DNA from: an uncultured Eubacteriales bacterium
GTDB lineage: Bacteria; Bacillota; Clostridia; Christensenellales; Aristaeellaceae
Direction: 5' to 3'
Assembly: GCA_900318145.1 (NCBI GenBank)
Contig: ONJM01000003.1
Span: 62,001-126,000 of the forward strand
DNA length: 64,000 nucleotides
How positions within the stretch are numbered: the stretch's first letter is position 1; every line of letters begins with the position of its first letter. Below, in pieces: positions 1-64,000 of this stretch. The position numbers and the translations under genes are program-made. The notes beneath the pieces are model-generated. The model was not told the origin of the DNA. It made no database searches and was given only the letters and a program-made list of their open reading frames with translations.

Positions 1-41
1 GAGCATACCGGACGACATCAAGGGATGGAACGGGGAACGAT

Positions 42-554
42 ATGCAGAGTTTGAAAGTGATTTCCGTCAATATATGGGCGATCATTGCCTCCCTGTGCAA
101 TCTGCTCATTCTGACGTGGATCGTAAAAAAGTTTCTCTATAAGCCGGTGAAAAAGATCCTGGCGACCCGCCGTGCCGCGATTGACGCGGATTATGAGCAG
201 GCTGCTTCCGCACGCGCGGAGGCGGAGGAAGATCGCAGGAACTACGAAGCCGCGCTGGCCGCCGCTTCGCAGACCGCCGACCAGATCATCGCGGACGCGA
301 CCCGCACCGCGGAAAACCGCAGCAGCGAGATCGTGGCGGACGCGCGGGAGAAGGCCACGGCTTTGCGCCGCCAGGCCGAAGCCGACGCGGTCCTGGAGAA
401 GAAGAAGGCGGAGGACGATATGAAGCGCGAGATCGCGGACGTATCCACGCAGCTGACAGGAAAACTGCTGCAGCGTGAGATCAACGAAGAGGATCACCGC
501 GCGCTGATTGATTCCTTCCTGCAGGAGATAGGGACAGATGACGACAACAAGTAA
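42..554 (+). CDS. atpF: F-type ATP synthase subunit b
   Basis: Subunit b is the membrane-anchored peripheral stalk that ties the F1 head to subunit a in the proton- or sodium-driven ATP synthase. The 170-residue protein has one N-terminal membrane segment (about residues 8-28), then a polar linker (KKFLYKPVKKIL) and a long Ala/Glu/Arg-rich coiled coil, the usual size and layout. It opens the visible part of an atpFHAGDC run; atpB and atpE presumably lie left of the window. Its 3' end overlaps atpH by 17 bases, which suggests translational coupling. The frame is open to the window edge, and this ATG was chosen because it gives the standard b-subunit N-terminus. Confidence 0.95.
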   Translation: MQSLKVISVNIWAIIASLCNLLILTWIVKKFLYKPVKKILATRRAAIDADYEQAASARAEAEEDRRNYEAALAAASQTADQIIADATRTAENRSSEIVADAREKATALRRQAEADAVLEKKKAEDDMKREIADVSTQLTGKLLQREINEEDHRALIDSFLQEIGTDDDNK

Positions 555-1068
555 GGAGTACGCGGAAGCGTTGTTCGAACTGGCCGCCGGGGAAAACCTG
601 CTGCAGGAAACCTCGGACGGGCTGGTGACGGTGATCAGCGCCATGCGGCAGACGCCGGAATACCGGCAGCTGCTTTCCAGCGCCGCTGTGGGCAAGGCTG
701 CCCGGCTGCAGGCGCTGGAGGACGCGTTCGCCGGCAAGATCCCGAACGTACTGCTTGGCGTTCTGCGGATGATGGTGTCCCGGGGGCATATCGGCTCGCT
801 GGACGCCATGGCCCGGGAATATGAGGAACTCAGCCGGCAGTACCGCGGCGAGTCCATGGCGCTGGTGACATCCGCGGTGCCGCTGAAGGAAGCGGAAGCC
901 GTGGCCATCCGGGCGGAACTGGAGAAACGGTTTGCACGGAAGATTACCCTCCGGTGCGAACTGGATCCCTCGCTCATCGGCGGCGTCCGGGTGGAAGTCG
1001 AAGGCCGCGTCATTGACGGCAGTATCAGGAATAAGCTTGAGCAGATCAAGGATGTGATGAACGGATGA
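538..1068 (+). CDS. atpH: F-type ATP synthase subunit delta
   Basis: Subunit delta (OSCP type) sits on top of the F1 head and binds the b-subunit stalk. The 176-residue protein has the expected N-terminal helical domain and the C-terminal signature region ([21 protein letters not shown]), which matches the conserved delta motif with I-G-G and a final D-G-S-I-R-N-K-L. It overlaps atpF upstream and shares an ATGA overlap with atpA downstream, so it is co-translated within the operon. Confidence 0.95.
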
Positions 1069-2558
1069 GCTCCAAGGCAGTCGAAATCAGCAGCATCATC
1101 AAGGAACAGATCAAACAGTACGAGAACAAAATCGAGATGAAGGAGAACGGCACCGTCATCACCGTCGGCGACGGTATCGCCACGGTGTACGGGCTGCGCG
1201 CCTGCATGGCCAACGAGCTTCTCCGCTTTGAGGACGGAAGCTTCGGCGTGGCCCAGAACCTCGAGGAGGAAACGGTTTCCGTCGCCATCCTTTCAGAGCG
1301 GGACACAGTCCGTGAGGGCAGTGTCGTTTACCGTACCGGGGAAGCGCTGAGCGTACCTGTCGGTGACGCGCTGCTGGGCCGCGTGGTGAACGCCCTGGGT
1401 GCTCCCGTGGACGGCAAGGGACCGGTGGAAACCACGGAGATCCGTCCGGTGGAATCCCCGGCGCCGGGCATCATTCAGCGCAAGAGCGTCAGCGTGCCGC
1501 TGCAGACGGGCATCAAGGCCATCGACAGCATGATTCCGATCGGCCGGGGGCAGCGCGAACTGATCATCGGCGACCGGCAGACCGGCAAGACCACCATCGC
1601 GGTGGATACCATCATCAACCAGCGGGGTACGGACGTGATCTGTATCTACGTGGCGATCGGCCAGAAGCGGTCCAGTGTGGTGCAGATTGCCCAGGAGCTG
1701 GAAAAAGCCGGCGCCATGAGCTATTCCATCATCGTCAGCGCTTCCGCCTCGGAGAGCGCGCCGCTGCAGTATATCGCCCCCTACGCCGGATGCGCCATGG
1801 CGGAGTTTTTCCGGGCGAAGGGCCGGGATGTGCTGATTATCTACGACGACCTGAGCAAGCACGCGGTGGCGTACCGGGCCCTGAGCCTGCTGATCCGCCG
1901 GCCTCCGGGACGTGAAGCGTATCCCGGCGACGTGTTTTACCTCCACAGCCGCCTGCTGGAGCGGGCAGCCTGCGTCGCGCCGGAATACGGCGGCGGCTCC
2001 ATTACTGCCCTGCCCATTATTGAAACCCAGGCGGGCGACGTTTCCGCCTATATCCCCACCAACGTGATTTCCATCACCGACGGCCAGATCTTCCTGGAGA
2101 CGGAGCTGTTCCACAGCGGAATCCGTCCCGCCATCAACCCCGGTATCTCCGTGAGCCGCGTGGGCGGCGCCGCCCAGATCAAGGGAATGAAAAAGGTTGC
2201 CGGCGAACTGAAGCTGCTGTACGCACAGTACCGCGAGCTGCAGGCGTTCGCCCAGTTCGGCAGCGATCTGGACGCGGATACCAAAGCCCGTCTGGCGCTG
2301 GGCGCCCGGATTGTGGAAGTGCTGAAGCAGAAGCGCTCCTCTCCCACGGAGGTAGGCTGCCAGGTCGCAATTGTATACGCCGTCATCAACGGATACCTGA
2401 ACGAGGTTGAGCCGGCAAAGGTGGCAGATTACGAGGCGGGGCTGTTCGAGTACCTGCGGGCCCGCTACGGCGAGCTGCTGGGCCGCATCGAGCAGGGCTT
2501 CTGGGAGCCTGAGGATATTGAAAAGATGAAGGAAGCCCTGAAGGGTTATAAGGGGTAA
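1065..2558 (+). CDS. atpA: F-type ATP synthase subunit alpha
   Basis: Alpha forms the alpha3beta3 catalytic head and carries the non-catalytic nucleotide sites. The 497-residue protein has a beta-barrel N-domain, a Walker A motif GDRQTGKT (residues 169-176), the Walker B strand LIIYDD, and the alpha signature [17 protein letters not shown]. Length and motifs are normal for bacterial alpha. It starts inside the last codons of atpH (ATGA) and is followed after 8 bases by atpG. Confidence 0.98.
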
Positions 2559-2566
2559 GATAAACC

Positions 2567-3382
2567 ATGGGCGCAGATATCAAATCGCTGAGGAACAGGA
2601 TCCGCAGCGTGGATTCCACGCTGCACCTCACCAAGGCCATGGGCCTGGTGGCCGCCTCAAAGATCCGGCGGGCGACCCGGGAAATGAACCGGACCCGCGA
2701 ATACGCAGCCGCCATGCAGGACGTGGTGGATGTGCTGCGGGCCGCGCCGGAATGCGAACGGTCGCCCTTCATGCAGCCCTCCGGAAAAGGTACCCGGCTG
2801 ATCGTGATCGCGGGCGACCGGGGGCTGGCGGGGGGCTACAACGCCAATGTGTTCCGCCTGGCGGCAACGCTGCCGGAAGCGGAGGTTATCGCCGTCGGCA
2901 AACGGGCGTGCGACCGGTTCGGCCAGGAATTTATTTCCTCCGAACGGTTTCCCGCGGCGAAGGCGAAGGAACTGGCGGACCGGCTCTGCCGGGACTTCCT
3001 GGACGGGAAGTTCGAGCGGCTGGGCATCCTGTACACCCGGTACAAATCCATGATGAGCCAGGAGGCCACGATACGCTGGATCCTGCCGCTGGAGAAGACG
3101 GAAAAGCAGGCGGGAAGCGCGGAGCCGGTTTTTGAACCGGACGAGCAGACGGTGCTGAACGGCGCCGTTCCCGTGTATGTCATCGGAATGATTACAGCCT
3201 GCATCCGGGAAAGCTTCGCCAGCGAGGTTGCGGCCCGGAGAACGGCCATGGATTCCGCCGGCAAGAACGCCCAGGAAATGATTGACCGGCTGCAGCTGCA
3301 GTATAACCGGGCACGCCAGAACTCCATCACCCAGGAGATTACGGAAATCGTGGCCGGACAGGGAACGGATCACCGGATGTAA
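2567..3382 (+). CDS. atpG: F-type ATP synthase subunit gamma
   Basis: Gamma is the rotating central shaft that drives conformational change in the catalytic beta subunits. The 271-residue protein begins with the classical gamma N-terminal helix (IKSLRNRIRSVDSTLHLTKA) and ends with the matching C-terminal helix containing RQNSITQEITEIVAG, the two strands of the coiled-coil shaft. Length is slightly short of the usual 285-290. It sits between atpA and atpD on the same strand. Confidence 0.96.
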   Translation: MGADIKSLRNRIRSVDSTLHLTKAMGLVAASKIRRATREMNRTREYAAAMQDVVDVLRAAPECERSPFMQPSGKGTRLIVIAGDRGLAGGYNANVFRLAATLPEAEVIAVGKRACDRFGQEFISSERFPAAKAKELADRLCRDFLDGKFERLGILYTRYKSMMSQEATIRWILPLEKTEKQAGSAEPVFEPDEQTVLNGAVPVYVIGMITACIRESFASEVAARRTAMDSAGKNAQEMIDRLQLQYNRARQNSITQEITEIVAGQGTDHRM

Positions 3383-3417
3383 CCGGCCGGCTGAAGGATC
3401 ACCGGAACCCGACATGA

Positions 3418-5105
<1,688 letters not shown>

Positions 5106-5111
5106 GCAAGG

Positions 5112-5142
5112 GGGGCGGACGGAAGAATGTCCGCCCCTGTTT
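5112..5142 (+). terminator. Hairpin after the atp operon
   Basis: A 9-bp GC-rich stem (GGGGCGGAC at 5112-5120 pairing with GTCCGCCCC at 5129-5137) lies seven bases after the atpC stop codon and is followed by TGTTTG. The T-tract is weak, so read-through into the next gene is possible. Confidence 0.6.
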
Positions 5143-5190
5143 GCAAAGTTTCCCGGACGCGGGGAACTGCGGAGCGAGGGGAGAAGAAAG

Positions 5191-6453
5191 ATGGATATGC
5201 TGGAAAGGTTTCTGAATTTTGCGGAACAGTCCCCGACGGCTTTTCACGCCGCGGCGAATCTGGAAACGATCCTCCGGGAAGCCGGATACGCGGAGCTGAA
5301 GGAAACGGATCCCTGGCTGGTGGACGCCGGCGGAAAGTACTACGTGAAACGGAATGATTCCGCCCTGATTGCTTTCCAGGTGCCGGAAACGGGGTTTGCT
5401 TCCTTCCGCATCGCGGCAGCCCACAGCGATTCACCGGCCTTCAAGCTCAAGGAGAACTTTGAGGATAAATCGGAATACTATGTCCGCCTGAATGTGGAGA
5501 AGTACGGCGGGATGATCATGAGCACCTGGCTGGACCGGCCGCTGTCTGTCGCGGGCCGCCTGGCAGTGCGGGACGGGAACGGCGTTTCCTCCAGGCTGGT
5601 GAACCTGGACCGGGACGCGGTGCTGATTCCCAATATGCCGATCCATTTCAACCGGGACCTGAATAACGGATACAGCTTTGATCCGCAGACGGATCTGCTG
5701 CCGGTTTACGGAGGGAAAGACAGCGCCGGAGGACTGATGCGAGAGCTGGCGGAAGCCGCGGGCGTGGACGGGAAGGATATTCTGGGTCACGATCTGTTTC
5801 TGTACAGCCGGGAGCGGGGAAGCATCTGGGGAGCGGACGACGCCTATTTCTCCTGCGGCCGCATCGACGATCTCGAATGCGCGTTCGCGTGCATATCGGC
5901 AATGGCTGGAAGCACTGCCCGTGACGCGGTGAACGTCTGCGCGGTGTTTGACAACGAGGAAGTAGGATCCGGCAGCCGCCAGGGAGCGGATTCCGGATTC
6001 CTTTACGATACGCTGACTCGGCTGGGATTCGCGCTCGGCGCCTCCGACGGGGAGATCCGGGCGGCCATGGCCGGCAGTTTCCTGGTATCGGCGGATAACG
6101 CCCATGCCGTGCATCCGAACCATCCGGAGAAGTGGGACAAACAGAACCGCCCGGTGATGAACGGCGGCGTGGTGATCAAGCATAACGCGAACCTGAAATA
6201 TACCACCGACGCGCTGTCATCCGCCCGCTTCGCCCTGATCTGCGAAAGGGCGGGGGTGCCCGTGCAGCATTTTGCGAACCGCTCCGATATCGCGGGCGGT
6301 TCCACCCTGGGGCATATTTCCGCCGCGCATGTCAGCGTGGAAAGTGTGGATATCGGACTTGCGCAGCTGGCCATGCATTCCCTGTACGAAACAGCGGGGA
6401 CGAAGGACCTGCCCCTGCTGGCGCGGGCCCTGGAGGAAATGTGGAACAGCTGA
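5191..6453 (+). CDS. M18 family aminopeptidase (aspartyl aminopeptidase type)
   Basis: M18 enzymes are dinuclear-zinc cytosolic aminopeptidases, often acting on N-terminal acidic residues. The 420-residue protein has the metal-ligand motifs in order: AAHSDSP (His78), the CGRIDDLEC aspartate, FDNEEVGSGS (catalytic and metal-binding glutamates) and the late HPNHPEKWD and C-terminal GHISAAHVSVESVDIG segments. Length is normal for the family. It has its own ribosome binding site (GAGGGGAGAAGAAAG) 85 bases after atpC. The role is probably general peptide turnover; the link to the ATP synthase is positional only. Confidence 0.92.
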   Translation: MDMLERFLNFAEQSPTAFHAAANLETILREAGYAELKETDPWLVDAGGKYYVKRNDSALIAFQVPETGFASFRIAAAHSDSPAFKLKENFEDKSEYYVRLNVEKYGGMIMSTWLDRPLSVAGRLAVRDGNGVSSRLVNLDRDAVLIPNMPIHFNRDLNNGYSFDPQTDLLPVYGGKDSAGGLMRELAEAAGVDGKDILGHDLFLYSRERGSIWGADDAYFSCGRIDDLECAFACISAMAGSTARDAVNVCAVFDNEEVGSGSRQGADSGFLYDTLTRLGFALGASDGEIRAAMAGSFLVSADNAHAVHPNHPEKWDKQNRPVMNGGVVIKHNANLKYTTDALSSARFALICERAGVPVQHFANRSDIAGGSTLGHISAAHVSVESVDIGLAQLAMHSLYETAGTKDLPLLARALEEMWNS

Positions 6454-6542
6454 AAAAAGCAGTACGTACGAAATACATCCGGAAACAGCATAACATGATA
6501 CAATAAGCCATCATTACGGAGACGGCAGAAGGATGGATCGGG

Positions 6543-7436
6543 ATGAAGAATACAGTATTTACCGGGGCGGGTACGGCCATTATCACGCCCTTTACCGGGA
6601 ACGGGGTGGATTGGGAAACCTTCGGCAGGCTGATCGATTTTCAGCTGGCGGAGGGGATCAACGCCATTGTTGCCGCCGGGACGACCGGTGAAGGATCCAC
6701 CCTGACGGCGAAGGAACACGAGGAAGTCATTGCTTTTACGGTGCGCCGCGCGGCGGGGAAGGTTCCGGTGATCGCCGGGGCCGGTTCCAACGACACTGCC
6801 CGCGCCATTGAGGCCACGAAGACTGCCTGCGCCGCCGGCGCGGACGCGGTGCTTCTGGTGACTCCCCATTACAACAAGACGACCCAGCGGGGCCTGATCG
6901 CGCATTTTTCCGCAATTGCTGACGCAAGCACCGTTCCGTGTATCCTGTACAATGTACCTTCCAGAACGGGGCTGAACATGCTGCCGGAGACGCTGAGCGT
7001 CCTTGCGGATCATCCGCGGATCGCCGCGGTGAAGGAAGCCTGCGGAAACATCAGCCAGGTGGCGAAGGATATTCTGCTGTGCGGCGACAGGATCGATATC
7101 TATTCCGGCTGCGATGACCAGATCGTGCCGACCCTGAGCCTGGGCGGCCGGGGAATCATTTCCGTAATCGCGAACGTGCTGCCCGGAAAAACAGCGGAAA
7201 TCTGCCGCAGGTTTTTTGCCGGGGATATCCGGGGCGCGGCGGAACTGCAGCTGAGCATGCTGAACCTGATGAATCAGCTGATGATTGAGACAAATCCCAT
7301 CCCTGCCAAAGCGGCGTGCGCCGCGATGGGATTCGGGGAGAACAAGCTGCGGCTGCCGCTGGTTCCGATGGAGGAAGGAAACCGGAAAAAGCTCCTGCAG
7401 TACATGCGGGAACTGGGCCTGGAGGTTAAAGAATGA
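6543..7436 (+). CDS. dapA: 4-hydroxy-tetrahydrodipicolinate synthase
   Basis: DapA condenses pyruvate with aspartate semialdehyde, the first committed step to diaminopimelate and lysine. The 297-residue TIM barrel shows the GTTGEGSTL pyruvate-binding loop (residues 46-54), the catalytic tyrosine in YNVPSRTG (Tyr136) and the Schiff-base lysine in AVKEACG (Lys164). The first gene of dapA-dapB-ddh, it overlaps dapB by 4 bases. No lysine riboswitch fits in the 89-base gap upstream. Confidence 0.96.
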   Translation: MKNTVFTGAGTAIITPFTGNGVDWETFGRLIDFQLAEGINAIVAAGTTGEGSTLTAKEHEEVIAFTVRRAAGKVPVIAGAGSNDTARAIEATKTACAAGADAVLLVTPHYNKTTQRGLIAHFSAIADASTVPCILYNVPSRTGLNMLPETLSVLADHPRIAAVKEACGNISQVAKDILLCGDRIDIYSGCDDQIVPTLSLGGRGIISVIANVLPGKTAEICRRFFAGDIRGAAELQLSMLNLMNQLMIETNPIPAKAACAAMGFGENKLRLPLVPMEEGNRKKLLQYMRELGLEVKE

Positions 7437-8173
7437 AAATAATCCTTGTCGGGTATGAAGGGCATATGGGCCGGGAAGTCCGGGCCTGCGCGGAACGGGC
7501 GGAAGACTGCGAAATTGTGCAGGGCGTGGATCCCATGATTCCGGAAAGCGGGGATCTCTGCAAAAAGACTTTCGCGGAATGCGGCAGTACGGCGGATATT
7601 GTGATTGACTTCAGCCACCACAGCCTTACAGGGGCGCTCCTGGATTTCGCGGAAAGCAGGAATCTGCCGGTGGTGCTGGCCACCACGGGGCAGACAGAGC
7701 CGGAAAAAGCGCGGATTCAGGCCGCGGCGGAGAAGATTCCGGTATTTCTGGCCGCGAACTATTCCCTGGGTATCGCTGTATTATCGGATCTGGTTAAGCG
7801 CGCGGCGGCGCTGTATCCGGACGGGGAAATTGAAATCGTGGAACAGCATCACGACCGGAAGCTGGATGCTCCCAGCGGCACGGCGCTGGCGCTGTTCAGC
7901 GCCGTGAAGGAGGTCCGGCCCGCCGCGGAGGCAAACTGCGGCAGATCCGGCCAGGGAAAACGCACCGCGGACGAGGTAGGCATTCACGCGATCCGCATGG
8001 GGAATATCGCGGGCGTCCATGAGGTGATGATCGGCACGCAGAATGAGCGGATCACCCTGAAGCACGAGGCCTTCAGCCGGGGCGTTTTTGCCGAGGGCAG
8101 CCTGAAGGCCGCGAAGTTCCTGCTCGGAAAAGCTCCGGGTATGTATGGCATGAAAGACCTGCTCAGCGAGTAA
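7433..8173 (+). CDS. dapB: 4-hydroxy-tetrahydrodipicolinate reductase
   Basis: DapB reduces the DapA product to tetrahydrodipicolinate with NAD(P)H. The 246-residue protein has the Rossmann loop GYEGHMGREV at the N-terminus and the family signature EIVEQHHDRKLDAPSGTA, with the catalytic HH pair and lysine. The C-terminus GVFAEGSLKAAKFLLGKAPGMY is typical. The start ATG overlaps the dapA stop (ATGA), so the two are coupled. Confidence 0.96.
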   Translation: MKIILVGYEGHMGREVRACAERAEDCEIVQGVDPMIPESGDLCKKTFAECGSTADIVIDFSHHSLTGALLDFAESRNLPVVLATTGQTEPEKARIQAAAEKIPVFLAANYSLGIAVLSDLVKRAAALYPDGEIEIVEQHHDRKLDAPSGTALALFSAVKEVRPAAEANCGRSGQGKRTADEVGIHAIRMGNIAGVHEVMIGTQNERITLKHEAFSRGVFAEGSLKAAKFLLGKAPGMYGMKDLLSE

Positions 8174-8225
8174 CCGGCGGACAGAAACCGGAAACCAGCT
8201 GACGGAAATCGGAGGAACTGAGACT

Positions 8226-9203
8226 ATGAAAATTGCGATTTACGGATACGGCAACCTGGGCCGCGGCGTGGAAGCCGCCGTGCGGCAGAACCCGGACACG
8301 GAACTGATCGGCGTTTTTACCAGACGGGATCCGGCTTCAGTGCATACGGTGACCGGCGTGCCGGTTTACGCCGCGGAATCCGTGCTGGATTACACCGCGG
8401 AGATCGACGTGATCATCATCTGCGGCGGCAGCGCTTCGGATCTTCCGGTGATGACGCCGATGCTCGCGAAACATTTCAATGTTGTGGATTCCTTCGATAC
8501 CCACGCGAAGGTGCCGGAGCATTTTGCCAATGTGGATCAGGCGGCCATGACCACGGCCCATACCGCGCTGATCAGCGCGGGCTGGGATCCCGGCCTGTTT
8601 TCCCTGGCCCGGCTGTATATGAACAGCGTGCTGCCGGAGGGCAGGGATTATACCTTCTGGGGCAGGGGCGTAAGCCAGGGCCACAGCGACGCGATCCGCC
8701 GCATTGCCGGCGTGAAGGACGCGCGGCAGTACACCGTGCCGGTGCCGCAGGCGCTGGAGATGGTGCGGAACGGAGAGAATCCGGATCTGTCCACCCGCCA
8801 GAAACATACCCGGGAATGCTATGTGGTCGCGGAAGAAGGCGCTGACAAAGCGCTCATTGAAAAACAGATTAAGGAAATGCCCAATTATTTCGCGGATTAT
8901 GACACCACCGTGACGTTCATTACGGCGGAGGAAATGAAGAAAAACCATGGGGAGCTGCCCCACGGCGGCCTGGTGCTCCGCAGCGGCGCCACCGGCGAGG
9001 GCGGAAAGCACAGGCATATGATGGAATTCTCCCTGAAGCTGGATTCCAATCCTGAGTTCACAGCCAGCGTACTGGTGGCATGCGCCCGGGCAACAGCCCG
9101 GATGAACGGGCGCGGCATCTTCGGCTGCAAGACGCTGTTTGATGTGGCTCCGGCGGATCTTTCCATGCTGACGCCGGAGGAAATGCGGAAAAAGCTGCTG
9201 TAA
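8226..9203 (+). CDS. ddh: meso-diaminopimelate D-dehydrogenase
   Basis: Ddh reductively aminates tetrahydrodipicolinate directly to meso-diaminopimelate using NADPH and ammonia, bypassing the succinylase or acetylase steps. The 325-residue protein starts with the dinucleotide-binding loop IYGYGNLGRGVEAAV and has family stretches SAGWDPGLFSL, GRGVSQGHSDAIR and GEGGKHRHMMEFSLKLDSNPEFT. It follows dapB after 52 bases with its own GGAGG-type site and precedes a strong terminator, so it closes the DAP operon. This fits a meso-DAP peptidoglycan organism. Confidence 0.95.
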   Translation: MKIAIYGYGNLGRGVEAAVRQNPDTELIGVFTRRDPASVHTVTGVPVYAAESVLDYTAEIDVIIICGGSASDLPVMTPMLAKHFNVVDSFDTHAKVPEHFANVDQAAMTTAHTALISAGWDPGLFSLARLYMNSVLPEGRDYTFWGRGVSQGHSDAIRRIAGVKDARQYTVPVPQALEMVRNGENPDLSTRQKHTRECYVVAEEGADKALIEKQIKEMPNYFADYDTTVTFITAEEMKKNHGELPHGGLVLRSGATGEGGKHRHMMEFSLKLDSNPEFTASVLVACARATARMNGRGIFGCKTLFDVAPADLSMLTPEEMRKKLL

Positions 9204-9240
9204 CCGGCGGCTTTTCCGGAAGCTGTTAATATCATAAGAA

Positions 9241-9278
9241 AGCACAGGGGCCTCTTCCGGGAGGCCCCTGTGCTTTTA
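9241..9278. terminator. Bidirectional terminator between ddh and a convergent gene
   Basis: A perfect 14-bp stem (AGCACAGGGGCCTC / GAGGCCCCTGTGCT, 9241-9254 and 9261-9274) with a 6-base loop is followed by TTTT on the forward strand. On the reverse strand it is followed by TTTCTT. It separates ddh from the reverse-strand gene that ends at 9276. Confidence 0.85.
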
Positions 9279-10721
9279 TGAGGGCGGTATCTGCGTCAGC
9301 TGCGGCGGGCCGGCAGTGTCCGTGATTTCAGGCGGGAGCAACGGCTCCGTCGTCAGGAATTCCCGCATGAGAGGGAGAGATTTCAGCAGCTGATGGGCAA
9401 TTTCAAGATAAACCAGGAAAATCAGCGCGATGCCTGCCATCGGGATAAACGTACTGAACTGCGGGTTTTTCGGAATCTTTGTATAGGAGAACAGCAGTAC
9501 CAGCGGCGCAAGCAGAATCAGGACGACGGATTTTCCGAATCCGATGGCAAGGGTGGCGTTGAGGGAATCCATCATTCCGGAATCGACGATGGTCCGGAGG
9601 ACCTCGTCTTCGGGATTCTCCGAAGGCTTTGCATCCGGCGCTTCCTCCGGTTCCGGGCCGACATCACGCCAGAGCATATCTTCCAGCTTCTGTCTGGTTT
9701 CCTCAAATTGCGCTTCATCAACCTGACCTATCTCCTGCTGCATCTGGTGCAGAGTTCCCTGCAGGTTTTTGCCGGTATACCACATGAAAGTGCCCATATA
9801 TACGATGAAGTCCAGCAGGCTGATCACAGCCATCATAACGGCCAGGAAAGCGGAAAAGTTCCAGGAGTTCTTCCGCGTTTTCAGGAAGGCCAGGTAATCC
9901 TGATGGGTTTTTCCGTGGCGGCGGAAACGGAGTTCACGGGTTTTCACGTATACTGCCAGAATGACGAACAGCACAAAGGTCATGGGCGGTTTTACCGTCA
10001 GAAAGGCACAGGACCACAGCGGCAGTTCGACCAGGCCCAGGGAAGAACGGATTTTCAGCCAGATGGAAACAAGCTCATAGGCGATGGGAAACAGGGTAAA
10101 CAGCCGGAAGACAATCAGGGATTTTCCCCTGAACAGGCGCCGGGGCCGGTAGTTCAGGAAAAACATGACCAGCGTACACAGGAAAAGATCGACAAAAATA
10201 TTGAAGCTGACAAAACCGTATTTGAAAATTGACTGGATCATATCCGCCGCGGCCGTACCGGAAGCCGCCGCGCTGCCCTCGATGATCTGCAGGCTGTCGA
10301 TTATGTAACGGTAAAGCACAAGGATGGACAGACCCGCGATTCCAAGCATAGCCGTGCCGTTTGTGAGAAGCTGCTTTAAATAGCCTTCGGTGTTGTTCAG
10401 GATCCGGGCAAAGTTGGCAATCAGCAGAAACGGCAGGGACAGGGAGGACAGCGTTGTAAGAATATCCACCAGGGTGCCGGTGCGTACCGCGAATTCGGGG
10501 TCAACCTTTGCGCCGGCGCTCAGGGCCACAACAGCCTGGGACATAACAATGCAAAGCCAGCCAAGGATCTGAAAGTGCTGGTAATTCAGGGGACCGCGGA
10601 AACGAATATCGTTTTCCGCGGTAATCTCATGGATTTTCAGCCGCTGCCTGCGCTGCTTTTTCTGCTGAGTCCGCCTGCCGGGTTTTGCCGGTGCGGGATG
10701 CTTCCTTTTCTGGGTTCCCAT
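9276..10721 (-). CDS. Polytopic membrane protein of unknown function
   Basis: I do not recognise this 481-residue protein. A basic, disordered N-terminus (Lys/Arg/Gln-rich, about 40 residues) is followed by about eight predicted hydrophobic segments. An acidic soluble loop in the last third (DVGPEPEEAPDAKPSENPEDE) lies before two final membrane segments, and the tail is Pro/Thr-rich. The start was placed at the ATG preceded by GGGAAGTGA; an in-frame ATG 45 bases upstream lacks a ribosome binding site. It is a single-gene unit facing the DAP operon. Lys/Arg clusters and several membrane helices suggest an integral cytoplasmic-membrane protein. Confidence 0.75.
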   Translation of the reverse strand: MGTQKRKHPAPAKPGRRTQQKKQRRQRLKIHEITAENDIRFRGPLNYQHFQILGWLCIVMSQAVVALSAGAKVDPEFAVRTGTLVDILTTLSSLSLPFLLIANFARILNNTEGYLKQLLTNGTAMLGIAGLSILVLYRYIIDSLQIIEGSAAASGTAAADMIQSIFKYGFVSFNIFVDLFLCTLVMFFLNYRPRRLFRGKSLIVFRLFTLFPIAYELVSIWLKIRSSLGLVELPLWSCAFLTVKPPMTFVLFVILAVYVKTRELRFRRHGKTHQDYLAFLKTRKNSWNFSAFLAVMMAVISLLDFIVYMGTFMWYTGKNLQGTLHQMQQEIGQVDEAQFEETRQKLEDMLWRDVGPEPEEAPDAKPSENPEDEVLRTIVDSGMMDSLNATLAIGFGKSVVLILLAPLVLLFSYTKIPKNPQFSTFIPMAGIALIFLVYLEIAHQLLKSLPLMREFLTTEPLLPPEITDTAGPPQLTQIPPS

Positions 10722-10932
10722 TGCAGTCACTTCCCGGAATATTTTACGGAATCCATTCGCTGCCATGCGTTCAGAATATCCGCGAAACCGGTATCACTGA
10801 ACACTTCATGTACATTTTATCCCTGCATCATTGCCTTCACCGGTTATTATATCCGCACAATCCGGGGATTGTCCAGAAAAAACATACAGGTTCACGGTTC
10901 CGGCCGGACGCGGGAGGAGCTTCATGAGAGCT

Positions 10933-10961
10933 TTGTAAAAGCGGCGGGTTTGTAGTATGAT
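10933..10961 (+). promoter_or_regulatory. SigA-type promoter for the HMCES-family gene
   Basis: TTGTAA (10933-10938) and TATGAT (10956-10961) are separated by 17 bases, 37 bases upstream of the start codon. The remainder of the 10722-10932 gap shows no gene. Confidence 0.6.
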
Positions 10962-10997
10962 GGCGGAAACAGACCAATGAAAGCGGGCGGAGCGTGA

Positions 10998-11594
10998 ATG
11001 TGCGTACGGTTTAATATTTCCCTGACAAGCGGAGACGCGGAACTGGAGGAGATTATTGCTGAAGCGAACCGGCGGCTGCAGATCCTGGCCGGCGGGGGCG
11101 CTGTGGCGGTGGGAGATGTGCTGCCCTCTCTGACCGCGGCGGCGCTTGCCGCGGGAAGGAACGGCACCGGCGCTTTTCCCATGATCTGGGGATTCCGGCG
11201 GTATGACGGGAAAGGCCTGGTAGTGAACGCCCGCAGTGAAACCGCGCTGGAAAAACCCATGTTCAGACAGTCCATGCTGGAGCGCCGCTGCCTCATTCCG
11301 GCTTCCTGCTACTATGAATGGGAAAAACGGGAGGAAGGGAAAATCAAATACGCCATCCGTCCCCGTGAACCCGGAAGGATTTATCTTGCCGGTATTTACA
11401 GATATGAGGAAGACAAAAAACTGCCGGTTTTTACCGTCCTGACCTGTGATTCCGCCGCGGAGATTGCTTTTATTCATGACCGGATGCCGGTGATTTTCAT
11501 GGAAAAGGACAGGGACGCCTGGCTGGACCGGCGGGAGGATCCGGAAAAGCTCCTGCGGAACCGGAACGTGCGGATGGAATTCCGTCCTGCCTGA
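10998..11594 (+). CDS. SOS response-associated peptidase (HMCES/YedK family)
   Basis: These proteins bind abasic sites in single-stranded DNA and form a stable thiazolidine DNA-protein crosslink through the cysteine exposed after Met1 removal. The 198-residue protein begins Met-Cys-Val-Arg-Phe, placing the catalytic Cys at position 2, and has the active-site NARSET, CYYEWEK and HDRMPV motifs. Length is slightly shorter than E. coli YedK (222). The start is fixed by the requirement for Cys2. No SOS operator was identified nearby. Confidence 0.93.
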   Translation: MCVRFNISLTSGDAELEEIIAEANRRLQILAGGGAVAVGDVLPSLTAAALAAGRNGTGAFPMIWGFRRYDGKGLVVNARSETALEKPMFRQSMLERRCLIPASCYYEWEKREEGKIKYAIRPREPGRIYLAGIYRYEEDKKLPVFTVLTCDSAAEIAFIHDRMPVIFMEKDRDAWLDRREDPEKLLRNRNVRMEFRPA

Positions 11595-11659
11595 TCATTA
11601 CGGGGCTCCCGGCGGAAGAACCTGCCGGACTTGCCTTCCGAAAAAGCACGCGGGCGCTG

Positions 11660-11689
11660 AAAATGGCCGGACGGAAGATCCGTCCGGCC
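11660..11689 (-). terminator. Hairpin after pyruvate kinase
   Basis: An 11-bp stem (GGCCGGACGGA at 11665-11675 with its complement at 11679-11689) is followed, reading the reverse strand, by ATTTTC. It lies between two convergent genes and most likely ends pyk transcription. Confidence 0.55.
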
Positions 11690-11708
11690 GTAACCGCGCC
11701 GCAGGACG

Positions 11709-13127
11709 TCAGCGGATCCGCTCCACCTTGATGGTATTGGTGTTGCCGGGTTCGCCGTTGATCTGCCCGGCGGTCAGGACCACGTTGTCTCCTTTGTTCA
11801 ATCCGAAAAGATCTTTGGCGATTTTCACATCCTGCCAGAACATGACGTCGACGGATGAATAATTTTCCGTCAGCACCGGCGTTACGCCCCAGGACAGGTT
11901 CAGCCTGCGCCAGGCGCGTTCGTCCGTTGTTGTGCCGATAATGCCTGCCGGGCAGCGGAAACGGGATACCATTCGCGCCGTACGGCCGGAGATGGAATTG
12001 ACGACGATTGCTTTCGCGTCCACATCCACGGCCATGGAGCAGGCCGCGTGGGAAACGGCGTCCAGATTGCTGTGGATTGTGAATTCCATGGTACGGAAGC
12101 GCCGGGCGTAGTCGATACCGGCTTCGGTGACCCGGGCGGTATCGGCCATGGTCTGCACCGCCTGCACCGGGAACCTGCCCGCGGCGGTTTCACCGCTGAG
12201 CATGATCGCCGAGGAACCGTCATACACCGCGTTTGCCACGTCGGAAATCTCCGCCCGCGTCGGGCGCGGATTCTGGATCATACTCTCCAGCATCTCGGTG
12301 GCGGTGATGACCCGTTTTCCTAGCATCCGGCATTTGCTGATCAGGTATTTCTGCAGGGCAGGAACCTCCATGAAGGGAATTTCCACGCCCAGATCTCCGC
12401 GGGCCACCATGATGCCGTCCGCGACTTCGCAGATTTCCTCAATATGGTCCACGCCGCTGCGGTTTTCGATCTTGGCGATGATGTCGATATCCTTTCCGCC
12501 GTTTTCATTCAGCAGATCCCGGATGGCCTGCACGTCCGCCTTTGAGGAAACAAAGGACGCGGCGACAAAGTCGATTCCGTTTTCAATGCCGAAAAGCAAA
12601 TCCTTCCGGTCCTGTTCGGACAGAAAATCCTGCTTCAGCACCTTTCCGGGGAAGTTCATGCTCTTGCGGTCGGAAAGCACGCCGCCGTTCTGTACGCGGC
12701 AGATCACGTCATTCCCGCTGATCTCTTCCACTTTCAGGATGACAAGGCCGTTGTTGATCAGCACGGTATCCCCGGGGAAAAGCTCTTTCGTCAGATTGGC
12801 GTAGGTGACGGAAACCCGCGTTTCATCCCCCTGGATGTCGTCCGTTGTCAGCGTGAATAGATCCCCGTCCCGAAGCGTGACGGGACCGTTCGCGAAGGTA
12901 CGGATCCTGTATTCCGGGCCTTTTGTATCCAGCATAATGGCAATGGGAAGATTCAGCTTTTCCCGGACGGACCGGATCAGCCGGATCCGCCGCAGATGCT
13001 CCTCATGGGTACCGTGGGAAAAGTTCAGCCGGGCTACATTCATGCCCGCCCGGCACATGGCGGTCAGTGTTTCCTCATTCTCGCAGGCAGGACCGACAGT
13101 ACAGATGATTTTCGTTTTTCTCAGCAT
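11709..13127 (-). CDS. pyk: Pyruvate kinase
   Basis: Pyruvate kinase converts phosphoenolpyruvate and ADP to pyruvate and ATP. The 472-residue protein has the N-terminal KIICTVGPA, RLNFSHG, MLDTKGPE and the signature KIENRSGVDHIEEI with the catalytic lysine, then ARGDLGVEIP and the GETAAGRFPVQAV segment of the active site. The start was set at MLRKTKI, which follows GGGAGGAAAG; a longer in-frame start 72 bases upstream would fall in the promoter spacer. It lacks the extra PEP-utiliser-like C-terminal domain found in Bacillus enzymes. Confidence 0.96.
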   Translation of the reverse strand: MLRKTKIICTVGPACENEETLTAMCRAGMNVARLNFSHGTHEEHLRRIRLIRSVREKLNLPIAIMLDTKGPEYRIRTFANGPVTLRDGDLFTLTTDDIQGDETRVSVTYANLTKELFPGDTVLINNGLVILKVEEISGNDVICRVQNGGVLSDRKSMNFPGKVLKQDFLSEQDRKDLLFGIENGIDFVAASFVSSKADVQAIRDLLNENGGKDIDIIAKIENRSGVDHIEEICEVADGIMVARGDLGVEIPFMEVPALQKYLISKCRMLGKRVITATEMLESMIQNPRPTRAEISDVANAVYDGSSAIMLSGETAAGRFPVQAVQTMADTARVTEAGIDYARRFRTMEFTIHSNLDAVSHAACSMAVDVDAKAIVVNSISGRTARMVSRFRCPAGIIGTTTDERAWRRLNLSWGVTPVLTENYSSVDVMFWQDVKIAKDLFGLNKGDNVVLTAGQINGEPGNTNTIKVERIR

Positions 13128-13170
13128 TTTCTTTCCTCCCGGGCGTATGATGTTTTTTTCCGATACAGAT

Positions 13171-13199
13171 ATTATAATTGTTTTAGCTTCGGGTAGCAA
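13171..13199 (-). promoter_or_regulatory. SigA-type promoter for pyk
   Basis: Read on the reverse strand, TTGCTA (13199-13194) and a perfect TATAAT (13176-13171) are 17 bases apart, with about 45 bases to the pyk start. This supports the shorter pyk start codon. Confidence 0.75.
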
Positions 13200-13335
13200 G
13201 AGCCATGAGCAATATCCATTTACATTGCCGCGGATGTGTGCTAAAATTCTGCCGGCAAGGGGAAAAGTACATCATCGGCACCGCGGGCGTGCGGGAAACG
13301 GAACAATAACCTTCTTTAATTTGCAGGGAAAACGG

Positions 13336-13364
13336 TTTATTCCTTCCGTCCGTTCAGATATGAT
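13336..13364 (+). promoter_or_regulatory. Possible promoter for the flotillin operon
   Basis: TTTATT (13336-13341) and TATGAT (13359-13364) lie 17 bases apart, 67 bases before the flotillin start. The 303-base gap between pyk and flotillin holds only this and the divergent pyk promoter; no gene is visible in it. Confidence 0.45.
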
Positions 13365-13430
13365 CAGCATGTAACAGGAAATTCTGTTCTGTACTTTTCC
13401 GACGACAACAGCTTTGAAAGGAGACTGTCC

Positions 13431-14885
13431 ATGGATGAATTCCTCGCTTTTCTGCAGAACAACTGGTACTGGATTCTTGCCGGGATTGCCGCGCTGATCC
13501 TTGTTCTGAAGTTTATTCCCCGTTACCGGATCGCGCCGCCGGATAAGGCGCTGATCATTTCCGGACTGATCCGGAGAAACTATAAGGTGCGGAATCCGGA
13601 CGGGACGGTTTCCACCAAGAAGTTCGGTTACCGGATCGTCCGCGGCGGCGCCACCTTCTGGATTCCTGCCGTGGAGCGGATTGACCAGCTGGATATGTGC
13701 CTGACGCAGGTGGATATCAAGACGGCTCAGCCGGTGCCGACCAAGGAGTACATTTCCGTGCTGGTCGACGCGGTCGCGAATATCAAGATCGGATCGGACG
13801 ACCTGTCCATCGCAACAGCCGCCGAACAGCTTCTGCACTACGATCCGGATCAGATCAAAATGCTGGCCAAGGATGTGCTGGAAGGCAACATGCGTGAGAT
13901 TATCGGCCAGATGACGATCGCGGAACTGGTGCAGAACCGTGACAAGTTTGCCCAGGAATCCATCAAGGCCGCCATGAGCGATATGAGCAACATGGGCCTT
14001 GAGATCATCAACCTGACGATCCAGAACTTCGCGGACAAGGACGGCAACGTGATCGATACGATGGCTGCCCGGAACATCGCGGAGAAGGAACAGGACAAGC
14101 GGATTGCCGAAGCCGCCGCGGAGAAGGAATCCAAGTTTGCCGAAATGCAGGCGGAAGCGGAGATTGCCCGCCAGAACAGGGACCTCATGGTACAGAAGGC
14201 CGCTTTCCAGCAGGAAACGGAGGAGGCCCGCGCCAAGGCGGAAATGGCTTACAAGATCGAACAGGAGCGCATCAACAAAACCTTCGCCACAGAGCATGCC
14301 GCCGCGGAGATGACCCGCCTGGAAAAGCTGACGGAACTGAAGCGGCAGGAGGTTGAGATTGAGCGTGAGCGGCTGAACGTGGAAATCCGTGAAAAGGCTC
14401 AGGCGGACAAGGACCGCGCCATTGCCCTTGCGGAAGCGGAGAAATACCGCAGGCAGGCGGAAGCGGACGCGGCGCTGTACGCCGCGGAGAAGGAAGCCGA
14501 GGCGATCCGCCTGAAGGGCGAAGCGGAAGCGGAAGCCATGCGCCGGAAGGCCGAAGCGATGCAGCTCTACGGCCAGGCCGCGATGATGGAAATGGTTACG
14601 GAAAAGCTGCCTGACATCGCGCGCGCTGTTTCCGAGCCTCTCAGCAAGACCGACAAGATCATTCTCTTCGGCGAGGGCGGCGCGACGTCCATGGCGAGGG
14701 ACACCGCCGGAACCATGCTGCAGACGTTTGAGGCCGTGAAGGAGGCCGTCGGCCTGGATATTCCCAGGACCATCCGCGACGTCACCACGGGCGGACTCGT
14801 GGGGAGAGCGGCAAAGGATGAAGGAACGCCCGGGACTGAAGCAGAGAGCGCGGCAAATGAAGAAAGCAGGGAGGAAAACCCATGA
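13431..14885 (+). CDS. Flotillin-like SPFH/Band 7 membrane protein
   Basis: Flotillins are membrane scaffolds that organise functional membrane microdomains and influence secretion and signalling complexes. The 484-residue protein has one N-terminal hairpin or membrane segment (WYWILAGIAALILVLKF), an SPFH domain (about residues 30-210), then a long Ala/Glu/Lys-rich coiled coil with many EAE repeats (about 210-390). The tail is Gly- and acid-rich. Length is close to Bacillus FloT (509). It overlaps a tiny acidic gene by 4 bases and lies in an operon with it. Confidence 0.92.
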   Translation: MDEFLAFLQNNWYWILAGIAALILVLKFIPRYRIAPPDKALIISGLIRRNYKVRNPDGTVSTKKFGYRIVRGGATFWIPAVERIDQLDMCLTQVDIKTAQPVPTKEYISVLVDAVANIKIGSDDLSIATAAEQLLHYDPDQIKMLAKDVLEGNMREIIGQMTIAELVQNRDKFAQESIKAAMSDMSNMGLEIINLTIQNFADKDGNVIDTMAARNIAEKEQDKRIAEAAAEKESKFAEMQAEAEIARQNRDLMVQKAAFQQETEEARAKAEMAYKIEQERINKTFATEHAAAEMTRLEKLTELKRQEVEIERERLNVEIREKAQADKDRAIALAEAEKYRRQAEADAALYAAEKEAEAIRLKGEAEAEAMRRKAEAMQLYGQAAMMEMVTEKLPDIARAVSEPLSKTDKIILFGEGGATSMARDTAGTMLQTFEAVKEAVGLDIPRTIRDVTTGGLVGRAAKDEGTPGTEAESAANEESREENP

Positions 14886-15022
14886 GCGAACGGAAAGCGG
14901 AACGGCTGGAAAAAGAATGGACGGATGAAATCCCGGATGAGGAGGAAACCTATCCGGAACCGTATGAGGAAACCTACCGGGACGGCAGCGCGAAGAACGA
15001 ATGCGGCGGAGAGGACTTATGA
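14882..15022 (+). CDS. Small acidic protein downstream of flotillin
   Basis: A 46-residue open frame starts with ATGAGC overlapping the flotillin stop codon (ATGA) and ends with another ATGA overlap into the next gene. It encodes a charged peptide rich in Glu, Tyr and Pro (segments EWTDEIPDEEETYPEPYEE) with one cysteine near the end. No family is recognised. The double overlap and position between two co-directional genes argue that it is translated. Confidence 0.6.
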   Translation: MSERKAERLEKEWTDEIPDEEETYPEPYEETYRDGSAKNECGGEDL

Positions 15023-15258
15023 ATCACAGCATCCGGATTGCGGATACCACCCGGGAGGAGCGGGAACGGATTGTCGCGGAATCCATCGGGAATCTTTCCG
15101 GTCTGTGCGACGGATGCAGCCCGGGAATTATTGAAATGTACCAGGAATATATTGACGGAAAAAAGGAACTCCGCGAAATCAACGCGGAGTTCCGGGCAGG
15201 GTATCTGTCCGGCGCGCGGAGACCGGAACGCGGCTCCTGCGCGGCCGGAGAGGTATAA
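15019..15258 (+). CDS. Small helical protein, possibly VbhA-antitoxin-like
   Basis: The 79-residue protein begins MNHSIRIADTTREERERIVAE and contains GLCDGCSPGIIEMYQEYIDG followed by KKELREINAEFRAGY. The layout (helix, short Cys-containing turn, Y-x2-G-K/E-x-L/I-x3-E) resembles small helical proteins of Clostridia and faintly the VbhA-type antitoxin fold, but no Fic toxin is adjacent. It overlaps the previous 46-residue gene (ATGA) and precedes a strong terminator, ending the flotillin operon. Confidence 0.65.
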   Translation: MNHSIRIADTTREERERIVAESIGNLSGLCDGCSPGIIEMYQEYIDGKKELREINAEFRAGYLSGARRPERGSCAAGEV

Positions 15259-15282
15259 ACCGGCAGCAGGGATTCAATCCGG

Positions 15283-15311
15283 GGGAACGGGGGCGCTCCG
15301 TTCCCTTTTTT
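15283..15311 (+). terminator. Terminator of the flotillin operon
   Basis: An 8-bp stem (GGGAACGG at 15283-15290 with CCGTTCCC at 15298-15305) is followed directly by six T residues. Confidence 0.85.
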
Positions 15312-15528
15312 CCGTATATCCCTGCCGGTCAGCGGCGGCCATGGAAAAGATTGATGGGAAGAACCGCGCGCGGCGGTCCGGCGGGAAACATGCGGGCGGA
15401 ACAGCGGAGCGGAAGGAATGTGACCTGCGGTATGCGAATATTCAGACAGAAGGAACCGCATTTACGGATCCTTCAGGACAGGACCCGGGAAAAAAGTGAA
15501 GCAGCCGTGTTTGCAGGGAGTGAGCTTT

Positions 15529-16704
15529 ATGAAGGAATACCGTTTTCCGCCGGTCGAGCTGCTGAGGGACAGCACGGAAAGCAGCCGGTTTCAACGGCTG
15601 GAGTATGTGCAGCGCCTGCGGGACAGACTGAATGAAATGTTTGCTTCCTTCGGGACGGACGCGAAGGTGGTGGATTACCACTACAACAATTTTGCCATCC
15701 TGATGAAGCTGAAACTGGGGAAGGGCGTAACCACCCGGATGATCCGGAACCTGCGGGCGGATATTGAACTGCATATGACAGGGCCGGTGGAGTTCCTGGA
15801 TGCGGAGGGGGACGGGAGCACCATGACGGTCGCGGTCAAGAACTACCTCCGGCCGGTGGTCCCGCTGCGGGAAGTGATTCAGAGCAGCGCTTTCCGGGAG
15901 GCGGAATCCCCTGTTTCGGTAGCCGCGGGCATCAATCTGTTCGGGGGCGCGTTTGTGTTTGACATCGCGAAGATGCCGAATCTGCTGGTTGCCGGCGTGA
16001 CCGGATCCGGGAAGAGCGTTTTCCTGCATGACATTATCCTGAGCATTCTGTATAAAGCACGGCCGGATGAAGTGAAGCTGCTGCTGTTCGATATGAAAAA
16101 TATCGAATTTCCGCTGCTGAACGGAATTCCGCATATGCTGCGGGACACGGTCGTGGATACGGACACGGGCCTGGATGTACTGATGTGGCTGCAGAACGAA
16201 ATGGACCAGCGGCTGTACCGGCTGGCACGGGCGAAGGCGGCAACCATTGACGAATACAACGCTTCCGCCGAAGCAAAAATGCCGCGGATCCTCCTGATCA
16301 TGGACGAATATATGGAATATATCCGCCGGAAGACGGAGGAAGCCTATGAGGCGGAACGCGTCGATATGTTCAACGCGGTGCTGGAGAGTCTGGCGCTCCA
16401 TTCCCGGGAAGCCGGCATCCACCTGATCCTGGCCACACAGCGCCCGGCGCCGGACATTATTACGGACAGGATCAACAGCCTGCTTCCGTGCAGGGCATCC
16501 TTTGTGGTGGTGGACAAGCGGGAGTCCAAGATTGTTCTGAACCAGACAGGCGCCGAAAGGCTGCTGGGCATGGGGGATATGATTTTTACCCGGAACGACC
16601 GGGAGGAAGGGATCCACGCGCAGGCCGCCTATGTTTCGGACGAGGAAATCAACAGCGTCATCGCTTTCCTGCGCCGGGAGAATGAAGCAATTCCGGACGA
16701 ATAA
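15529..16704 (+). CDS. FtsK/SpoIIIE-family DNA translocase motor without membrane domain
   Basis: FtsK/SpoIIIE ATPases pump double-stranded DNA. This 391-residue protein has an N-terminal alpha-domain-like part (residues about 20-120) and a RecA-like motor with Walker A GVTGSGKS (156-163), Walker B LLIMDEY and the FtsK signature LATQRPAPDIITDRI. There is no transmembrane region and no C-terminal gamma (KOPS-reading) winged helix: it stops shortly after the motor. FtsK and SpoIIIE are usually 750 residues or more. The start is the ATG after GGGAGTGAGCTTT. It stands alone between two terminators, so the substrate and partner are unknown. Confidence 0.88.
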   Translation: MKEYRFPPVELLRDSTESSRFQRLEYVQRLRDRLNEMFASFGTDAKVVDYHYNNFAILMKLKLGKGVTTRMIRNLRADIELHMTGPVEFLDAEGDGSTMTVAVKNYLRPVVPLREVIQSSAFREAESPVSVAAGINLFGGAFVFDIAKMPNLLVAGVTGSGKSVFLHDIILSILYKARPDEVKLLLFDMKNIEFPLLNGIPHMLRDTVVDTDTGLDVLMWLQNEMDQRLYRLARAKAATIDEYNASAEAKMPRILLIMDEYMEYIRRKTEEAYEAERVDMFNAVLESLALHSREAGIHLILATQRPAPDIITDRINSLLPCRASFVVVDKRESKIVLNQTGAERLLGMGDMIFTRNDREEGIHAQAAYVSDEEINSVIAFLRRENEAIPDE

Positions 16705-16751
16705 GGACCGGGTGAACGCGGGAAGGCCGCGCGGAAGCAGGCGGCAAAACG

Positions 16752-16780
16752 AAAAAACCGCGCGGCTGCGGGCCGCGCGG
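16752..16780 (-). terminator. Terminator of the secreted-protein cluster
   Basis: A 9-bp GC-only stem (CCGCGCGGC at 16758-16766 with GCCGCGCGG at 16772-16780) is followed on the reverse strand by six T residues (16757-16752). It ends transcription of the reverse-strand gene at 16803-17918. Confidence 0.85.
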
Positions 16781-16802
16781 GAAAAACAACAGGGTTATAT
16801 GC

Positions 16803-17918
16803 TTACTGCCAGGGTGTATAGTAACGGTCGATGAGAACGACGTTGAAATTCTCGTCGCAGGTGACGGTTACGTTGTCCGAAGCGAAGCCGGGGCCGACAG
16901 CGGTTGTGCCCTCAGATTCCAGCATGGCCGCGAATTCGGCGATGGTATGCGTAACCGGCTGGTCCAGCGTTTCCAGCGTTTCCGGATCAATTTCATCCAG
17001 GAAAACCGCGTCCGGGGTGATATACAGCGCGGCACCGGTCATCACTTCAGCCAGAATGAACGCGTCATCCTCCACCAGACGGGCATCGTATTTCGTGCCG
17101 CTTTCCTGCGGAACCAGGCTGTAGGTGTCATTGATGATGATGGTGCCGTCTTCAAGGGTTTCAGCGGTTTCAACGGCAATTTCCTCACCGTTGATGGAGA
17201 TCGCTTTCTGCTCCAGCGCCTGGGCAACATAATCGGCCGTCAGGCGGACGGGCTGCTTCAGGGTCATGACCGCTGTGCTGGTCGCGGCATCAAAGGAAAG
17301 AATCTCGGCAATATACTTGCTGGAGTTTGCTTCTGCCTGAGCGCGCACAGCGTCCTCGTCGGCTTCGATAAAATCCAGGTCTGTCAGGAACTGGATGGCC
17401 ATTGCTTTCTGCTCGTCTGTCAGTTCCTTGCTGGAAGCGCCTTCAGAGGGTACCAAAACAAACTCGACAAAGTAACCCTTGTAGATGCTCAGGAAGTCAA
17501 TATAATTCGGTTCGTTCACCGTCTGGCTGGCAACCAGCAGCTGCGTGCCAAGGCCGGTTTCGCCGTAGGTGAATTCAACGTTGGGGTCATTTACCAGGTA
17601 GGTCTGCTCCAGCAGATCCAGCGCGTCGTTGTCCAGTTCATTCATGCGCTGCACATTCGCGTAGGTTTCGTCGAAAGCGACGGTCAGGTACATCTGCGGC
17701 TTTTCGGGATCCTCTGACTTCAGGACCGCAACGATGATATCACTGTTGGCCAGGATCGGGGTGGGCGTGTAGCCTTCGGGAACGCCGCACTGCAGCGTAA
17801 ACGCGCCGTTGATGCTCAGGGTGCCCAGCGGAACTTTGCCTTCGGTGTCCTCACCCAGGGCAGCCGTGCAGCCCAGCAGCAGGGCAAGGCTCAGAATTAA
17901 ACTCAGAAGCTTTTTCAT
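16803..17918 (-). CDS. Secreted protein of unknown function
   Basis: The 371-residue protein has a clear signal peptide (MKKLLSLILSLALLLGCTAALGE; the Cys could be lipidated, but the site is not a strict lipobox). The rest is acidic and beta-rich with no motif I recognise. The first half looks like a small globular domain ending near residue 190, and the second half contains repeated VETAETLEDGTIIINDTYSL-like strands. It is the last of three co-directional secreted-protein genes, 32 bases after the SH3 protein, so probably co-transcribed. Confidence 0.75.
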   Translation of the reverse strand: MKKLLSLILSLALLLGCTAALGEDTEGKVPLGTLSINGAFTLQCGVPEGYTPTPILANSDIIVAVLKSEDPEKPQMYLTVAFDETYANVQRMNELDNDALDLLEQTYLVNDPNVEFTYGETGLGTQLLVASQTVNEPNYIDFLSIYKGYFVEFVLVPSEGASSKELTDEQKAMAIQFLTDLDFIEADEDAVRAQAEANSSKYIAEILSFDAATSTAVMTLKQPVRLTADYVAQALEQKAISINGEEIAVETAETLEDGTIIINDTYSLVPQESGTKYDARLVEDDAFILAEVMTGAALYITPDAVFLDEIDPETLETLDQPVTHTIAEFAAMLESEGTTAVGPGFASDNVTVTCDENFNVVLIDRYYTPWQ

Positions 17919-17950
17919 GGCAGATTTCCTCCTCTATTATTCAGGCTGCG

Positions 17951-18580
17951 TTATTCATTGACGAGTGACTTTTTGATAAAGCCGACATTTCCGGTTACCT
18001 GATCCTCAACCTGGAGCCAGTTGTCCAGCTCCTTGATGACCAGGAGTTTATCATTTGCCTTGTAGGTAGCCTGAATTTCAGCGCTGACGCTGGGAGCCCA
18101 GTGCATGCTGACCCATCCGGTAACACGCGTGGGACGGGTGGTTACGACATAGTCCTCCACATCTTTCGCACTGCTGAATTCCTTATTGAGCTCCTCCAGC
18201 GGATCGGCGGGTTCCGCGGCCTGTTCCTTGCTCTTTTTCGCGTCGGGCGTCCAGGGGTCAGGCTTGGACTTTGTCAGGAAGCGGCGGTAAACCCAGCAGG
18301 CATAATCCCCGGGACCGTAACCGGGCTTGTTGTAGTTGTAGGTGATCAGCGCCCAGTTTTCATCCGTAAAGGTGACGACGTGGATCCTGGAGCCATAGCG
18401 GAGGCCGCCGACCACGGCGCCTTTGAAGCTGGGCTGGTCACGTACATTCAGGGACAGACCGTTCGCGGTATAAACGTAATAGGTGCCGGCATCCAGTTCG
18501 TTATCCTCAGCCAGGGACAGGGGGAGGAAAAGGACTGCCAGCAGGGCGACTGCCAGAATCATGGAAAGAAAACGTTTCAT
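17951..18580 (-). CDS. Secreted protein with two bacterial SH3 domains
   Basis: The 209-residue protein has a signal peptide (residues 1-24, ending LSLAED). A first SH3b-like domain follows (about 30-90, GLSLNVRDQPSFKGAVVGGL), then a charged linker (DPWTPDAKKSKEQAAEPADP) and a second SH3b domain (about 145-207, WVSMHWAPSVSAEIQATY). Bacterial SH3 domains usually bind cell-wall peptides or glycans. No enzymatic domain is present. It sits between the Big_2-repeat gene and another secreted protein on the same strand. Confidence 0.85.
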   Translation of the reverse strand: MKRFLSMILAVALLAVLFLPLSLAEDNELDAGTYYVYTANGLSLNVRDQPSFKGAVVGGLRYGSRIHVVTFTDENWALITYNYNKPGYGPGDYACWVYRRFLTKSKPDPWTPDAKKSKEQAAEPADPLEELNKEFSSAKDVEDYVVTTRPTRVTGWVSMHWAPSVSAEIQATYKANDKLLVIKELDNWLQVEDQVTGNVGFIKKSLVNE

Positions 18581-18632
18581 CAGAATAACCTCCTGTCTGT
18601 ATCTTTCAGATTAATATCCGGGAAGAAACGGG

Positions 18633-20699
18633 TCAATCCCATTTGATTGTGGGCTGCTTGTCCTTGCGGATGGTTTTGATCCAGTCATGGTCTACCTGGA
18701 AGCTGACGATCCGGACGATGATGATGCCGGGTACTTCGTCTTCGTTCGGCTTGAAATCCTTGATCTTCCAGTAATCCCACCTGGTGCTCTGGCCGGGAGC
18801 CAGCGTCCGGTTATAGGTGGCGGTTACCGTGTTGGTGCCGTCTTTTGTATTGACGACGATATCCGCGCCCTTATAGGTGTAGAATTCTATTTCGCAGGTT
18901 ACATTGGTAATGTTCAGGTCACTGACATTTTTAACGGTAAAGGACTTCAGATTCGCGAAAGTGTCCACGTCAATCTTTGTCAGCTTCAGTGACTTGTCCC
19001 AGTGCCCGACATGCACCAGGATGGAGGTTTCAAAACCGCCGTCCAGCGCGGTGCCGTAAATCCGGGTGGTTCCTTCCGTCTTGCCGTAGATCGTTACCCG
19101 GTTGCTTTCGCTCTTCGCGTAAGCGATACTCTCGTTATCGCTGCGCCAGGTCATGCGCCGGTCAGTAGCTTCTCTGGGACTGAAGTCAGCGGTGCAGGTG
19201 GCGTAGCTTCCCGCGTTGATATAGGCCGCGTCCCTCCGCATCTTTACGCCGGTGGCGTGCACATGCACTTTGACCAGGATACGGGCCCTGCGGTTGCTTC
19301 CGTCGGTGGAGACGGCGGTTACATAGGTTTCGCCGCGCTTCAGGCCGGTGACGGTTCCGTCTTCGGAAACGGTCAGCACTCTCGGGTTTCCGGAGGTGAA
19401 GGTCACCCTGGGATTGCTGGCGTTGGCAGGTTCCACGGACCAGGACAGAACGCCGGTTTCATTAACATATACAACAGGCGCGCTGCCGAAAACGATTTTC
19501 GTGACAGGCTGCTGCACGGTCACATTGGCTGCTGCGGAGATGCCTTCTGTACCGGCGGAGGAACAGATGATCTGACATGTTCCCAGGGAGACGCCGGTAA
19601 CGCGGCCCTGTCTGTCAACTTTCGCGATGCTTTCGTCGGAAGAAGTCCAGACTACGGATTTGTCATCCGTGCTTCTCGGCAGCACTTCCGCGCGCAGAAG
19701 GCTGTTCCGTCCCACGTCAATGGTCAGATCGGTCTTCTGCAGAACGATTTCCTCCGCGGACTGGGTGACGCGCAGATTGATATTGGCGCGGACGTTGCTG
19801 CCGTCCTTGGCAGTGGCGACGATGCGCACATTCCCCTTTTTGACGCCGGTGACCACGCCGTTTTCGTCCACGGTGGCGATACGCTCATCCTGGGAAGTCC
19901 AGGTGATATCCCGGATGGAAGCGTCCTCCGGCTGGACGGAGACAGCCAGGCCCAGCGTGCTGCCGGCGGCAACACGGGGGTTGGAAGCTGTCGGGCTCAG
20001 GCGTGTTACCGGCTGCACGACCAGCACCCGGAAGCGGTAATTGACTTCAGGGCTCAGGTCGTTCGCGATGGTCAGAACGGTCTCGCCGACGGACCGGCCG
20101 ATGACGGAGTTTTCCCGGGCGACGGCCACGGATTCATCCTCGCAGGACAGCTTTACCCTGCGGCTGGTGGCATCCCTGGGCAGCACGGAGATCTGCAGGC
20201 CGACCTGCTTTTTGACCGGTACAATCAGAATGGGAAGATCTTCGGCCTTGTCTTCGGTCCTGTCTCCGGCTTCATCTTCCGTTTCGGTCTCTTCCTTTGC
20301 CTTCAGCAGTCCGGCCACGACGGGATCGTCCGCTGTATATACCTTCAGTTTGGAGGTGTTCACTTCCACCGATTCCGCCTTGCGGCCCACATTCAGCGTA
20401 AGCTGTGTCCTGAAGGTTTTCTTTTCGGTGGCGGAAATGGCGGTAATGGTCGTCCTGCCCTTGCTGACGCCGGTAACCACGCCGTTGCTGTCCACAGTCG
20501 CGACGGATGTGTTGCCGGACGTATAGGTCAGCTCACCCTCGGCCGGAACGCCTGTACGTTCAAGCACGGTCTGCAGGGTTTCGCCTTCAAAAACGAAATT
20601 GACCTTGCCGTCAAACTTGATGGTGTTCCCTTCCGCGGATGCCGACACGCCCACGCAGAGCAGCGCCAGCACCAGCAGGGGAACAAGGATTCTTTTCAT
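18633..20699 (-). CDS. Secreted protein with tandem Big_2 (Ig-like) repeats
   Basis: The 688-residue protein has a signal peptide (to about residue 23) and about six Big_2-type immunoglobulin-like repeats. These are recognised by recurring strands such as SVATVDSNGVVTGVSKGRT, ERIATVDENGVVTGVKKGN, ESIAKVDRQGRVTGVSLGT and PRVLTVSEDGTVTGLKRGE. An acidic insert (EETETEDEAGDRTEDKAED) lies between repeats 1 and 2. The C-terminal about 110 residues form a different beta-rich domain. No LPXTG or membrane anchor is seen, so it is either released or held non-covalently. It is the first gene of the three-gene secreted set. Confidence 0.88.
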   Translation of the reverse strand: MKRILVPLLVLALLCVGVSASAEGNTIKFDGKVNFVFEGETLQTVLERTGVPAEGELTYTSGNTSVATVDSNGVVTGVSKGRTTITAISATEKKTFRTQLTLNVGRKAESVEVNTSKLKVYTADDPVVAGLLKAKEETETEDEAGDRTEDKAEDLPILIVPVKKQVGLQISVLPRDATSRRVKLSCEDESVAVARENSVIGRSVGETVLTIANDLSPEVNYRFRVLVVQPVTRLSPTASNPRVAAGSTLGLAVSVQPEDASIRDITWTSQDERIATVDENGVVTGVKKGNVRIVATAKDGSNVRANINLRVTQSAEEIVLQKTDLTIDVGRNSLLRAEVLPRSTDDKSVVWTSSDESIAKVDRQGRVTGVSLGTCQIICSSAGTEGISAAANVTVQQPVTKIVFGSAPVVYVNETGVLSWSVEPANASNPRVTFTSGNPRVLTVSEDGTVTGLKRGETYVTAVSTDGSNRRARILVKVHVHATGVKMRRDAAYINAGSYATCTADFSPREATDRRMTWRSDNESIAYAKSESNRVTIYGKTEGTTRIYGTALDGGFETSILVHVGHWDKSLKLTKIDVDTFANLKSFTVKNVSDLNITNVTCEIEFYTYKGADIVVNTKDGTNTVTATYNRTLAPGQSTRWDYWKIKDFKPNEDEVPGIIIVRIVSFQVDHDWIKTIRKDKQPTIKWD

Positions 20700-20936
20700 C
20701 CCTTTACCCTCCTTAATGTTTATTCCTGACAGCCCGTTCAGGGAAGAAGGCTGTTCTCCGGGATATCATACCACAAACAGGCATTCTTTAAAATGAAAAT
20801 CTCATATTTTCCGGCGCTTTTCCGTTATGCGGCAGGGAAAAACCGGGCAGGAAACAGATCCCGCGGGAACGAATACAGTGTTATACCGGAAAAAACGGGG
20901 CAGGGGAAAGCGCACGCGAAACAGGAGGAGCCGGCC

Positions 20937-21851
20937 ATGAGCATTGTGGTGATCGGATGCGTATTTGTGGATGTCAAGGGATACCCTTCGGGCACGTATA
21001 TCCCGGGAGGAAGGAATGCCGGCAAGGTGCGGACCCTGCACGGCGGCGTATGCAGGAATGTGGCGGAGGATCTGGGGAATATGGGCCTGCGGCCGGTATT
21101 CCTTTCGCTGGTGGATGAGTCCGGCACAGCGGATGACGTGCTTCACCGGCTGGACGAACACGGGGTGGACACCCGGTATGTCCGCCGGTCGCAGGACGGC
21201 ATGGGTACCTGGCTGGCGGTGTTTGACAACAACAACGACGTATGCGCATCAATTTCCCAGCGGCCGGACATGCGCCCCCTGCTGCAGCTGCTGCAGGAAG
21301 AAGGGAACAGCATATTCAGTTCCGCGGAGAGCGTGCTGCTGGAGCTGGACCTTGAGCAGGAGACGGTGGAAGAGGTTTATCGGCTGAAACAGAAATACGG
21401 GACGAAGGTATACGCCGCCGTATCAAATATCCGGATCGCGATGGAACGCAGGGAAATGCTGCGGGTGACCGACTGCCTGGTATGCAACCGGCAGGAGGCG
21501 GAAATCCTGTTTTCAAGGGAGTTTTCCGGGGAGGATCCGGAAAAACTTGCCGCGCAGCTTTCCGGCTTCGTGCGGGACGGCAGAATCCCCGCTGTCGTGG
21601 TGACGCTGGGCGGGGACGGCGCCGTATGGGCGAACGGGGACGGCATGTTCGGAGTGTGCGCGGCCCAGCAGGTGCCGGTGGCTGATACGACCGGCGCGGG
21701 GGACGCGTTCTTCGCCGGCGTCGCGGCCGGGCTGACCTACGGAAAAAGCCTGCCGGAAGCCTGTGAAATCGGAACCAGACTGGCATCCTCCGTGGTGTGT
21801 TCCCTGGAGAGCGTCTGTCCCCGGTTCCTGCCGGCGGAATTCGGACTTTGA
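20937..21851 (+). CDS. PfkB-family carbohydrate kinase
   Basis: PfkB (ribokinase-like) enzymes phosphorylate sugars or nucleosides. The 304-residue protein has the N-terminal GG-containing substrate segment (TLHGGVCRNVAEDLGNMGL) and the C-terminal signature DTTGAGDAFFAGVAAGL with the catalytic aspartate. The start was set at the ATG six bases after GGAGGAG. The gene runs in the same direction as an ACT-domain gene 26 bases later. The exact substrate cannot be told from sequence; nucleoside or fructose-type sugars are possible. Confidence 0.9.
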   Translation: MSIVVIGCVFVDVKGYPSGTYIPGGRNAGKVRTLHGGVCRNVAEDLGNMGLRPVFLSLVDESGTADDVLHRLDEHGVDTRYVRRSQDGMGTWLAVFDNNNDVCASISQRPDMRPLLQLLQEEGNSIFSSAESVLLELDLEQETVEEVYRLKQKYGTKVYAAVSNIRIAMERREMLRVTDCLVCNRQEAEILFSREFSGEDPEKLAAQLSGFVRDGRIPAVVVTLGGDGAVWANGDGMFGVCAAQQVPVADTTGAGDAFFAGVAAGLTYGKSLPEACEIGTRLASSVVCSLESVCPRFLPAEFGL

Positions 21852-21877
21852 CACGGCGGATGAAAGGACGGGACAGA

Positions 21878-22243
21878 ATGAAACTGAAAAAGCTGCCGTT
21901 TGAGCTGACGGTGTGCAGGGTTCAATCCGCTGCGCAGATTGACCTGTCCGCGGAATTTTACTTTATCGGCAGAACGGATGAAGAGATTTCCCTGGTCTGC
22001 AGGACGGAAGACGTGCCGGCCGGAACGGCCGCCCGGGAGGACGGATGGCGGGGATTCCGCGTGGAGGGTGTGCTGGATTTTTCGCTGGTCGGGATTCTTT
22101 CCGGACTGAGCGCAGCGCTGGCGGAGCAGGGAATCGGTATTTTTGCCGTTTCGACCTATAACACGGACTATCTCCTTGTGAAGGCGGAGGACTTCGGGCG
22201 GGCGGCGGCCGCACTGGAAGCGGCAGGGTACGCGTGCGAATAA
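21878..22243 (+). CDS. ACT-domain protein
   Basis: The 121-residue protein matches the small stand-alone ACT proteins (CASTOR/ACT_7-like): a first beta-rich half with FELTVCRVQ and a second half with VEGVLDFSLVGILSGLSAALAE, the typical ACT glycine turn, then FAVSTYNTDYLLVKAEDFGRAA. ACT domains bind amino acids or other small ligands. It begins after AAAGGACGG and is probably co-transcribed with the PfkB kinase. Confidence 0.85.
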   Translation: MKLKKLPFELTVCRVQSAAQIDLSAEFYFIGRTDEEISLVCRTEDVPAGTAAREDGWRGFRVEGVLDFSLVGILSGLSAALAEQGIGIFAVSTYNTDYLLVKAEDFGRAAAALEAAGYACE

Positions 22244-22300
22244 CCGGAGAGACGGAAGAAAAAGAAAAGGCGCCCGGCACGGAGCGCCTGAAGGAAGCAT

Positions 22301-22993
22301 ATGGGCATCACAAAGACAGATTTCATGCGGGGAATGCAGTGCCGGAAAATGCTGTGGCTGGACAAGCACAAACCGCAGTACAGAATTATTCCGCCGGAGA
22401 CACAGGCTCGGCTGGACGCGGGCAATGATTTCGGCGACCGGGCGATGGGAATGTTCGGACCGTACGAGGAAATGACCGAATACAGGCCGGGAACGCGGAT
22501 CCCGGACAAGAAAAGGATGGCGGAAAAGACGGCGGCGCATCTGCAGCTGGGAACACCGGTGATCTGCGAGGCGGCGTTTATCTATTACAACAACTACTGC
22601 GCGGCGGACATCCTGCGGAAGACGGAGTCAGGCTACGACTTCTATGAAGTTAAAAACGCGCCGGAGGTGCGGGAACAGTTTATCCGGGACGCGGGATTTC
22701 AGTACTATATCATGAACCGCTGCAGGGTGAAAATTGAAAGGATTTATATTGTGACCCACGGCCCGGATGAGGAGCATCCGTTTGTCCCGGTGGACATTAC
22801 AGAACAGGCAAAAGCGCTTGCGCCCTGGGTGAACGAGCATATCTGGGATCTGAACCGGATGCAGAAAGAGCGGGAAGAGATCGCCGCGGAACCGGGGGAA
22901 CAGTGTACCTTCCCGTACGAGTGCTGGTATATCGGATACTGCCGGGGAGAACGGGCGAAAACAGCGGAACAGATAACGATCGAAGATATCTGA
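22301..22993 (+). CDS. Cas4/RecB-like PD-(D/E)XK nuclease domain protein (DUF2779-type)
   Basis: The 230-residue protein has one N-terminal cysteine (CRKMLW, Cys14) and three C-terminal cysteines in CTFPYEC and YIGYC spacing, the arrangement that holds a [4Fe-4S] cluster in Cas4/AddB-type nucleases. Between them lie CEAAFIYYNNYCAADILRK and FYEVKNAPEVREQFIRDAGFQ, matching the D...ExK core followed by the Q-containing motif IV. It corresponds to the nuclease part of DUF2779 proteins, which are usually longer. No cas gene or CRISPR array is nearby. Confidence 0.82.
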   Translation: MGITKTDFMRGMQCRKMLWLDKHKPQYRIIPPETQARLDAGNDFGDRAMGMFGPYEEMTEYRPGTRIPDKKRMAEKTAAHLQLGTPVICEAAFIYYNNYCAADILRKTESGYDFYEVKNAPEVREQFIRDAGFQYYIMNRCRVKIERIYIVTHGPDEEHPFVPVDITEQAKALAPWVNEHIWDLNRMQKEREEIAAEPGEQCTFPYECWYIGYCRGERAKTAEQITIEDI

Positions 22994-23021
22994 ACAGCCG
23001 GCGCGGCCGGCAGAGACAAAA

Positions 23022-23054
23022 CAATACCGGAAGCGGCATCCGCTTCCGGTATTG
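23022..23054. terminator. Bidirectional hairpin between convergent genes
   Basis: A perfect 15-bp stem (23022-23036 with 23040-23054) and 3-base loop separates the Cas4-like gene from the reverse-strand leader-peptide gene. On the reverse strand it is followed by GTTTTGTCT; there is no clear forward T-tract. Confidence 0.7.
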
Positions 23055-23058
23055 CTGA

Positions 23059-23292
23059 TCAGCCGGGAACAATATCCCAGAAGATGTTGACCTGTTTGGC
23101 GATGGCAGTAGGATTGTACACACTTCCATAGTCGCGAACCAGCCACGAGATGGTTTCGCTTTTGTTCATATTCATCGACTTTGCCACGCCGATCAGGCGC
23201 TTCACTTCACCGATGGGCATTTCACCGGAACCGGCCAGGCCTCCGACGATTTTTTCCGTTTCATCCAGGCTGAGTTCTTTCATGTTTTCCAC
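23059..23292 (-). CDS. Small peptide with double-glycine-type leader
   Basis: The 77-residue product starts at a GTG codon placed 8 bases after AAGGAGG (23301-23307); an ATG three codons further in would be too far from that site. The first 18 residues, MENMKELSLDETEKIVGG, have the hydrophobic/acidic pattern and Gly-Gly end of leaders cleaved by peptidase-containing ABC transporters. The remaining 59 residues have no cysteine, are amphipathic and end NIFWDIVPG. No cognate peptidase-transporter is in the window. It could be a bacteriocin-like or signalling peptide; this is inference from the leader. Confidence 0.6.
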   Translation of the reverse strand: MENMKELSLDETEKIVGGLAGSGEMPIGEVKRLIGVAKSMNMNKSETISWLVRDYGSVYNPTAIAKQVNIFWDIVPG

Positions 23293-23445
23293 AGACAACA
23301 CCTCCTTTCCGCATCCTGCTGATTTATTATTCAACGCAGGGCGATTGCGATCCTGCATTGCATATTTATATACGCACGGAAAACCGACGGTGGCAGAAAT
23401 ACCGGAAAATCCGGGAAACAAATAACGGCGGGAGCGTCAGCGGCT

Positions 23446-25563
23446 TCATTCCGCGGAGGGGATACCGCCGGCGGGATCCGGACCGGAACGGGTATAGGTG
23501 ATGCCGAGCATCGTGATATCGTCGAACTGCTCTTCCCCGCCGGCAAACTGCCGGACATCCTCCAGCACGCCGTTCAGTATCTCCTGCTGCGGCAGGTCTT
23601 TCAGAACGTTCAGCCGTTCCGTCAGGCGCTTTGTTCCGTACTGCTCCCGGTTTTCATTGATCGCTTCCGGCACGCCGTCCGTATAGACGAACAGCCGGTC
23701 CCCGGACTGCAGCTGGATTTCGTATTCCTTCATGGGGACGTCCTCGTATCCCGCCAGCACCAGGCCGTGCTTATCCTTCAGAAGCTCATAGTCGCCTCCC
23801 GCCCGCATCAGCACCGGGTATTCGTGGCCCGCGTTGGCACAGCGCATCAGGCCGGTTTTCAGGTCCAGGATGCCAAGCCAGACGGTCACAAACATCTGGG
23901 CGGTGTTTCCCTCACAGAGGGTATTGTTTGCGTTCTCGAGCAGTTTGGCGGGCCCCATACCGCTGCGCGCAAAGTTCTTGATGGCGGTTTTTGACCGCAT
24001 CATGAACAGGGACGCGGGAATTCCCTTGCCGGATACATCGGCGATGACCAGGGCCAGCATATCCACTCCGACGTAGAAGAAATCATAGAAATCTCCGCCT
24101 ACCTGCCGGGCCGGCGTCATCAGCGCGTATATTTCAAGGTTTTCCGTAGGCAGATTGAAATTCTTGGGCAGCGCGGAATCCTGGATTGCCGCAGCGAGCT
24201 TCAGGTCATCCTCCATCCGTTTTTCCGACGCGTCAATGTATTCCCGAAGCGCGGCCACGGTGTCATTGATATCCCCGGAAAGCTTTGTAAACTCGGAGGA
24301 TTCCTCCACCGACACGATCTCATTCAGGTGCCCGGCGGTAATTCTGGCCAGGGAGCCGTTGATTTTATCCAGATTCCGGACAACCAGCCGGTCCAGCAGC
24401 ACGGAGATCAGCAGGTACAGGGCCGTGAAGATCAGAATCTCGAGGAAAACGGTTTCCATCAGCTGCGATGCCAGGTTGGCGTAGATACTGGACGCCGGCC
24501 TGCCGATCAGGAGGTACAGACGGTCATCCAGCTGCCCGGATATGCACATGCATTCCTCATTATTGCCGACCCAGAGCGCGGCGCTGAAAGCATTCCCGCC
24601 CGCGTGTTTCGTTATGAGAGCGGCATTCTCCGGATCGATGGGAACGCTTCCGTCCGGGGAGTCATGGCAGGTCAGCTGCTGCATCTTTTCCACATCCGCC
24701 AGAACGTAGAAGGAATCCGTCCGGAGGTTATTGTCCTCCAGCACTTTTTTCAGCAGCTCCACATCCTTGCTTTCCTCATAGGAAGTACTGTACTGGAACC
24801 GCTGTAAAAGCAGATCGGTTTCGGCGCTCTCGGCGGCAACCTGGGTCTGCATATTATAGTTCATGAAGAAGCTGGACGCGAAAAGGGCAAGCACCACAAG
24901 CAGCGTCCACTTCTGAAAACGCCAGTCGATCGGGGTGCTTTTTTTCGACCTGTGCAGGCTGAACTTCCACCGCGCTCCGGAAAGTAGCTGGATGACCGCG
25001 GCACAGGCCATAAGACCGATGCCCGTGAAAGCGATCATCGGGGGCGCGCAGATCTTTACCACATAGGAGGCAAACGCCATGCTGTTCCGGTTTGTGACGA
25101 ATATCGCGTACATATGGAAGACTTCCATTTCTGCTCCGAGGAACAGGCAATGGATCAGGGTAGGGCGTTTCCCCTGGTAAATCCACTTATGCAGTATTGC
25201 CGCCAGCAGGCCAGCGAGAATGGTGGAAACGCTGCAGGCGACGCGGGTAAAACGGCTGATTCCAAAGTATGTGCCGATGATATAGCGCTCGATACCGCCG
25301 ATCAGGCCGGAAAGGACACCGGAAAGGGGATCGAAAAACAATCCGGCGGCCAGCGGGCCGATATCCCGCACGTTCAGGATCATATCCCCGTAAAGGATCC
25401 CGAAATGATTTGCCGCGACGGAACACAGCCCGTAAAACAGGCCTACGGCCAGTTTTTGCAGCAGCGTATGCCGCTCTGTTTTCTTCCACAGACGCCAGAG
25501 CAGCGCGGTGACGGCGACATAGAGCGCCGTGACACCGGTCATCTGAAGAATCATGGTTGGCAT
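23446..25563 (-). CDS. Membrane SpoIIE-type PP2C serine phosphatase
   Basis: The 705-residue protein begins with a LytS-type 5TM receptor domain (about residues 1-195, with NVRDIGPLAAGLF and GGIERYIIGTYFG). A periplasmic-type sensor loop follows between membrane segments near 225 and 375, then a HAMP-like linker and coiled coil (about 395-450). A PP2C/SpoIIE phosphatase domain completes it (about 460-695), with MTPARQVGGDFYDFF and VIADVSGKGIPASLFM carrying the metal-binding aspartates, and VYTDGVPEAIN. Such proteins dephosphorylate anti-anti-sigma factors in partner-switching circuits. It is divergent from the transporter-kinase fusion at 25755. Confidence 0.9.
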   Translation of the reverse strand: MPTMILQMTGVTALYVAVTALLWRLWKKTERHTLLQKLAVGLFYGLCSVAANHFGILYGDMILNVRDIGPLAAGLFFDPLSGVLSGLIGGIERYIIGTYFGISRFTRVACSVSTILAGLLAAILHKWIYQGKRPTLIHCLFLGAEMEVFHMYAIFVTNRNSMAFASYVVKICAPPMIAFTGIGLMACAAVIQLLSGARWKFSLHRSKKSTPIDWRFQKWTLLVVLALFASSFFMNYNMQTQVAAESAETDLLLQRFQYSTSYEESKDVELLKKVLEDNNLRTDSFYVLADVEKMQQLTCHDSPDGSVPIDPENAALITKHAGGNAFSAALWVGNNEECMCISGQLDDRLYLLIGRPASSIYANLASQLMETVFLEILIFTALYLLISVLLDRLVVRNLDKINGSLARITAGHLNEIVSVEESSEFTKLSGDINDTVAALREYIDASEKRMEDDLKLAAAIQDSALPKNFNLPTENLEIYALMTPARQVGGDFYDFFYVGVDMLALVIADVSGKGIPASLFMMRSKTAIKNFARSGMGPAKLLENANNTLCEGNTAQMFVTVWLGILDLKTGLMRCANAGHEYPVLMRAGGDYELLKDKHGLVLAGYEDVPMKEYEIQLQSGDRLFVYTDGVPEAINENREQYGTKRLTERLNVLKDLPQQEILNGVLEDVRQFAGGEEQFDDITMLGITYTRSGPDPAGGIPSAE

Positions 25564-25605
25564 GCGGCCGGTCTCCTTTGAATGATTTCTTTTGACATCC
25601 CTGCC

Positions 25606-25634
25606 ATCTTAACCTGTTGCGGGCTAAAAATCAA
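25606..25634 (-). promoter_or_regulatory. SigA-type promoter for the SpoIIE-type phosphatase
   Basis: On the reverse strand TTGATT (25634-25629) and TAAGAT (25611-25606) are 17 bases apart, 43 bases before the start codon of the phosphatase. Confidence 0.7.
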
Positions 25635-25693
25635 GGATTTCAAAAGGAAAAGAGCGGTGAAAGCAGGGGATCCGCAGGGAAAAAGCATTTCTC

Positions 25694-25722
25694 TTGACAG
25701 TGCGGATTCCTGTAATTAAAAT
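25694..25722 (+). promoter_or_regulatory. SigA-type promoter for the transporter-kinase fusion
   Basis: TTGACA (25694-25699) and TAAAAT (25717-25722) are separated by exactly 17 bases, 32 bases before the ATG. The two divergent promoters are about 60 bases apart. Confidence 0.8.
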
Positions 25723-25754
25723 TTCTGAAGGGACTGCTGAAAAGGAGTGTTCGG

Positions 25755-27563
25755 ATGAAAAACATCATTGATGTTATTGCGCCTGAGGATCAGGGCAAAA
25801 ACATTGCCGGGATGTTCCGCTCGACGGCGCTGGCGATGATTGCCACCGAGATTACGGGCGTCATCGCCGTATTCATCGACGGCATTATTACATCTTCTTT
25901 TCTCGGAATTGACGCGTATTCCGGTGTATCCCTGCTCAAACCTTTCACAAGCCTGATTCTCCTGGCAGCCGGAATGCTGTCGACGGGGTGCAATGTGCTG
26001 TGCTCCAGACTGGTCGGTATCGGTAAAAAAGAGGAAGCGAACGAGATTTTCAATCTTTCGCTTTTCTTTTCGCTGGTGATCGGCGCGCTTTTTATTCTCG
26101 TGTCCGCGGTTTTCCCCCAGGGAGTCCTCACCGTATGCGGAGTTGATCTGAACAAGTATCCCGAACTGAACACGTACCTGTACGACTATCTGTACGGTTA
26201 TATGGCGGGAATTCCGGCAGTGATCATGATTCAGGTCATCGGTCCGAACCTGGTGATGGACAACGGAAAAACCCGGTTCGCGCTTTCTTCGGCCGTGCTG
26301 TGCGTTACGGATATTGCGGGGGACCTGCTCAATGTGTTTGTTTTTCACGGCGGCGTTCTGGGGATGGGGATTGCCACTTCCGTCTCCATGGCTGTACAGC
26401 TGGTGATCCTGCTGCCGTGCTTTTTCAGAAAAGACAGTTTCTTCCGTATATCCCTGAAAAAACTTCGGTTTAAAAATACCGCGGAACTCATCAAAAACGG
26501 TTCGCCGGCTTTTGTCAAAAAACTGGCGGGAACGCTTCGGGACATTCTGACCAATTACCTCAATATTACCGTCGCGCTGACCGCTTCCGCCATCGCGGCC
26601 AAAGGAATACAGAGCGATTATTCCCTTTTTCTGTTCTGCATCCCGACAGGCCTCGGACGAACGCTGATCACAATGGTCGGGATCTATTACAGCGCAAATG
26701 ATCTGCAGGGCATGAAAAGCCTTTATTCCTTTTCGATCCGCTACGGGCTTCTGCTTTCATCCGTTACCGCTGTCATTACCTTTACGGCAGCGCCTCTGCT
26801 GGCAGGCGCGTATACGAATGATCCGGAAGTGCACTCCCTTGCGGTCTTCAGCCTTCACTGGATTTCCCTGGCGCTGCTGTTTGATACGTGCCTGACGCTG
26901 ATCCAGCATTATTACCAGGGGATCGGGCAGCTGAAGCAGGCAAATCTGCTGAGCTTCAGCGAACGGTTTATCGTGCCTGTCGGCGCCGCGCTTGTGCTTG
27001 GCCTGCTTTTCGGATCCAAAGGCATTCTGGCTTCGCTTGCCGTCGGAAAACTGATTCTGCTGCTCGGCGTGTTTATCGCTTCATGTATCCGGTGCAGGGG
27101 TATTCCGAAGACCTGGAAGGACGTCATGTTCCTGCCGGAAGATTTCGGCGGGAAAGAGACGGACAACATGTATGCCGTGATCCGGACTATGGAGGAAGTA
27201 ATCCGGACGAGCGTACAGACCCAGGAATTCTGCCGGCAGCACAATACCGGCGAAAGACAGGCGATGCTCATGGCGCTTTTTGTGGAAGAAATGGCGTCCA
27301 ACGCGATCCGGCACGCCCCGGATCAGGGAAACAAGCCGACCTTTGTGGATTTTCGCCTTTTTATCAGGAACGGCGAAATCTGTTTCAGCATGATGGACCG
27401 GGGCAATCTTTTCGATCCGGCACTGTTTTACAGGCTTCACCATGACGACGCGCCGGAGAAGCATATCGGAATCCGCATGGTTACAAACATGGCAAAGGAA
27501 GTCCGCTATTTCAGCACATTCAGAAGCAATAACCTTGTGGTCAACCTGAACTGTGATACTTGA
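25755..27563 (+). CDS. MATE-type transporter fused to an RsbW-like ATPase domain
   Basis: The 602-residue protein has about twelve membrane helices of the MATE multidrug/polysaccharide exporter type (residues 15-455), including the GCNVLCSRLVGIGKKEEAN loop and the second-half repeat. The C-terminal 135 residues are soluble and carry the GHKL ATPase boxes: N-box VEEMASNAIRHA, G1 MMDRGNLFDP and G2 HIGIRMV, closest to anti-sigma-factor kinases of the RsbW/SpoIIAB family. Ordinary MATE proteins end near residue 455. It is transcribed divergently from a SpoIIE-type phosphatase, the usual antagonist of such kinases. Confidence 0.88.
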   Translation: MKNIIDVIAPEDQGKNIAGMFRSTALAMIATEITGVIAVFIDGIITSSFLGIDAYSGVSLLKPFTSLILLAAGMLSTGCNVLCSRLVGIGKKEEANEIFNLSLFFSLVIGALFILVSAVFPQGVLTVCGVDLNKYPELNTYLYDYLYGYMAGIPAVIMIQVIGPNLVMDNGKTRFALSSAVLCVTDIAGDLLNVFVFHGGVLGMGIATSVSMAVQLVILLPCFFRKDSFFRISLKKLRFKNTAELIKNGSPAFVKKLAGTLRDILTNYLNITVALTASAIAAKGIQSDYSLFLFCIPTGLGRTLITMVGIYYSANDLQGMKSLYSFSIRYGLLLSSVTAVITFTAAPLLAGAYTNDPEVHSLAVFSLHWISLALLFDTCLTLIQHYYQGIGQLKQANLLSFSERFIVPVGAALVLGLLFGSKGILASLAVGKLILLLGVFIASCIRCRGIPKTWKDVMFLPEDFGGKETDNMYAVIRTMEEVIRTSVQTQEFCRQHNTGERQAMLMALFVEEMASNAIRHAPDQGNKPTFVDFRLFIRNGEICFSMMDRGNLFDPALFYRLHHDDAPEKHIGIRMVTNMAKEVRYFSTFRSNNLVVNLNCDT

Positions 27564-27712
27564 TTCGGAAACGGCATACGGGGAGGGAACGGAATGGATA
27601 TTGATATTCTTCCCGCTCCTCTGCAAATATATCCGCTGACCGGCTGCGGCACGTATAAAGGACCGGGCGGGCGAACGCGCCGGCCGCAGAAAGACCGAAG
27701 GAGGTAAGAGCA

Positions 27713-28630
27713 GTGGATGTTCCGGAAGCGAAGGCTGCCTCTGCCTGCGGAAAAAACAGGGTAATCCGGGAAATCAGCCTCAGCGGATGCCGGATGATCG
27801 GAAAAGGTGACAAAGCTTCGGTATACCGGTATGACGACGAGCTGGTGATCAAGGTATACAATGGCAAAAGCACGCTGCAGGACGTGGAGCGGGAAATTGA
27901 GATGAGCCGGAAGGCTTTTGTCCTGGGACTGCCCACCGCGATATCCTTCGGGATTGTGAAGGTGGAAGGCCACGGATACGGTAGCATGTTTGAACTGCTG
28001 GAAGCGGACACGGTTTCGCAGCTGATCGCGCGGCACCCGGAGGATGCGGGAATCTACGCGGCGGAAATGGCAGGGCTGGCGAAGCGGATCCATCATACGG
28101 AAGTCCGGCCAGGTACCCTTCGCGACGGGCAGAAAATTATGGAGGAATGGATTGATACCGGAATCGGCCGTATCAATCCTGCACTGGGGACGCGCCTGCT
28201 GAAAATGATCCGGGAGCTGCCGGAAACCTGCCGCATTGTGCATGGCGATTTTCACACGGGGAACGTGTTCCGCCGGAGGGGGGAGCTGATGCTGATCGAC
28301 ATGGACCGGATGGGCACGGGAAATCCGGTTGTGGATTTCAGCCTGCTGTATCTGGCATATATCGGTTTCGGAGAACTGGATCCCGGCAGCATAAAAGAAT
28401 ATATGGGCTTTTCGTATGAAACAGCGAAGGAGTTTTACCGGCGCTTCTGTGAGGCTTATTTCGGAGCCGGGGAGGAACGGATCCGGGAAGCAAGCGGGAA
28501 AGCCGCGCTGATGTGCTATACGCGGATGGTAAGCCGGCTGATGCGGGAAGGACGCGCCGTACCGGAGATGCTGCCCCGCAAAATTGAGGAGCTGGCCGGG
28601 GAAGTACGGGATCTTGTGATCTGTGAATGA
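27713..28630 (+). CDS. Aminoglycoside phosphotransferase-family kinase
   Basis: The 305-residue protein has the ePK-like fold of small-molecule phosphotransferases: a nucleotide loop (MIGKGDKASVYRYDDELVIK with the ATP-binding lysine), the Brenner motif CRIVHGDFHTGNVF with the catalytic aspartate, and the metal aspartate in LIDMDRMG. It resembles the TIGR02172-type paralogues often found in Clostridia. The start is a GTG nine bases after AAGGAGGT. The substrate is unknown; antibiotic resistance is possible but not supported by the sequence. Confidence 0.85.
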   Translation: MDVPEAKAASACGKNRVIREISLSGCRMIGKGDKASVYRYDDELVIKVYNGKSTLQDVEREIEMSRKAFVLGLPTAISFGIVKVEGHGYGSMFELLEADTVSQLIARHPEDAGIYAAEMAGLAKRIHHTEVRPGTLRDGQKIMEEWIDTGIGRINPALGTRLLKMIRELPETCRIVHGDFHTGNVFRRRGELMLIDMDRMGTGNPVVDFSLLYLAYIGFGELDPGSIKEYMGFSYETAKEFYRRFCEAYFGAGEERIREASGKAALMCYTRMVSRLMREGRAVPEMLPRKIEELAGEVRDLVICE

Positions 28631-28792
28631 ACAGATCCCGGGCAGCAGGAGAAGCAGAGCTGAGGAAATGAGGGCATTCTGACCGGGGCAGACGGGTGCG
28701 GTGTTCACCCCGGCATGACCCGCGGCGCCGGAACGGCTGACGCGGACGACAGTACAATGTATGGGCGGGATGGACCGCCGCGGAGGTTCAGG

Positions 28793-29482
28793 ATGAAAAT
28801 TCACGGGCTGCAAAAGATGACGCTGCTGGATTATCCGGGAAAAGTGGCGTGCACAGTGTTCCTGGGCGGGTGCGATCTGCGGTGCCCGTTCTGCCACAAT
28901 GCCGAGCTGATCGACGGGACCGCGCCGGCGGTGATGGACGAAGAGGAGCTGATGGCTTTTCTGAAGAAGCGGCAGGGACTGCTGGAGGGCGTGGCTGTGA
29001 CCGGCGGAGAACCGCTGCTTCGCGGGGCGGAGATGATCCGTCTGGCGGAGCGGATCCGGGAGCTGGGGTATCCGCTGAAGCTGGATACAAACGGGACGCA
29101 TCCGGAGACGCTGCGGGAGATCATCGGGAGAGGCCTGGCGGACTATATCGCCATGGATATAAAAAACGCGCCGGAGCGGTACGCGGAGACATGCGGACTG
29201 AAGGAAATGGATACCGGGCCGGTGCGGGAAAGCGCGGCGCTGCTGCTGGAAGGGCGGACGGAATATGAGTTCCGGACAACCACGGTGGCGGAACTGCATG
29301 ACGAGGACAGCTTCCGGGGAATCGGAGAATGGATCCGCGGCGCGAAAAGGTATTACCTGCAGAAGTTTACGGACCGCGATACCGTACCGTTCGGGGGATT
29401 CCACGCGCCGGCTGATGAAGCGATGGAACGGTACCTGCGGATCGTGCGGGAGTATGTGCCCGCGGCCGCTCTCCGCGGGTGA
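28793..29482 (+). CDS. nrdG: Anaerobic ribonucleotide reductase activating protein (radical SAM)
   Basis: NrdG uses S-adenosylmethionine and a [4Fe-4S] cluster to install the glycyl radical in NrdD. The 230-residue protein has the radical-SAM triad in CDLRCPFCHNAELI and downstream GGEPLLRG (SAM-binding) and YIAMDIKNAP. It is longer than E. coli NrdG (154) and of the type also annotated as a pyruvate formate-lyase activase-like anaerobic RNR activase. The start follows GGAGGTTCAGG. It lies directly upstream of nrdD, separated by a promoter region. Confidence 0.9.
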   Translation: MKIHGLQKMTLLDYPGKVACTVFLGGCDLRCPFCHNAELIDGTAPAVMDEEELMAFLKKRQGLLEGVAVTGGEPLLRGAEMIRLAERIRELGYPLKLDTNGTHPETLREIIGRGLADYIAMDIKNAPERYAETCGLKEMDTGPVRESAALLLEGRTEYEFRTTTVAELHDEDSFRGIGEWIRGAKRYYLQKFTDRDTVPFGGFHAPADEAMERYLRIVREYVPAAALRG

Positions 29483-29516
29483 GGAAATTGCCGGTCCGGC
29501 GGGCCGTATCTTGTAT

Positions 29517-29532
29517 ACACAATATATAGTGT
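29517..29532 (+). promoter_or_regulatory. NrdR box upstream of nrdD
   Basis: ACACAATATATAGTGT (29517-29532) matches the palindromic NrdR-box consensus acaCwATATATwgTgt at nearly every position. NrdR represses ribonucleotide reductase genes when (d)ATP is plentiful. The box ends 27 bases upstream of the -35 hexamer of nrdD. A second box, usual for NrdR, is not clear. Confidence 0.8.
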
Positions 29533-29559
29533 TAATCTTGTTTTTTCATTAACAACATA

Positions 29560-29588
29560 TTGACTTTTGCGTTCTTCGCGTGTTATAT
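29560..29588 (+). promoter_or_regulatory. SigA-type promoter for nrdD
   Basis: TTGACT (29560-29565) and TTATAT (29583-29588) are separated by 17 bases, 69 bases before the nrdD start codon and downstream of the NrdR box. Confidence 0.75.
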
Positions 29589-29657
29589 TGTTCCGGCACG
29601 CGGAGAACGCGGTTTGTGTTCTTGCGCCTGAAAAAGAAATACGGGGAGCGGAAAACC

Positions 29658-32075
29658 ATGTATCAGGTAGTGAAACGTGACGGAAAAGTCACAGAGTTTG
29701 AAATCAGCAAAATTTCCAGCGCCATCACCAAGGCGTTTGAGGCGCTGGACAAACAGTATCATCCCAGTGTAATCGATATGCTGGCCCTGCGGGTTACGGC
29801 GGAATACGAACCCATGATCCGGGACAACAGGATCGCGGTGGAAGATATCCAGGACTGCGTTGAAAAAGTGCTGTCCGAAGCCGGATACGCGGACGTGGCC
29901 AAAGCATATATTCTTTACCGCAAACAGCGCGAGAAAGTCCGCAACGTCAATTCCGCCCTCCTGAACTATAAAGATCTGGTGGACAACTATCTGCGCATCA
30001 ACGACTGGCGTGTAAAGGAGAATTCCACGGTGACCTATTCCGTGGGCGGCCTGATCCTGTCCAACTCCGGCGCCATTACGGCCAATTACTGGCTGAGCGA
30101 GATTTATGACAACGAGATTGCCGAAGCGCACCGCAGCGCCGCGATCCATATCCACGACCTGAGCATGCTGACCGGATACTGCGCGGGCTGGAGCCTGAAG
30201 CAGCTGATCAAGGAAGGCCTGGGCGGCGTGCCCGGGAAGATTACGAGCTCTCCGGCGGGGCACCTTTCCACGCTGTGCAACCAGATGGTCAATTTCCTGG
30301 GGATCATGCAGAACGAGTGGGCCGGCGCCCAGGCGTTTTCCAGCTTTGATACATACCTGGCGCCTTTCGTGAAGGTGGACAGCCTGAGCCAGAAGGAAGT
30401 CAAGCAGTGCATCCAGAGCTTTATCTACGGCGTGAACACCCCCAGCCGCTGGGGCACGCAGGCGCCCTTCTCCAACATCACGCTGGACTGGACCTGCCCG
30501 AAGGACCTGGAGAACCTGCCGGCGATCGTCGGCGGCAGGGAGCTGGACTTCACCTACGGTGACTGCCAGAAGGAAATGGACATGGTGAACAAGGCGTTCA
30601 TCGAGATCATGATCGAGGGCGACGCCAACGGCCGCGGATTCCAGTATCCCATTCCCACGTATTCCATTACCCGGGACTTTGACTGGAGCGAAACCGAAAA
30701 CAACAAGCTGCTGTTTGAAATGACCGCCAAGTACGGCACTCCCTACTTCAGCAACTATATCAACAGCGACATGGAGCCCAGCGATGTGCGCAGCATGTGC
30801 TGCCGGCTGCGGCTGGACCTGCGGGAGCTGCGGAAAAAGAGCGGCGGCTTCTTCGGCAGCGGCGAATCCACCGGTTCCATCGGTGTGGTAACGATTAACC
30901 TTCCGCGGCTTGCCTACGAATCCGCCGATGAGAAGGATTTCTACCGGCAGCTGGACCGGCTGATGGATATTTCCGCGCGGAGCCTGAAAACCAAGCGCAC
31001 CGTTATTACGAAGCTGCTGGAAGGCGGCCTGTATCCCTACACGAAGCGGTACCTGGGCACCTTCGCCAATCACTTCAGCACGATCGGCCTGGTCGGCATG
31101 AACGAAGCGGCGCTGAACGCCTGCTGGCTGAAGAAGGATCTGACCACGCCCGAAGCGCAGCAGTTCGCCAAGGACGTGCTGAACCACATGCGGGAGCGCC
31201 TGAGCGATTACCAGGAGCAGTACGGTGACCTGTACAATCTGGAAGCGACTCCGGCGGAATCCACGTCCTACCGCTTTGCCAAGCATGACCGGGAGCAGTA
31301 TCCGGATATTATTACCGCCAATATGAACGGTACGCCCTACTACACCAACTCCAGCCACCTGCCTGTCGGATACAGCGAAGATATCTTCTCCGCGCTGGAC
31401 GTGCAGGATGAGCTGCAGACCCTGTACACTTCCGGAACGGTTTTCCACGCTTTCCTGGGCGAAAAACTGCCGGACTGGAAGGCGGCGGCCAGCCTGGTGC
31501 GGAAGATCGCGGAGAACTACAAGCTACCCTACTACACCATGAGTCCTACCTATTCCGTCTGCAAGGACCACGGATACCTGACCGGGGAGCAGTACGTATG
31601 TCCGCACTGCGGTCAGAAGACGGAAGTCTACAGCCGGATTACGGGTTATTACCGGCCCGTGCAGAACTGGAATGACGGAAAAGCCCAGGAATTCAAGGAC
31701 CGGAAGGTTTACGACGTGGGCCATTCCCACCTGACCCATACGGGGCCGGTGACCGTGCCCGCCGCCATTTCCGAAGCTCCCGCGGCTCCCGCTGAGGAGC
31801 AGGCGCCGGAGAAGCGGCCGGAAATGAGCGGACTGAACCGCGCACTGCTGTTTGTGAGCCAGACCTGCCCGAACTGCAAGCTGGCGGTCAGCCTGCTGGA
31901 GAAGGAAGGATTCCTGTTCAAGAAGGTCGTGGCGACCGAAAACATCGAGCTGACCAACAAATACGGCGTGAAACAGGCACCGACGCTGGTGGTGCTGGGC
32001 GCGGGAGACGAATATACAAAGTTCAAAGGTGTTTCCGAAATCAAGGGAATGCTGACCGCGCGGCAGGCCGTATAA
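29658..32075 (+). CDS. nrdD: Anaerobic (class III) ribonucleoside-triphosphate reductase with fused redoxin domain
   Basis: NrdD reduces ribonucleoside triphosphates to deoxy forms under anaerobic conditions. The 805-residue protein has an N-terminal ATP-cone (about residues 1-90, VVKRDGKVTEFEISKISS), the glycyl-radical enzyme barrel and a zinc site (CKDHGYL and CPHCG). The radical glycine lies in RITGYYRPVQNWNDGK near residue 665. About 75 extra C-terminal residues after a Pro/Ala-rich linker form a thioredoxin/glutaredoxin-like domain with CPNC (FVSQTCPNCKLAVSLLEKEG and the cis-Pro segment QAPTLVV). The start is the ATG after GGGGAGCGGAAAACC. nrdG lies upstream, trxB downstream. Confidence 0.95.
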   Translation: MYQVVKRDGKVTEFEISKISSAITKAFEALDKQYHPSVIDMLALRVTAEYEPMIRDNRIAVEDIQDCVEKVLSEAGYADVAKAYILYRKQREKVRNVNSALLNYKDLVDNYLRINDWRVKENSTVTYSVGGLILSNSGAITANYWLSEIYDNEIAEAHRSAAIHIHDLSMLTGYCAGWSLKQLIKEGLGGVPGKITSSPAGHLSTLCNQMVNFLGIMQNEWAGAQAFSSFDTYLAPFVKVDSLSQKEVKQCIQSFIYGVNTPSRWGTQAPFSNITLDWTCPKDLENLPAIVGGRELDFTYGDCQKEMDMVNKAFIEIMIEGDANGRGFQYPIPTYSITRDFDWSETENNKLLFEMTAKYGTPYFSNYINSDMEPSDVRSMCCRLRLDLRELRKKSGGFFGSGESTGSIGVVTINLPRLAYESADEKDFYRQLDRLMDISARSLKTKRTVITKLLEGGLYPYTKRYLGTFANHFSTIGLVGMNEAALNACWLKKDLTTPEAQQFAKDVLNHMRERLSDYQEQYGDLYNLEATPAESTSYRFAKHDREQYPDIITANMNGTPYYTNSSHLPVGYSEDIFSALDVQDELQTLYTSGTVFHAFLGEKLPDWKAAASLVRKIAENYKLPYYTMSPTYSVCKDHGYLTGEQYVCPHCGQKTEVYSRITGYYRPVQNWNDGKAQEFKDRKVYDVGHSHLTHTGPVTVPAAISEAPAAPAEEQAPEKRPEMSGLNRALLFVSQTCPNCKLAVSLLEKEGFLFKKVVATENIELTNKYGVKQAPTLVVLGAGDEYTKFKGVSEIKGMLTARQAV

Positions 32076-32096
32076 CGAATTGGCCGGAGAACAGTG

Positions 32097-32121
32097 AATA
32101 GGGACGCGACGCGTCCCTATT
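32097..32121 (+). repeat. Perfect inverted repeat before trxB
   Basis: AATAGGGACGCG (32097-32108) and its exact complement CGCGTCCCTATT (32110-32121) flank a single base, immediately 5' of the trxB ribosome binding site. It could be an attenuating hairpin, a REP-like element or an operator; the short T-run after it is only three bases. Confidence 0.7.
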
Positions 32122-32136
32122 TTGGAGGAGAAAAAC

Positions 32137-33045
32137 ATGTTTGATATTATCGTTGCCGGCGGAGGACCCGCGGGAATGACGGCGGCCCTGTACGGGCTGC
32201 GGAACGGGAAATCGGTGCTGATCCTGGAGAAGCACGGATTCGGCGGGCAGATTACCTACAGCCCGAAGGTGGAGAACTGGCCGGGAACGGCCCAGATGAG
32301 CGGCAATGAGTTTGCCGACGCGCTGCTGGATCAGGTGATGGCCCAGGGAGCGGAGGTGGATCTGGCGGAAGTCCTGCGGGTGGAAGACCGGGGAAATGTG
32401 AAGGCCGTATACGCAGACGACGGGAAAGTGCATGAAGCGAAGGCTGTGATCATTGCCACGGGCGTGAAGCACAGGATGCTGGGTCTGCCCGGCGAGAACG
32501 AGCTGGTAGGCGAGGGAATCAGCTTCTGTGCCGTATGCGACGGGGATTTTTATACCGGGAAAACCGTATGCGTGGCAGGCGGCGGCAATTCCGCCCTGCA
32601 GGAAGCGATTCTGCTTGCAGGAAAATGCAGGAAAGTGATCATGCTGCAGGATCTGCCGGATTTCACCGGAGAAAAGAAGCTGCAGGAGATTCTTTTTGCC
32701 CGGGAGAATGTGGAAAAGCATACCGGGGTCCGGATTACGGCGCTGAACACGGAAAACGGTGAACTGAAGGGCGTTACCGTGGAAAAGGACGGGGCGGAGG
32801 AAACCGTCGCGTGCGATGGACTGTTCGTCGCGATCGGACTGATTCCGGAAAACGACGCGTTCAGGGATCTGGCGGAACTGAACGCCTGGGGCTATTTTGA
32901 CAGCGATGAAGGCTGTGAAACAAAGACGCCCGGGATCTTCGTGGCCGGCGACTGCCGGTCGAAGCGCGTGCGTCAGCTGACTACCGCCGCCGGCGACGGC
33001 GCAACGGCAGCGCTGGCAGCCTGCAGATATATTGACGGACAGTGA
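32137..33045 (+). CDS. trxB: Thioredoxin reductase (FAD/NAD(P)-dependent)
   Basis: The 302-residue flavoprotein passes electrons from NAD(P)H to thioredoxin-like proteins. It has the FAD loop VAGGGPAGMTAALYG at the N-terminus, the redox pair CAVCDGDFYTGK, the NADPH Rossmann loop VAGGGNSALQEAI and the C-terminal FAD segment GIFVAGDCRSK. Length is normal. The start is the ATG after TTTGGAGGAGAAAAAC. Its place right after the NrdD-redoxin fusion suggests it re-reduces that domain. Confidence 0.93.
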   Translation: MFDIIVAGGGPAGMTAALYGLRNGKSVLILEKHGFGGQITYSPKVENWPGTAQMSGNEFADALLDQVMAQGAEVDLAEVLRVEDRGNVKAVYADDGKVHEAKAVIIATGVKHRMLGLPGENELVGEGISFCAVCDGDFYTGKTVCVAGGGNSALQEAILLAGKCRKVIMLQDLPDFTGEKKLQEILFARENVEKHTGVRITALNTENGELKGVTVEKDGAEETVACDGLFVAIGLIPENDAFRDLAELNAWGYFDSDEGCETKTPGIFVAGDCRSKRVRQLTTAAGDGATAALAACRYIDGQ

Positions 33046-33068
33046 TCGCCCGACGGGCAGAAAGAAAG

Positions 33069-33108
33069 AAAAGGAACATGGCTACCCAAAGCACATGTTC
33101 CTTTTTTT
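33069..33108 (+). terminator. Terminator after trxB
   Basis: A 12-bp stem (AAAAGGAACATG at 33069-33080, complement at 33094-33105) with a 13-base loop runs into seven T residues. It can also work, less well, for the convergent gene. Confidence 0.85.
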
Positions 33109-33115
33109 GCGTGTT

Positions 33116-33796
33116 TTAAAGCGTCCAGTCGGGAGAAGGCGCTCCGCAGAAGGGACAGGTATCGGTCTGGGCCTCGTCCAGGAAGGTTTTGCCGCAGTCT
33201 CTGCAGCGGCGGCCCAGAAGAAAATCCCTGAAGAGATAGATGATGAGGTTGGCCATCTCTTCGTCCACGAAAGCGCGGTCCCGGTCCATGGTGTCAAGCC
33301 GGCGCATCCAGGCGGAACGGCTGAAGCCGAAAAGGGAAGCCCTGGCCTGCCGGGGACGGTTGTAACGGATGATATCCACGATGGGGACGGGAGCCATCAG
33401 GTTGAGGGCGAAGGCGTCCGCTTCAGCCTCCAGTGCCGGATCCGAAACGCGGGCAGCGCCCATGGATTCCGGAAAATCCCGGTAGTGGTTCATGAAAATA
33501 TGGCCCATTTCGTGGAAGAGGGCGAAGCGCAGCCGGTCCGTATCCGCTTCATTGTCGCGGAAAACGATACAGAAGGTGGGATAGGAGAGGGTGACCGCGC
33601 TGGTCATGCGGAGAGAATCAGCAATGTCATAGGGGACCCAGAGAGGATACTGATCTACCTGTGAGAGGGGAAGGAGCATGATTCCCGCGCGGGAAGCCAG
33701 CACGAACGGATCCGCCGGAAGGGTCCCGAAGCGGCAGTCTGCCAGCACGGAACAGGCATAGCGGACATAACGCCCGCCCGGAAGCGGTGATTCCAT
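33116..33796 (-). CDS. Orphan ImmA/IrrE-family metalloprotease with zinc ribbon
   Basis: ImmA/IrrE proteases are regulatory zinc peptidases, usually cleaving or relieving a DNA-binding repressor. The 226-residue protein has the catalytic HEMGHIFMNH (HExxH) with a downstream metal glutamate in EAEADAFALNL. A C-terminal treble or ribbon has two CxxC pairs (CRDCGKTF and CPFCGAP). The start was set at MESPLPGG; longer in-frame starts lack support. No HTH repressor gene adjoins it, unlike the usual ImmR/ImmA pair, and there is no integrase nearby. Confidence 0.82.
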   Translation of the reverse strand: MESPLPGGRYVRYACSVLADCRFGTLPADPFVLASRAGIMLLPLSQVDQYPLWVPYDIADSLRMTSAVTLSYPTFCIVFRDNEADTDRLRFALFHEMGHIFMNHYRDFPESMGAARVSDPALEAEADAFALNLMAPVPIVDIIRYNRPRQARASLFGFSRSAWMRRLDTMDRDRAFVDEEMANLIIYLFRDFLLGRRCRDCGKTFLDEAQTDTCPFCGAPSPDWTL

Positions 33797-33950
33797 GATC
33801 CTGCATCTCCCTTCCCGGCTGTGTACTGTTTTTCCGTCGCGGATATTGTACCATAAGATAAAAACAAAGGGAAGATTGGACGGGAACGGAAGATTTGTCA
33901 CATTCCCGGGCGGACGGCAGGCGGGAAAGGGGGCGTGACGGCCGGAAATG

Positions 33951-33979
33951 TTGCAAATCAAGGGGTAACATGATATACT
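33951..33979 (+). promoter_or_regulatory. SigA-type promoter for the CNNM-type transporter
   Basis: TTGCAA (33951-33956) and TATACT (33974-33979) are 17 bases apart, 56 bases before the start codon. Confidence 0.7.
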
Positions 33980-34035
33980 CTCCCTGTTCCGCACGCCGGA
34001 ACGGGGAAATTACGGACAGTAACCGAAAGGATTGA

Positions 34036-35322
34036 ATGCATTTTATGGGCATATTATGGTTTGCCCTGATTCTCTGTATAGCGCTTTCCGCCTTCTTTTC
34101 CGCCACGGAAACGGCGTATTCCGCCGCGAACCGCGTCCGGCTGAAGACGGTGGAAGACCGCCGGAAGCCGAAAGCACAGCGCGCGCTGCAGCTTCTGGAG
34201 GAATATGACTCACTGCTGACGACCGTACTGATCGGCAACAATGTGGTAAATATTGCGGGCACCGCGATCGCGACGGTGCTTTTTGCCAATCATATCCTCT
34301 CAGGTGCCACGGATGGCGCGGCGGCCACGGCGGCGTCAGCGGTAATGACGGTGCTGGTGCTCTTCCTGGGTGAAGTGGGCCCGAAGACGCTGGCAAAACA
34401 GCAGCCGGAGCGGTACGCCATGTCGGTGAGCGGCGTGATGCGCGTGCTTGTGACGCTGCTGCATCCGCTGGATCTGCTGTTTCTGCAGTGGCGCAAGCTG
34501 CTGGCAAAGCTGATCAAGCCGGAAGCTGAAGAGCCTCAGATTGAGGAAGAGCTGATGACGATGATCGATGAAGCCCAGACAGAAGGCGATATCGAGGAGG
34601 AAGAAGGCGAACTGATCCGCTCCGCCATTGAGTTCAACGATCAGAACGCCGCCGATATCATGACGCCGCGGGTGGACGTGACCGCCATAGAGGACACGGC
34701 CAGCCTGGAGGAGGCGGCGGACCTGTTCCGCAGGACATGGTACAGCCGGATTCCCGTGTATCATGAGGATCTGGATCATATTGTGGGAATTCTGAACGAG
34801 AAGGATTTCTACAAAATGACCCATGACGGATGCAGCCGGATTACGGATATCATGAAGGAGCCTGTTTTCGCTCCTTCCAGCCTTTCCATCAACAATCTGC
34901 TGAAGCAGTTCCAGACGGCCAAGACCCATCTGGTTATTCTGCTGGACGAATTCGGCGGGACAGAAGGAATCGTGACGCTGGAAGACGTGCTGGAAGAGCT
35001 GGTGGGCGAGATTTACGATGAGCATGACGAAGTGAACGAGGAAATTGTCGAGCAGGAAGACGGCACGCTGATTGTGGACGGGAACATGCAGCTGCAGGAG
35101 CTGCTGGACAAATATGAAATCGGGAACGAGTACAACGCGGACACTGTCGGCGGATGGGCCGGCGAGATGCTGGAGAAGGTGCCGGAGGTCGGGGACGCGT
35201 TTGAGCTTGAACACCGCCGGTTTACGGTGACCGAAATGGACGGATTCCGCGTAACGCGGATACAGGTGACGGAGATACCGGAGGAAGAGGAAAAGCCGGA
35301 AACCGAAGAGGAACCGTCCTGA
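34036..35322 (+). CDS. Hemolysin-family CNNM/CorC-type divalent-cation transporter
   Basis: These proteins (CNNM/DUF21 family, once called hemolysin C) move magnesium or cobalt ions or handle their efflux. The 428-residue protein has a DUF21 membrane domain with about four helices (residues 1-140, ALSAFFSATETAYSAANRVRL). Two CBS domains follow (about 205-330; MTPRVDVTAIEDTASLEEA, HLVILLDEFGGTEGIVTLEDVLEELVGE), then a CorC_HlyC domain (about 345-415). Length is typical. It is a single-gene unit between promoter and terminator. Confidence 0.93.
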   Translation: MHFMGILWFALILCIALSAFFSATETAYSAANRVRLKTVEDRRKPKAQRALQLLEEYDSLLTTVLIGNNVVNIAGTAIATVLFANHILSGATDGAAATAASAVMTVLVLFLGEVGPKTLAKQQPERYAMSVSGVMRVLVTLLHPLDLLFLQWRKLLAKLIKPEAEEPQIEEELMTMIDEAQTEGDIEEEEGELIRSAIEFNDQNAADIMTPRVDVTAIEDTASLEEAADLFRRTWYSRIPVYHEDLDHIVGILNEKDFYKMTHDGCSRITDIMKEPVFAPSSLSINNLLKQFQTAKTHLVILLDEFGGTEGIVTLEDVLEELVGEIYDEHDEVNEEIVEQEDGTLIVDGNMQLQELLDKYEIGNEYNADTVGGWAGEMLEKVPEVGDAFELEHRRFTVTEMDGFRVTRIQVTEIPEEEEKPETEEEPS

Positions 35323-35335
35323 GAGAAACAAAAGG

Positions 35336-35367
35336 AAAAGGCAGGGACAGATGCGCCCCTGCCTTTT
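35336..35367 (+). terminator. Terminator after the CNNM-type transporter
   Basis: An 11-bp stem (AAAAGGCAGGG, 35336-35346, with CCCTGCCTTTT, 35357-35367) closes the transcription unit. Its arms are nearly identical to the hairpin at 37614-37643. Confidence 0.85.
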
Positions 35368-35422
35368 ATGATACCGGCGCCGGGCCGGGGAACAGATGGT
35401 CAGTTTTCCTGGAAAACAGGCG

Positions 35423-35451
35423 TTTTCATCTTCCGGCAAAAAGTGTATAAT
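35423..35451 (+). promoter_or_regulatory. Promoter for the BspA-like gene
   Basis: TTTTCA (35423-35428) and a perfect TATAAT (35446-35451) lie 17 bases apart, 42 bases before the start codon; the -35 is weak. Confidence 0.6.
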
Positions 35452-35493
35452 GAATCCAGACAAAACAGAATCTGACCGGGGAGGGAACAGCAT

Positions 35494-37590
35494 ATGGCGA
35501 AGAAGCTTCCTGTGATGTTTGCAATTATTCTGCTGCTTGCGCTGGCGTGCGGGACGGCAGCGGCATCCGGCGGAAAATGCGGCGAGAATGTGTCCTGGGA
35601 ACTGGACAGCAGCGGTACGCTGACCATTTCCGGCAGCGGCGCAATGTATGACTACGAAACATACGGGGAAACACCCTCGCCGTTTTATAACGATGAAACC
35701 ATTCAGCAGGTGATCGTGGAGGAAGGTGTTACCCATGTCGGAAAAAGCGCTTTTGAAGACTGCGACGGTATTACCTCTGTAACGCTTGCGCCAAGCGTGA
35801 GCAGTATCGGAGAATGGGCTTTCTATTACTGCAGTTCCCTGAAATCCTTCACAATCCTGGGCACTTACGTTTCCGTGGGAGAAGGTGCTGTCCAGGCCTG
35901 TAATCCGGAGCTGATCCTGTACGGATTGACCGCGTCGACGATCAGGGACTACGCGGCGGAAAACGATATCGAATTCAGCAACCCGAAGTGCGGAGCGGAC
36001 ACGACCTACGACATTACGGGCGCCGGTAAAAAAGCAATTATCTCCGGCAGCGGAGCGACCTGGGATTATGGTATAACCAATAATCCTTCCCCTATCGGGA
36101 AGTATTTTCCCGGAATTGACAGAGCCGAGATCGGGGAAGGCGTGACGGAGATCGGGAACAGGCTCTTCGGGGGATGTGAAGCCCTGTATGATGTTCACCT
36201 GCCGCTGAGCCTCAAAACGATCGGGGCCGGCGCGTTTATCGGCTGTCTGATTTCCCGGATCGATATCCCGGAAAGCGTAATATCCATCTCCGCGAACGCG
36301 TTCGCATACTGCAGCAGGCTGAACAGCGCAACGATTCTGAATCCTTCCGTATCCATTGCTTCCAGCGCATTCCATGACTGCTCCGATTATCTGGTGATCA
36401 GCGGTTGGAGCGGCTCCACCGCCCAGACCTATGCCGGGGAGCAGGGCATTTACTTTTCAGTGATGAAAAAAACCGGTAAATGCGGTGACAATCTGACGTG
36501 GAAGCTGGACACCGCAACCGGTACTGTAACGATCTCCGGAACAGGAGCGATGACGGATTACGACATTGGGACGCTGGATTCCAGACTTGCCCTGAATCCG
36601 GCCATCCGGAAAGCGGTGATCGGAAGCGGCGTGACGAGCGTCGGCAGCTATGCTTTCTACGAATGCACGTACCTGACTGAGATTACGCTTCCGGATACCC
36701 TGAAACACATCGGCGGCAACGCTTTCTGCGGATCCGCCCTGACAAAAGTGAGCATTCCGGAAGGAACTGCCTCTGTCGGCGAATCCGCTTTCAGGAATTG
36801 CTGGCAGCTGTCCTATGTTACGATTCCCTCCGGCGTCACTTCCCTCGGCGATTATGTTTTCCACAACTGCCCGAAGCTGAAGAGTATCAGCATTCCCGGC
36901 AGCGTAAAGGCTGTCCCGGACTATGCGTTTGGTTTCTGCACGCAGCTTGCAAAGGTGACCATCCGGGAAGGAACAAAATCTGTCGGAGATTCCGCTTTCA
37001 CCAGCTGCGGGAATCTGAAAATCGCGGAACTGCCTTCCACGATGGAGTCCATTGGAAACAGCGCATTCTACTACTGTTCCTCCCTGCCGGAAATGATTCT
37101 TCCCGCGAAGACGGCTTCCGTGGGCAGCGGCGCCTTCCAGTACTGCCGGAAACTGACACGTTTCTATGCTTACAACGACGGTCTGTCCTTCGGAAGTGAC
37201 GTCTTTTACTACCATGGGACCGGCCTGGTTCTGCACGCGGCGGAAGGTTCAACGACTGAAGCGCTGGCGAACGCAAACAACATTCCGTTTGTTCCGCTGA
37301 TGATGACTCCGGCTTTCACCCTTCCCGCCAAAATCGGTGAAATATGGGATGAAGCGTTCTCCGGGATCAGCGCCAAAGCGGTCTATATACCGAACGGCGC
37401 GACCCGGATCAGGACAAAGGCGTTCGCGAACTGTACGGCGCTGCAGCAGATCCGCATTCCCCATTCAGTCGATACCATCGCCGCGGACGCTTTTTCAGGC
37501 TGCCCGGCTTCCCTGATCATCTACGGCGAAGCAGGGAGCACCGCGGAGGAATTTGCGGACAGCAAAGGTTACACCTTCCGGGCTGAATGA
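35494..37590 (+). CDS. Secreted BspA-type leucine-rich repeat protein
   Basis: The 698-residue protein has a signal peptide (residues 1-22, cut near AAASG) and many BspA/LRR_5 repeats with the core A-F-x-x-C-x-x-L-x-x-I/V-x-I/L-P. Clear copies include SVGSYAFYECTYLTEITLP, SVGESAFRNCWQLSYVTIP and SVGDSAFTSCGNLKIAELP. Two copies of a separate N-terminal-like motif (KCGENVSWELDSSGTLTISGSG and KCGDNLTWKLDTATGTVTIS) start each half. No anchor is visible. BspA-like proteins bind host or fibre surfaces in gut and oral bacteria; here that is inference. Confidence 0.92.
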   Translation: MAKKLPVMFAIILLLALACGTAAASGGKCGENVSWELDSSGTLTISGSGAMYDYETYGETPSPFYNDETIQQVIVEEGVTHVGKSAFEDCDGITSVTLAPSVSSIGEWAFYYCSSLKSFTILGTYVSVGEGAVQACNPELILYGLTASTIRDYAAENDIEFSNPKCGADTTYDITGAGKKAIISGSGATWDYGITNNPSPIGKYFPGIDRAEIGEGVTEIGNRLFGGCEALYDVHLPLSLKTIGAGAFIGCLISRIDIPESVISISANAFAYCSRLNSATILNPSVSIASSAFHDCSDYLVISGWSGSTAQTYAGEQGIYFSVMKKTGKCGDNLTWKLDTATGTVTISGTGAMTDYDIGTLDSRLALNPAIRKAVIGSGVTSVGSYAFYECTYLTEITLPDTLKHIGGNAFCGSALTKVSIPEGTASVGESAFRNCWQLSYVTIPSGVTSLGDYVFHNCPKLKSISIPGSVKAVPDYAFGFCTQLAKVTIREGTKSVGDSAFTSCGNLKIAELPSTMESIGNSAFYYCSSLPEMILPAKTASVGSGAFQYCRKLTRFYAYNDGLSFGSDVFYYHGTGLVLHAAEGSTTEALANANNIPFVPLMMTPAFTLPAKIGEIWDEAFSGISAKAVYIPNGATRIRTKAFANCTALQQIRIPHSVDTIAADAFSGCPASLIIYGEAGSTAEEFADSKGYTFRAE

Positions 37591-37613
37591 GATGAAAACG
37601 GAGCAGGAACCGT

Positions 37614-37643
37614 AAAAGGCAGGGGTGTCGGCCCCTGCCTTTT
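37614..37643. terminator. Hairpin between BspA-like gene and marR
   Basis: A 12-bp stem (AAAAGGCAGGGG with CCCCTGCCTTTT, loop of 6) stands between convergent genes and can end both. The stem repeats that of the 35336 terminator. Confidence 0.85.
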
Positions 37644-37645
37644 GA

Positions 37646-38263
37646 TCAGCAGCGAATGCGTTTTTCCGGGGGAATAATCCGGGGCTGCGGAGCTTCCGGC
37701 GCTTCCGGAGATTTGCCGGCCCCGTCCTGTTCCGGCGGTTCCGGAAAACCGGGTTCCTGCGGGAAATCCGGCTCATGCGGAAAACCGGGTCTGGGAGGAT
37801 GCTTCGGACCGCCGGGACCGGGACGGCCGAAAGGCCTGCGATCCGGAAAATCCAGGGATTCCAGATGACTGCAGAGCTTTTCGCAAAGGGCGCAGAACTG
37901 TTCCTTTTCCTCTTCCGTAAAACAGGCGGTCTTGCGGGCAAGATCCTTTTTCCTGGCTTCCTCCGCGCCGGACAGGAAGGCTTCCCCCTTCGGAGAGAGA
38001 TCCACACGCAGGATACGGCGGTCTTCTTCGTCCACGGTGCGGGTGATCCAGCCCTCACTTTCCGCCCTGGCGAGCATTTCACTCAGGGAGGAGGGACGCA
38101 GGTCCAGCAGCTCGCACAGATCCCGCGAGGAAACGCCGCGGTTCTGCGATACGCAGGCCAGAAGGCGGCCGACTGCCGGGGGAAAGGGATGAACGTCCGG
38201 AGGAGGGGGACAGCGGCGCATGGCGCGGGAGAGCTTCAGCGCGGCTAAAATAACGTTGTTCAT
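37646..38263 (-). CDS. MarR-family regulator with proline-rich tail
   Basis: The 205-residue protein has a winged-helix MarR domain (about residues 25-115: NRGVSSRDLCELLDLRPSSLSEMLAR, EGWITRTVDEEDRRILRVDLSPKGEAFL) and a C-terminal helix with two cysteines (FCALCEKLCSHLES). An unusual tail of about 60 residues follows, rich in Pro with short repeats such as PGFPHEPDFPQEPGFPEPP. Normal MarR proteins have about 140-150 residues. It is preceded by a consensus promoter that holds two copies of a palindromic operator, so autoregulation is likely. Confidence 0.9.
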   Translation of the reverse strand: MNNVILAALKLSRAMRRCPPPPDVHPFPPAVGRLLACVSQNRGVSSRDLCELLDLRPSSLSEMLARAESEGWITRTVDEEDRRILRVDLSPKGEAFLSGAEEARKKDLARKTACFTEEEKEQFCALCEKLCSHLESLDFPDRRPFGRPGPGGPKHPPRPGFPHEPDFPQEPGFPEPPEQDGAGKSPEAPEAPQPRIIPPEKRIRC

Positions 38264-38302
38264 GTCTCAGACTCCTTTCAGAGAGTTATTCGGGATAAAA
38301 AG

Positions 38303-38350
38303 TTCGGTACCGTACAATGAAATTATAATTCGGTACCGTAATAATGTCAA
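38303..38350 (-). promoter_or_regulatory. marR promoter with two operator copies
   Basis: On the reverse strand TTGACA (38350-38345), a 17-base spacer and TATAAT (38327-38322) form a perfect SigA promoter. The palindrome-containing 12-mer TTCGGTACCGTA occurs twice in forward orientation: at 38329-38340, inside the spacer, and at 38303-38314, around the expected transcription start. Their centres are 26 bases apart. Binding of MarR here would block polymerase. Confidence 0.85.
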
Positions 38351-38431
38351 GAAAAAACGCGTCCGGAAGGCAAAACTTGTTTTTTGCCGGAGAATCAAGT
38401 AAAATTTCGGCGGACAATGAAGGAGGAACGT

Positions 38432-39316
38432 ATGGAAATTCTTTCTTATTTTGACCTGCCGCAGCCGGAATACTGGCTGAAAAAGATCGGTGAGTCCGAC
38501 TGGAGGGCAGGGAAGTACCTGCACAGCTGCCTGGCGGACGGAACATTCCGGAGGCTGTACGGCGGGAAGGCACAGGTACTGCTGCTGGCGGACGGGGAAA
38601 ACCTGGTGTCTTTCTGCACATACGCGGAAAGGGACGAAATACCGGATACGGACCTGACGCCATGGCTTGGATTTGCCTATACATTCCCGGAATACCGCGG
38701 GCAGCGGATGCTGGGTCGGCTGGCCGGCAAAGCGAAGGAGCTGGCCCGGGAGGATGGATCTGAAGCCCTGTATATTTCCACCGGGGAAACCGGCCTGTAT
38801 GAGAAATACGGGGCGTCGTTCCAAACAGTAATGCAGAACGCGGACGGAGAAGATACCCGGATCTACAGGCTGGACACCTTCGGATTCGCGGGGTGGGAAG
38901 GCGCGCTGGCGCCGGCACGGACAGAAGAATACCCGGGAATCCGGACGCCCCGGGATCTGTACAGCGCGCTGTGGCACGTGTGGACCGCGGAAACCTGCGC
39001 GCCAAGGATGCGGCAGGACTGGAGCGAAGAAAACCGGACCCTGGGGCAATGTTCCGTTACGGCGTTCCTTGCCCAGGATATATTCGGAGGGAAGGTGTAC
39101 GGAATTCCGCTGAAGGACGGAGGATTCCACTGTTACAACGCTGCCGGGGAATGCGTTTTTGACCTGACAAGCGAACAGTTTCCGGGACAGGAACTGAAGT
39201 ATGAAGGAAATCCGGAGCAGAAGCGGGAGGAACACTTCCGGAAGGATGAGAAACGTGTTCGTTACGGGCTTCTGAAGGCTGCCCTGAAAAGCCGCTGCGC
39301 TGCCCGGCAAGGTTGA
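38432..39316 (+). CDS. GNAT acetyltransferase fused to a YunG-like domain
   Basis: The 294-residue protein has an N-terminal GNAT domain with the acetyl-CoA loop PEYRGQRMLGRLAGKAKELAR (about residues 85-105) and GLYEKYGASF. The C-terminal about 130 residues include TLGQCSVTAFLAQDIFGGKVY and a His/Tyr segment FHCYNAAGECVFDLTSEQF, which resemble stand-alone YunG-like proteins. The start was placed at the ATG after AAGGAGGAACGT. It is read away from marR, from which it is separated by the operator region. Substrate unknown. Confidence 0.8.
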   Translation: MEILSYFDLPQPEYWLKKIGESDWRAGKYLHSCLADGTFRRLYGGKAQVLLLADGENLVSFCTYAERDEIPDTDLTPWLGFAYTFPEYRGQRMLGRLAGKAKELAREDGSEALYISTGETGLYEKYGASFQTVMQNADGEDTRIYRLDTFGFAGWEGALAPARTEEYPGIRTPRDLYSALWHVWTAETCAPRMRQDWSEENRTLGQCSVTAFLAQDIFGGKVYGIPLKDGGFHCYNAAGECVFDLTSEQFPGQELKYEGNPEQKREEHFRKDEKRVRYGLLKAALKSRCAARQG

Positions 39317-39342
39317 CAATCCCGCGGGATGAAAAGTAAAAT
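39313..39342 (+). promoter_or_regulatory. SigA-type promoter for the O-acetylation cassette
   Basis: TTGACA (39313-39318) overlaps the stop codon of the preceding gene, and TAAAAT (39337-39342) follows after 18 bases. It lies 38 bases upstream of the SGNH hydrolase gene. Confidence 0.75.
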
Positions 39343-39379
39343 AGGCGGTGGCAGAAACCACTTGATTTGAGGCGATCGG

Positions 39380-40219
39380 ATGAAGTTGCGGACAGCGGTA
39401 TTGCTGTGGAGTTTACTGGTATGCATGGGTCTCGGACTGTGCGCGGGAGCCGGGGCGGAAGATCTTCCGGAAGAGCCCGCGGAGGAAACCGTCGCGCGGC
39501 TTCCGGATGATGTGCTGATGACCTATTATGACGGAACGATGTTTGTCGGGGATTCCCAGGTGCGGAAATTCCAGAACTATGTGAAGAAGACACAGAAGAA
39601 GGTCCCCGGGTACTTCGCGAACATCGACTTCCGGGCGGAAAACAGCTACAAGTTCCGGTTTGTTGCCTACCGGACAATCCCGTCCGGGGAGCTGAAATAC
39701 GCCCACCTGAAGATGAAAGGGAAAAAAGTCACGCTGTTTGACATCGTGAAGGAGCAGAAACCGAAGCGGGTCATGATCCTGGCGGGTATCAACGACGCGC
39801 TGACGACGGACTACAAAAACGAGAACGGCGTCGAGCGTGCGATGCGGTATGTACGGGGCGGGACGGAGCTGATCCGGGAGGCCTCGCCGGAGACGGAGAT
39901 TTTCTTTATCACCCAGATGCCGGTAACAAGCCGGTTCGTACAGGGAAGCAACCGCGCCCCGGCTGTGAAGGAACGATGGGACGAAATCAACAGCGCGATC
40001 CGCTCGGAGAGCGAAGCACTGGGTATCAGGCTGATGGACCTGACGTCCGGACTTACGGATGAGAAGGGTTTCCTGCCGGGAAAACTCTGCGAGGACGGGA
40101 AATGCCACCTGAACGACGCCGGGTACGCGGTCTTCGGGCAGAACCTGCTGGATTTTGCCCAGGCTGAATATGAGGCGGGGAGATGGACTCCCGAAGGAAC
40201 GGCTGAAACGGAAGAATGA
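39380..40219 (+). CDS. Secreted SGNH/GDSL-type hydrolase
   Basis: The 279-residue protein has a signal peptide (cut near GAGAED) and an SGNH fold: block I FVGDSQVR with the catalytic serine, block III LAGINDAL (Gly-x-Asn), block V KCHLNDAGYAVFGQ with the catalytic His. It resembles extracellular lipases/acyl-esterases found with polysaccharide acetylation genes. It is the first gene of a four-gene run with a DUF4358 lipoprotein, an MBOAT and a DHHW protein, so it probably adds, trims or transfers acetyl groups on an envelope glycan. Confidence 0.85.
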   Translation: MKLRTAVLLWSLLVCMGLGLCAGAGAEDLPEEPAEETVARLPDDVLMTYYDGTMFVGDSQVRKFQNYVKKTQKKVPGYFANIDFRAENSYKFRFVAYRTIPSGELKYAHLKMKGKKVTLFDIVKEQKPKRVMILAGINDALTTDYKNENGVERAMRYVRGGTELIREASPETEIFFITQMPVTSRFVQGSNRAPAVKERWDEINSAIRSESEALGIRLMDLTSGLTDEKGFLPGKLCEDGKCHLNDAGYAVFGQNLLDFAQAEYEAGRWTPEGTAETEE

Positions 40220-40236
40220 GACGGGAGATAAACACG

Positions 40237-40842
40237 ATGAAAAAGTGGAGTCTGATCCTGGCGCTGGCGCTGGCAGCGGCGCTTCTGACCGCCTGCGGAA
40301 ACGGCGGACCGGCCGCGACGGAAGCCCCGGCAGTGACCGGGGAATCCGCTCCGGCACCCGAGAACACGGCAGCGCCTGAGGTGACGCCGACCCCGGAACC
40401 CCCGGCGGAAACGGAAACGCCGGAGATCACGCCGGCGCCTGAAGCGGGACAGCCGGGAGAAACCTCCGGCAGCAGTCTGGAGGAAAAGGTGACCGCCGCG
40501 GTGCCTGCCGTGGCAGACCTGGCCTGGTTCTCCGCGGAGGAACTGGAGGATATGTCGGGCATTTCGCCGGAGGACTGTGAAGCGTTTCTTTTCGCTCAGG
40601 GAAACGGGATGGACGGCCGGGAGATCCTGGTGATCCGGGCAAAGGATAGAGACGCCGCGGACCGGGCGGAAGCGCAGATGAAGGAATACCTGGAGCAGCG
40701 ACGGGAGGAACACCGGGATTACGCGCCGGACGCCTATAAACTGCTCAGCGAAGCCAAAGTGCAGCGCAGGGGTCTGCTGCTTGTGATGGTTTCCGGAGAG
40801 AACGCCGCGGCGGAAAGCGCGGCGCTGCTGGCTGGAGAATAA
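40237..40842 (+). CDS. DUF4358 lipoprotein
   Basis: The 201-residue protein has a lipoprotein signal peptide with a lipobox LLTACG, a Thr/Pro/Glu-rich linker (about residues 25-85) and a DUF4358-type domain (about 90-195). The domain is recognised by LAWFSAEELEDMSGISPED and the regular helices DRDAADRAEAQMKEYLEQRREE. DUF4358 genes are often found beside MBOAT and DHHW genes in Clostridia. It starts 17 bases after the SGNH gene and ends 1 base before the MBOAT gene. Function is unknown, probably an accessory of O-acetylation outside the membrane. Confidence 0.85.
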   Translation: MKKWSLILALALAAALLTACGNGGPAATEAPAVTGESAPAPENTAAPEVTPTPEPPAETETPEITPAPEAGQPGETSGSSLEEKVTAAVPAVADLAWFSAEELEDMSGISPEDCEAFLFAQGNGMDGREILVIRAKDRDAADRAEAQMKEYLEQRREEHRDYAPDAYKLLSEAKVQRRGLLLVMVSGENAAAESAALLAGE

Positions 40843-40843
40843 A

Positions 40844-42196
40844 ATGATTTTTTCGTCCTTTACTTTTCTGCTCCTGTTCATGCCGTGCGTGCTCCTGCTG
40901 TACAGGGTCATGCCGCGCAGGGCGCGGATGCCGTTCCTTCTGGCGGCATCCCTGCTTTTTTATGGGTGGGGGAATCCGGCGTGGCTGCTGCTGATCCTCT
41001 TTTCCATGCTCCTGAACTGGGGCGGCGTGCTCGTGATGACCCGGGGCGGGAGGAAACCTTCCCGGGCGGCGCTGGCCGGGATGATCGTCCTGAATCTGCT
41101 GCCGCTGCTGTGGTTCAAGTACGCCGGGTTCCTGGCGGATACCTGGCGGCAGCTGACCGGAACCGGATTTGAGTTCAGCGGTCCCGGACTGCCGGCGGGG
41201 ATCTCCTTCTTCACTTTCCAGGCCATGAGCTATGTGATGGACGTGTACCGGGGCGAGGCGAAGCCCCAGAAAAGCTTTATCACTTTCAGCGTTTACCTGT
41301 CCCTGTTTCCCCAGCTGGTGGCGGGCCCTATCGTCCGCTACACGGATCTGGAAGCGCAGCTCATCGCTCACCCGAAACCTGAGTACCCGGAGATGCGGGA
41401 AGGCTTGCGCAGGTTCTGCACAGGCCTGGCAAAGAAGGTGCTTCTGGCGGATGCCATGGGCCGGCTGTGGGGCAGCATGAACGGCAATTTCGCGGAAGCG
41501 GGGACGCTGGGGGCCTGGACAGGCCTGCTGGCCTTCTCCTTCCAGATCTTCTTCGATTTCTCGGGGTATTCGGACATGGCTATCGGCCTTTGCCGGGGCA
41601 TGGGATTCCGGATCCCGGAGAACTTCGACCGGCCGTACCGGGCGCGGAGCCTGACGGAATTCTGGAGAAGATGGCACATGACGCTGACGGACTGGTTCAA
41701 GGCGTATGTGTATATCCCGCTGGGCGGGAGCCGGAAAGGCCGGGTGCGCCGGGACCTGAATGTGCTGGTGGTCTGGGCACTGACTGGCCTGTGGCACGGC
41801 GCGGGATGGAATTTCGTGCTGTGGGGGCTGTATTTCGCGGTGCTGCTGATCCTGGAGAAACGGTTCCTGCTGGGGAAACCCCGGTGGGAAAGGATTCCCG
41901 GATGGATCCGGCAGGCATTTACGTTCTTTGCGGTGCTGCTGGGCTGGGGGCTGTTCTCCGGGTTCGGGACCGAGCTGTGGAAAGCCCTGCTGGGAGGATA
42001 CGGCGCCGCGTCGCCGGCGGCGCTGCTGAAGTGTGCCGCCTACGCGCCGATGCTGCTTGTGTGCGCGGGGATCAGCTTCCTGCCGGCACCGAAAAAGGAG
42101 CCGTGGGCACGGTTCGCCGCGCCGGTGCTGATGGTCCTGTGTTTCGCCGCGCTGGCGGCCCAGGGTTACGCGCCTTTTGTATATTTCCAGTTCTGA
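40844..42196 (+). CDS. MBOAT O-acyltransferase (AlgI type)
   Basis: MBOAT proteins carry acetyl groups across the membrane for polysaccharide O-acetylation, as AlgI does for alginate. The 450-residue protein has about ten membrane helices and both conserved histidine motifs, FWRRWHMTLTDWF and GLWHGAGWNFVLWG, with the intervening PLGGSRKG loop. It starts immediately after the DUF4358 gene and is followed by the DHHW gene. Confidence 0.93.
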   Translation: MIFSSFTFLLLFMPCVLLLYRVMPRRARMPFLLAASLLFYGWGNPAWLLLILFSMLLNWGGVLVMTRGGRKPSRAALAGMIVLNLLPLLWFKYAGFLADTWRQLTGTGFEFSGPGLPAGISFFTFQAMSYVMDVYRGEAKPQKSFITFSVYLSLFPQLVAGPIVRYTDLEAQLIAHPKPEYPEMREGLRRFCTGLAKKVLLADAMGRLWGSMNGNFAEAGTLGAWTGLLAFSFQIFFDFSGYSDMAIGLCRGMGFRIPENFDRPYRARSLTEFWRRWHMTLTDWFKAYVYIPLGGSRKGRVRRDLNVLVVWALTGLWHGAGWNFVLWGLYFAVLLILEKRFLLGKPRWERIPGWIRQAFTFFAVLLGWGLFSGFGTELWKALLGGYGAASPAALLKCAAYAPMLLVCAGISFLPAPKKEPWARFAAPVLMVLCFAALAAQGYAPFVYFQF

Positions 42197-42211
42197 CGGG
42201 GGAGGAACGGC

Positions 42212-43318
42212 ATGAAAACGGGAAAGAGCATTCCGGACCGGATCGCCGTGATCGGCGGCCTGTGCCTGCTGCTGGGCATGGGCATGTTCGCGCTGCTCTG
42301 GCCGCAGAAGGACTTTTCTGACGCAGAACGGCGCTACCTGGCGTCAGCGCCGCAGGCGCCCTCCCTCACGGAATGGAAGACGGATCAGGAGACGGAAAGC
42401 TACCTGGCGGACCGGATTCCCCTGCGGAACATTTGGGTGGGGATTGACAGCTGCGCACAGGTTGTCACGGGACGGCGGACAACGCTGGGATCCTGGCCGG
42501 CGGCCGGAGCGATCCTGGAGCTTCCGGTGAAAAGCAGCGGGGAAAAGGCTGCCCGGCGGCTGCGGCAGTTTGCCGCGCTCGCGGAAAAAGCCGGAGCGGA
42601 GTGGCAGGTAATCGTGCCGCGGAGCCACGGATATCTGCTGCGGGAGAAAATGAACGGCCTGCTGCGGACGCAGTATGAGCAGGAAACGGAAATCTATAAA
42701 GTACTGGAAGAAGATCCGCACTTTGCGGACGTTCTGCCGGACGGTACGGCGGCGGAGGAAGTATATTACCGGACAGACCATCACTGGACGCTGCAGGGCG
42801 CCTGGCTGGCCTACGCGGCCGTCTGCCGCGCGGACGGGCTGCCGGTCTTTGAGCTGGACGAGTTCGAACGGACGTCATATCCCGGTTTTTGCGGAACGAC
42901 CCGCAGCCGCAGCGGACTGCCGGTTTTTTCAGGCGATACCATCGAATGCGCGGAACCGAAAGCAGGCGTGACCATGAACGCGGACGGAGCGGTGTATGAC
43001 CGCCTGATTTTTCCGGAACGGGCGGAGACATATGACGGATACGCGGTGTATCTGGACGGGAATCACGGAATGACGGAAATTCTGAATCCGGACGCGCCGG
43101 GGGGAACGCTGCTCGTATACAAGGATTCCTTTGCCAACTGCCTGCTGCCGCTGCTGGCCGCGGATTACCGCCGGATTGCCGCGGTGGACGCCAGATATTA
43201 CGCGGGAACATTCTCGCAGGCCCTGGAAGCAGTCGGGACAGTGGACAGGGTGCTGTTTGTGTATTCCGCGGACAGCCTGGTGAACGATACTTCGGTTGCC
43301 GGCAAGGCCGCGCGGTAA
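42212..43318 (+). CDS. DHHW/AlgX-like acetyltransferase protein
   Basis: The 368-residue protein has an N-terminal membrane anchor (about residues 10-32) and an SGNH-like extracellular domain with the motif RTDHHWTLQGAWLAY (Asp-His-His-Trp), the catalytic box of AlgJ/AlgX and DHHW proteins. LVYKDSFANCLLPLL carries the catalytic serine. It accepts acetyl from the MBOAT partner and transfers it to the glycan. It is the last gene of the cassette and precedes a terminator. Confidence 0.9.
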   Translation: MKTGKSIPDRIAVIGGLCLLLGMGMFALLWPQKDFSDAERRYLASAPQAPSLTEWKTDQETESYLADRIPLRNIWVGIDSCAQVVTGRRTTLGSWPAAGAILELPVKSSGEKAARRLRQFAALAEKAGAEWQVIVPRSHGYLLREKMNGLLRTQYEQETEIYKVLEEDPHFADVLPDGTAAEEVYYRTDHHWTLQGAWLAYAAVCRADGLPVFELDEFERTSYPGFCGTTRSRSGLPVFSGDTIECAEPKAGVTMNADGAVYDRLIFPERAETYDGYAVYLDGNHGMTEILNPDAPGGTLLVYKDSFANCLLPLLAADYRRIAAVDARYYAGTFSQALEAVGTVDRVLFVYSADSLVNDTSVAGKAAR

Positions 43319-43340
43319 AGCTTCCGGATGAGCGAAAAAG

Positions 43341-43371
43341 AAAAGCCTGCTTTGAACAGCAGACTTTTTTT
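43341..43371 (+). terminator. Terminator of the O-acetylation cassette
   Basis: AAAAGCCTGCT (43341-43351) pairs, with one mismatch, with AGCAGACTTTT (43358-43368) and runs into T residues to 43371. Confidence 0.7.
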
Positions 43372-43382
43372 GTGAGTGGAAA

Positions 43383-44459
43383 TCAGAAGAGCCGCGGCAG
43401 GAAGGAACGGATACAGCGGCGCCAGACGGTCCAGTCGTGGCCGCCGGGGAAGGTTTCCCGGATAATGTTCAGGCCGCGTCCTTCCAGCCATTCATCGTCC
43501 TTTTCAAACGCGTTGAAATACTGGTCTTCGGTGCCCATGGCGCGGTAGAAGACCCTGAAAGCCCGGTTGAATTCCTCAGGCTTTTCAGCAAGAGCCATAT
43601 GCGCCTGCGCGTCATCAGTGGGCCAGGGCGCGCGCATGAAGCCGCTGAAGAGACCGGCGTAGCCGAAGAGATCCGGATGGGTCAGAGTGGTAATGCTGGT
43701 CTGGAAGCTTCCCATGGAAAGGCCGGCCATCGCCCGGTTCCACTTGTCCTTCAGCACATTGTAGCGGGACTCGATAAAGGGAATCAGGTCTTCCACAACG
43801 ATGCGGGGGAAGAGCATCCGGTCCGAGGGATCGCCGGTTTTCCGGGTCATGCCGTTGCCCATGACGATGATCATTTCCTTCATTCCGCCTTCCGCCAGAA
43901 GACGGTCGGCGATCCGGCCGGCGTGACCCTGGTAAATCCAGCCTGTTTCATTTTCGCCGTAGCCATGCTGCAGATAGAGTACAGGATATGCTTTTGCGGG
44001 ATCCCAGGCCGGCGGGGTGTAGACCAGGCAGATTTCATGCTTTCCGGTGACGGAGGAAAGGAAGTAGTGCCGGGTCACGGCGCCGTGCGGAACGCCTTCC
44101 AGATCGTCCCATCCGGCCATATCCGGCACCGGAACATCCACAAAGTTCATGGGACGGCAGCAGCCGTAGCCGATCGGCAGATAGGGACAGAGAACGTCCG
44201 CCCCGTCGATTTTCAGGAAAAAATAAAGGAAACCGGTGCCCATATCAAAGGTGCCCTCCCAGGCGCCGCCTTCCGCGGGAGCAAGGGGGAAGATCGTTCC
44301 GAAACGGTCCACTGCCACTTCCTTCGCGTCCTTCGCGATGATGCGGAAATGTACTTTCCCGTCCGGCAGGGCTTCGGCAAACTGCTCCCCGTCCCGGTTC
44401 GGCTCCCCGGCGTAAGGATCAAAGGATACGGATACATCCAGCGGCCATTGCTGCTTCAT
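43383..44459 (-). CDS. Alpha/beta-hydrolase esterase (XynZ/feruloyl-esterase type) with N-terminal CBM48-like domain
   Basis: The 358-residue protein has an N-terminal E-set/CBM48-like domain (about residues 15-105, KVHFRIIAKDAKEVAV, FLYFFLKIDGADVLCP). An esterase-D-like alpha/beta hydrolase domain follows, with the nucleophile elbow AGLSMGSFQT and a C-terminal GGHDWTVWR holding the catalytic His. This arrangement is known for rumen feruloyl/acetyl xylan esterases. No signal peptide is seen, so it would be cytosolic. The start is the ATG after GGGAGGGG; an inverted repeat 30 bases upstream could be its operator. Confidence 0.88.
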   Translation of the reverse strand: MKQQWPLDVSVSFDPYAGEPNRDGEQFAEALPDGKVHFRIIAKDAKEVAVDRFGTIFPLAPAEGGAWEGTFDMGTGFLYFFLKIDGADVLCPYLPIGYGCCRPMNFVDVPVPDMAGWDDLEGVPHGAVTRHYFLSSVTGKHEICLVYTPPAWDPAKAYPVLYLQHGYGENETGWIYQGHAGRIADRLLAEGGMKEMIIVMGNGMTRKTGDPSDRMLFPRIVVEDLIPFIESRYNVLKDKWNRAMAGLSMGSFQTSITTLTHPDLFGYAGLFSGFMRAPWPTDDAQAHMALAEKPEEFNRAFRVFYRAMGTEDQYFNAFEKDDEWLEGRGLNIIRETFPGGHDWTVWRRCIRSFLPRLF

Positions 44460-44489
44460 GATAAAACCCCTCCCATTCGCAGTATGTGA

Positions 44490-44512
44490 TTGTACGCACA
44501 TTGTCCGTACAA
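44490..44512 (-). promoter_or_regulatory. Inverted repeat upstream of the esterase
   Basis: TTGTACG (44490-44496) and CGTACAA (44506-44512) are perfect 7-bp arms 9 bases apart, centred 42 bases upstream of the esterase start. It may be a repressor operator; the cognate regulator is unknown. Confidence 0.45.
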
Positions 44513-44554
44513 ATTGTAGGAGATCCGGCGGGAAAAGTCAAGAGCGGCAAAGAC

Positions 44555-44586
44555 AAAAAGCGGCCCGTGACTGCTGTCACGGGCCG
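44555..44586 (-). terminator. Terminator after the cystatin-like gene
   Basis: An 11-bp stem (CGGCCCGTGAC with GTCACGGGCCG, 44561-44571 and 44576-44586), loop of 4, is followed on the reverse strand by C and five T residues (44559-44555). Confidence 0.85.
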
Positions 44587-44602
44587 GATTTGAAACGGTG
44601 AA

Positions 44603-45028
44603 TTATTCCGCGGTTTCCGCGCCGGCGCCATAGTCATACAGGGCGCCGAAATCGAAATCGACGATGTTGTTGACTTTGGCGCTGCCTTCCGGATCCCTGT
44701 AGATGTAAACGATTTTCCAGGAGGGCGCCGCGCCGGGAGCGACTACGGTACCCTGGCACAGGAAAGCGTAATTCGCGCCTGCCACAACCTGGGTGCCCAG
44801 GAGTACCACCGGGACGTAATTCACACCCAGCAAGCCTTCCATTGCCTTGTCAAAGACAGCTTTTGCCTCGTCCGTGATCCCGGGTGTTTCCGGAACGGCC
44901 CAGCCGCCGGTCATCATACCGCCGACCTGCGCTCCTTCTGGATTCTGATTTTCCGTGTTTTCCGCCAGCGCCGCGCAGGCAGTGAACAGCAGGCATACCG
45001 CCAGCAGGATTCCAAACAGTTTCTTCAT
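44603..45028 (-). CDS. Secreted cystatin-like protein
   Basis: The 141-residue protein has a signal peptide (about residues 1-22). The mature part has a Gly-Gly pair (41-42), a helical stretch TPGITDEAKAVFDKAMEGLL, then TQVVAGANYAFLCQG with the canonical cystatin reactive loop QVVAG (residues 80-84), followed by beta strands ending KIVYIYRDPEG. The order (N-terminal Gly, long helix, QxVxG hairpin, strand) matches stefin-type cysteine-protease inhibitors. The second cystatin hairpin is not clearly recognisable. It is read from the same strand as the next upstream secreted protein gene. Confidence 0.75.
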   Translation of the reverse strand: MKKLFGILLAVCLLFTACAALAENTENQNPEGAQVGGMMTGGWAVPETPGITDEAKAVFDKAMEGLLGVNYVPVVLLGTQVVAGANYAFLCQGTVVAPGAAPSWKIVYIYRDPEGSAKVNNIVDFDFGALYDYGAGAETAE

Positions 45029-45151
45029 AATAATCCTTCCTTTCTTTACCCATCGCTTATATTTGATTTCAGCGGTTTTCCGTTTTTCCGCGGGGGCGTT
45101 TTTCCGCTCCCGCAATCATTGATACGGAGCGAAAGACAGGATGGCAGTTTG

Positions 45152-45949
45152 TCAGCCGTTGGTGATCATAAAGGCTAGGCCGTCACCGGCGTTTTCCAGA
45201 TTATCGGTCCAGATCAGGCTGCCTTCCTCATTCCAGGAGAAGACGGCCGGATATTTTCCTTCTTCTTCGATGACAGCGTCGTAAACGCTGTCGATGGCTT
45301 CCGCGCCTGCTTCCTGGATCTCCTTGCAGGCGGTAAACGCTTCAAGCGTATTATTTTCGGGATTGTAACCGCAGGAGTAGAGCCAGGTGATGTCGGAGGC
45401 CTCGCCGCTCTGCTCGATCACCAGTTTGTAGCCGGAAAAGACGCCGTCTTCAACAACTTCCACATCCCAGTTAACGATCAGCAGATAATTATCACAGACA
45501 AAGGTTCCCTCAAACCAGCCGGTTTTCTCGAATTCCATACCGGCGCCGGCGTCTTCGGCTTCATCCTTCCAGATCAGCTTTCCTTTTTCATTCAGGGAGA
45601 AGGAAGCTTTCGCGTCGGCGGACAGGACGGTGCGGTCAATTTCGACACCGTTTTCATCACGGGTGACGGCTATTTTCTGGCTTTCAACGGAACTGTCGGA
45701 AACCAGGGCGTCCTGCTCTGCGCTGTAAACGCAGAAATAATGCCAGATGCGGGTATCCCCCTCGAGAGAGACTTCCACATCCCAGTACCCGTCCATGCAG
45801 TTGATTTCCACAGTATCAAACCCGTTCCGCCAGATGCTGTCGAACCGGTCACGGACTGGGTCGTTTATTCTGTCCGTGTTTTCCGCCGAAACGGAAGCAC
45901 ACAGCAGCACCATGCTCAGCACCAGAAGCGCGGCTATTTTTTTCTTCAT
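45152..45949 (-). CDS. Secreted protein with internal duplication
   Basis: The 265-residue protein has a signal peptide (cut near ASVSAE, residue 22). No known family is recognised. It is built from two related halves about 120 residues apart: SFSLNEKGKLIWKDEAEDAG (residues 116-135) and VFSWNEEGSLIWTDNLENAG (236-255) align closely, each preceded by an acidic beta-rich segment. It starts 8 bases after AGGAGGT and has its own promoter flanked by palindromes; the cystatin-like gene follows 123 bases later on the same strand. Confidence 0.75.
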   Translation of the reverse strand: MKKKIAALLVLSMVLLCASVSAENTDRINDPVRDRFDSIWRNGFDTVEINCMDGYWDVEVSLEGDTRIWHYFCVYSAEQDALVSDSSVESQKIAVTRDENGVEIDRTVLSADAKASFSLNEKGKLIWKDEAEDAGAGMEFEKTGWFEGTFVCDNYLLIVNWDVEVVEDGVFSGYKLVIEQSGEASDITWLYSCGYNPENNTLEAFTACKEIQEAGAEAIDSVYDAVIEEEGKYPAVFSWNEEGSLIWTDNLENAGDGLAFMITNG

Positions 45950-46024
45950 AAAAGTATACCTCCTCAAATAGTCCTGAATACGCCGTTTCACCGGGATAAC
46001 GCTGCGCGGCGTTTTTCTTCATAC

Positions 46025-46076
46025 ATATAACGTTATATAACGGAAAAAAAATCCTGTCAACAAATTGTAACAATTT
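46025..46076 (-). promoter_or_regulatory. Promoter flanked by two palindromes
   Basis: On the reverse strand TTGACA (46060-46055) and TATAAC (46037-46032) are 17 bases apart. A perfect palindrome ATATAACGTTATAT (46025-46038) covers the -10 and start region, and an interrupted palindrome AAATTGT-A-ACAATTT (46062-46076) lies directly upstream of the -35. It serves the duplicated secreted-protein gene. Confidence 0.7.
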
Positions 46077-46106
46077 TGAGCAGGGAATGTCACAAAACGG
46101 GGAACC

Positions 46107-46135
46107 TTGACGGCCAGTCTCCCCCACGATAGAAT
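46107..46135 (+). promoter_or_regulatory. SigA-type promoter for larC
   Basis: TTGACG (46107-46112) and TAGAAT (46130-46135) lie 17 bases apart, 83 bases before the larC start. Confidence 0.7.
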
Positions 46136-46218
46136 AAGCTATAATTTCAGCAAAAAAGAACTGTAGCGAAACCTGAACCGGAGAAACCGGGAAATAAGAT
46201 TTCAGGAGGAACACAGAG

Positions 46219-47469
46219 ATGAAAACACTTTATATCGAATGCGGCATGGGCGCGGCGGGGGACATGCTGACGGCGGCGCTGCTGGAACTGATTCCGGACC
46301 GTCAGGCATTTATCGGACGGATGAACAGCCTTGGACTGCCGGGGGTCCGGGTGGAAGCGGAACCTTCCGTGAAATGCGGGATTACCGGAACGCATATGAA
46401 GGTTACGGTAAACGGGGAGGAAGAGGAATCGCATGACGATCACGGGCATGACCATGAACACGATCACGAACACGAACATGATCATGAACATGGGCATGCG
46501 CACGGCCATGATCATCCGCACCATCACGCTTCCGCGGCAGACATCAGTGCGGTGATTGACGGGCTGGAGATTCCGGACAAGGTAAAGGAGGACGCGAAAG
46601 CGGTATACAGGATCATCGCCGGCGCGGAAAGCAAGGTACACGGGCGGCCGGTGGAGGAGATCCACTTTCACGAGGTGGGGACGATGGACGCGGTGGCGGA
46701 TGTGGTCGGCGTTTGCCTGCTGATGCATGAAATCGCCCCGGAACAGGTTGTCGTCTCGCCGGTGCACGTGGGATCCGGGCGTGTGCGCTGCGCCCACGGC
46801 ATTCTGCCGGTGCCGGCGCCGGCGACCGCGCTGATTCTTACCGGGATTCCCACTTACGGCGGGCAGGTGCGGGGAGAACTGTGCACGCTCACAGGCGCCG
46901 CGCTGCTGAAATACTTCGCCGACCGCTTCGGCGACCGCCCGGTGATGGCGGTAAATCTGATCGGCTACGGCATGGGGAAAAAGGATTTTGAGCAGGCCAA
47001 CTGTGTGCGGGTTTTCCTGGGGGAAAGCGAAGGAGAACGGGAAATCGCCGTAAAGCTGGAATGCAATTTGGACGACATGACAGCGGAGGATATCGGTTAC
47101 GCCATGGAGCAGCTGTTTGCGGCCGGAGCGCGGGATGTCTATACGCAGCCCGCGGGCATGAAAAAAAGCAGGCCGGGAATCCTGCTGAGCGTGGTATGCG
47201 CACGGGAAGACGCGGACCGGCTGGCTGAAGAGATCATGCGGCATACGACGACCCTTGGAATCCGCCGGATGGAGATCAGCCGGTATGTGCTGAGGAGGGA
47301 AATCAGGCCTGTAGCCACCGAATTCGGAGAAGTGCGGGTGAAATACGCCTCCGGCATGGGGACGGAAAAAGCGAAACCGGAGTATGAGGACATTGCTGCC
47401 ATCGCACGCAAAAACGGCATTCCGGTCAGAACTGTCCGGGAAGCGGTGCAAAAAGCAATAAGGAAATAG
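46219..47469 (+). CDS. larC: Nickel insertion protein LarC
   Basis: LarC uses CTP to insert nickel into the pincer cofactor of lactate racemase and related enzymes. The 416-residue protein starts LYIECGMGAAGDMLTAALLEL, has a His/Asp/Glu-rich stretch (about residues 72-110) with many HDH/HEH units for metal binding, and the conserved EIHFHEVGTMDAVADVVG. The C-terminal half has ECNLDDMTAEDIGYAMEQL. In Lactobacillus larC is read through a programmed frameshift; here one frame spans both parts. No larA, larB or larE is present in the window. Confidence 0.92.
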   Translation: MKTLYIECGMGAAGDMLTAALLELIPDRQAFIGRMNSLGLPGVRVEAEPSVKCGITGTHMKVTVNGEEEESHDDHGHDHEHDHEHEHDHEHGHAHGHDHPHHHASAADISAVIDGLEIPDKVKEDAKAVYRIIAGAESKVHGRPVEEIHFHEVGTMDAVADVVGVCLLMHEIAPEQVVVSPVHVGSGRVRCAHGILPVPAPATALILTGIPTYGGQVRGELCTLTGAALLKYFADRFGDRPVMAVNLIGYGMGKKDFEQANCVRVFLGESEGEREIAVKLECNLDDMTAEDIGYAMEQLFAAGARDVYTQPAGMKKSRPGILLSVVCAREDADRLAEEIMRHTTTLGIRRMEISRYVLRREIRPVATEFGEVRVKYASGMGTEKAKPEYEDIAAIARKNGIPVRTVREAVQKAIRK

Positions 47470-47490
47470 CGGTTTTTTGTTTCCGCGGTC

Positions 47491-48564
47491 TCAACGGATC
47501 CCATCCTTCAACAGTTGAATGACAGCGTCTCCCACCTCACGGGTGGAGGCTGTACCGCCGATATCGGGCGTCAGTACCCGCTTTTCGGCCAACAGGCACC
47601 CGACTGCGGTCAGTACGCGGGTTCCCCATTCCTTATACCCGAAGAAATCCAGCATCTGGGAAGCGGACCAGATGGAGGCCAGGGGATTGGCGATCCCTTT
47701 TCCCGCGATATCCGGCGCGGATCCGTGGATCGGTTCAAACATGGAAGGGTATTTCCGCTCCGGATTCAGATTGGCACCGGCTGCCAGGCCAAGTCCGCCG
47801 GCAATCGCGGCGCCCAGGTCTGTGAGGATATCCCCGAACAGATTTGAGGTCACTACGATTTCAAAACGTTTCGGATCGCGCACCATGAACATGGCTGCCG
47901 CGTCCACCAGCAGGGTGCAGGTATGGACGTCCGGATATTCCCTGCCGATCTCAGCGAAGATCTGATCCCAGAAAACCATGGAATAATTCAGCGCGTTGCC
48001 TTTGCTGACGCTGGTCAGCGTTTTATGCTCCTTCCGGGCCAGTTCATAGGCATAGCGGATAACGCGTTCGCAGCCGCGGCGGGAAAACACGCTGTTCTGG
48101 ATCACTACTTCGCCGGGTTGATTCCTGTACAGCCATGCGCCGCTTCCCGCGTATTCCCCCTCGCTGTTTTCACGGATAAAAACCATATCAATATCTTCAG
48201 GAGCCGCGCTTTTCAGGGGACACGGCGCGCCCCGCAGCAGTTTTACGGGACGAAGATTGATATACTGGTCAAAGCTTTTTCGGATGGCCAGAAGGAGCCC
48301 ACGGAGGGAAACATGGTCCGGTACCCCCGGCGCGCCAACGGCGCCGAGATAGATTGCGTCAAAGGCTTTCAGCTGATCGATGCCGTCGTCATCCATCATT
48401 TTTCCATGCTTCAGATAATAATCGCATCCCCAGGGGAAACGCGTCCATTCGAAACGGAACCTGCCGTCCAGTTCTGCGGCGGCATTGAGTATCCGGATTC
48501 CTTCCGCGGTCACTTCCGGACCGATTCCATCCCCGGGGATATAGGCTATCCTGCAGATATTCAT
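47491..48564 (-). CDS. Tartrate/D-malate dehydrogenase-family decarboxylating dehydrogenase
   Basis: The 357-residue protein belongs to the isocitrate/isopropylmalate dehydrogenase superfamily. It has YIPGDGIGPEVTAEG, the substrate region SLRGLLLAIRKSFDQYINLRPVKLL, FIRENSEGEYAG, and the signature NLFGDILTDLGAAIAGGLGLA (Mg-binding aspartates). The substrate region and EGEY fit TtuC/DmlA-type enzymes acting on tartrate, D-malate or related hydroxyacids with NAD and Mn/Mg, not leucine synthesis. No leuCD genes are near. It runs convergent to larC. Confidence 0.88.
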   Translation of the reverse strand: MNICRIAYIPGDGIGPEVTAEGIRILNAAAELDGRFRFEWTRFPWGCDYYLKHGKMMDDDGIDQLKAFDAIYLGAVGAPGVPDHVSLRGLLLAIRKSFDQYINLRPVKLLRGAPCPLKSAAPEDIDMVFIRENSEGEYAGSGAWLYRNQPGEVVIQNSVFSRRGCERVIRYAYELARKEHKTLTSVSKGNALNYSMVFWDQIFAEIGREYPDVHTCTLLVDAAAMFMVRDPKRFEIVVTSNLFGDILTDLGAAIAGGLGLAAGANLNPERKYPSMFEPIHGSAPDIAGKGIANPLASIWSASQMLDFFGYKEWGTRVLTAVGCLLAEKRVLTPDIGGTASTREVGDAVIQLLKDGIR

Positions 48565-48652
48565 GAGCTTCCTCCTTCAACGGTTTCCACTGTGTCAGAC
48601 TGAACAGAAACAAATAGCCTTCCATACGCGGCCGGACGAAAAAGAAGCCGGT

Positions 48653-50074
48653 TTATGCAAGCGTGTCGCTTTCGCGGATCCGGGTCCGGTCCGGTTTCCA
48701 CCCAAGCAGGGCCTGCTGCCCTTCCGGGGTAACAGGACGGATCCATTTTCCGCGGAAAAGATGGATCTGCATGAGTACATAACGGATCGGCTCATCCGCG
48801 TAACAAAGCGCAAAGACTGCCAGCGTCGGCCATTTCAGAACCAGGCCGGATACGCAGACCAGCGGCAGTACCATTGCCCACATAAAGACGATTTCCAGGA
48901 CGGTTCCGCGGGTGGCGTCCCCGGCTGCGCGGAATGTGTCATTCTGCGTCCAGTTGCCCATCCGGATGACACCGAAGGAAAGATAGATACACATCATCCC
49001 GAAAACCAGGCGGAAGCTTTCCCCCCGCATTCCCATGAGGCGCAGGATGGGCGTATGGAGGGAGATCAGAACGATGCCGAGCAGCGCGATAAAGCTCTGG
49101 CACAAATAAACCAGCCGCCACGCCCTTCCGTAGGCTGTGTCCGGCCGGCCCGCGCCGACTTCGGTGCCGACAAGGACGGAGGCAGCGTTGGAGAAACCGG
49201 CGAAGAAGCCGATGACCAGGCCTTCCAGCGTGCGGAATACCGCGAGAGCCGCGATGGCTTCCTCCGGCTGGCGGCCGAGAACAACATTGATCACCATGTT
49301 GCCGACGCCGATCAGCACTTCATTGCAGAGAATCGGGAAGCATTTCTTCAGATAGGTTTTCACGAAAAGACGGCTCCAGCGGAAGTGGCGCCGGAACGCC
49401 AGGAGATATGCGTGGCCGCTCCTGCGGGCGGCGGTCAGAATGACGGCGCAGTTGACCGTCTGCGCGATGACAGTAGCCGCTGCCGCGCCCCGTACACCCA
49501 TTGCCGGAGCGCCGAGGTTGCCGAAGATCAGCACCCAGTTCAGGAAAATATTGGTTACAACGCCCGCGACGGATCCCCACAGCGGAATCCGGACCCGGTC
49601 CGTACAGCGCAGAAGGGATGACATCGCCATGGAAAAAACGATCAGCGGGTAGCCGAAACCGGCGATCCGGAGATATTCCACGCCGATCCGCTGAATGTGC
49701 TCCTTGTCCGTGTACAGGCGCATGACCGTTTCGGGGAAGCACGCTGCCAGCAGGAAAAACAGGAACCCGACTGACATCATGCAGGTCAGTGTCAGCCCGT
49801 AGGAACGGTTGATGCCGTCGTCATCCTTCGCGCCCCAGTATTGGGAAAAGAAGAGCATACCGCCGCCGACAAAGCCCCAGTACCCTGAAAACATCAGGGA
49901 GGAAAACTGCGCGCAAAGACCTACTGCCCCGATTTCCGTACTGCCGAGGGAGGCGATCATCATCGTATCCACCATGGATCCGGTTGTGGTCAGCAGATTC
50001 TGCAGTGCTACAGGTATGGCGATAACAGCGATTTTTTTCAGAAAAGCGCGCCAGGGATAGCGCAGAACCGGCAT
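48653..50074 (-). CDS. MATE-family efflux transporter
   Basis: The 473-residue protein has about twelve membrane helices in two related six-helix halves. It begins FLKKIAVIAIPVALQNLLTTTGSMVDTMMI, typical of MATE transporters, with GLCAQFSSLMF and the second-half ALAVFRTLEGLVIGFFAGFSNAASVLVGTEVGAG. It uses sodium or proton gradients to export drugs or metabolites. It has no ATPase extension, unlike the MATE-type gene at 25755. It is probably a single transcription unit, 88 bases downstream of the dehydrogenase start. Confidence 0.9.
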   Translation of the reverse strand: MPVLRYPWRAFLKKIAVIAIPVALQNLLTTTGSMVDTMMIASLGSTEIGAVGLCAQFSSLMFSGYWGFVGGGMLFFSQYWGAKDDDGINRSYGLTLTCMMSVGFLFFLLAACFPETVMRLYTDKEHIQRIGVEYLRIAGFGYPLIVFSMAMSSLLRCTDRVRIPLWGSVAGVVTNIFLNWVLIFGNLGAPAMGVRGAAAATVIAQTVNCAVILTAARRSGHAYLLAFRRHFRWSRLFVKTYLKKCFPILCNEVLIGVGNMVINVVLGRQPEEAIAALAVFRTLEGLVIGFFAGFSNAASVLVGTEVGAGRPDTAYGRAWRLVYLCQSFIALLGIVLISLHTPILRLMGMRGESFRLVFGMMCIYLSFGVIRMGNWTQNDTFRAAGDATRGTVLEIVFMWAMVLPLVCVSGLVLKWPTLAVFALCYADEPIRYVLMQIHLFRGKWIRPVTPEGQQALLGWKPDRTRIRESDTLA

Positions 50075-50229
50075 CCGGACACCCTCTCTCCGTTTTCCGG
50101 GAATCAGTTCCCGGATTGTTTTACAGTCTCAACCGCAGAATCATTTCCGTTTTTATACAAAACCGAAATCCGTATACAGCAGCATACCCGGATCAGACAC
50201 AGCAGGTTTTCCGCAGGTGATGCTCATAA

Positions 50230-50781
50230 TCATTCCGGACACTCTGTTCCGTCAATAATCCTTACGATTTCATCCCAGGTGCGCACCCGGATCATGCCGT
50301 TGGCCTCCGCGTCATAATCTTTGTTGTAGGGGGCGGTGAACAGGATTTTCCGGTAATCCCCGCCTTCCAGATTGTGAATCCCGTCGTCAATCAGCACATC
50401 GCCCCGGATCATCTGCTTCCGGCTGGTGATGATGACCTGTTCCCAGGAAAGGAAGGGGAAATACCTGAAAAGGACATTTTTGATTTTTCCTTCCACATGT
50501 TCTGATTCGGTGGCGGTGACGATATATACTTCATGCCCCTCATCCATAAAATGCTTCAGGGCTTCCGCCGCGCCGGGAATGGGCTTCACCCCTTCCCAGA
50601 AACCGGGTTCGCACATGAAGTCAAGGATTTCCCTTTTGGCGATGCCCGGGAAAGCGCATACGATGCTCCAATCGGTGACATCATCCACAGACGCGTTCCG
50701 GTGAAACTGCTCGTTGGCTTTTTTTACCAGCGCTTCAAGCAGCTTTTCAATGGTATCGTCCATATCCACGAGGATCGTCAT
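50230..50781 (-). CDS. HAD-family 5'(3')-deoxyribonucleotidase-like phosphatase
   Basis: The 183-residue protein is of the NT5C type: motif I ILVDMDDTIEKLLEALV with both aspartates, motif II VYIVTATES, motif III lysine in SRKQMIRG and the late aspartates DVLIDDGIHN. This enzyme class removes phosphate from (deoxy)nucleoside monophosphates, with a small cap between motifs I and II. Length is normal. It is a single gene with its own reverse-strand promoter. Confidence 0.87.
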   Translation of the reverse strand: MTILVDMDDTIEKLLEALVKKANEQFHRNASVDDVTDWSIVCAFPGIAKREILDFMCEPGFWEGVKPIPGAAEALKHFMDEGHEVYIVTATESEHVEGKIKNVLFRYFPFLSWEQVIITSRKQMIRGDVLIDDGIHNLEGGDYRKILFTAPYNKDYDAEANGMIRVRTWDEIVRIIDGTECPE

Positions 50782-50821
50782 ATCGCTGTTTCCTTCCGTA
50801 ATGCATCATGACTTCGCTGAT

Positions 50822-50850
50822 ATTATCCATGATAACGCATCCGATTTCAA
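50822..50850 (-). promoter_or_regulatory. Promoter for the nucleotidase gene
   Basis: On the reverse strand TTGAAA (50850-50845) and GATAAT (50827-50822) are 17 bases apart, 41 bases before the start. Confidence 0.65.
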
Positions 50851-50910
50851 GGAGAAAAGATTCAGCCGGACAGACGACTTGCTTCCGGGTGGCACGCGCT
50901 CCGGTCCCCA

Positions 50911-50939
50911 TTGGATTTATCATTCCGATATGCTACAAT
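50911..50939 (+). promoter_or_regulatory. Promoter for the GNAT-kinase pair
   Basis: TTGGAT (50911-50916) and TACAAT (50934-50939) are 17 bases apart, about 130 bases before the GNAT start codon. Confidence 0.65.
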
Positions 50940-51068
50940 AAACGGGATTTTCGGGCAGAATAACAGAAAAAAACGGCGCCGCGGCATGAACTGCATGAAA
51001 ACCCGCCGAAATGTACCGGGGCAGAATGAAAATGCCGGGCGGAAAGAGTACCGGGGACGGAGGGCCGG

Positions 51069-51641
51069 ATGAGGATTGAAACGGAGAGACTGATCATCAC
51101 GGAATTTTCCATGGACATGGCGCGGGATGTTCATCTGAATTCACTGGATGAGGATACCAGGAAATTTGTTCCGGACGAAGTGTTTGAAACAGAGGAAGAA
51201 GCACGGGAAGCCATCAGCTTTCTGATGTCGCAGTACGGGAAGCCTGACGGGCCCCAGGCATACCCTGTGCTTACAGGGAACGGCGGAGAAAACATCGGAT
51301 ATGTTCAGATGGTTCCGCTGGAGGACGGAAGCTGGGAAATCGGCTATCATATCGCTGAAAAATACACCGGAAACGGATACGCGACAGAAGCCGTCAAAGC
51401 TTTTCTGCCGGCGGCGGCGGACGCAGTCGGAATTGATGCGGTATACGGTATCTGCCTGAGCGGCAACGCGGCATCAAAAAAGGTCCTGCTGAAATGCGGA
51501 TTTGATCCTGTTTCTGAAGGCATCGGTGAATACCAGGGCGCGAAACGTGAAATCTTCAGGAGCGTCTGGAAGAGGCCGCTGAAAACCTGCCCGGAGGCAA
51601 TGAACGACCGGGAAAAGCCAAAGGGAGGAGACGAAACGTGA
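51069..51641 (+). CDS. GNAT-family N-acetyltransferase (RimJ/RimL type)
   Basis: The 190-residue protein starts MRIETERLIITEFSMDMARD, typical of RimJ/RimL-like GNAT enzymes. It has the acetyl-CoA segment EKYTGNGYATEAVKAFLPAA and the C-terminal SGNAASKKVLLKCGFDPVSEG. It acetylates an amine of unknown identity, often a protein N-terminus or small molecule. It overlaps a P-loop kinase gene by 4 bases (GTGA), so the two are coupled. Confidence 0.88.
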   Translation: MRIETERLIITEFSMDMARDVHLNSLDEDTRKFVPDEVFETEEEAREAISFLMSQYGKPDGPQAYPVLTGNGGENIGYVQMVPLEDGSWEIGYHIAEKYTGNGYATEAVKAFLPAAADAVGIDAVYGICLSGNAASKKVLLKCGFDPVSEGIGEYQGAKREIFRSVWKRPLKTCPEAMNDREKPKGGDET

Positions 51642-52282
51642 ACCTGAGCAATGTATATTTTGTGATCGGAACATCCTATGCGGGGAAATCCACCGTGGTG
51701 AAGAACCTGGCAAAAAAGCACAGTGGGATCGCGCTGGAGGAAAACTACCATGACGCGAAGCTGCCGGAACTGGACAGCCGGGAGTTTCCGAACCTGACCT
51801 ATACCCGGGATCTGCGGGACTGGCATGAGTTTATCCGGCGTACACCGGATGAATACGTTACCTGGCTGGAAAATGTAAAGAAAGAGTGCGAGATTGTCGA
51901 ATTTCAGATGATCGAAGAGCTTCTGGGAAAGCCGGAAGCACAGGGAAAGAAAATATTTGTGGATACCAATATCTGCATTGAGACGCTGCGCCGCATCTCG
52001 GATACGCGGCATGTGCTTGTGATGCTGGCTGATCCGGAAATCGGGATACACCGTTTCTTTGACCGTCCGGATCCGGAAAAGCAGTTTCTGTACCGGCTGA
52101 TGCTGGAGGAGCCGGATCCGCAGGCTGCCCTGGATAATTACAGGGAAATTCTTACGCGGGTTATGTCAAAGGAAAGCTATGAGGAGCTTCTTCATTCCGG
52201 CTTCCGGGTGCTTTTCCGGGAGGAAGAGAGAAGCCAGGAAGAAACGGTCCGGCTGGCTGAAGAAATCTTCGGGCTGGAATAG
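51638..52282 (+). CDS. P-loop kinase-like protein
   Basis: The 214-residue protein has a Walker A motif [16 protein letters not shown] near the N-terminus and downstream segments [14 protein letters not shown] and [15 protein letters not shown], as in small AAA_33/shikimate-kinase-like enzymes. Substrate is unknown. It begins at GTG after GGGAGGAG, overlapping the GNAT stop. Its 3' end lies 39 bases before the remnant of a glgX gene that reads toward it. Confidence 0.75.
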
Positions 52283-52321
52283 CCCCGGAGCCCGGCAGGT
52301 TTTTGCGGAGAAGTGTTCCGG

Positions 52322-53204
52322 CAGAATGCTTCGTTATCCTGGCAGTAAGCGTTGTTGTTGCCAAACTGCGTATTGGCAAACTCATCCCCGGAAAGGAGCA
52401 TGGGAACGCCCCAGATTGTCAGGAGCAGCGCTATCATGTTTTTCATCTGGCGGAAACGGAGATCCAGCACTTCCCGGTCTTCAGTGGCTCCTTCCCGGCC
52501 GCAGTTCCAGGAGTAATTATCGCTGCAGCCGTCCCGGTTGTCTTCCCCGTTGGCGTCATTGTGTTTTTCATTATAGGAAACCAGGTCATACAGCGTGAAT
52601 CCGTCATGGCAGGTGATAAATTGATGGAGGAAACAGGCTGTCTGCCGGCATAGAGATCGGGGGAGCCGCTGATCCGCTGCAGCAGTTCCGCCGCCATCCA
52701 CGCGTCGCCTTTGATAAAACGGCGTACGCAGTCCCTGTACCGCCCGTTCCATTCAGACCAGCGCTGCCAGGAGGGAAAGCTTCCGACCTGATACAGTTCG
52801 CCCGCGTCCCAGGCTTCCGCAATCAGTTTGGTTTTTCCCAGAACCGGATCTCTCGCAAGGGATTCCAGCAGCGGCGGCGCCAGCATCGGGGCACCGGTTT
52901 CATCCCTGGTCAGGATAGAAGCCAGGTCAAAGCGGTAGCCGTATTCCACCGTCTCGATATTCAGGCCGAAAACAAGCATTGTGAACACATTTCCGATGCG
53001 GAAACTGTCCGGAAACGGAATTTCCGCAAAAGGCTTCGGCTGGCTGTGATGAAACAGCACCAGGGTACATCCGACAGCATCCTTGGAGTAGACGCTGAAG
53101 TTCACCCCTCCGTCCACGATGGAAGCGCCGAAGGGGAAAACCTGACCGGCGCGGTAGCTCAATTCCCCGATTTTATGGGTGGGGAAGGTATCGATCCGAC
53201 GCAT
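52322..53204 (-). pseudogene. glgX: Decayed glycogen debranching enzyme (GlgX/isoamylase type)
   Basis: Reading the reverse strand from the ATG at 53204, the product begins MRRIDTFPTHKIGELSYRAG, followed by CBM48-like VNFSVYSKDAVGCTLVLFH, matching GlgX. After ETVEYGY the frame jumps directly to RFDLASILTRDETGAP and KLIAEAWDAGELYQVG, so about 250-300 internal residues including part of the catalytic barrel are gone in frame. Near 52618-52620 one base is missing, and the next conserved stretch [22 protein letters not shown] continues in another frame. Homology stops at [11 protein letters not shown] near 52322, so the C-terminus is also lost. Confidence 0.85.
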
Positions 53205-53308
53205 AGGCAATCCTTCCGATCCCTGCGGTATATCCTGTTTTGTCCGGGATTTATTTTAGCATGGAATACAGCGCGAATCAAACCGCCGTGATTTATCGGG
53301 ACGCGCAA

Positions 53309-53337
53309 TTGACAGGGGATATGCCGCATGTTAGAAT
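53309..53337 (+). promoter_or_regulatory. SigA-type promoter for the DUF3842-ECF-kinase operon
   Basis: TTGACA (53309-53314) and TAGAAT (53332-53337) are separated by 17 bases. Transcription would begin near 53344, giving a leader of about 170 nucleotides before DUF3842. Confidence 0.8.
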
Positions 53338-53343
53338 AATCGC

Positions 53344-53465
53344 CGTCAGCACAAGCTGGCGAAGGCACGCACAAGCGGGTTGTCCTTTGTTTATTCCAGG
53401 CTGAAGATTCCGGTGTCATGAAGGTGCCGATGATCCTCCGAAGAGGATTGTCGGTTTATATTTTT
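53344..53465 (+). ncRNA. Attenuator-type structured leader, riboswitch candidate of unknown ligand
   Basis: Downstream of the promoter lie two hairpins with ACAA loops (CAGC-ACAA-GCTG at 53347-53358 and CGC-ACAA-GCG at 53368-53377). A 12-bp terminator stem with a CGAA loop follows (53427-53438 with 53443-53454, two G-U pairs), then TTTATATTTTT. GGCAC at 53364-53368 is complementary to GTGCC at 53424-53428, which overlaps the 5' arm of the terminator, so the two folds exclude each other. I could not match it to a known riboswitch class. No gene lies in 53205-53512. Confidence 0.6.
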
Positions 53466-53512
53466 CCGGAGCCAGAAGGCGCGAAACGAAACAGGAATCA
53501 GGGAGGGCCTTG

Positions 53513-53935
53513 ATGAAAATTCTGGTAATCGACGGGCAGGGAGGCCGGCTTGGCCGCAGACTGCTGGAGAATATACGGAAAACATGTCCGGAAGCGGAGA
53601 TTTCCGCTGTCGGCACGAACAGCATCGCGACACAGAACATGATGAACAGCAGCTGCGCCGATCATCTCGCGACCGGCGAAAACGCCGTAATCGTTGCATG
53701 CCGTACGGCGCAGATCATCGTCGGCCCCTTCGGCATCGCCACGGCCGACGCCATGATGGGTGAGATTTCTCCCGCCATGGCCAACGCGGTGGCTTCGAGT
53801 CCGGCCTACCGTGTACTGATTCCCATGAATCTGTGCAACACATATATCGCCGGAGTGGCATCGGGCTCCGCCGCGATTCTGGAGGACGCGATGCGGCAGA
53901 TTCAGAAATTCATGAGCGGAGAAAAGGAAAAATGA
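53513..53935 (+). CDS. DUF3842 family protein
   Basis: The 140-residue protein starts MKILVIDGQGGRLGRRLLEN, a Rossmann-like phosphate-binding loop. It has VGTNSIATQNMMNSS, VACRTAQIIVGPFG and MNLCNTYIAGVASGS, the features of the uncharacterised DUF3842 family. Function unknown. It begins after GGGAGGGCCTTG and overlaps the ECF gene by 4 bases (ATGA), so it is co-translated with a transporter subunit; a role in handling the imported molecule is inferred. Confidence 0.85.
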   Translation: MKILVIDGQGGRLGRRLLENIRKTCPEAEISAVGTNSIATQNMMNSSCADHLATGENAVIVACRTAQIIVGPFGIATADAMMGEISPAMANAVASSPAYRVLIPMNLCNTYIAGVASGSAAILEDAMRQIQKFMSGEKEK

Positions 53936-54474
53936 GTTCACTTCAGGTGCGCAAGCTGACTTACGCGGCGCTTTTTCTGGCGCTTGCCATGGTACTTCCT
54001 TTTGTCACCGGCCAGATTCCCGAGATCGGTTCCATGCTGTGCCCCATGCATATTCCCGCGCTGCTGTGCGGTTTCATGTGCGGCTGGCCCTGGGGGCTTG
54101 CGGTCGGGTTCATCGCGCCGCTGCTGCGCTCTGTGATTTTCGGTATGCCCGCGATGTTTCCCGGCGCGGTTGCCATGGCGTTTGAACTGGCTGTTTACGG
54201 AGCAACGGCCGGATTGCTGTACCGTATGCTGCCAAGGAAGAAATGGATCATTTATATCGTGCTGATCGTATCCATGATTGCCGGACGCGTGGTATGGGGA
54301 ATTGTCCGAATGATTCTGGCAGGCCTGTCCGGCGGTGGCTTTACCTGGGCGCTGTTTATCGCCGGCGCGGTGACCAACGCGATTCCCGGGATCATTATGC
54401 ATCTCGTACTGATTCCCTTGCTGGTGATTGTAATGGACCGGGCCGGACTGACGCTCAACAAACAACAGGACTGA
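53932..54474 (+). CDS. ECF transporter substrate-binding (S) component
   Basis: The 180-residue protein has about five or six membrane helices and the N-terminal motif VRKLTYAALFLALAMVLPF with the conserved Ala-x3-Ala contact surface of ECF S components (pfam12822-like), then GSMLCPMHIPALLCGFMCG. S components bind a vitamin or precursor and work with a shared EcfA/EcfA'/EcfT module, which is not in the window. The substrate cannot be told from sequence. It lies between DUF3842 and a kinase, so the import of a molecule that is then phosphorylated is plausible. Confidence 0.88.
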   Translation: MSSLQVRKLTYAALFLALAMVLPFVTGQIPEIGSMLCPMHIPALLCGFMCGWPWGLAVGFIAPLLRSVIFGMPAMFPGAVAMAFELAVYGATAGLLYRMLPRKKWIIYIVLIVSMIAGRVVWGIVRMILAGLSGGGFTWALFIAGAVTNAIPGIIMHLVLIPLLVIVMDRAGLTLNKQQD

Positions 54475-54487
54475 TAGGGACTGAAAA

Positions 54488-55147
54488 ATGGCCGGGAAAG
54501 ATTTTGACCGGGAGAGTATGCTCCATCGCGAAGCGCAGGAATCCGGAAAGCGGCAGGAGACTGTCAGATCCGTTTTTCAGGCGGTGGAAATCATCGGCAG
54601 GACAGCCGGCCGGCAGCCGGGACGGATTCTCGTTACGATTGACGGGCCGTGCGCGTCCGGGAAAACGACGCTGGCGGAAAAGCTGGCGGCGATCCTTGAC
54701 GCCGCTGTGGTGCATACGGACGATTTCGTGATCCCGCACGCGCAGAAAACCCCGGAGCGGCTGGCGGTTCCGGGCGGCAACTGTGACGCGGACCGGCTGG
54801 TCCGGGAGGTTGCCGCTCCGTGGAAACAGGGCGATCCGGTGATATACAGGAAGTATGACTTCAGAAAGGACCGGCTGCTTCCGGCGGAGAAGCTGCCGGA
54901 CTGCCGTATCCTGATTCTGGAAGGAAGCTACTGCAGTCTCCCGGCGATCCGGATATACGCCGATGTTCCGATGTTCGTGAAAACACCGTGGAAAACCCGG
55001 CTGGAACGGCTGGAACGGCGGGAATCCGCGCAGTCGCTGCAGATGTTCCATGACCGGTGGATTCCCCTGGAAGACCGGTATTTCGAAGCATTCGGACTTC
55101 CTGACGGGGAGTGTATTCTTTACGAACAGGGCGGGGAAGCAGACTGA
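54488..55147 (+). CDS. Uridine kinase/phosphoribulokinase-family kinase
   Basis: The 219-residue protein has a Walker A motif VTIDGPCASGKTTLAEKL and the following substrate segment VVHTDDFVIPHAQ, the signature of the PRK/uridine-kinase/pantothenate-kinase superfamily. ILILEGSYCSLP (Walker B) and a lid arginine region RLERLERRES also fit. About 50 N-terminal residues precede the P-loop. It is 13 bases after the ECF S gene, and may phosphorylate the imported compound to trap it. Confidence 0.83.
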   Translation: MAGKDFDRESMLHREAQESGKRQETVRSVFQAVEIIGRTAGRQPGRILVTIDGPCASGKTTLAEKLAAILDAAVVHTDDFVIPHAQKTPERLAVPGGNCDADRLVREVAAPWKQGDPVIYRKYDFRKDRLLPAEKLPDCRILILEGSYCSLPAIRIYADVPMFVKTPWKTRLERLERRESAQSLQMFHDRWIPLEDRYFEAFGLPDGECILYEQGGEAD

Positions 55148-55195
55148 ATCGCGGAAGCTGAAACGTATCTGAAGCCGGGTGCGGAATATTGACAC

Positions 55196-55226
55196 TTGAC
55201 TTGGCGTAAAATTCGGAATATATAAT
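55196..55226 (+). promoter_or_regulatory. Promoter for the rubredoxin/rubrerythrin pair
   Basis: TTGACT (55196-55201) and TATAAT (55221-55226; spacer 19, or TATATA at 55219 with spacer 17) lie 37-39 bases before the start. Confidence 0.7.
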
Positions 55227-55262
55227 AGTCAAAGAAACAAAAGAAAAGAAAGGAGGATGTGG

Positions 55263-55892
55263 ATGCGATACGTTTGTTCAATTTGCGGTTATGTGTACGA
55301 CGAAGCGGAGAACGTTCCTTTTGCTGAACTTCCGGAGGACTGGAAATGTCCGCTGTGCGGTGCTTCCAAGGGGGATTTTGTTCCGGAAGGGGCAGCTCAG
55401 CCGTCCGCTCGTCCGGTACATGAGGCTCCCGCGGAAACGGACCTGAAGCCGCTGACAGCGGCCGAAACCAGCGCGCTTTGTTCCAGCCTGGCCAAAGGAT
55501 GCGAAAAGCAGTACCAGCCCGAACAGGCCGCGGCATTCCGGAAACTGGCGGCGTGGTTCGCGGCGCGAAGCGGGGCGGAGGCCGGACCTTCATTTGAAAA
55601 GCTCCTGGAACGGGTCAACGCCGATCTTGCCGACGGCTACCCTGCCGCAAACGCGGCGGCGCAGGAGCGGCATGACCGCGGCGCGCTGCGCAGCCTGGTG
55701 TGGAGCGAGAAAGTGACACGCATCCTTAAATCCCTTCTGGCCCGGTACGCGCAGGAGGGAGACGCGATGCTGAAAAACACCGGGGTTTATGTCTGCACGA
55801 TATGCGGTTTCGTTTATATCGGGAATGAACTGCCGGAAGTCTGCCCGGTGTGCAAAGTACCGAACCGTAAATTTGAAAGGATCGGAGGATAA
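55263..55892 (+). CDS. Double-rubredoxin protein with helical middle domain
   Basis: The 209-residue protein has a rubredoxin at the N-terminus ([16 protein letters not shown] and [11 protein letters not shown]) and a second rubredoxin-like domain at the C-terminus ([20 protein letters not shown]). Between them is a helical region (about residues 60-165) that looks like a worn ferritin-like bundle, without the diiron E-E-H set of rubrerythrin. It likely carries electrons in peroxide or oxygen detoxification. The start is the ATG six bases after AGGAGG. The ferredoxin-rubrerythrin gene follows after 4 bases. Confidence 0.8.
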
Positions 55893-55896
55893 GCAT

Positions 55897-57060
55897 ATGA
55901 GCGGGAAAACAGCGGTCCGGAATGTCCGGAAGTGTGAAAAAGACTGCCTGTGTCTCTATGTATGTCCTACCGGCGCGTCGGACACGGAGAACAGTGTGAT
56001 CGATCCGGAAAAGTGCATCGGCTGCGGCGCGTGCGCGGAAGCCTGCCCTGCCGGGGCGATCAGCCTTGTGCCGAAGGAATACCCGCCGCAGCAGGTAAAA
56101 TCCGCGGAAGTAACAGCGGCTTTGCGGCGTCTGGTCAGCAGCAAAGCCTGTCAGGAAATGATTGCCGCCGGGCTGGAAAATCCGCTGGCGGAGGCTGCGG
56201 CGAAATCCAGCCGGATCATGGCGGAGGATCTGCTGCGTGAATCCGGTTACATGCTGCCCCAGAGCGGGAATGTTTATCAGCTACTGAAAGGAATGCTTGC
56301 TTACGCGCGGGAACCCGGATTTCCGGCGGAAGCCGTGGAGCAGCTGCTCGCTTCGATCCGGTTTAATGAGGATACAGAAAAAAAGGAGGAGAAACCTATG
56401 GAATCCTGGAAATGCTCAGTCTGCGGTTATGTTCACGAAGGCCCTCTGCCTGAAGATTTCAAATGCCCGGTCTGCAAACAGCCTGCTTCAAAATTTGTGA
56501 AGGTTGAAGCGGAAGCGCCGAAGAAAAATCCCTATGCCGGGACACAGACGGAAAAGAACCTGGAAGCGGCGTTTGCCGGAGAATCACAGGCCCGGAACAA
56601 GTATACCTATTTTGCGTCCAGAGCGAAAAAGGACGGTTTCGAGCAGATTGCGGCCCTGTTCCTGAAAACCGCCGACAACGAAAAGGAACACGCAAAGCTC
56701 TGGTTCAAGGAGCTGAACGGCATCGGCACCACCACCGAAAACCTTGAGGCGGCAGCGGACGGGGAAAACTACGAATGGACGGATATGTACGAAGGCTTTG
56801 CCGTAACCGCGGAGAAGGAGGGCTTCCCGGAGCTGGCAGCCAAATTCCGTATGGTGGGCGCAATTGAAAAGCACCATGAGGAACGCTACCGCGCGCTGCT
56901 GAAAAATGTGGAAATGCAGCAGGTGTTCGAGAAGAGCGAGGTCAAGGTATGGGAATGCCGGAACTGCGGCCATATCGTCGTCGGGACGAAGGCTCCGGAA
57001 ATCTGCCCTGTCTGCGCGCATCCCCAGAGTTATTTTGAAGTGAACGCGGAGAACTACTGA
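55897..57060 (+). CDS. Ferredoxin-rubrerythrin fusion with a possible internal start
   Basis: The 387-residue frame has a 4Fe-4S ferredoxin segment ([15 protein letters not shown] near residues 41-55) and a helical middle. A rubrerythrin follows from about residue 168: rubredoxin [13 protein letters not shown], ferritin-like diiron domain [33 protein letters not shown], then terminal [10 protein letters not shown] and CPVCAHP. A strong site AAAAGGAGGAG and ATG at 56398 sit in frame exactly at the rubrerythrin start, so a separate 220-residue rubrerythrin could also be made. Rubrerythrin reduces peroxide. Confidence 0.9.
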
Positions 57061-57099
57061 AACGGTACCGCGAAATAAAACAGAGACGGTATTGCAAAT

Positions 57100-57130
57100 C
57101 CCCTGCCAGCCGTGGCAGGGGAATATTATT
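57100..57130 (+). terminator. Terminator after the rubrerythrin gene
   Basis: A 9-bp stem (CCCCTGCCA / TGGCAGGGG, 57100-57108 and 57113-57121) with a GCCG loop is followed by AATATTATTTCC. Confidence 0.7.
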
Positions 57131-57179
57131 TCCGCTTTTCGGCAGCGGCACGGAGGACGCGCGGGGAGTATTCCGCCTG

Positions 57180-58061
57180 TCAGGACTGCGGTTCGTCCTT
57201 CGGGTTGACATGGATCATCACGTGCTTTACGTTGGGGAATTCCCGTTCGACGGCGCTGTGTACGCGTTCCGCGATCCGGTGGGCGTCGATCAGCGAAATA
57301 TCCGTTTTCACCGCAATCTCAAGATCCACATAAATCCTGTTGCCGAACTGCCGTGTGCGCAGGAGATCAATCCGCTCGACACCGTCCTGCTTTCCGATGA
57401 AATCGCGCAGTCTCTGCTCAAACGCGTTTCCGCAGGAAGTGTCGAGCATTCTGTTCATCGCGTCGCGGGAAATATCGAAAGCGACCTTGAGAATCAGGGC
57501 ACAGATGACCAGGCTGGCGATGGGATCCATTACCGGAAATCCCAGCTTTGCCATGCCGATGCCGATAAAAGAACCGACGGAAGAGATCGCGTCTGAGCGG
57601 TGATGCCACGCGTCCGCCCGGAACGCCGCGGAATCGAGTATCCTGGCATAATGCATTGTATACCGGTACATGCCTTCCTTGACGGCGATGGACACAACCG
57701 CCGCAATCAGAGGAAGCATTGTGGGGATCTCAATGCTCCCGTGTTCTCCGAAGAGCTTGCGGATTCCGCTCCAGCCGATTCCGGCTCCGGTACCGGCAAG
57801 GATCAGCCCGAGAAGCAGTGACGCGACGCATTCCAGCCGTTCGTGCCCGTAAGGATGTTCCGCGTCTTCCGCCTGCTTTGAAAGGCGTACGCCGATCCAG
57901 GCGATGAAGGTTGCAAAAACGTCGGAGAGTGAATGCACGGCGTCGGAAACCATCGCGCCGGACCGGCCGAGGATTCCGGCAATCAGCTTAAACGCCGCGA
58001 GCAGGATGTTCCCGAAAATTCCGACACGGGACAGGCGGCTGAAGATCCTTTTTTCATCCAT
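57180..58061 (-). CDS. Cation diffusion facilitator (CDF) family exporter
   Basis: CDF proteins export zinc, cobalt, nickel, iron or manganese by metal/proton exchange. The 293-residue protein has six membrane helices with the metal-site motifs in helix II (SDAVHSLSDVFATFIAW) and helix V (HHRSDAISSVGSFIGIGMA), and a C-terminal cytosolic domain (about residues 210-290). A NiCo riboswitch lies in its leader, which points to cobalt and nickel as the inducing metals. It faces the rubrerythrin operon. Confidence 0.92.
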   Translation of the reverse strand: MDEKRIFSRLSRVGIFGNILLAAFKLIAGILGRSGAMVSDAVHSLSDVFATFIAWIGVRLSKQAEDAEHPYGHERLECVASLLLGLILAGTGAGIGWSGIRKLFGEHGSIEIPTMLPLIAAVVSIAVKEGMYRYTMHYARILDSAAFRADAWHHRSDAISSVGSFIGIGMAKLGFPVMDPIASLVICALILKVAFDISRDAMNRMLDTSCGNAFEQRLRDFIGKQDGVERIDLLRTRQFGNRIYVDLEIAVKTDISLIDAHRIAERVHSAVEREFPNVKHVMIHVNPKDEPQS

Positions 58062-58108
58062 AACGGTTCCTCCATCGGGAAGGCGGGATCAGGCGCGCGA
58101 TACGGTTT

Positions 58109-58240
58109 AAAAAGAGCGCACCCGGGGACATGCTCCTGTCCCGCAGATGCGCTTCGCGCTTTTTCTGCTGCTGTTTTCACAGCCCAGCCACGTAGATCTC
58201 CGTGACGGAGAAATACTGCCTGTTCAGTCTGCCCTGCGGA
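58109..58240 (-). promoter_or_regulatory. NiCo (czcD) riboswitch with terminator
   Basis: On the reverse strand the leader contains the NiCo core in order: ACTGAACAGGCAG (near 58229-58217), a variable hairpin, GGCTGGGCTGTGAAAACAGC, GCAGA, a hairpin and TCTGCGGGACAG (58147-58136). This agrees with the four-way-junction consensus of nickel/cobalt riboswitches. The 3' part is also the 5' arm of a terminator (GGGACA with TGTCCC and GCGCA with TGCGC) ending in TCTTTTT (58115-58109). Metal binding would keep the terminator from forming and turn the exporter on. Confidence 0.85.
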
Positions 58241-58302
58241 CCGCGCCCGGTGCGCGGCCGCGGTGCCGCAATGACGGCGCCTTGCCTGAAATATACAACA
58301 GC

Positions 58303-58331
58303 ATATTACTTTACAACGGCCGGAAAATCAA
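58303..58331 (-). promoter_or_regulatory. Promoter for the riboswitch-CDF transcript
   Basis: On the reverse strand TTGATT (58331-58326) and TAATAT (58308-58303) are 17 bases apart, so the leader is about 235 nucleotides long. Confidence 0.7.
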
Positions 58332-58427
58332 TAGTAATCTTTTTTTTCATGCCGTACCGCTGACGATCCGGCTGTGCGTGAAACAGGCGGCGGACCCGGG
58401 ACCGGCGCCGGATCTGACGGCAAAGGA

Positions 58428-58456
58428 TTGAAACAGCAGCGGTACTCTGGTATGAT
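58428..58456 (+). promoter_or_regulatory. Promoter for the 2'-5' RNA phosphodiesterase gene
   Basis: TTGAAA (58428-58433) and TATGAT (58451-58456) are 17 bases apart, 72 bases before the start. The 58062-58527 gap otherwise holds only the divergent CDF leader. Confidence 0.7.
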
Positions 58457-58527
58457 CGCAGGGAGACAGGATAACGGTGAAGCCGGTTTGTGTGCCGGCG
58501 GAGAGCATCTGTACAGGGAGGGTCTGC

Positions 58528-59067
58528 ATGCGGCTGTTTATCGGGCTGCGCCCGTCTGAAGAATTCAGGGCTGCCTTATCGGTTCTGCAGGACCGGCTTC
58601 GTTCCGCAGGTGTGGAAGGGCGGTATCTTGATCCGTCCAATCTGCATATGACGCTTGCCTTCATCGGGGAATGGCAGGAAGATGTTATGCCCGCTCTGCC
58701 CTCGGTCGGCCGTTCTTTTTCCATAACGCTGTCACATCCCGGCCTTTTTCCGGAGGCAAAAGTGCTCTGGGCCGGCGTGATGCCGTCCGAAGCGCTGGAC
58801 AGCCTGGCCGCGAAGGTCCGGAACAGTCTTGCCGGACACGGTATACCATTTGATGCCAGGCGGTTCTGCCCGCATATTACGCTGGCGCGGAGGCCGTCAG
58901 TACCTGCCGGAATGAAGCTTTGCGATATTGAGGTGCCGCCTGTTTCCATGACGGTGGATGAGGTCTGCCTTTACCGGTCTGATCACGGAACGGCAGGAAT
59001 GGTTTACTCAGTCATCGGGAGCCGGACCTTCCGTTGCGGCAAACGGGCGGAAGAACAGGAGAAATGA
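58528..59067 (+). CDS. thpR: RNA 2',3'-cyclic phosphodiesterase (2'-5' RNA ligase family)
   Basis: The 179-residue protein starts MRLFIGLRPSEEFRAAL after GGGAGGG and has the two HxTx motifs of the 2H phosphoesterases: HMTLAFIGE (about residues 41-49) and HITLARRPS (about 116-124). It opens 2',3'-cyclic phosphate ends of RNA and can in reverse join tRNA halves. Length is normal. It runs as a single gene between the CDF leader and the convergent nitroreductase operon. Confidence 0.92.
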   Translation: MRLFIGLRPSEEFRAALSVLQDRLRSAGVEGRYLDPSNLHMTLAFIGEWQEDVMPALPSVGRSFSITLSHPGLFPEAKVLWAGVMPSEALDSLAAKVRNSLAGHGIPFDARRFCPHITLARRPSVPAGMKLCDIEVPPVSMTVDEVCLYRSDHGTAGMVYSVIGSRTFRCGKRAEEQEK

Positions 59068-59129
59068 GCAGGCGGGTATTTTTCACATGAAAAAACGCCG
59101 CCGATCCGGGGTGGATCAGCGGCAGACCG

Positions 59130-59657
59130 TCAGAAGAACCTGACAACTTCTTCAAAAGGCTTTCTGGGACGCGGGGAAGGCGCTTCGCCGCCCTTGCCGA
59201 CAGCGATCACGGACATGATTTCCTCGCTGCCGGGGATGCCGAGCATGGCCCGGATGGCGTCCGCGTCACGGATGCCCATAATCAGGGTATCACAGCCTGC
59301 GTTTTTTGCGGCAAGGATCAGCAATGCGTCATGCAGACCGAGATCATACGCGCCCCACCCGTTTCCGATTTCGTTTACGGGCGTTCTGTCGCTGAAGCCG
59401 ACGGTATTCCGGACATAAGTGGTAACAATAAGCGCCGCTTTTGCGGAACTGTTCCGGTTGAAGGAAGGGAGAACAGCCGCGCGGAACGCTTCCAGCGTTT
59501 CCGGTGTTTCGACGACATAGCAGCGGGATGTCTGCTGATTTTTCCAGGAGGGAGCCTGCTGCGCTTCCCGCAGGATTTGCACCAGCGTTTCATGGTCAAC
59601 GGTGTCCTCGTATTTTCTGACGCTCCGGCGCGCATGGATCAGCTCCTGAAATTCCAT
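59130..59657 (-). CDS. Nitroreductase-family FMN protein (first of two)
   Basis: The 175-residue protein begins MEFQELIHARRSVRKYED, the FMN-binding arginine segment of nitroreductases. APSWKNQQTSRCYVVET, GWGAYDLGLHDALLILAAKN and GCDTLIMGIRDADAIRAMLG follow. The start was placed at the second ATG because it is 8 bases after AGGAGG. It is the last gene of the DtxR-nitroreductase operon, 36 bases after its paralogue. Confidence 0.88.
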   Translation of the reverse strand: MEFQELIHARRSVRKYEDTVDHETLVQILREAQQAPSWKNQQTSRCYVVETPETLEAFRAAVLPSFNRNSSAKAALIVTTYVRNTVGFSDRTPVNEIGNGWGAYDLGLHDALLILAAKNAGCDTLIMGIRDADAIRAMLGIPGSEEIMSVIAVGKGGEAPSPRPRKPFEEVVRFF

Positions 59658-59693
59658 AAACATATCCTCCTTCAGTGTGATTGAAAACGCGCT

Positions 59694-60236
59694 TTACACA
59701 ATCCGGCTGATTTTTTCCTCCCGCAGATCATGCGGTTCCTTGGTGTCGGATGCGTATCCCAATGCCAGCGCGATCACAAAATCATAGCCTTCCGGGCACG
59801 CCAGGCGGGCTTTCAGTTCATCCGCCCTGTTCCCCGCAAACGCGGGTTTCGGCAGACCGAGAATTACACTTCCCACGCCGAGGCCTTCAGCGGCGAGCGC
59901 CATGTTTTCGACAGCGATTCCGCAGTCCACCTGCGACCATGGAAAATCCTTCTCCCCGAACAGGAAGATGACCGTAGGGGCATGATAGAAAATCTGGAAA
60001 TCCGGATCGGAAAACCGGGGGCTCCCGCTCTTTCCCATTACTTTCGCGGCCTCGTCGTGAATCTCCTGAATCAGTTCCGCGTTCTGAACAACGGAAAAAT
60101 GCCACGGCTGCCTGTTCCGGGCGCTGGGGGATTCAAGCCCGGCCCGGAGGATGGAGGAAAGAACCTCCTCCGGCAGCTGCTCTTTCCTGTACGCACGATG
60201 CGATCTGCGGTTTGAAATAGCCTGCAATACGTCCAT
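59694..60236 (-). CDS. Nitroreductase-family FMN protein (second of two)
   Basis: The 180-residue protein starts MDVLQAISNRRSHRAYRKEQ with the same FMN-binding arginines and has ESPSARNRQPWHFSVVQN and EGLGVGSVILGLPKPAFAGN. It differs enough from the neighbouring nitroreductase to be an old duplication. It follows the metal-dependent regulator by 64 bases on the same strand, so it likely responds to iron or manganese. Substrate unknown; flavin or quinone reduction is possible. Confidence 0.88.
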   Translation of the reverse strand: MDVLQAISNRRSHRAYRKEQLPEEVLSSILRAGLESPSARNRQPWHFSVVQNAELIQEIHDEAAKVMGKSGSPRFSDPDFQIFYHAPTVIFLFGEKDFPWSQVDCGIAVENMALAAEGLGVGSVILGLPKPAFAGNRADELKARLACPEGYDFVIALALGYASDTKEPHDLREEKISRIV

Positions 60237-60300
60237 TGTGCCTTCTCCTTTCCGGTTTGCCTGATGCTGTTCCTTTGACAAGCCTTCCGGACGGACCGGA

Positions 60301-60660
60301 TTATCTGATCTGACTGCAGATTGCCGCAAAGGACTCATCCGAAAGATCGTGCTCTATTTTGCAGGCGTCCTCTCTGGCAATCTCTTCGGGGACGCCGATC
60401 TGAACCAGGTATTTTGTCAGCGCCTTATGCCGGTCATATATTTTCCGCGCAATGGCGTATCCCTTGTCTGTCAGGGAAATCATGCTGTCGGAGCTCATGG
60501 TGATGTATCCGTTCTCTCTCAGCTTTTTCATCGCGACGCTGACCGACGGCTTGGAGACGTTCAGTCCCATGGCAATATCGATCGAACGGGCATGGCCTTT
60601 CTTTTCCAGCAGCATCAAAATCTGCTCCAGATAATCTTCTGACGATTCATAAATCTGCAT
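60301..60660 (-). CDS. DtxR/MntR-family metal-dependent repressor
   Basis: The 119-residue protein has a winged helix (DIAMGLNVSKPSVSVAMKKL) and a short dimerisation/metal domain ending at CSQIR, without the SH3-like third domain of DtxR; it is near the size of MntR (142). By alignment with MntR the metal site is Asp9, Glu12, His78, Cys100, Glu103 and His104. Cys100 is the DtxR type, Asp9 the MntR type. Start after AAGGAGAACCGAA. It heads an operon with two nitroreductases and has a matching operator at its own promoter. Confidence 0.9.
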   Translation of the reverse strand: MQIYESSEDYLEQILMLLEKKGHARSIDIAMGLNVSKPSVSVAMKKLRENGYITMSSDSMISLTDKGYAIARKIYDRHKALTKYLVQIGVPEEIAREDACKIEHDLSDESFAAICSQIR

Positions 60661-60799
60661 TTCGGTTCTCCTTCTCTGCAAACCAATAACATTTTCGTTT
60701 CGATATGCCGTCTGACTGCAGGAAGCGGGATGCCACAGCAAGCAGACATCCCGTTTCCCTGAGGTATTGTATTGCCCGGCAGGCTGATCCGATTCTTTT

Positions 60800-60851
60800 G
60801 TTAGCAACTCCTAACCTGAAAAAGTATAACAGATTGCCGCCTGCCCGTCAA
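60800..60851 (-). promoter_or_regulatory. DtxR-family promoter with operator
   Basis: On the reverse strand TTGACG (60851-60846) and TATACT (60828-60823), 17 bases apart, form the promoter. GTTAG (60800-60804) and CTAAC (60811-60815), a perfect inverted repeat with a 6-base spacer typical of DtxR/MntR operators, lie just downstream of the -10, over the transcription start. The leader to the gene is about 150 bases and shows nothing else. Confidence 0.8.
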
Positions 60852-60892
60852 CTGAACCGCGTATGCCGCGGCGCATAACTTCAGCCGTTTTT

Positions 60893-63187
60893 TCATTCGG
60901 CTGTTTTCAGCGCGGCCACCATATCAATATTCCTGTTTTTGCGGGCAACCATCAGACCGACAGCCAGTGAAACGCCGAAAGTCAGGGGAATACTGACCAG
61001 CCAGGTGGAAAGGCCCAGAACCAGTTTCAGTTCATATTCGGACGCCAGGGCGGTCAGCAGATACTGCAGCACGCCCGCGCCGGCAGGTATGCCGATCAGG
61101 ACACCGAGCACTGTCAGCCACAGGTTCTGGCTGATCAGCAGCCGCCCGATTCTGGAATCCTTGAATCCGATTACTTTCAGGGTTGCCATTTCCCGATAGC
61201 GTTCCGTGTAGCTCATGACGCCAAGATTATACAGCACTACAATGCCCAGGATCACAGCGGCAATCACCAGCAGCCAGATCATTTTGTTCATCAGATCCAT
61301 GAAGATATCAAACGAATCCATGATCGACTGCTTGCTCTGCCTGTTCAGGATATGCGGATTGTCCGGGATCTCCGCGGCGTCCGTGAACACGGAAGATATA
61401 TTGTATGTGATGCCGGCTTTATCCGCGAAGGTATCCGTCATGAAGATACCTTCCGTCATGGAGTCCAGCACTCCGGCAACAGGAACGGTATAATGCTCAC
61501 TGCTGTCATAGGGAGAGAAGGACAGTTTGTCCCCGGCTTTCAGGCGAAAATCCCGGGCAATCCGTGAGCAGATATATACTCCGTCATCTGTCAGCGGGAT
61601 GATCCGCATTTCGGTATCCGCAAAACGGACCTTGTCATGCGTGACGGAATAAATCTCCAGGGAATAGCCTTTATCGCCGATCTGAACTGCCCTGGACGCT
61701 GCCCAGTCGCCGTTCAGGGACGCGGCCAGCGCTTTTCCTTCCTCCGGAGTCGTATTGTCTTCGTCCAGATTGATCCGGGTGGTGTAATTGATCGACTGTT
61801 CGTAGAAAATATCCAGGAACGCGTCCATTGTATCCTTCATGCCAAGTCCGCCGACCAGCAGTACCATGCATCCGATGATGCCGAAGAGGGTCATGAAGCT
61901 CCGGGCTTTATGGCGGATACAGTCCCGCAGGTTCCATTTTGTACCGAAGCCGAGCCGCTTGAACCGCTTTGTTTCCTCAAAGCGCAGATGCTTCATTCTT
62001 TTCGGGGAGTAAGGCCGCAAGGCGTCGGCCGCGGTGCCCTGCAGCATTTTCCGCACGGAAAGATAGCCGATAAAGGTAAGAAACGCGATGATTCCGAGGA
62101 TGACAATCCATGTGAACGCCGGGGCGTGAAGCGTCCAGGAGGGCACATCGATATAAGTTGCCATCGCGCTGTCCGGATTCATTATGAACCATCCAAGTCC
62201 ATAACCGACAGCGATCCCGAGAACTGTTCCGAGCAGGCCGATGATCATCGCGTAGGCGGAGTAGTGGATCAGGATCTGCCGGTCCCTGAATCCCAGCGCC
62301 TTCAGGGTGCCGATCTGCGTTTTTTCGCTGGCGCAGATCCGGTGCATGGTAGTGACCATTGTCAGGATGGCAATAGCCAGGAAGAGAACCGGCAGGATAG
62401 AGGCCATGGTTTTCCCTTCATTTACTTCGCCCTGCGCTTCCGACCAGGAGATTGTCTCATCCCTGGACAGAATCAGGCGGGTCGTTCCCAGCGCGTGATC
62501 GGCCGATTCCACAAAAGAGGGCTTGTCCAGGGAGGATTTCACATTGATCTGATGATACAGGGAACCGGCAAAAGCCTTGTATATCGCCGGAACAGCATTG
62601 TCCAGCATAACCGGTGAGATATATACAAATCCGTAAGTTGAATAATCCGGCATCATCTGTGTGGAATCCGGCAGGCAGATCAGGTATTCACCGGACTTGA
62701 TCAGGCCTTTCACCGTTCCGGCGACCGTGATTGTCTGATAGGTCAGGGTCAGCGGATCCCCCAGGGCGATTCCGTTGGCGGCGGCATAGGAATCCGAAAG
62801 CCAGAAACCATCCGGATCCTCCGCGCTGTATGGTTCGCCTTTCATGACAAGCATACCGGAAACATTTATGTTTTCACTGACGGTCAGCGCCAGTGTGTCC
62901 GTACTGCCCTTCACCGAAACATTCAGTGAAAGAAACCGGGTCGCATCCTCCACGCCGCTGATCGCCTTTACCTTTTCCAGATCTTCGGGACTGAAGCCCT
63001 TGTCACTGTAAATCCTGTAATCAGCGAAACCTGTCGCTTCATAGATCTCCCCGGTATTTACTTCCAGCGAGTACCATTCAACATTGAATCCCAGAAAGAC
63101 GCCGATCCCCAGCGCCACCATGATCACCATGGAAATGAACTGTGCTTTGTATTGCCAAAGCGTCCGGAAAAGTTTTTTCAGAAGCAT
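60893..63187 (-). CDS. FtsX/MacB-type ABC transporter permease
   Basis: The 764-residue membrane protein has an N-terminal helix, a large extracytoplasmic domain (about residues 45-260) and an FtsX domain with three helices (about 265-385, VTTMHRICASEKTQIGTLKALGFRDRQI). A second periplasmic part and second FtsX domain follow (about 630-755, VMSYTERYREMATLKVIGFKDSRIGR). Such permeases export peptides, lipids or toxins or transmit force. The start ATG overlaps the stop of the ATPase gene by one base (TAATG). Confidence 0.92.
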   Translation of the reverse strand: MLLKKLFRTLWQYKAQFISMVIMVALGIGVFLGFNVEWYSLEVNTGEIYEATGFADYRIYSDKGFSPEDLEKVKAISGVEDATRFLSLNVSVKGSTDTLALTVSENINVSGMLVMKGEPYSAEDPDGFWLSDSYAAANGIALGDPLTLTYQTITVAGTVKGLIKSGEYLICLPDSTQMMPDYSTYGFVYISPVMLDNAVPAIYKAFAGSLYHQINVKSSLDKPSFVESADHALGTTRLILSRDETISWSEAQGEVNEGKTMASILPVLFLAIAILTMVTTMHRICASEKTQIGTLKALGFRDRQILIHYSAYAMIIGLLGTVLGIAVGYGLGWFIMNPDSAMATYIDVPSWTLHAPAFTWIVILGIIAFLTFIGYLSVRKMLQGTAADALRPYSPKRMKHLRFEETKRFKRLGFGTKWNLRDCIRHKARSFMTLFGIIGCMVLLVGGLGMKDTMDAFLDIFYEQSINYTTRINLDEDNTTPEEGKALAASLNGDWAASRAVQIGDKGYSLEIYSVTHDKVRFADTEMRIIPLTDDGVYICSRIARDFRLKAGDKLSFSPYDSSEHYTVPVAGVLDSMTEGIFMTDTFADKAGITYNISSVFTDAAEIPDNPHILNRQSKQSIMDSFDIFMDLMNKMIWLLVIAAVILGIVVLYNLGVMSYTERYREMATLKVIGFKDSRIGRLLISQNLWLTVLGVLIGIPAGAGVLQYLLTALASEYELKLVLGLSTWLVSIPLTFGVSLAVGLMVARKNRNIDMVAALKTAE

Positions 63188-63888
63188 TACCAGTCCACCT
63201 CTTCCACAGACAGGGGATTTTTCTGTTCCTCACAGGATTTTATTTTTCCGTTCTTTACCCGGATGACCAAATCAGCCATTTTCGCGATGTTCTGATTATG
63301 GGTCACGATAATGATTGTTTTCCCCATATCCCGTGCCATGGAAAGCAGGAGTCTGAGCACCATGACGCCGGTTTCGGAGTCGAGCGCGCCTGTCGGCTCG
63401 TCACACAGCAGTATGTGCGGGTTTTTTGCCAGCGCCCGGGCTATGGAAACGCGCTGCTGCTCCCCGCCCGACAATTCGGAAGGGAACTGGTGGATATGGT
63501 CTTCCAGGCCGACGGCTTTCAGCATGTCGTGGCTGCTGAGCGGATCCGGCGCGATTTCCTTTACCAGCGCCACGTTTTCGATCACTGTCAGTGTCGGGAT
63601 CAGGTTATAACTCTGGAAAACAAAACCGACGGACGCGGCGCGGTAATCGGCCAGTTCATTGGGCGTCAGCGTGGATATATCCCGTCCGTTCACGATGATT
63701 GTGCCTTCCGTGGGACTGTCCAGTCCGCCGAGCATATTCAGCAGGGTACTCTTTCCGGCGCCGCTTGGACCAAGAACCACAATGAATTTCCCTTCTTCCA
63801 GGCTCAGGTTCACATGATCCAGCGCGCGCTGCTCATGGTCTCCGTTCCGGTAGATTCTCGTTACATCCCTGAATTCAACAATGGCCAT
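63187..63888 (-). CDS. ABC transporter ATP-binding protein (MacB type)
   Basis: The 233-residue ATPase has Walker [20 protein letters not shown], the Q-loop [10 protein letters not shown], signature [17 protein letters not shown], Walker [14 protein letters not shown] and the H-loop [10 protein letters not shown]. It belongs to the LolD/MacB-type subfamily that pairs with FtsX-like permeases, here the gene directly downstream. A partial DtxR-type operator is 99 bases upstream, at the edge of the window. Confidence 0.94.
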
Positions 63889-63986
63889 AACAATCTTTCT
63901 CCTTTGTTCTTCGGGTCCGCTGTTCCGGATGATTCTTCCAGGGGAGCGGAACGTGACCGCGGCCGCGTTCCCTCCGTCCGCTTGAG

Positions 63987-64000
63987 GTTAGTGACGACTA
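63987..64000 (-). promoter_or_regulatory. Partial DtxR-family operator cut by the window edge
   Basis: GTTAG (63987-63991), a 6-base spacer and CTA (63998-64000) repeat the arm and spacing of the operator at 60800-60815. The right arm is truncated by the end of the window, so this is a probable, not certain, site upstream of the ABC transporter genes. Confidence 0.5.

Follow-up and report, generated by a model that had tools for sequence, protein, structure and literature searches.

The guanidine-II (mini-ykkC) riboswitch is built from tandem small hairpins that carry identical short ACGR loops and are joined by a flexible linker. ANTAR target RNAs, among them those of EutV, NasR and AmiR, are described in excerpts of PMC3369931 as dual hairpins with repeated hexaloops (A1, G4), the second overlapping a terminator. 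Among lar genes, LarA encodes the known NPN enzyme, and the nickel-pincer (NPN) cofactor is made from nicotinic acid adenine dinucleotide by LarB, LarE and LarC, in that order (excerpt of PMC11770544). A literature search, mostly without subscription papers, returned no paper joining the nickel pincer with a riboswitch, none joining LarA, LarB, LarE or lactate racemase with salvage, none joining ECF transporter, S component, riboswitch and uridine kinase, and none on DUF3842; for the lar system, the papers and excerpts that it covered held no RNA control or salvage route.

Here, we describe a leader (53309-53512) in a 64,000 nt stretch, hereafter the window, of contig ONJM01000003.1 from an uncultured Eubacteriales bacterium of the family Aristaeellaceae. 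Like the ANTAR targets, it has tandem small same-loop hairpins, one of which overlaps an intrinsic terminator, and default termination is proposed for both. However, its loops are 4-5 nt (NNAA or ANGAA), many related leaders have more than two hairpins, and the genes are different. Although the mode of working is alike, the leader therefore falls outside the ANTAR target definition as excerpted, which calls for the A1/G4 hexaloop. It shares with guanidine-II the tandem small hairpins, identical short loops and flexible linker, but differs in loop, regulon, an extra antiterminator hairpin and the lack of an Rfam match. The nickel theme is common to the leader and a NiCo riboswitch (RF02683, 51.4 bits) 5 kb away, at 58134-58237 (-), though cmscan gives no RF02683 match on the leader. 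The ORF behind that riboswitch, 57180-58061 (-), resembles, by eye, a gene for a cation efflux protein. The lar genes are the other point of contact: larB, larC and larE are found behind such leaders in other Clostridia, and larC in the window's family.

Structure and conservation of the leader

Comparison of the window with the original prediction confirmed a near-consensus promoter, two ACAA-loop hairpins (here named P1 and P2) and a 12 bp terminator with a U-run (Table 1). The terminator stem is 12-13 bp, and the window copy of P2 has a single A-G mismatch. The conserved antiterminator, P3, was absent from that description; its 3' strand is overlapped by the 5' strand of the terminator. The pairing put forward as the switch, GGCAC (53364-53368) with GTGCC (53424-53428), had to be abandoned, with GGCAC found between P1 and P3 in just 3 of 32 family leaders. 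The folding z-score of the window leader RNA is -2.4, with 4 of 200 shuffles equally stable and 196 less so.

Table 1. Features of the leader, its operon and larC in the window
Feature	Position	Strand	Basis
Promoter, -35 TTGACA / -10 TAGAAT, spacer 17	53309..53337	+	11/12 consensus matches
Hairpin P1, GUCAGC-ACAA-GCUGGC	53345..53360	+	fold, covariation
Hairpin P2, ACAA loop, C-G closing	53365..53380	+	covariation
Hairpin P3, antiterminator, CGGUGUC-AUGAA-GGUGCCG	53411..53429	+	conservation, covariation
Intrinsic terminator, stem 53426-53455, T-rich tail to 53465	53426..53465	+	fold, -19.7 kcal/mol
Likely ribosome-binding site, GGGAGG	53501..53506	+	read from sequence
DUF3842 protein, predicted Rossmann-like, candidate trans-acting factor	53513..53935	+	PF12953, E 2e-43
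ECF transporter substrate-binding (S) component	53932..54474	+	PF12822, E 2e-17
P-loop kinase, uridine kinase/PRK06547-like	54488..55147	+	
larC, enzyme that inserts nickel in nickel-pincer nucleotide (NPN) synthesis	46219..47469	+	over NCBIfam cut-off

DUF3842 is present in 49 of 100 relatives, with the window's genome counted in. Upstream stretches of these 49 loci were inspected, and ten leaders picked by eye had P1, P2 and P3 in common, with P3 reading CGGUAUC-A(N)GAA-GGUGCCG, its 3' strand forming the terminator 5' strand, and -35 TTGACA (eight) or TTGACG (two) plus a TATAAT-like box directly 5' of P1. The covariance model built from them, R1, found 33 sites at E <1e-4 in 32 of the 100 relatives. 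The resulting 32-leader alignment (A5; 3 of 35 rows, one partial and two weak, were left out beforehand), which leans towards the model because it was fitted to it, has 94.4% paired cells, two-sided changes in 9 of 19 pairs and a covariation score of 0.284 (0.177 shuffled; 0/500 shuffles as high), while slid controls pair 19-47%. A ten-row MAFFT alignment gave 91.6% paired cells and two-sided change in 7/19 pairs. Conservation in relatives, set as a check in the original prediction, is thus strong and accompanied by covariation in these 32 leaders. They average 2.47 same-loop hairpins each, compared with 0.056 in shuffles; the P1 and P2 loops are mostly NNAA with C-G closing, and the P3 loop is ANGAA-like.

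When a second covariance model, R2, was used, 96 of 308 family genomes gave a match with E no higher than 0.01, and in 88 of these E was under 1e-4. No strong match was returned from 290 other class genomes; ten weak ones among 291 class genomes scored 20-24 bits. The view that the leader belongs to no known class agrees with Rfam (4227 families), none of which reached its gathering threshold over the window leader. The sole Rfam match around it at E up to 10 was a 12-bit snoRNA on the other strand, and there was no match on 15 further loci, nor at the leaders of 20 more.

A terminator that overlaps P3 and has a calculated stability above that of P3 was found in 30 of the 32 family leaders, the other two having no such terminator by the rule used. 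In the window, the values are -3.9 kcal/mol for P3 and -19.7 kcal/mol for the terminator. CNNAAG is also the sequence of the apical loop in 23 of these 30 terminators. From these energies, termination is likely the default, and P3 would need to be held for read-through. The window leader is almost certainly a structured attenuator, and it combines a conserved structure with an expression platform, the combination looked for in a riboswitch.

Genes behind the leader

At 32 of the 33 strong R1 loci, the leader lies ahead of at least one of the genes for NucC (5'-nucleotidase C-terminal domain, PF02872), MoxR, DUF58, a Peripla_BP_2-like lipoprotein (a weak match, E 0.004), DUF3842, ECF S and the kinase, and the remaining one (L102) is at a contig end. 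These families were checked on L093 and L090, and the other loci were searched by tblastn. None of the genes is downstream of the weak R1 matches L114 and L115. The same genes follow 56 of 60 further R2 loci; of the other four, L175 is at a contig end, L195 has part of larC, and L192 and L194 have none of the queries. In L087, L088, L098 and L103, the leader stands ahead of ECF S without DUF3842. The 5'-nucleotidase C-terminal domain protein, MoxR ATPase, DUF58 protein and Peripla_BP_2-like lipoprotein form a further module of the family operons, as at L093:2000-6512 (-). The kinase often has an N-terminal domain of approximately 175 residues with no Pfam match (L093:1-1030 (-), L318:1991-3058 (+)).

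In the window, larC lies approximately 6 kb upstream of the leader and apart from it, and no such leader was seen by eye 5' of it (45950-46240). In relatives it is within the leader's operon, directly 3' of ECF S at 13 loci in 12 genomes (L090, L099, L101, L103, L136, L138, L154, L157-L160, L179 and L182), a count made on stretches many of which stop short of the operon end. Neither larB nor larE is in any of the family loci's sequence stretches. In G050, larC is followed by a LarA homologue that is closest to LarAH10 (418 bits, below the cut-off of 540).

The same design, with C-ANGAA-G and C-NGAA-G loops, lies in the stretch that separates DUF3842 from the following gene in many of the best 80 of 523 DUF3842 loci from a scan of named genomes. 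By a strict count (stem of at least 5, loop ending in AA, C-G closing, two hairpins within 170 nt; 1 of 60 loci left out for its short flank), two or more hairpins lie beside DUF3842 in 23/59 loci, compared with 0/59 when the downstream stretch was read on its other strand, 0/59 in distant stretches, and 2/1180 downstream and 5/1180 upstream shuffles. Twelve leaders from other Clostridia, which remained for alignment once those with a 4-nt P1 loop or a long linker (11 of the 23 located) had been set aside, have 92.5% paired cells, two-sided change in 12 of 17 pairs and a covariation score of 0.715 (0.256 shuffled). Hairpin number ranges from P1 and P3 alone by eye (e.g. L322, L328 and L330) to three plus P3 (L273), and the P2-P3 linker from approximately 20 to more than 90 nt.

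A third covariance model, R3, had matches with E no higher than 0.01 in 25 of the 391 class genomes, with 1.9 same-loop hairpins per leader (0.038 in shuffles); as R3 was built from leaders beside DUF3842 with these loops, this loop count and the linked cases are biased, and at least one match (L312) is a training sequence (L253). R3 fails to recover the window's own leader, and what links the two leader groups is therefore a common design and common genes rather than a single model. L217, L219 and L220, in which DUF3842 follows ACAA or AUAA loops, appear intermediate. A cobalamin riboswitch, L328:2172-2368 (-), is less than 3 kb from an R3 leader.

Twenty R3 matches were inspected with long flanks and five with 1.5 kb flanks. 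ECF S genes follow 17 of the 25, with a kinase domain in view in 12 of those, and lar genes (larE/larB/larC) follow four (L312, L314, L321 and L331). The leader of L316 precedes the same type of small membrane protein as L314 and L331, and no recognisable gene is behind those of L317, L326 and L310. LarB, LarC and LarE of L321 are over the NCBIfam cut-offs, as is LarB of L240, where another DUF3842-linked leader precedes LarB and a CbiM-type gene. Further DUF3842-linked leaders are found before SBP_bac_5 genes (L235, L263) and before CbiM-type genes alone (L250, L272 by eye). A small membrane protein starting with MACF stands ahead of lar genes at L314:4113-4535 (-), where it has no Pfam match, and recurs in L258, L265, L316 and L331. 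With larB, larC or larE behind 4/25 class-wide matches and larC in 13 family loci, the leader is very probably part of an NPN/nickel regulon.

Distribution of lar genes and DUF3842

Eighty genomes were profiled: 25 R3-positive, 30 DUF3842-negative and 25 DUF3842-positive without R3, the last two sets being the first by handle. LarC was over the cut-off in 7, 12 and 16 of these, respectively, and LarA in 18, 11 and 14. Among LarC-less genomes, LarA was present in 14/18 R3-positive versus 6/18 DUF3842-negative (p 0.018; this and all p-values below are optimistic because the genomes are related) and in 6/9 DUF3842-positive without R3. As the last figure compares with 12/16 for ECF-type genomes (p 0.67), DUF3842-positive genomes without R3 do not differ noticeably from the R3-positive group. 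LarC was found in 1 of 17 ECF-type genomes versus 12 of 30 DUF3842-negative (p 0.017). LarA in 12/16 LarC-less ECF-type genomes is what salvage of the cofactor would lead one to expect.

For the window's family, the count covers 60 of the 100 relatives (32 leader-positive, 28 leader-negative). LarC was present in 27/32 leader-positive and 15/28 leader-negative genomes (p 0.012), and LarA was not enriched (9/32 vs 7/28); it was not found in the window's genome, which is 88% complete. As ECF-type genomes elsewhere are mostly without LarC and the family's leader-positive genomes mostly have it, the two cannot share one salvage route. Genomes of the window's family may take up a nickel-free precursor for LarC, and those of the other group a finished riboside. 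Many genomes have weak partial PF09861 matches (approximately 20 bits). A divergent LarA was considered for these, but the one case tested, in L334, proved to be a DUF362/ferredoxin protein (DUF362 E 9e-55; Lar_N 19 bits, below cut-off), and such matches were therefore not counted as LarA.

DUF3842 is present in 24/25 R3-positive and 111/366 other class genomes (Fisher p 3e-11). The sole R3-positive genome without it, G591, has no recognisable target either. In the 24, DUF3842 is never inside the leader-controlled unit: eight genomes have it upstream in the same orientation, one upstream and divergent, and six downstream and convergent, and in nine it lies on a different contig. In the window's family, and likewise in L217, L219, L220 and L223, it follows the leader and belongs to the unit. 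Within the family, 27/32 leader-positive and 9/28 leader-negative genomes have DUF3842, and the five leader-positive genomes without it are 78-88% complete. The AlphaFold model of DUF3842 is confident (pLDDT 87.7, pTM 0.80) and Rossmann-like. A fold search returned generic Rossmann-like matches only (TM about 0.5), and a sequence search of the PDB nothing significant. The placement of DUF3842 resembles, and could be, that of a regulator gene, but co-occurrence would look alike for a pathway protein in synthesis and salvage.

Control of the operon and its meaning

The reading we tentatively prefer is that of an antitermination leader of an NPN-cofactor regulon, in which same-loop hairpins bind a protein, possibly DUF3842, and the operon imports and phosphorylates an NPN precursor. 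Support is good for the structure and the regulon; the factor, signal and substrate placed on them are putative. By default, the strong terminator would form and transcription would stop. A factor on the conserved loops of P1, P2 and P3 would hold the weak P3, so that the terminator would lose its 5' strand and the operon would be read; the structures, their overlap, computed relative stability and conservation are the established part of this mechanism. This factor would probably be a protein, one able to recognise the C-NNAA-G or C-ANGAA-G loops that recur in the leader. Protein-mediated control is somewhat favoured overall. DUF3842, predicted to be Rossmann-like, nearly always shares a genome with the leader; it is the leading candidate for this protein and a plausible one. 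Import and phosphorylation, proposed originally, remains the best reading of the operon, with NPN precursors now the candidate substrate class: ECF S would import a pyridinium-type NPN precursor or riboside, the kinase would phosphorylate it, and LarC would complete the cofactor.

The strongest alternative, unlikely but not far behind, is a true riboswitch resembling guanidine-II, in which loop-loop pairing joins the small hairpins and NPN, one of its precursors or nickel is bound directly, the ligand deciding between P3 and the terminator. Targets that are one cofactor's synthesis and uptake genes are typical of riboswitches, and the short conserved loops and strongly conserved P3 sequence would suit one, but hairpin number and the P2-P3 linker vary, there is no conserved junction or core beyond the hairpins, and DUF3842 co-occurs. 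The variable hairpin number, single loop type and co-occurring protein family point to protein-mediated antitermination instead. What stands of the predicted new riboswitch or attenuator is thus a conserved leader-type regulatory element over DUF3842, ECF S and kinase genes, without an Rfam match; its ligand-binding form is disfavoured on these same grounds.

It is rather improbable that another protein, such as an ANTAR-type antiterminator, binds the hairpins and that DUF3842 is a pathway protein. The dual repeated-loop hairpins overlapping a terminator in excerpts of PMC3369931 would fit, and one ANTAR gene was found in the window's genome, but it adjoins glutamine synthetase on another contig and the loops lack the hexaloop. 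Least probable is a response to nickel in general, with ECF S importing an unrelated nucleoside-like vitamin: some leaders do precede CbiM-type transporters or SBP_bac_5 systems and LarA is not enriched in the window's family, but lar genes are recurrent targets and larC shares an operon with ECF S.

The preferred reading, protein-mediated antitermination of an NPN regulon, can be extended. DUF3842 might found a new class of cofactor-sensing RNA-binding antiterminators that sense NPN via the Rossmann-like fold and bind arrays of C-(A)NNAA-G hairpins, thereby turning on the genes for making NPN (larBCE, nickel uptake) or for salvaging it (ECF S, kinase, LarC) in Clostridia, and the window operon would then be the first described NPN salvage route. 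As LarC without LarA is common (18/35 LarC-positive among the 80 genomes; 33/42 in the family), the regulon may also lead to unknown NPN enzymes. If the preferred reading is true, the nickel-pincer cofactor would gain a control element at the level of RNA as well as a candidate route of uptake, DUF3842 and an orphan ECF S/kinase pair would each gain a function, and a second family of hairpin-array antitermination would stand beside ANTAR.
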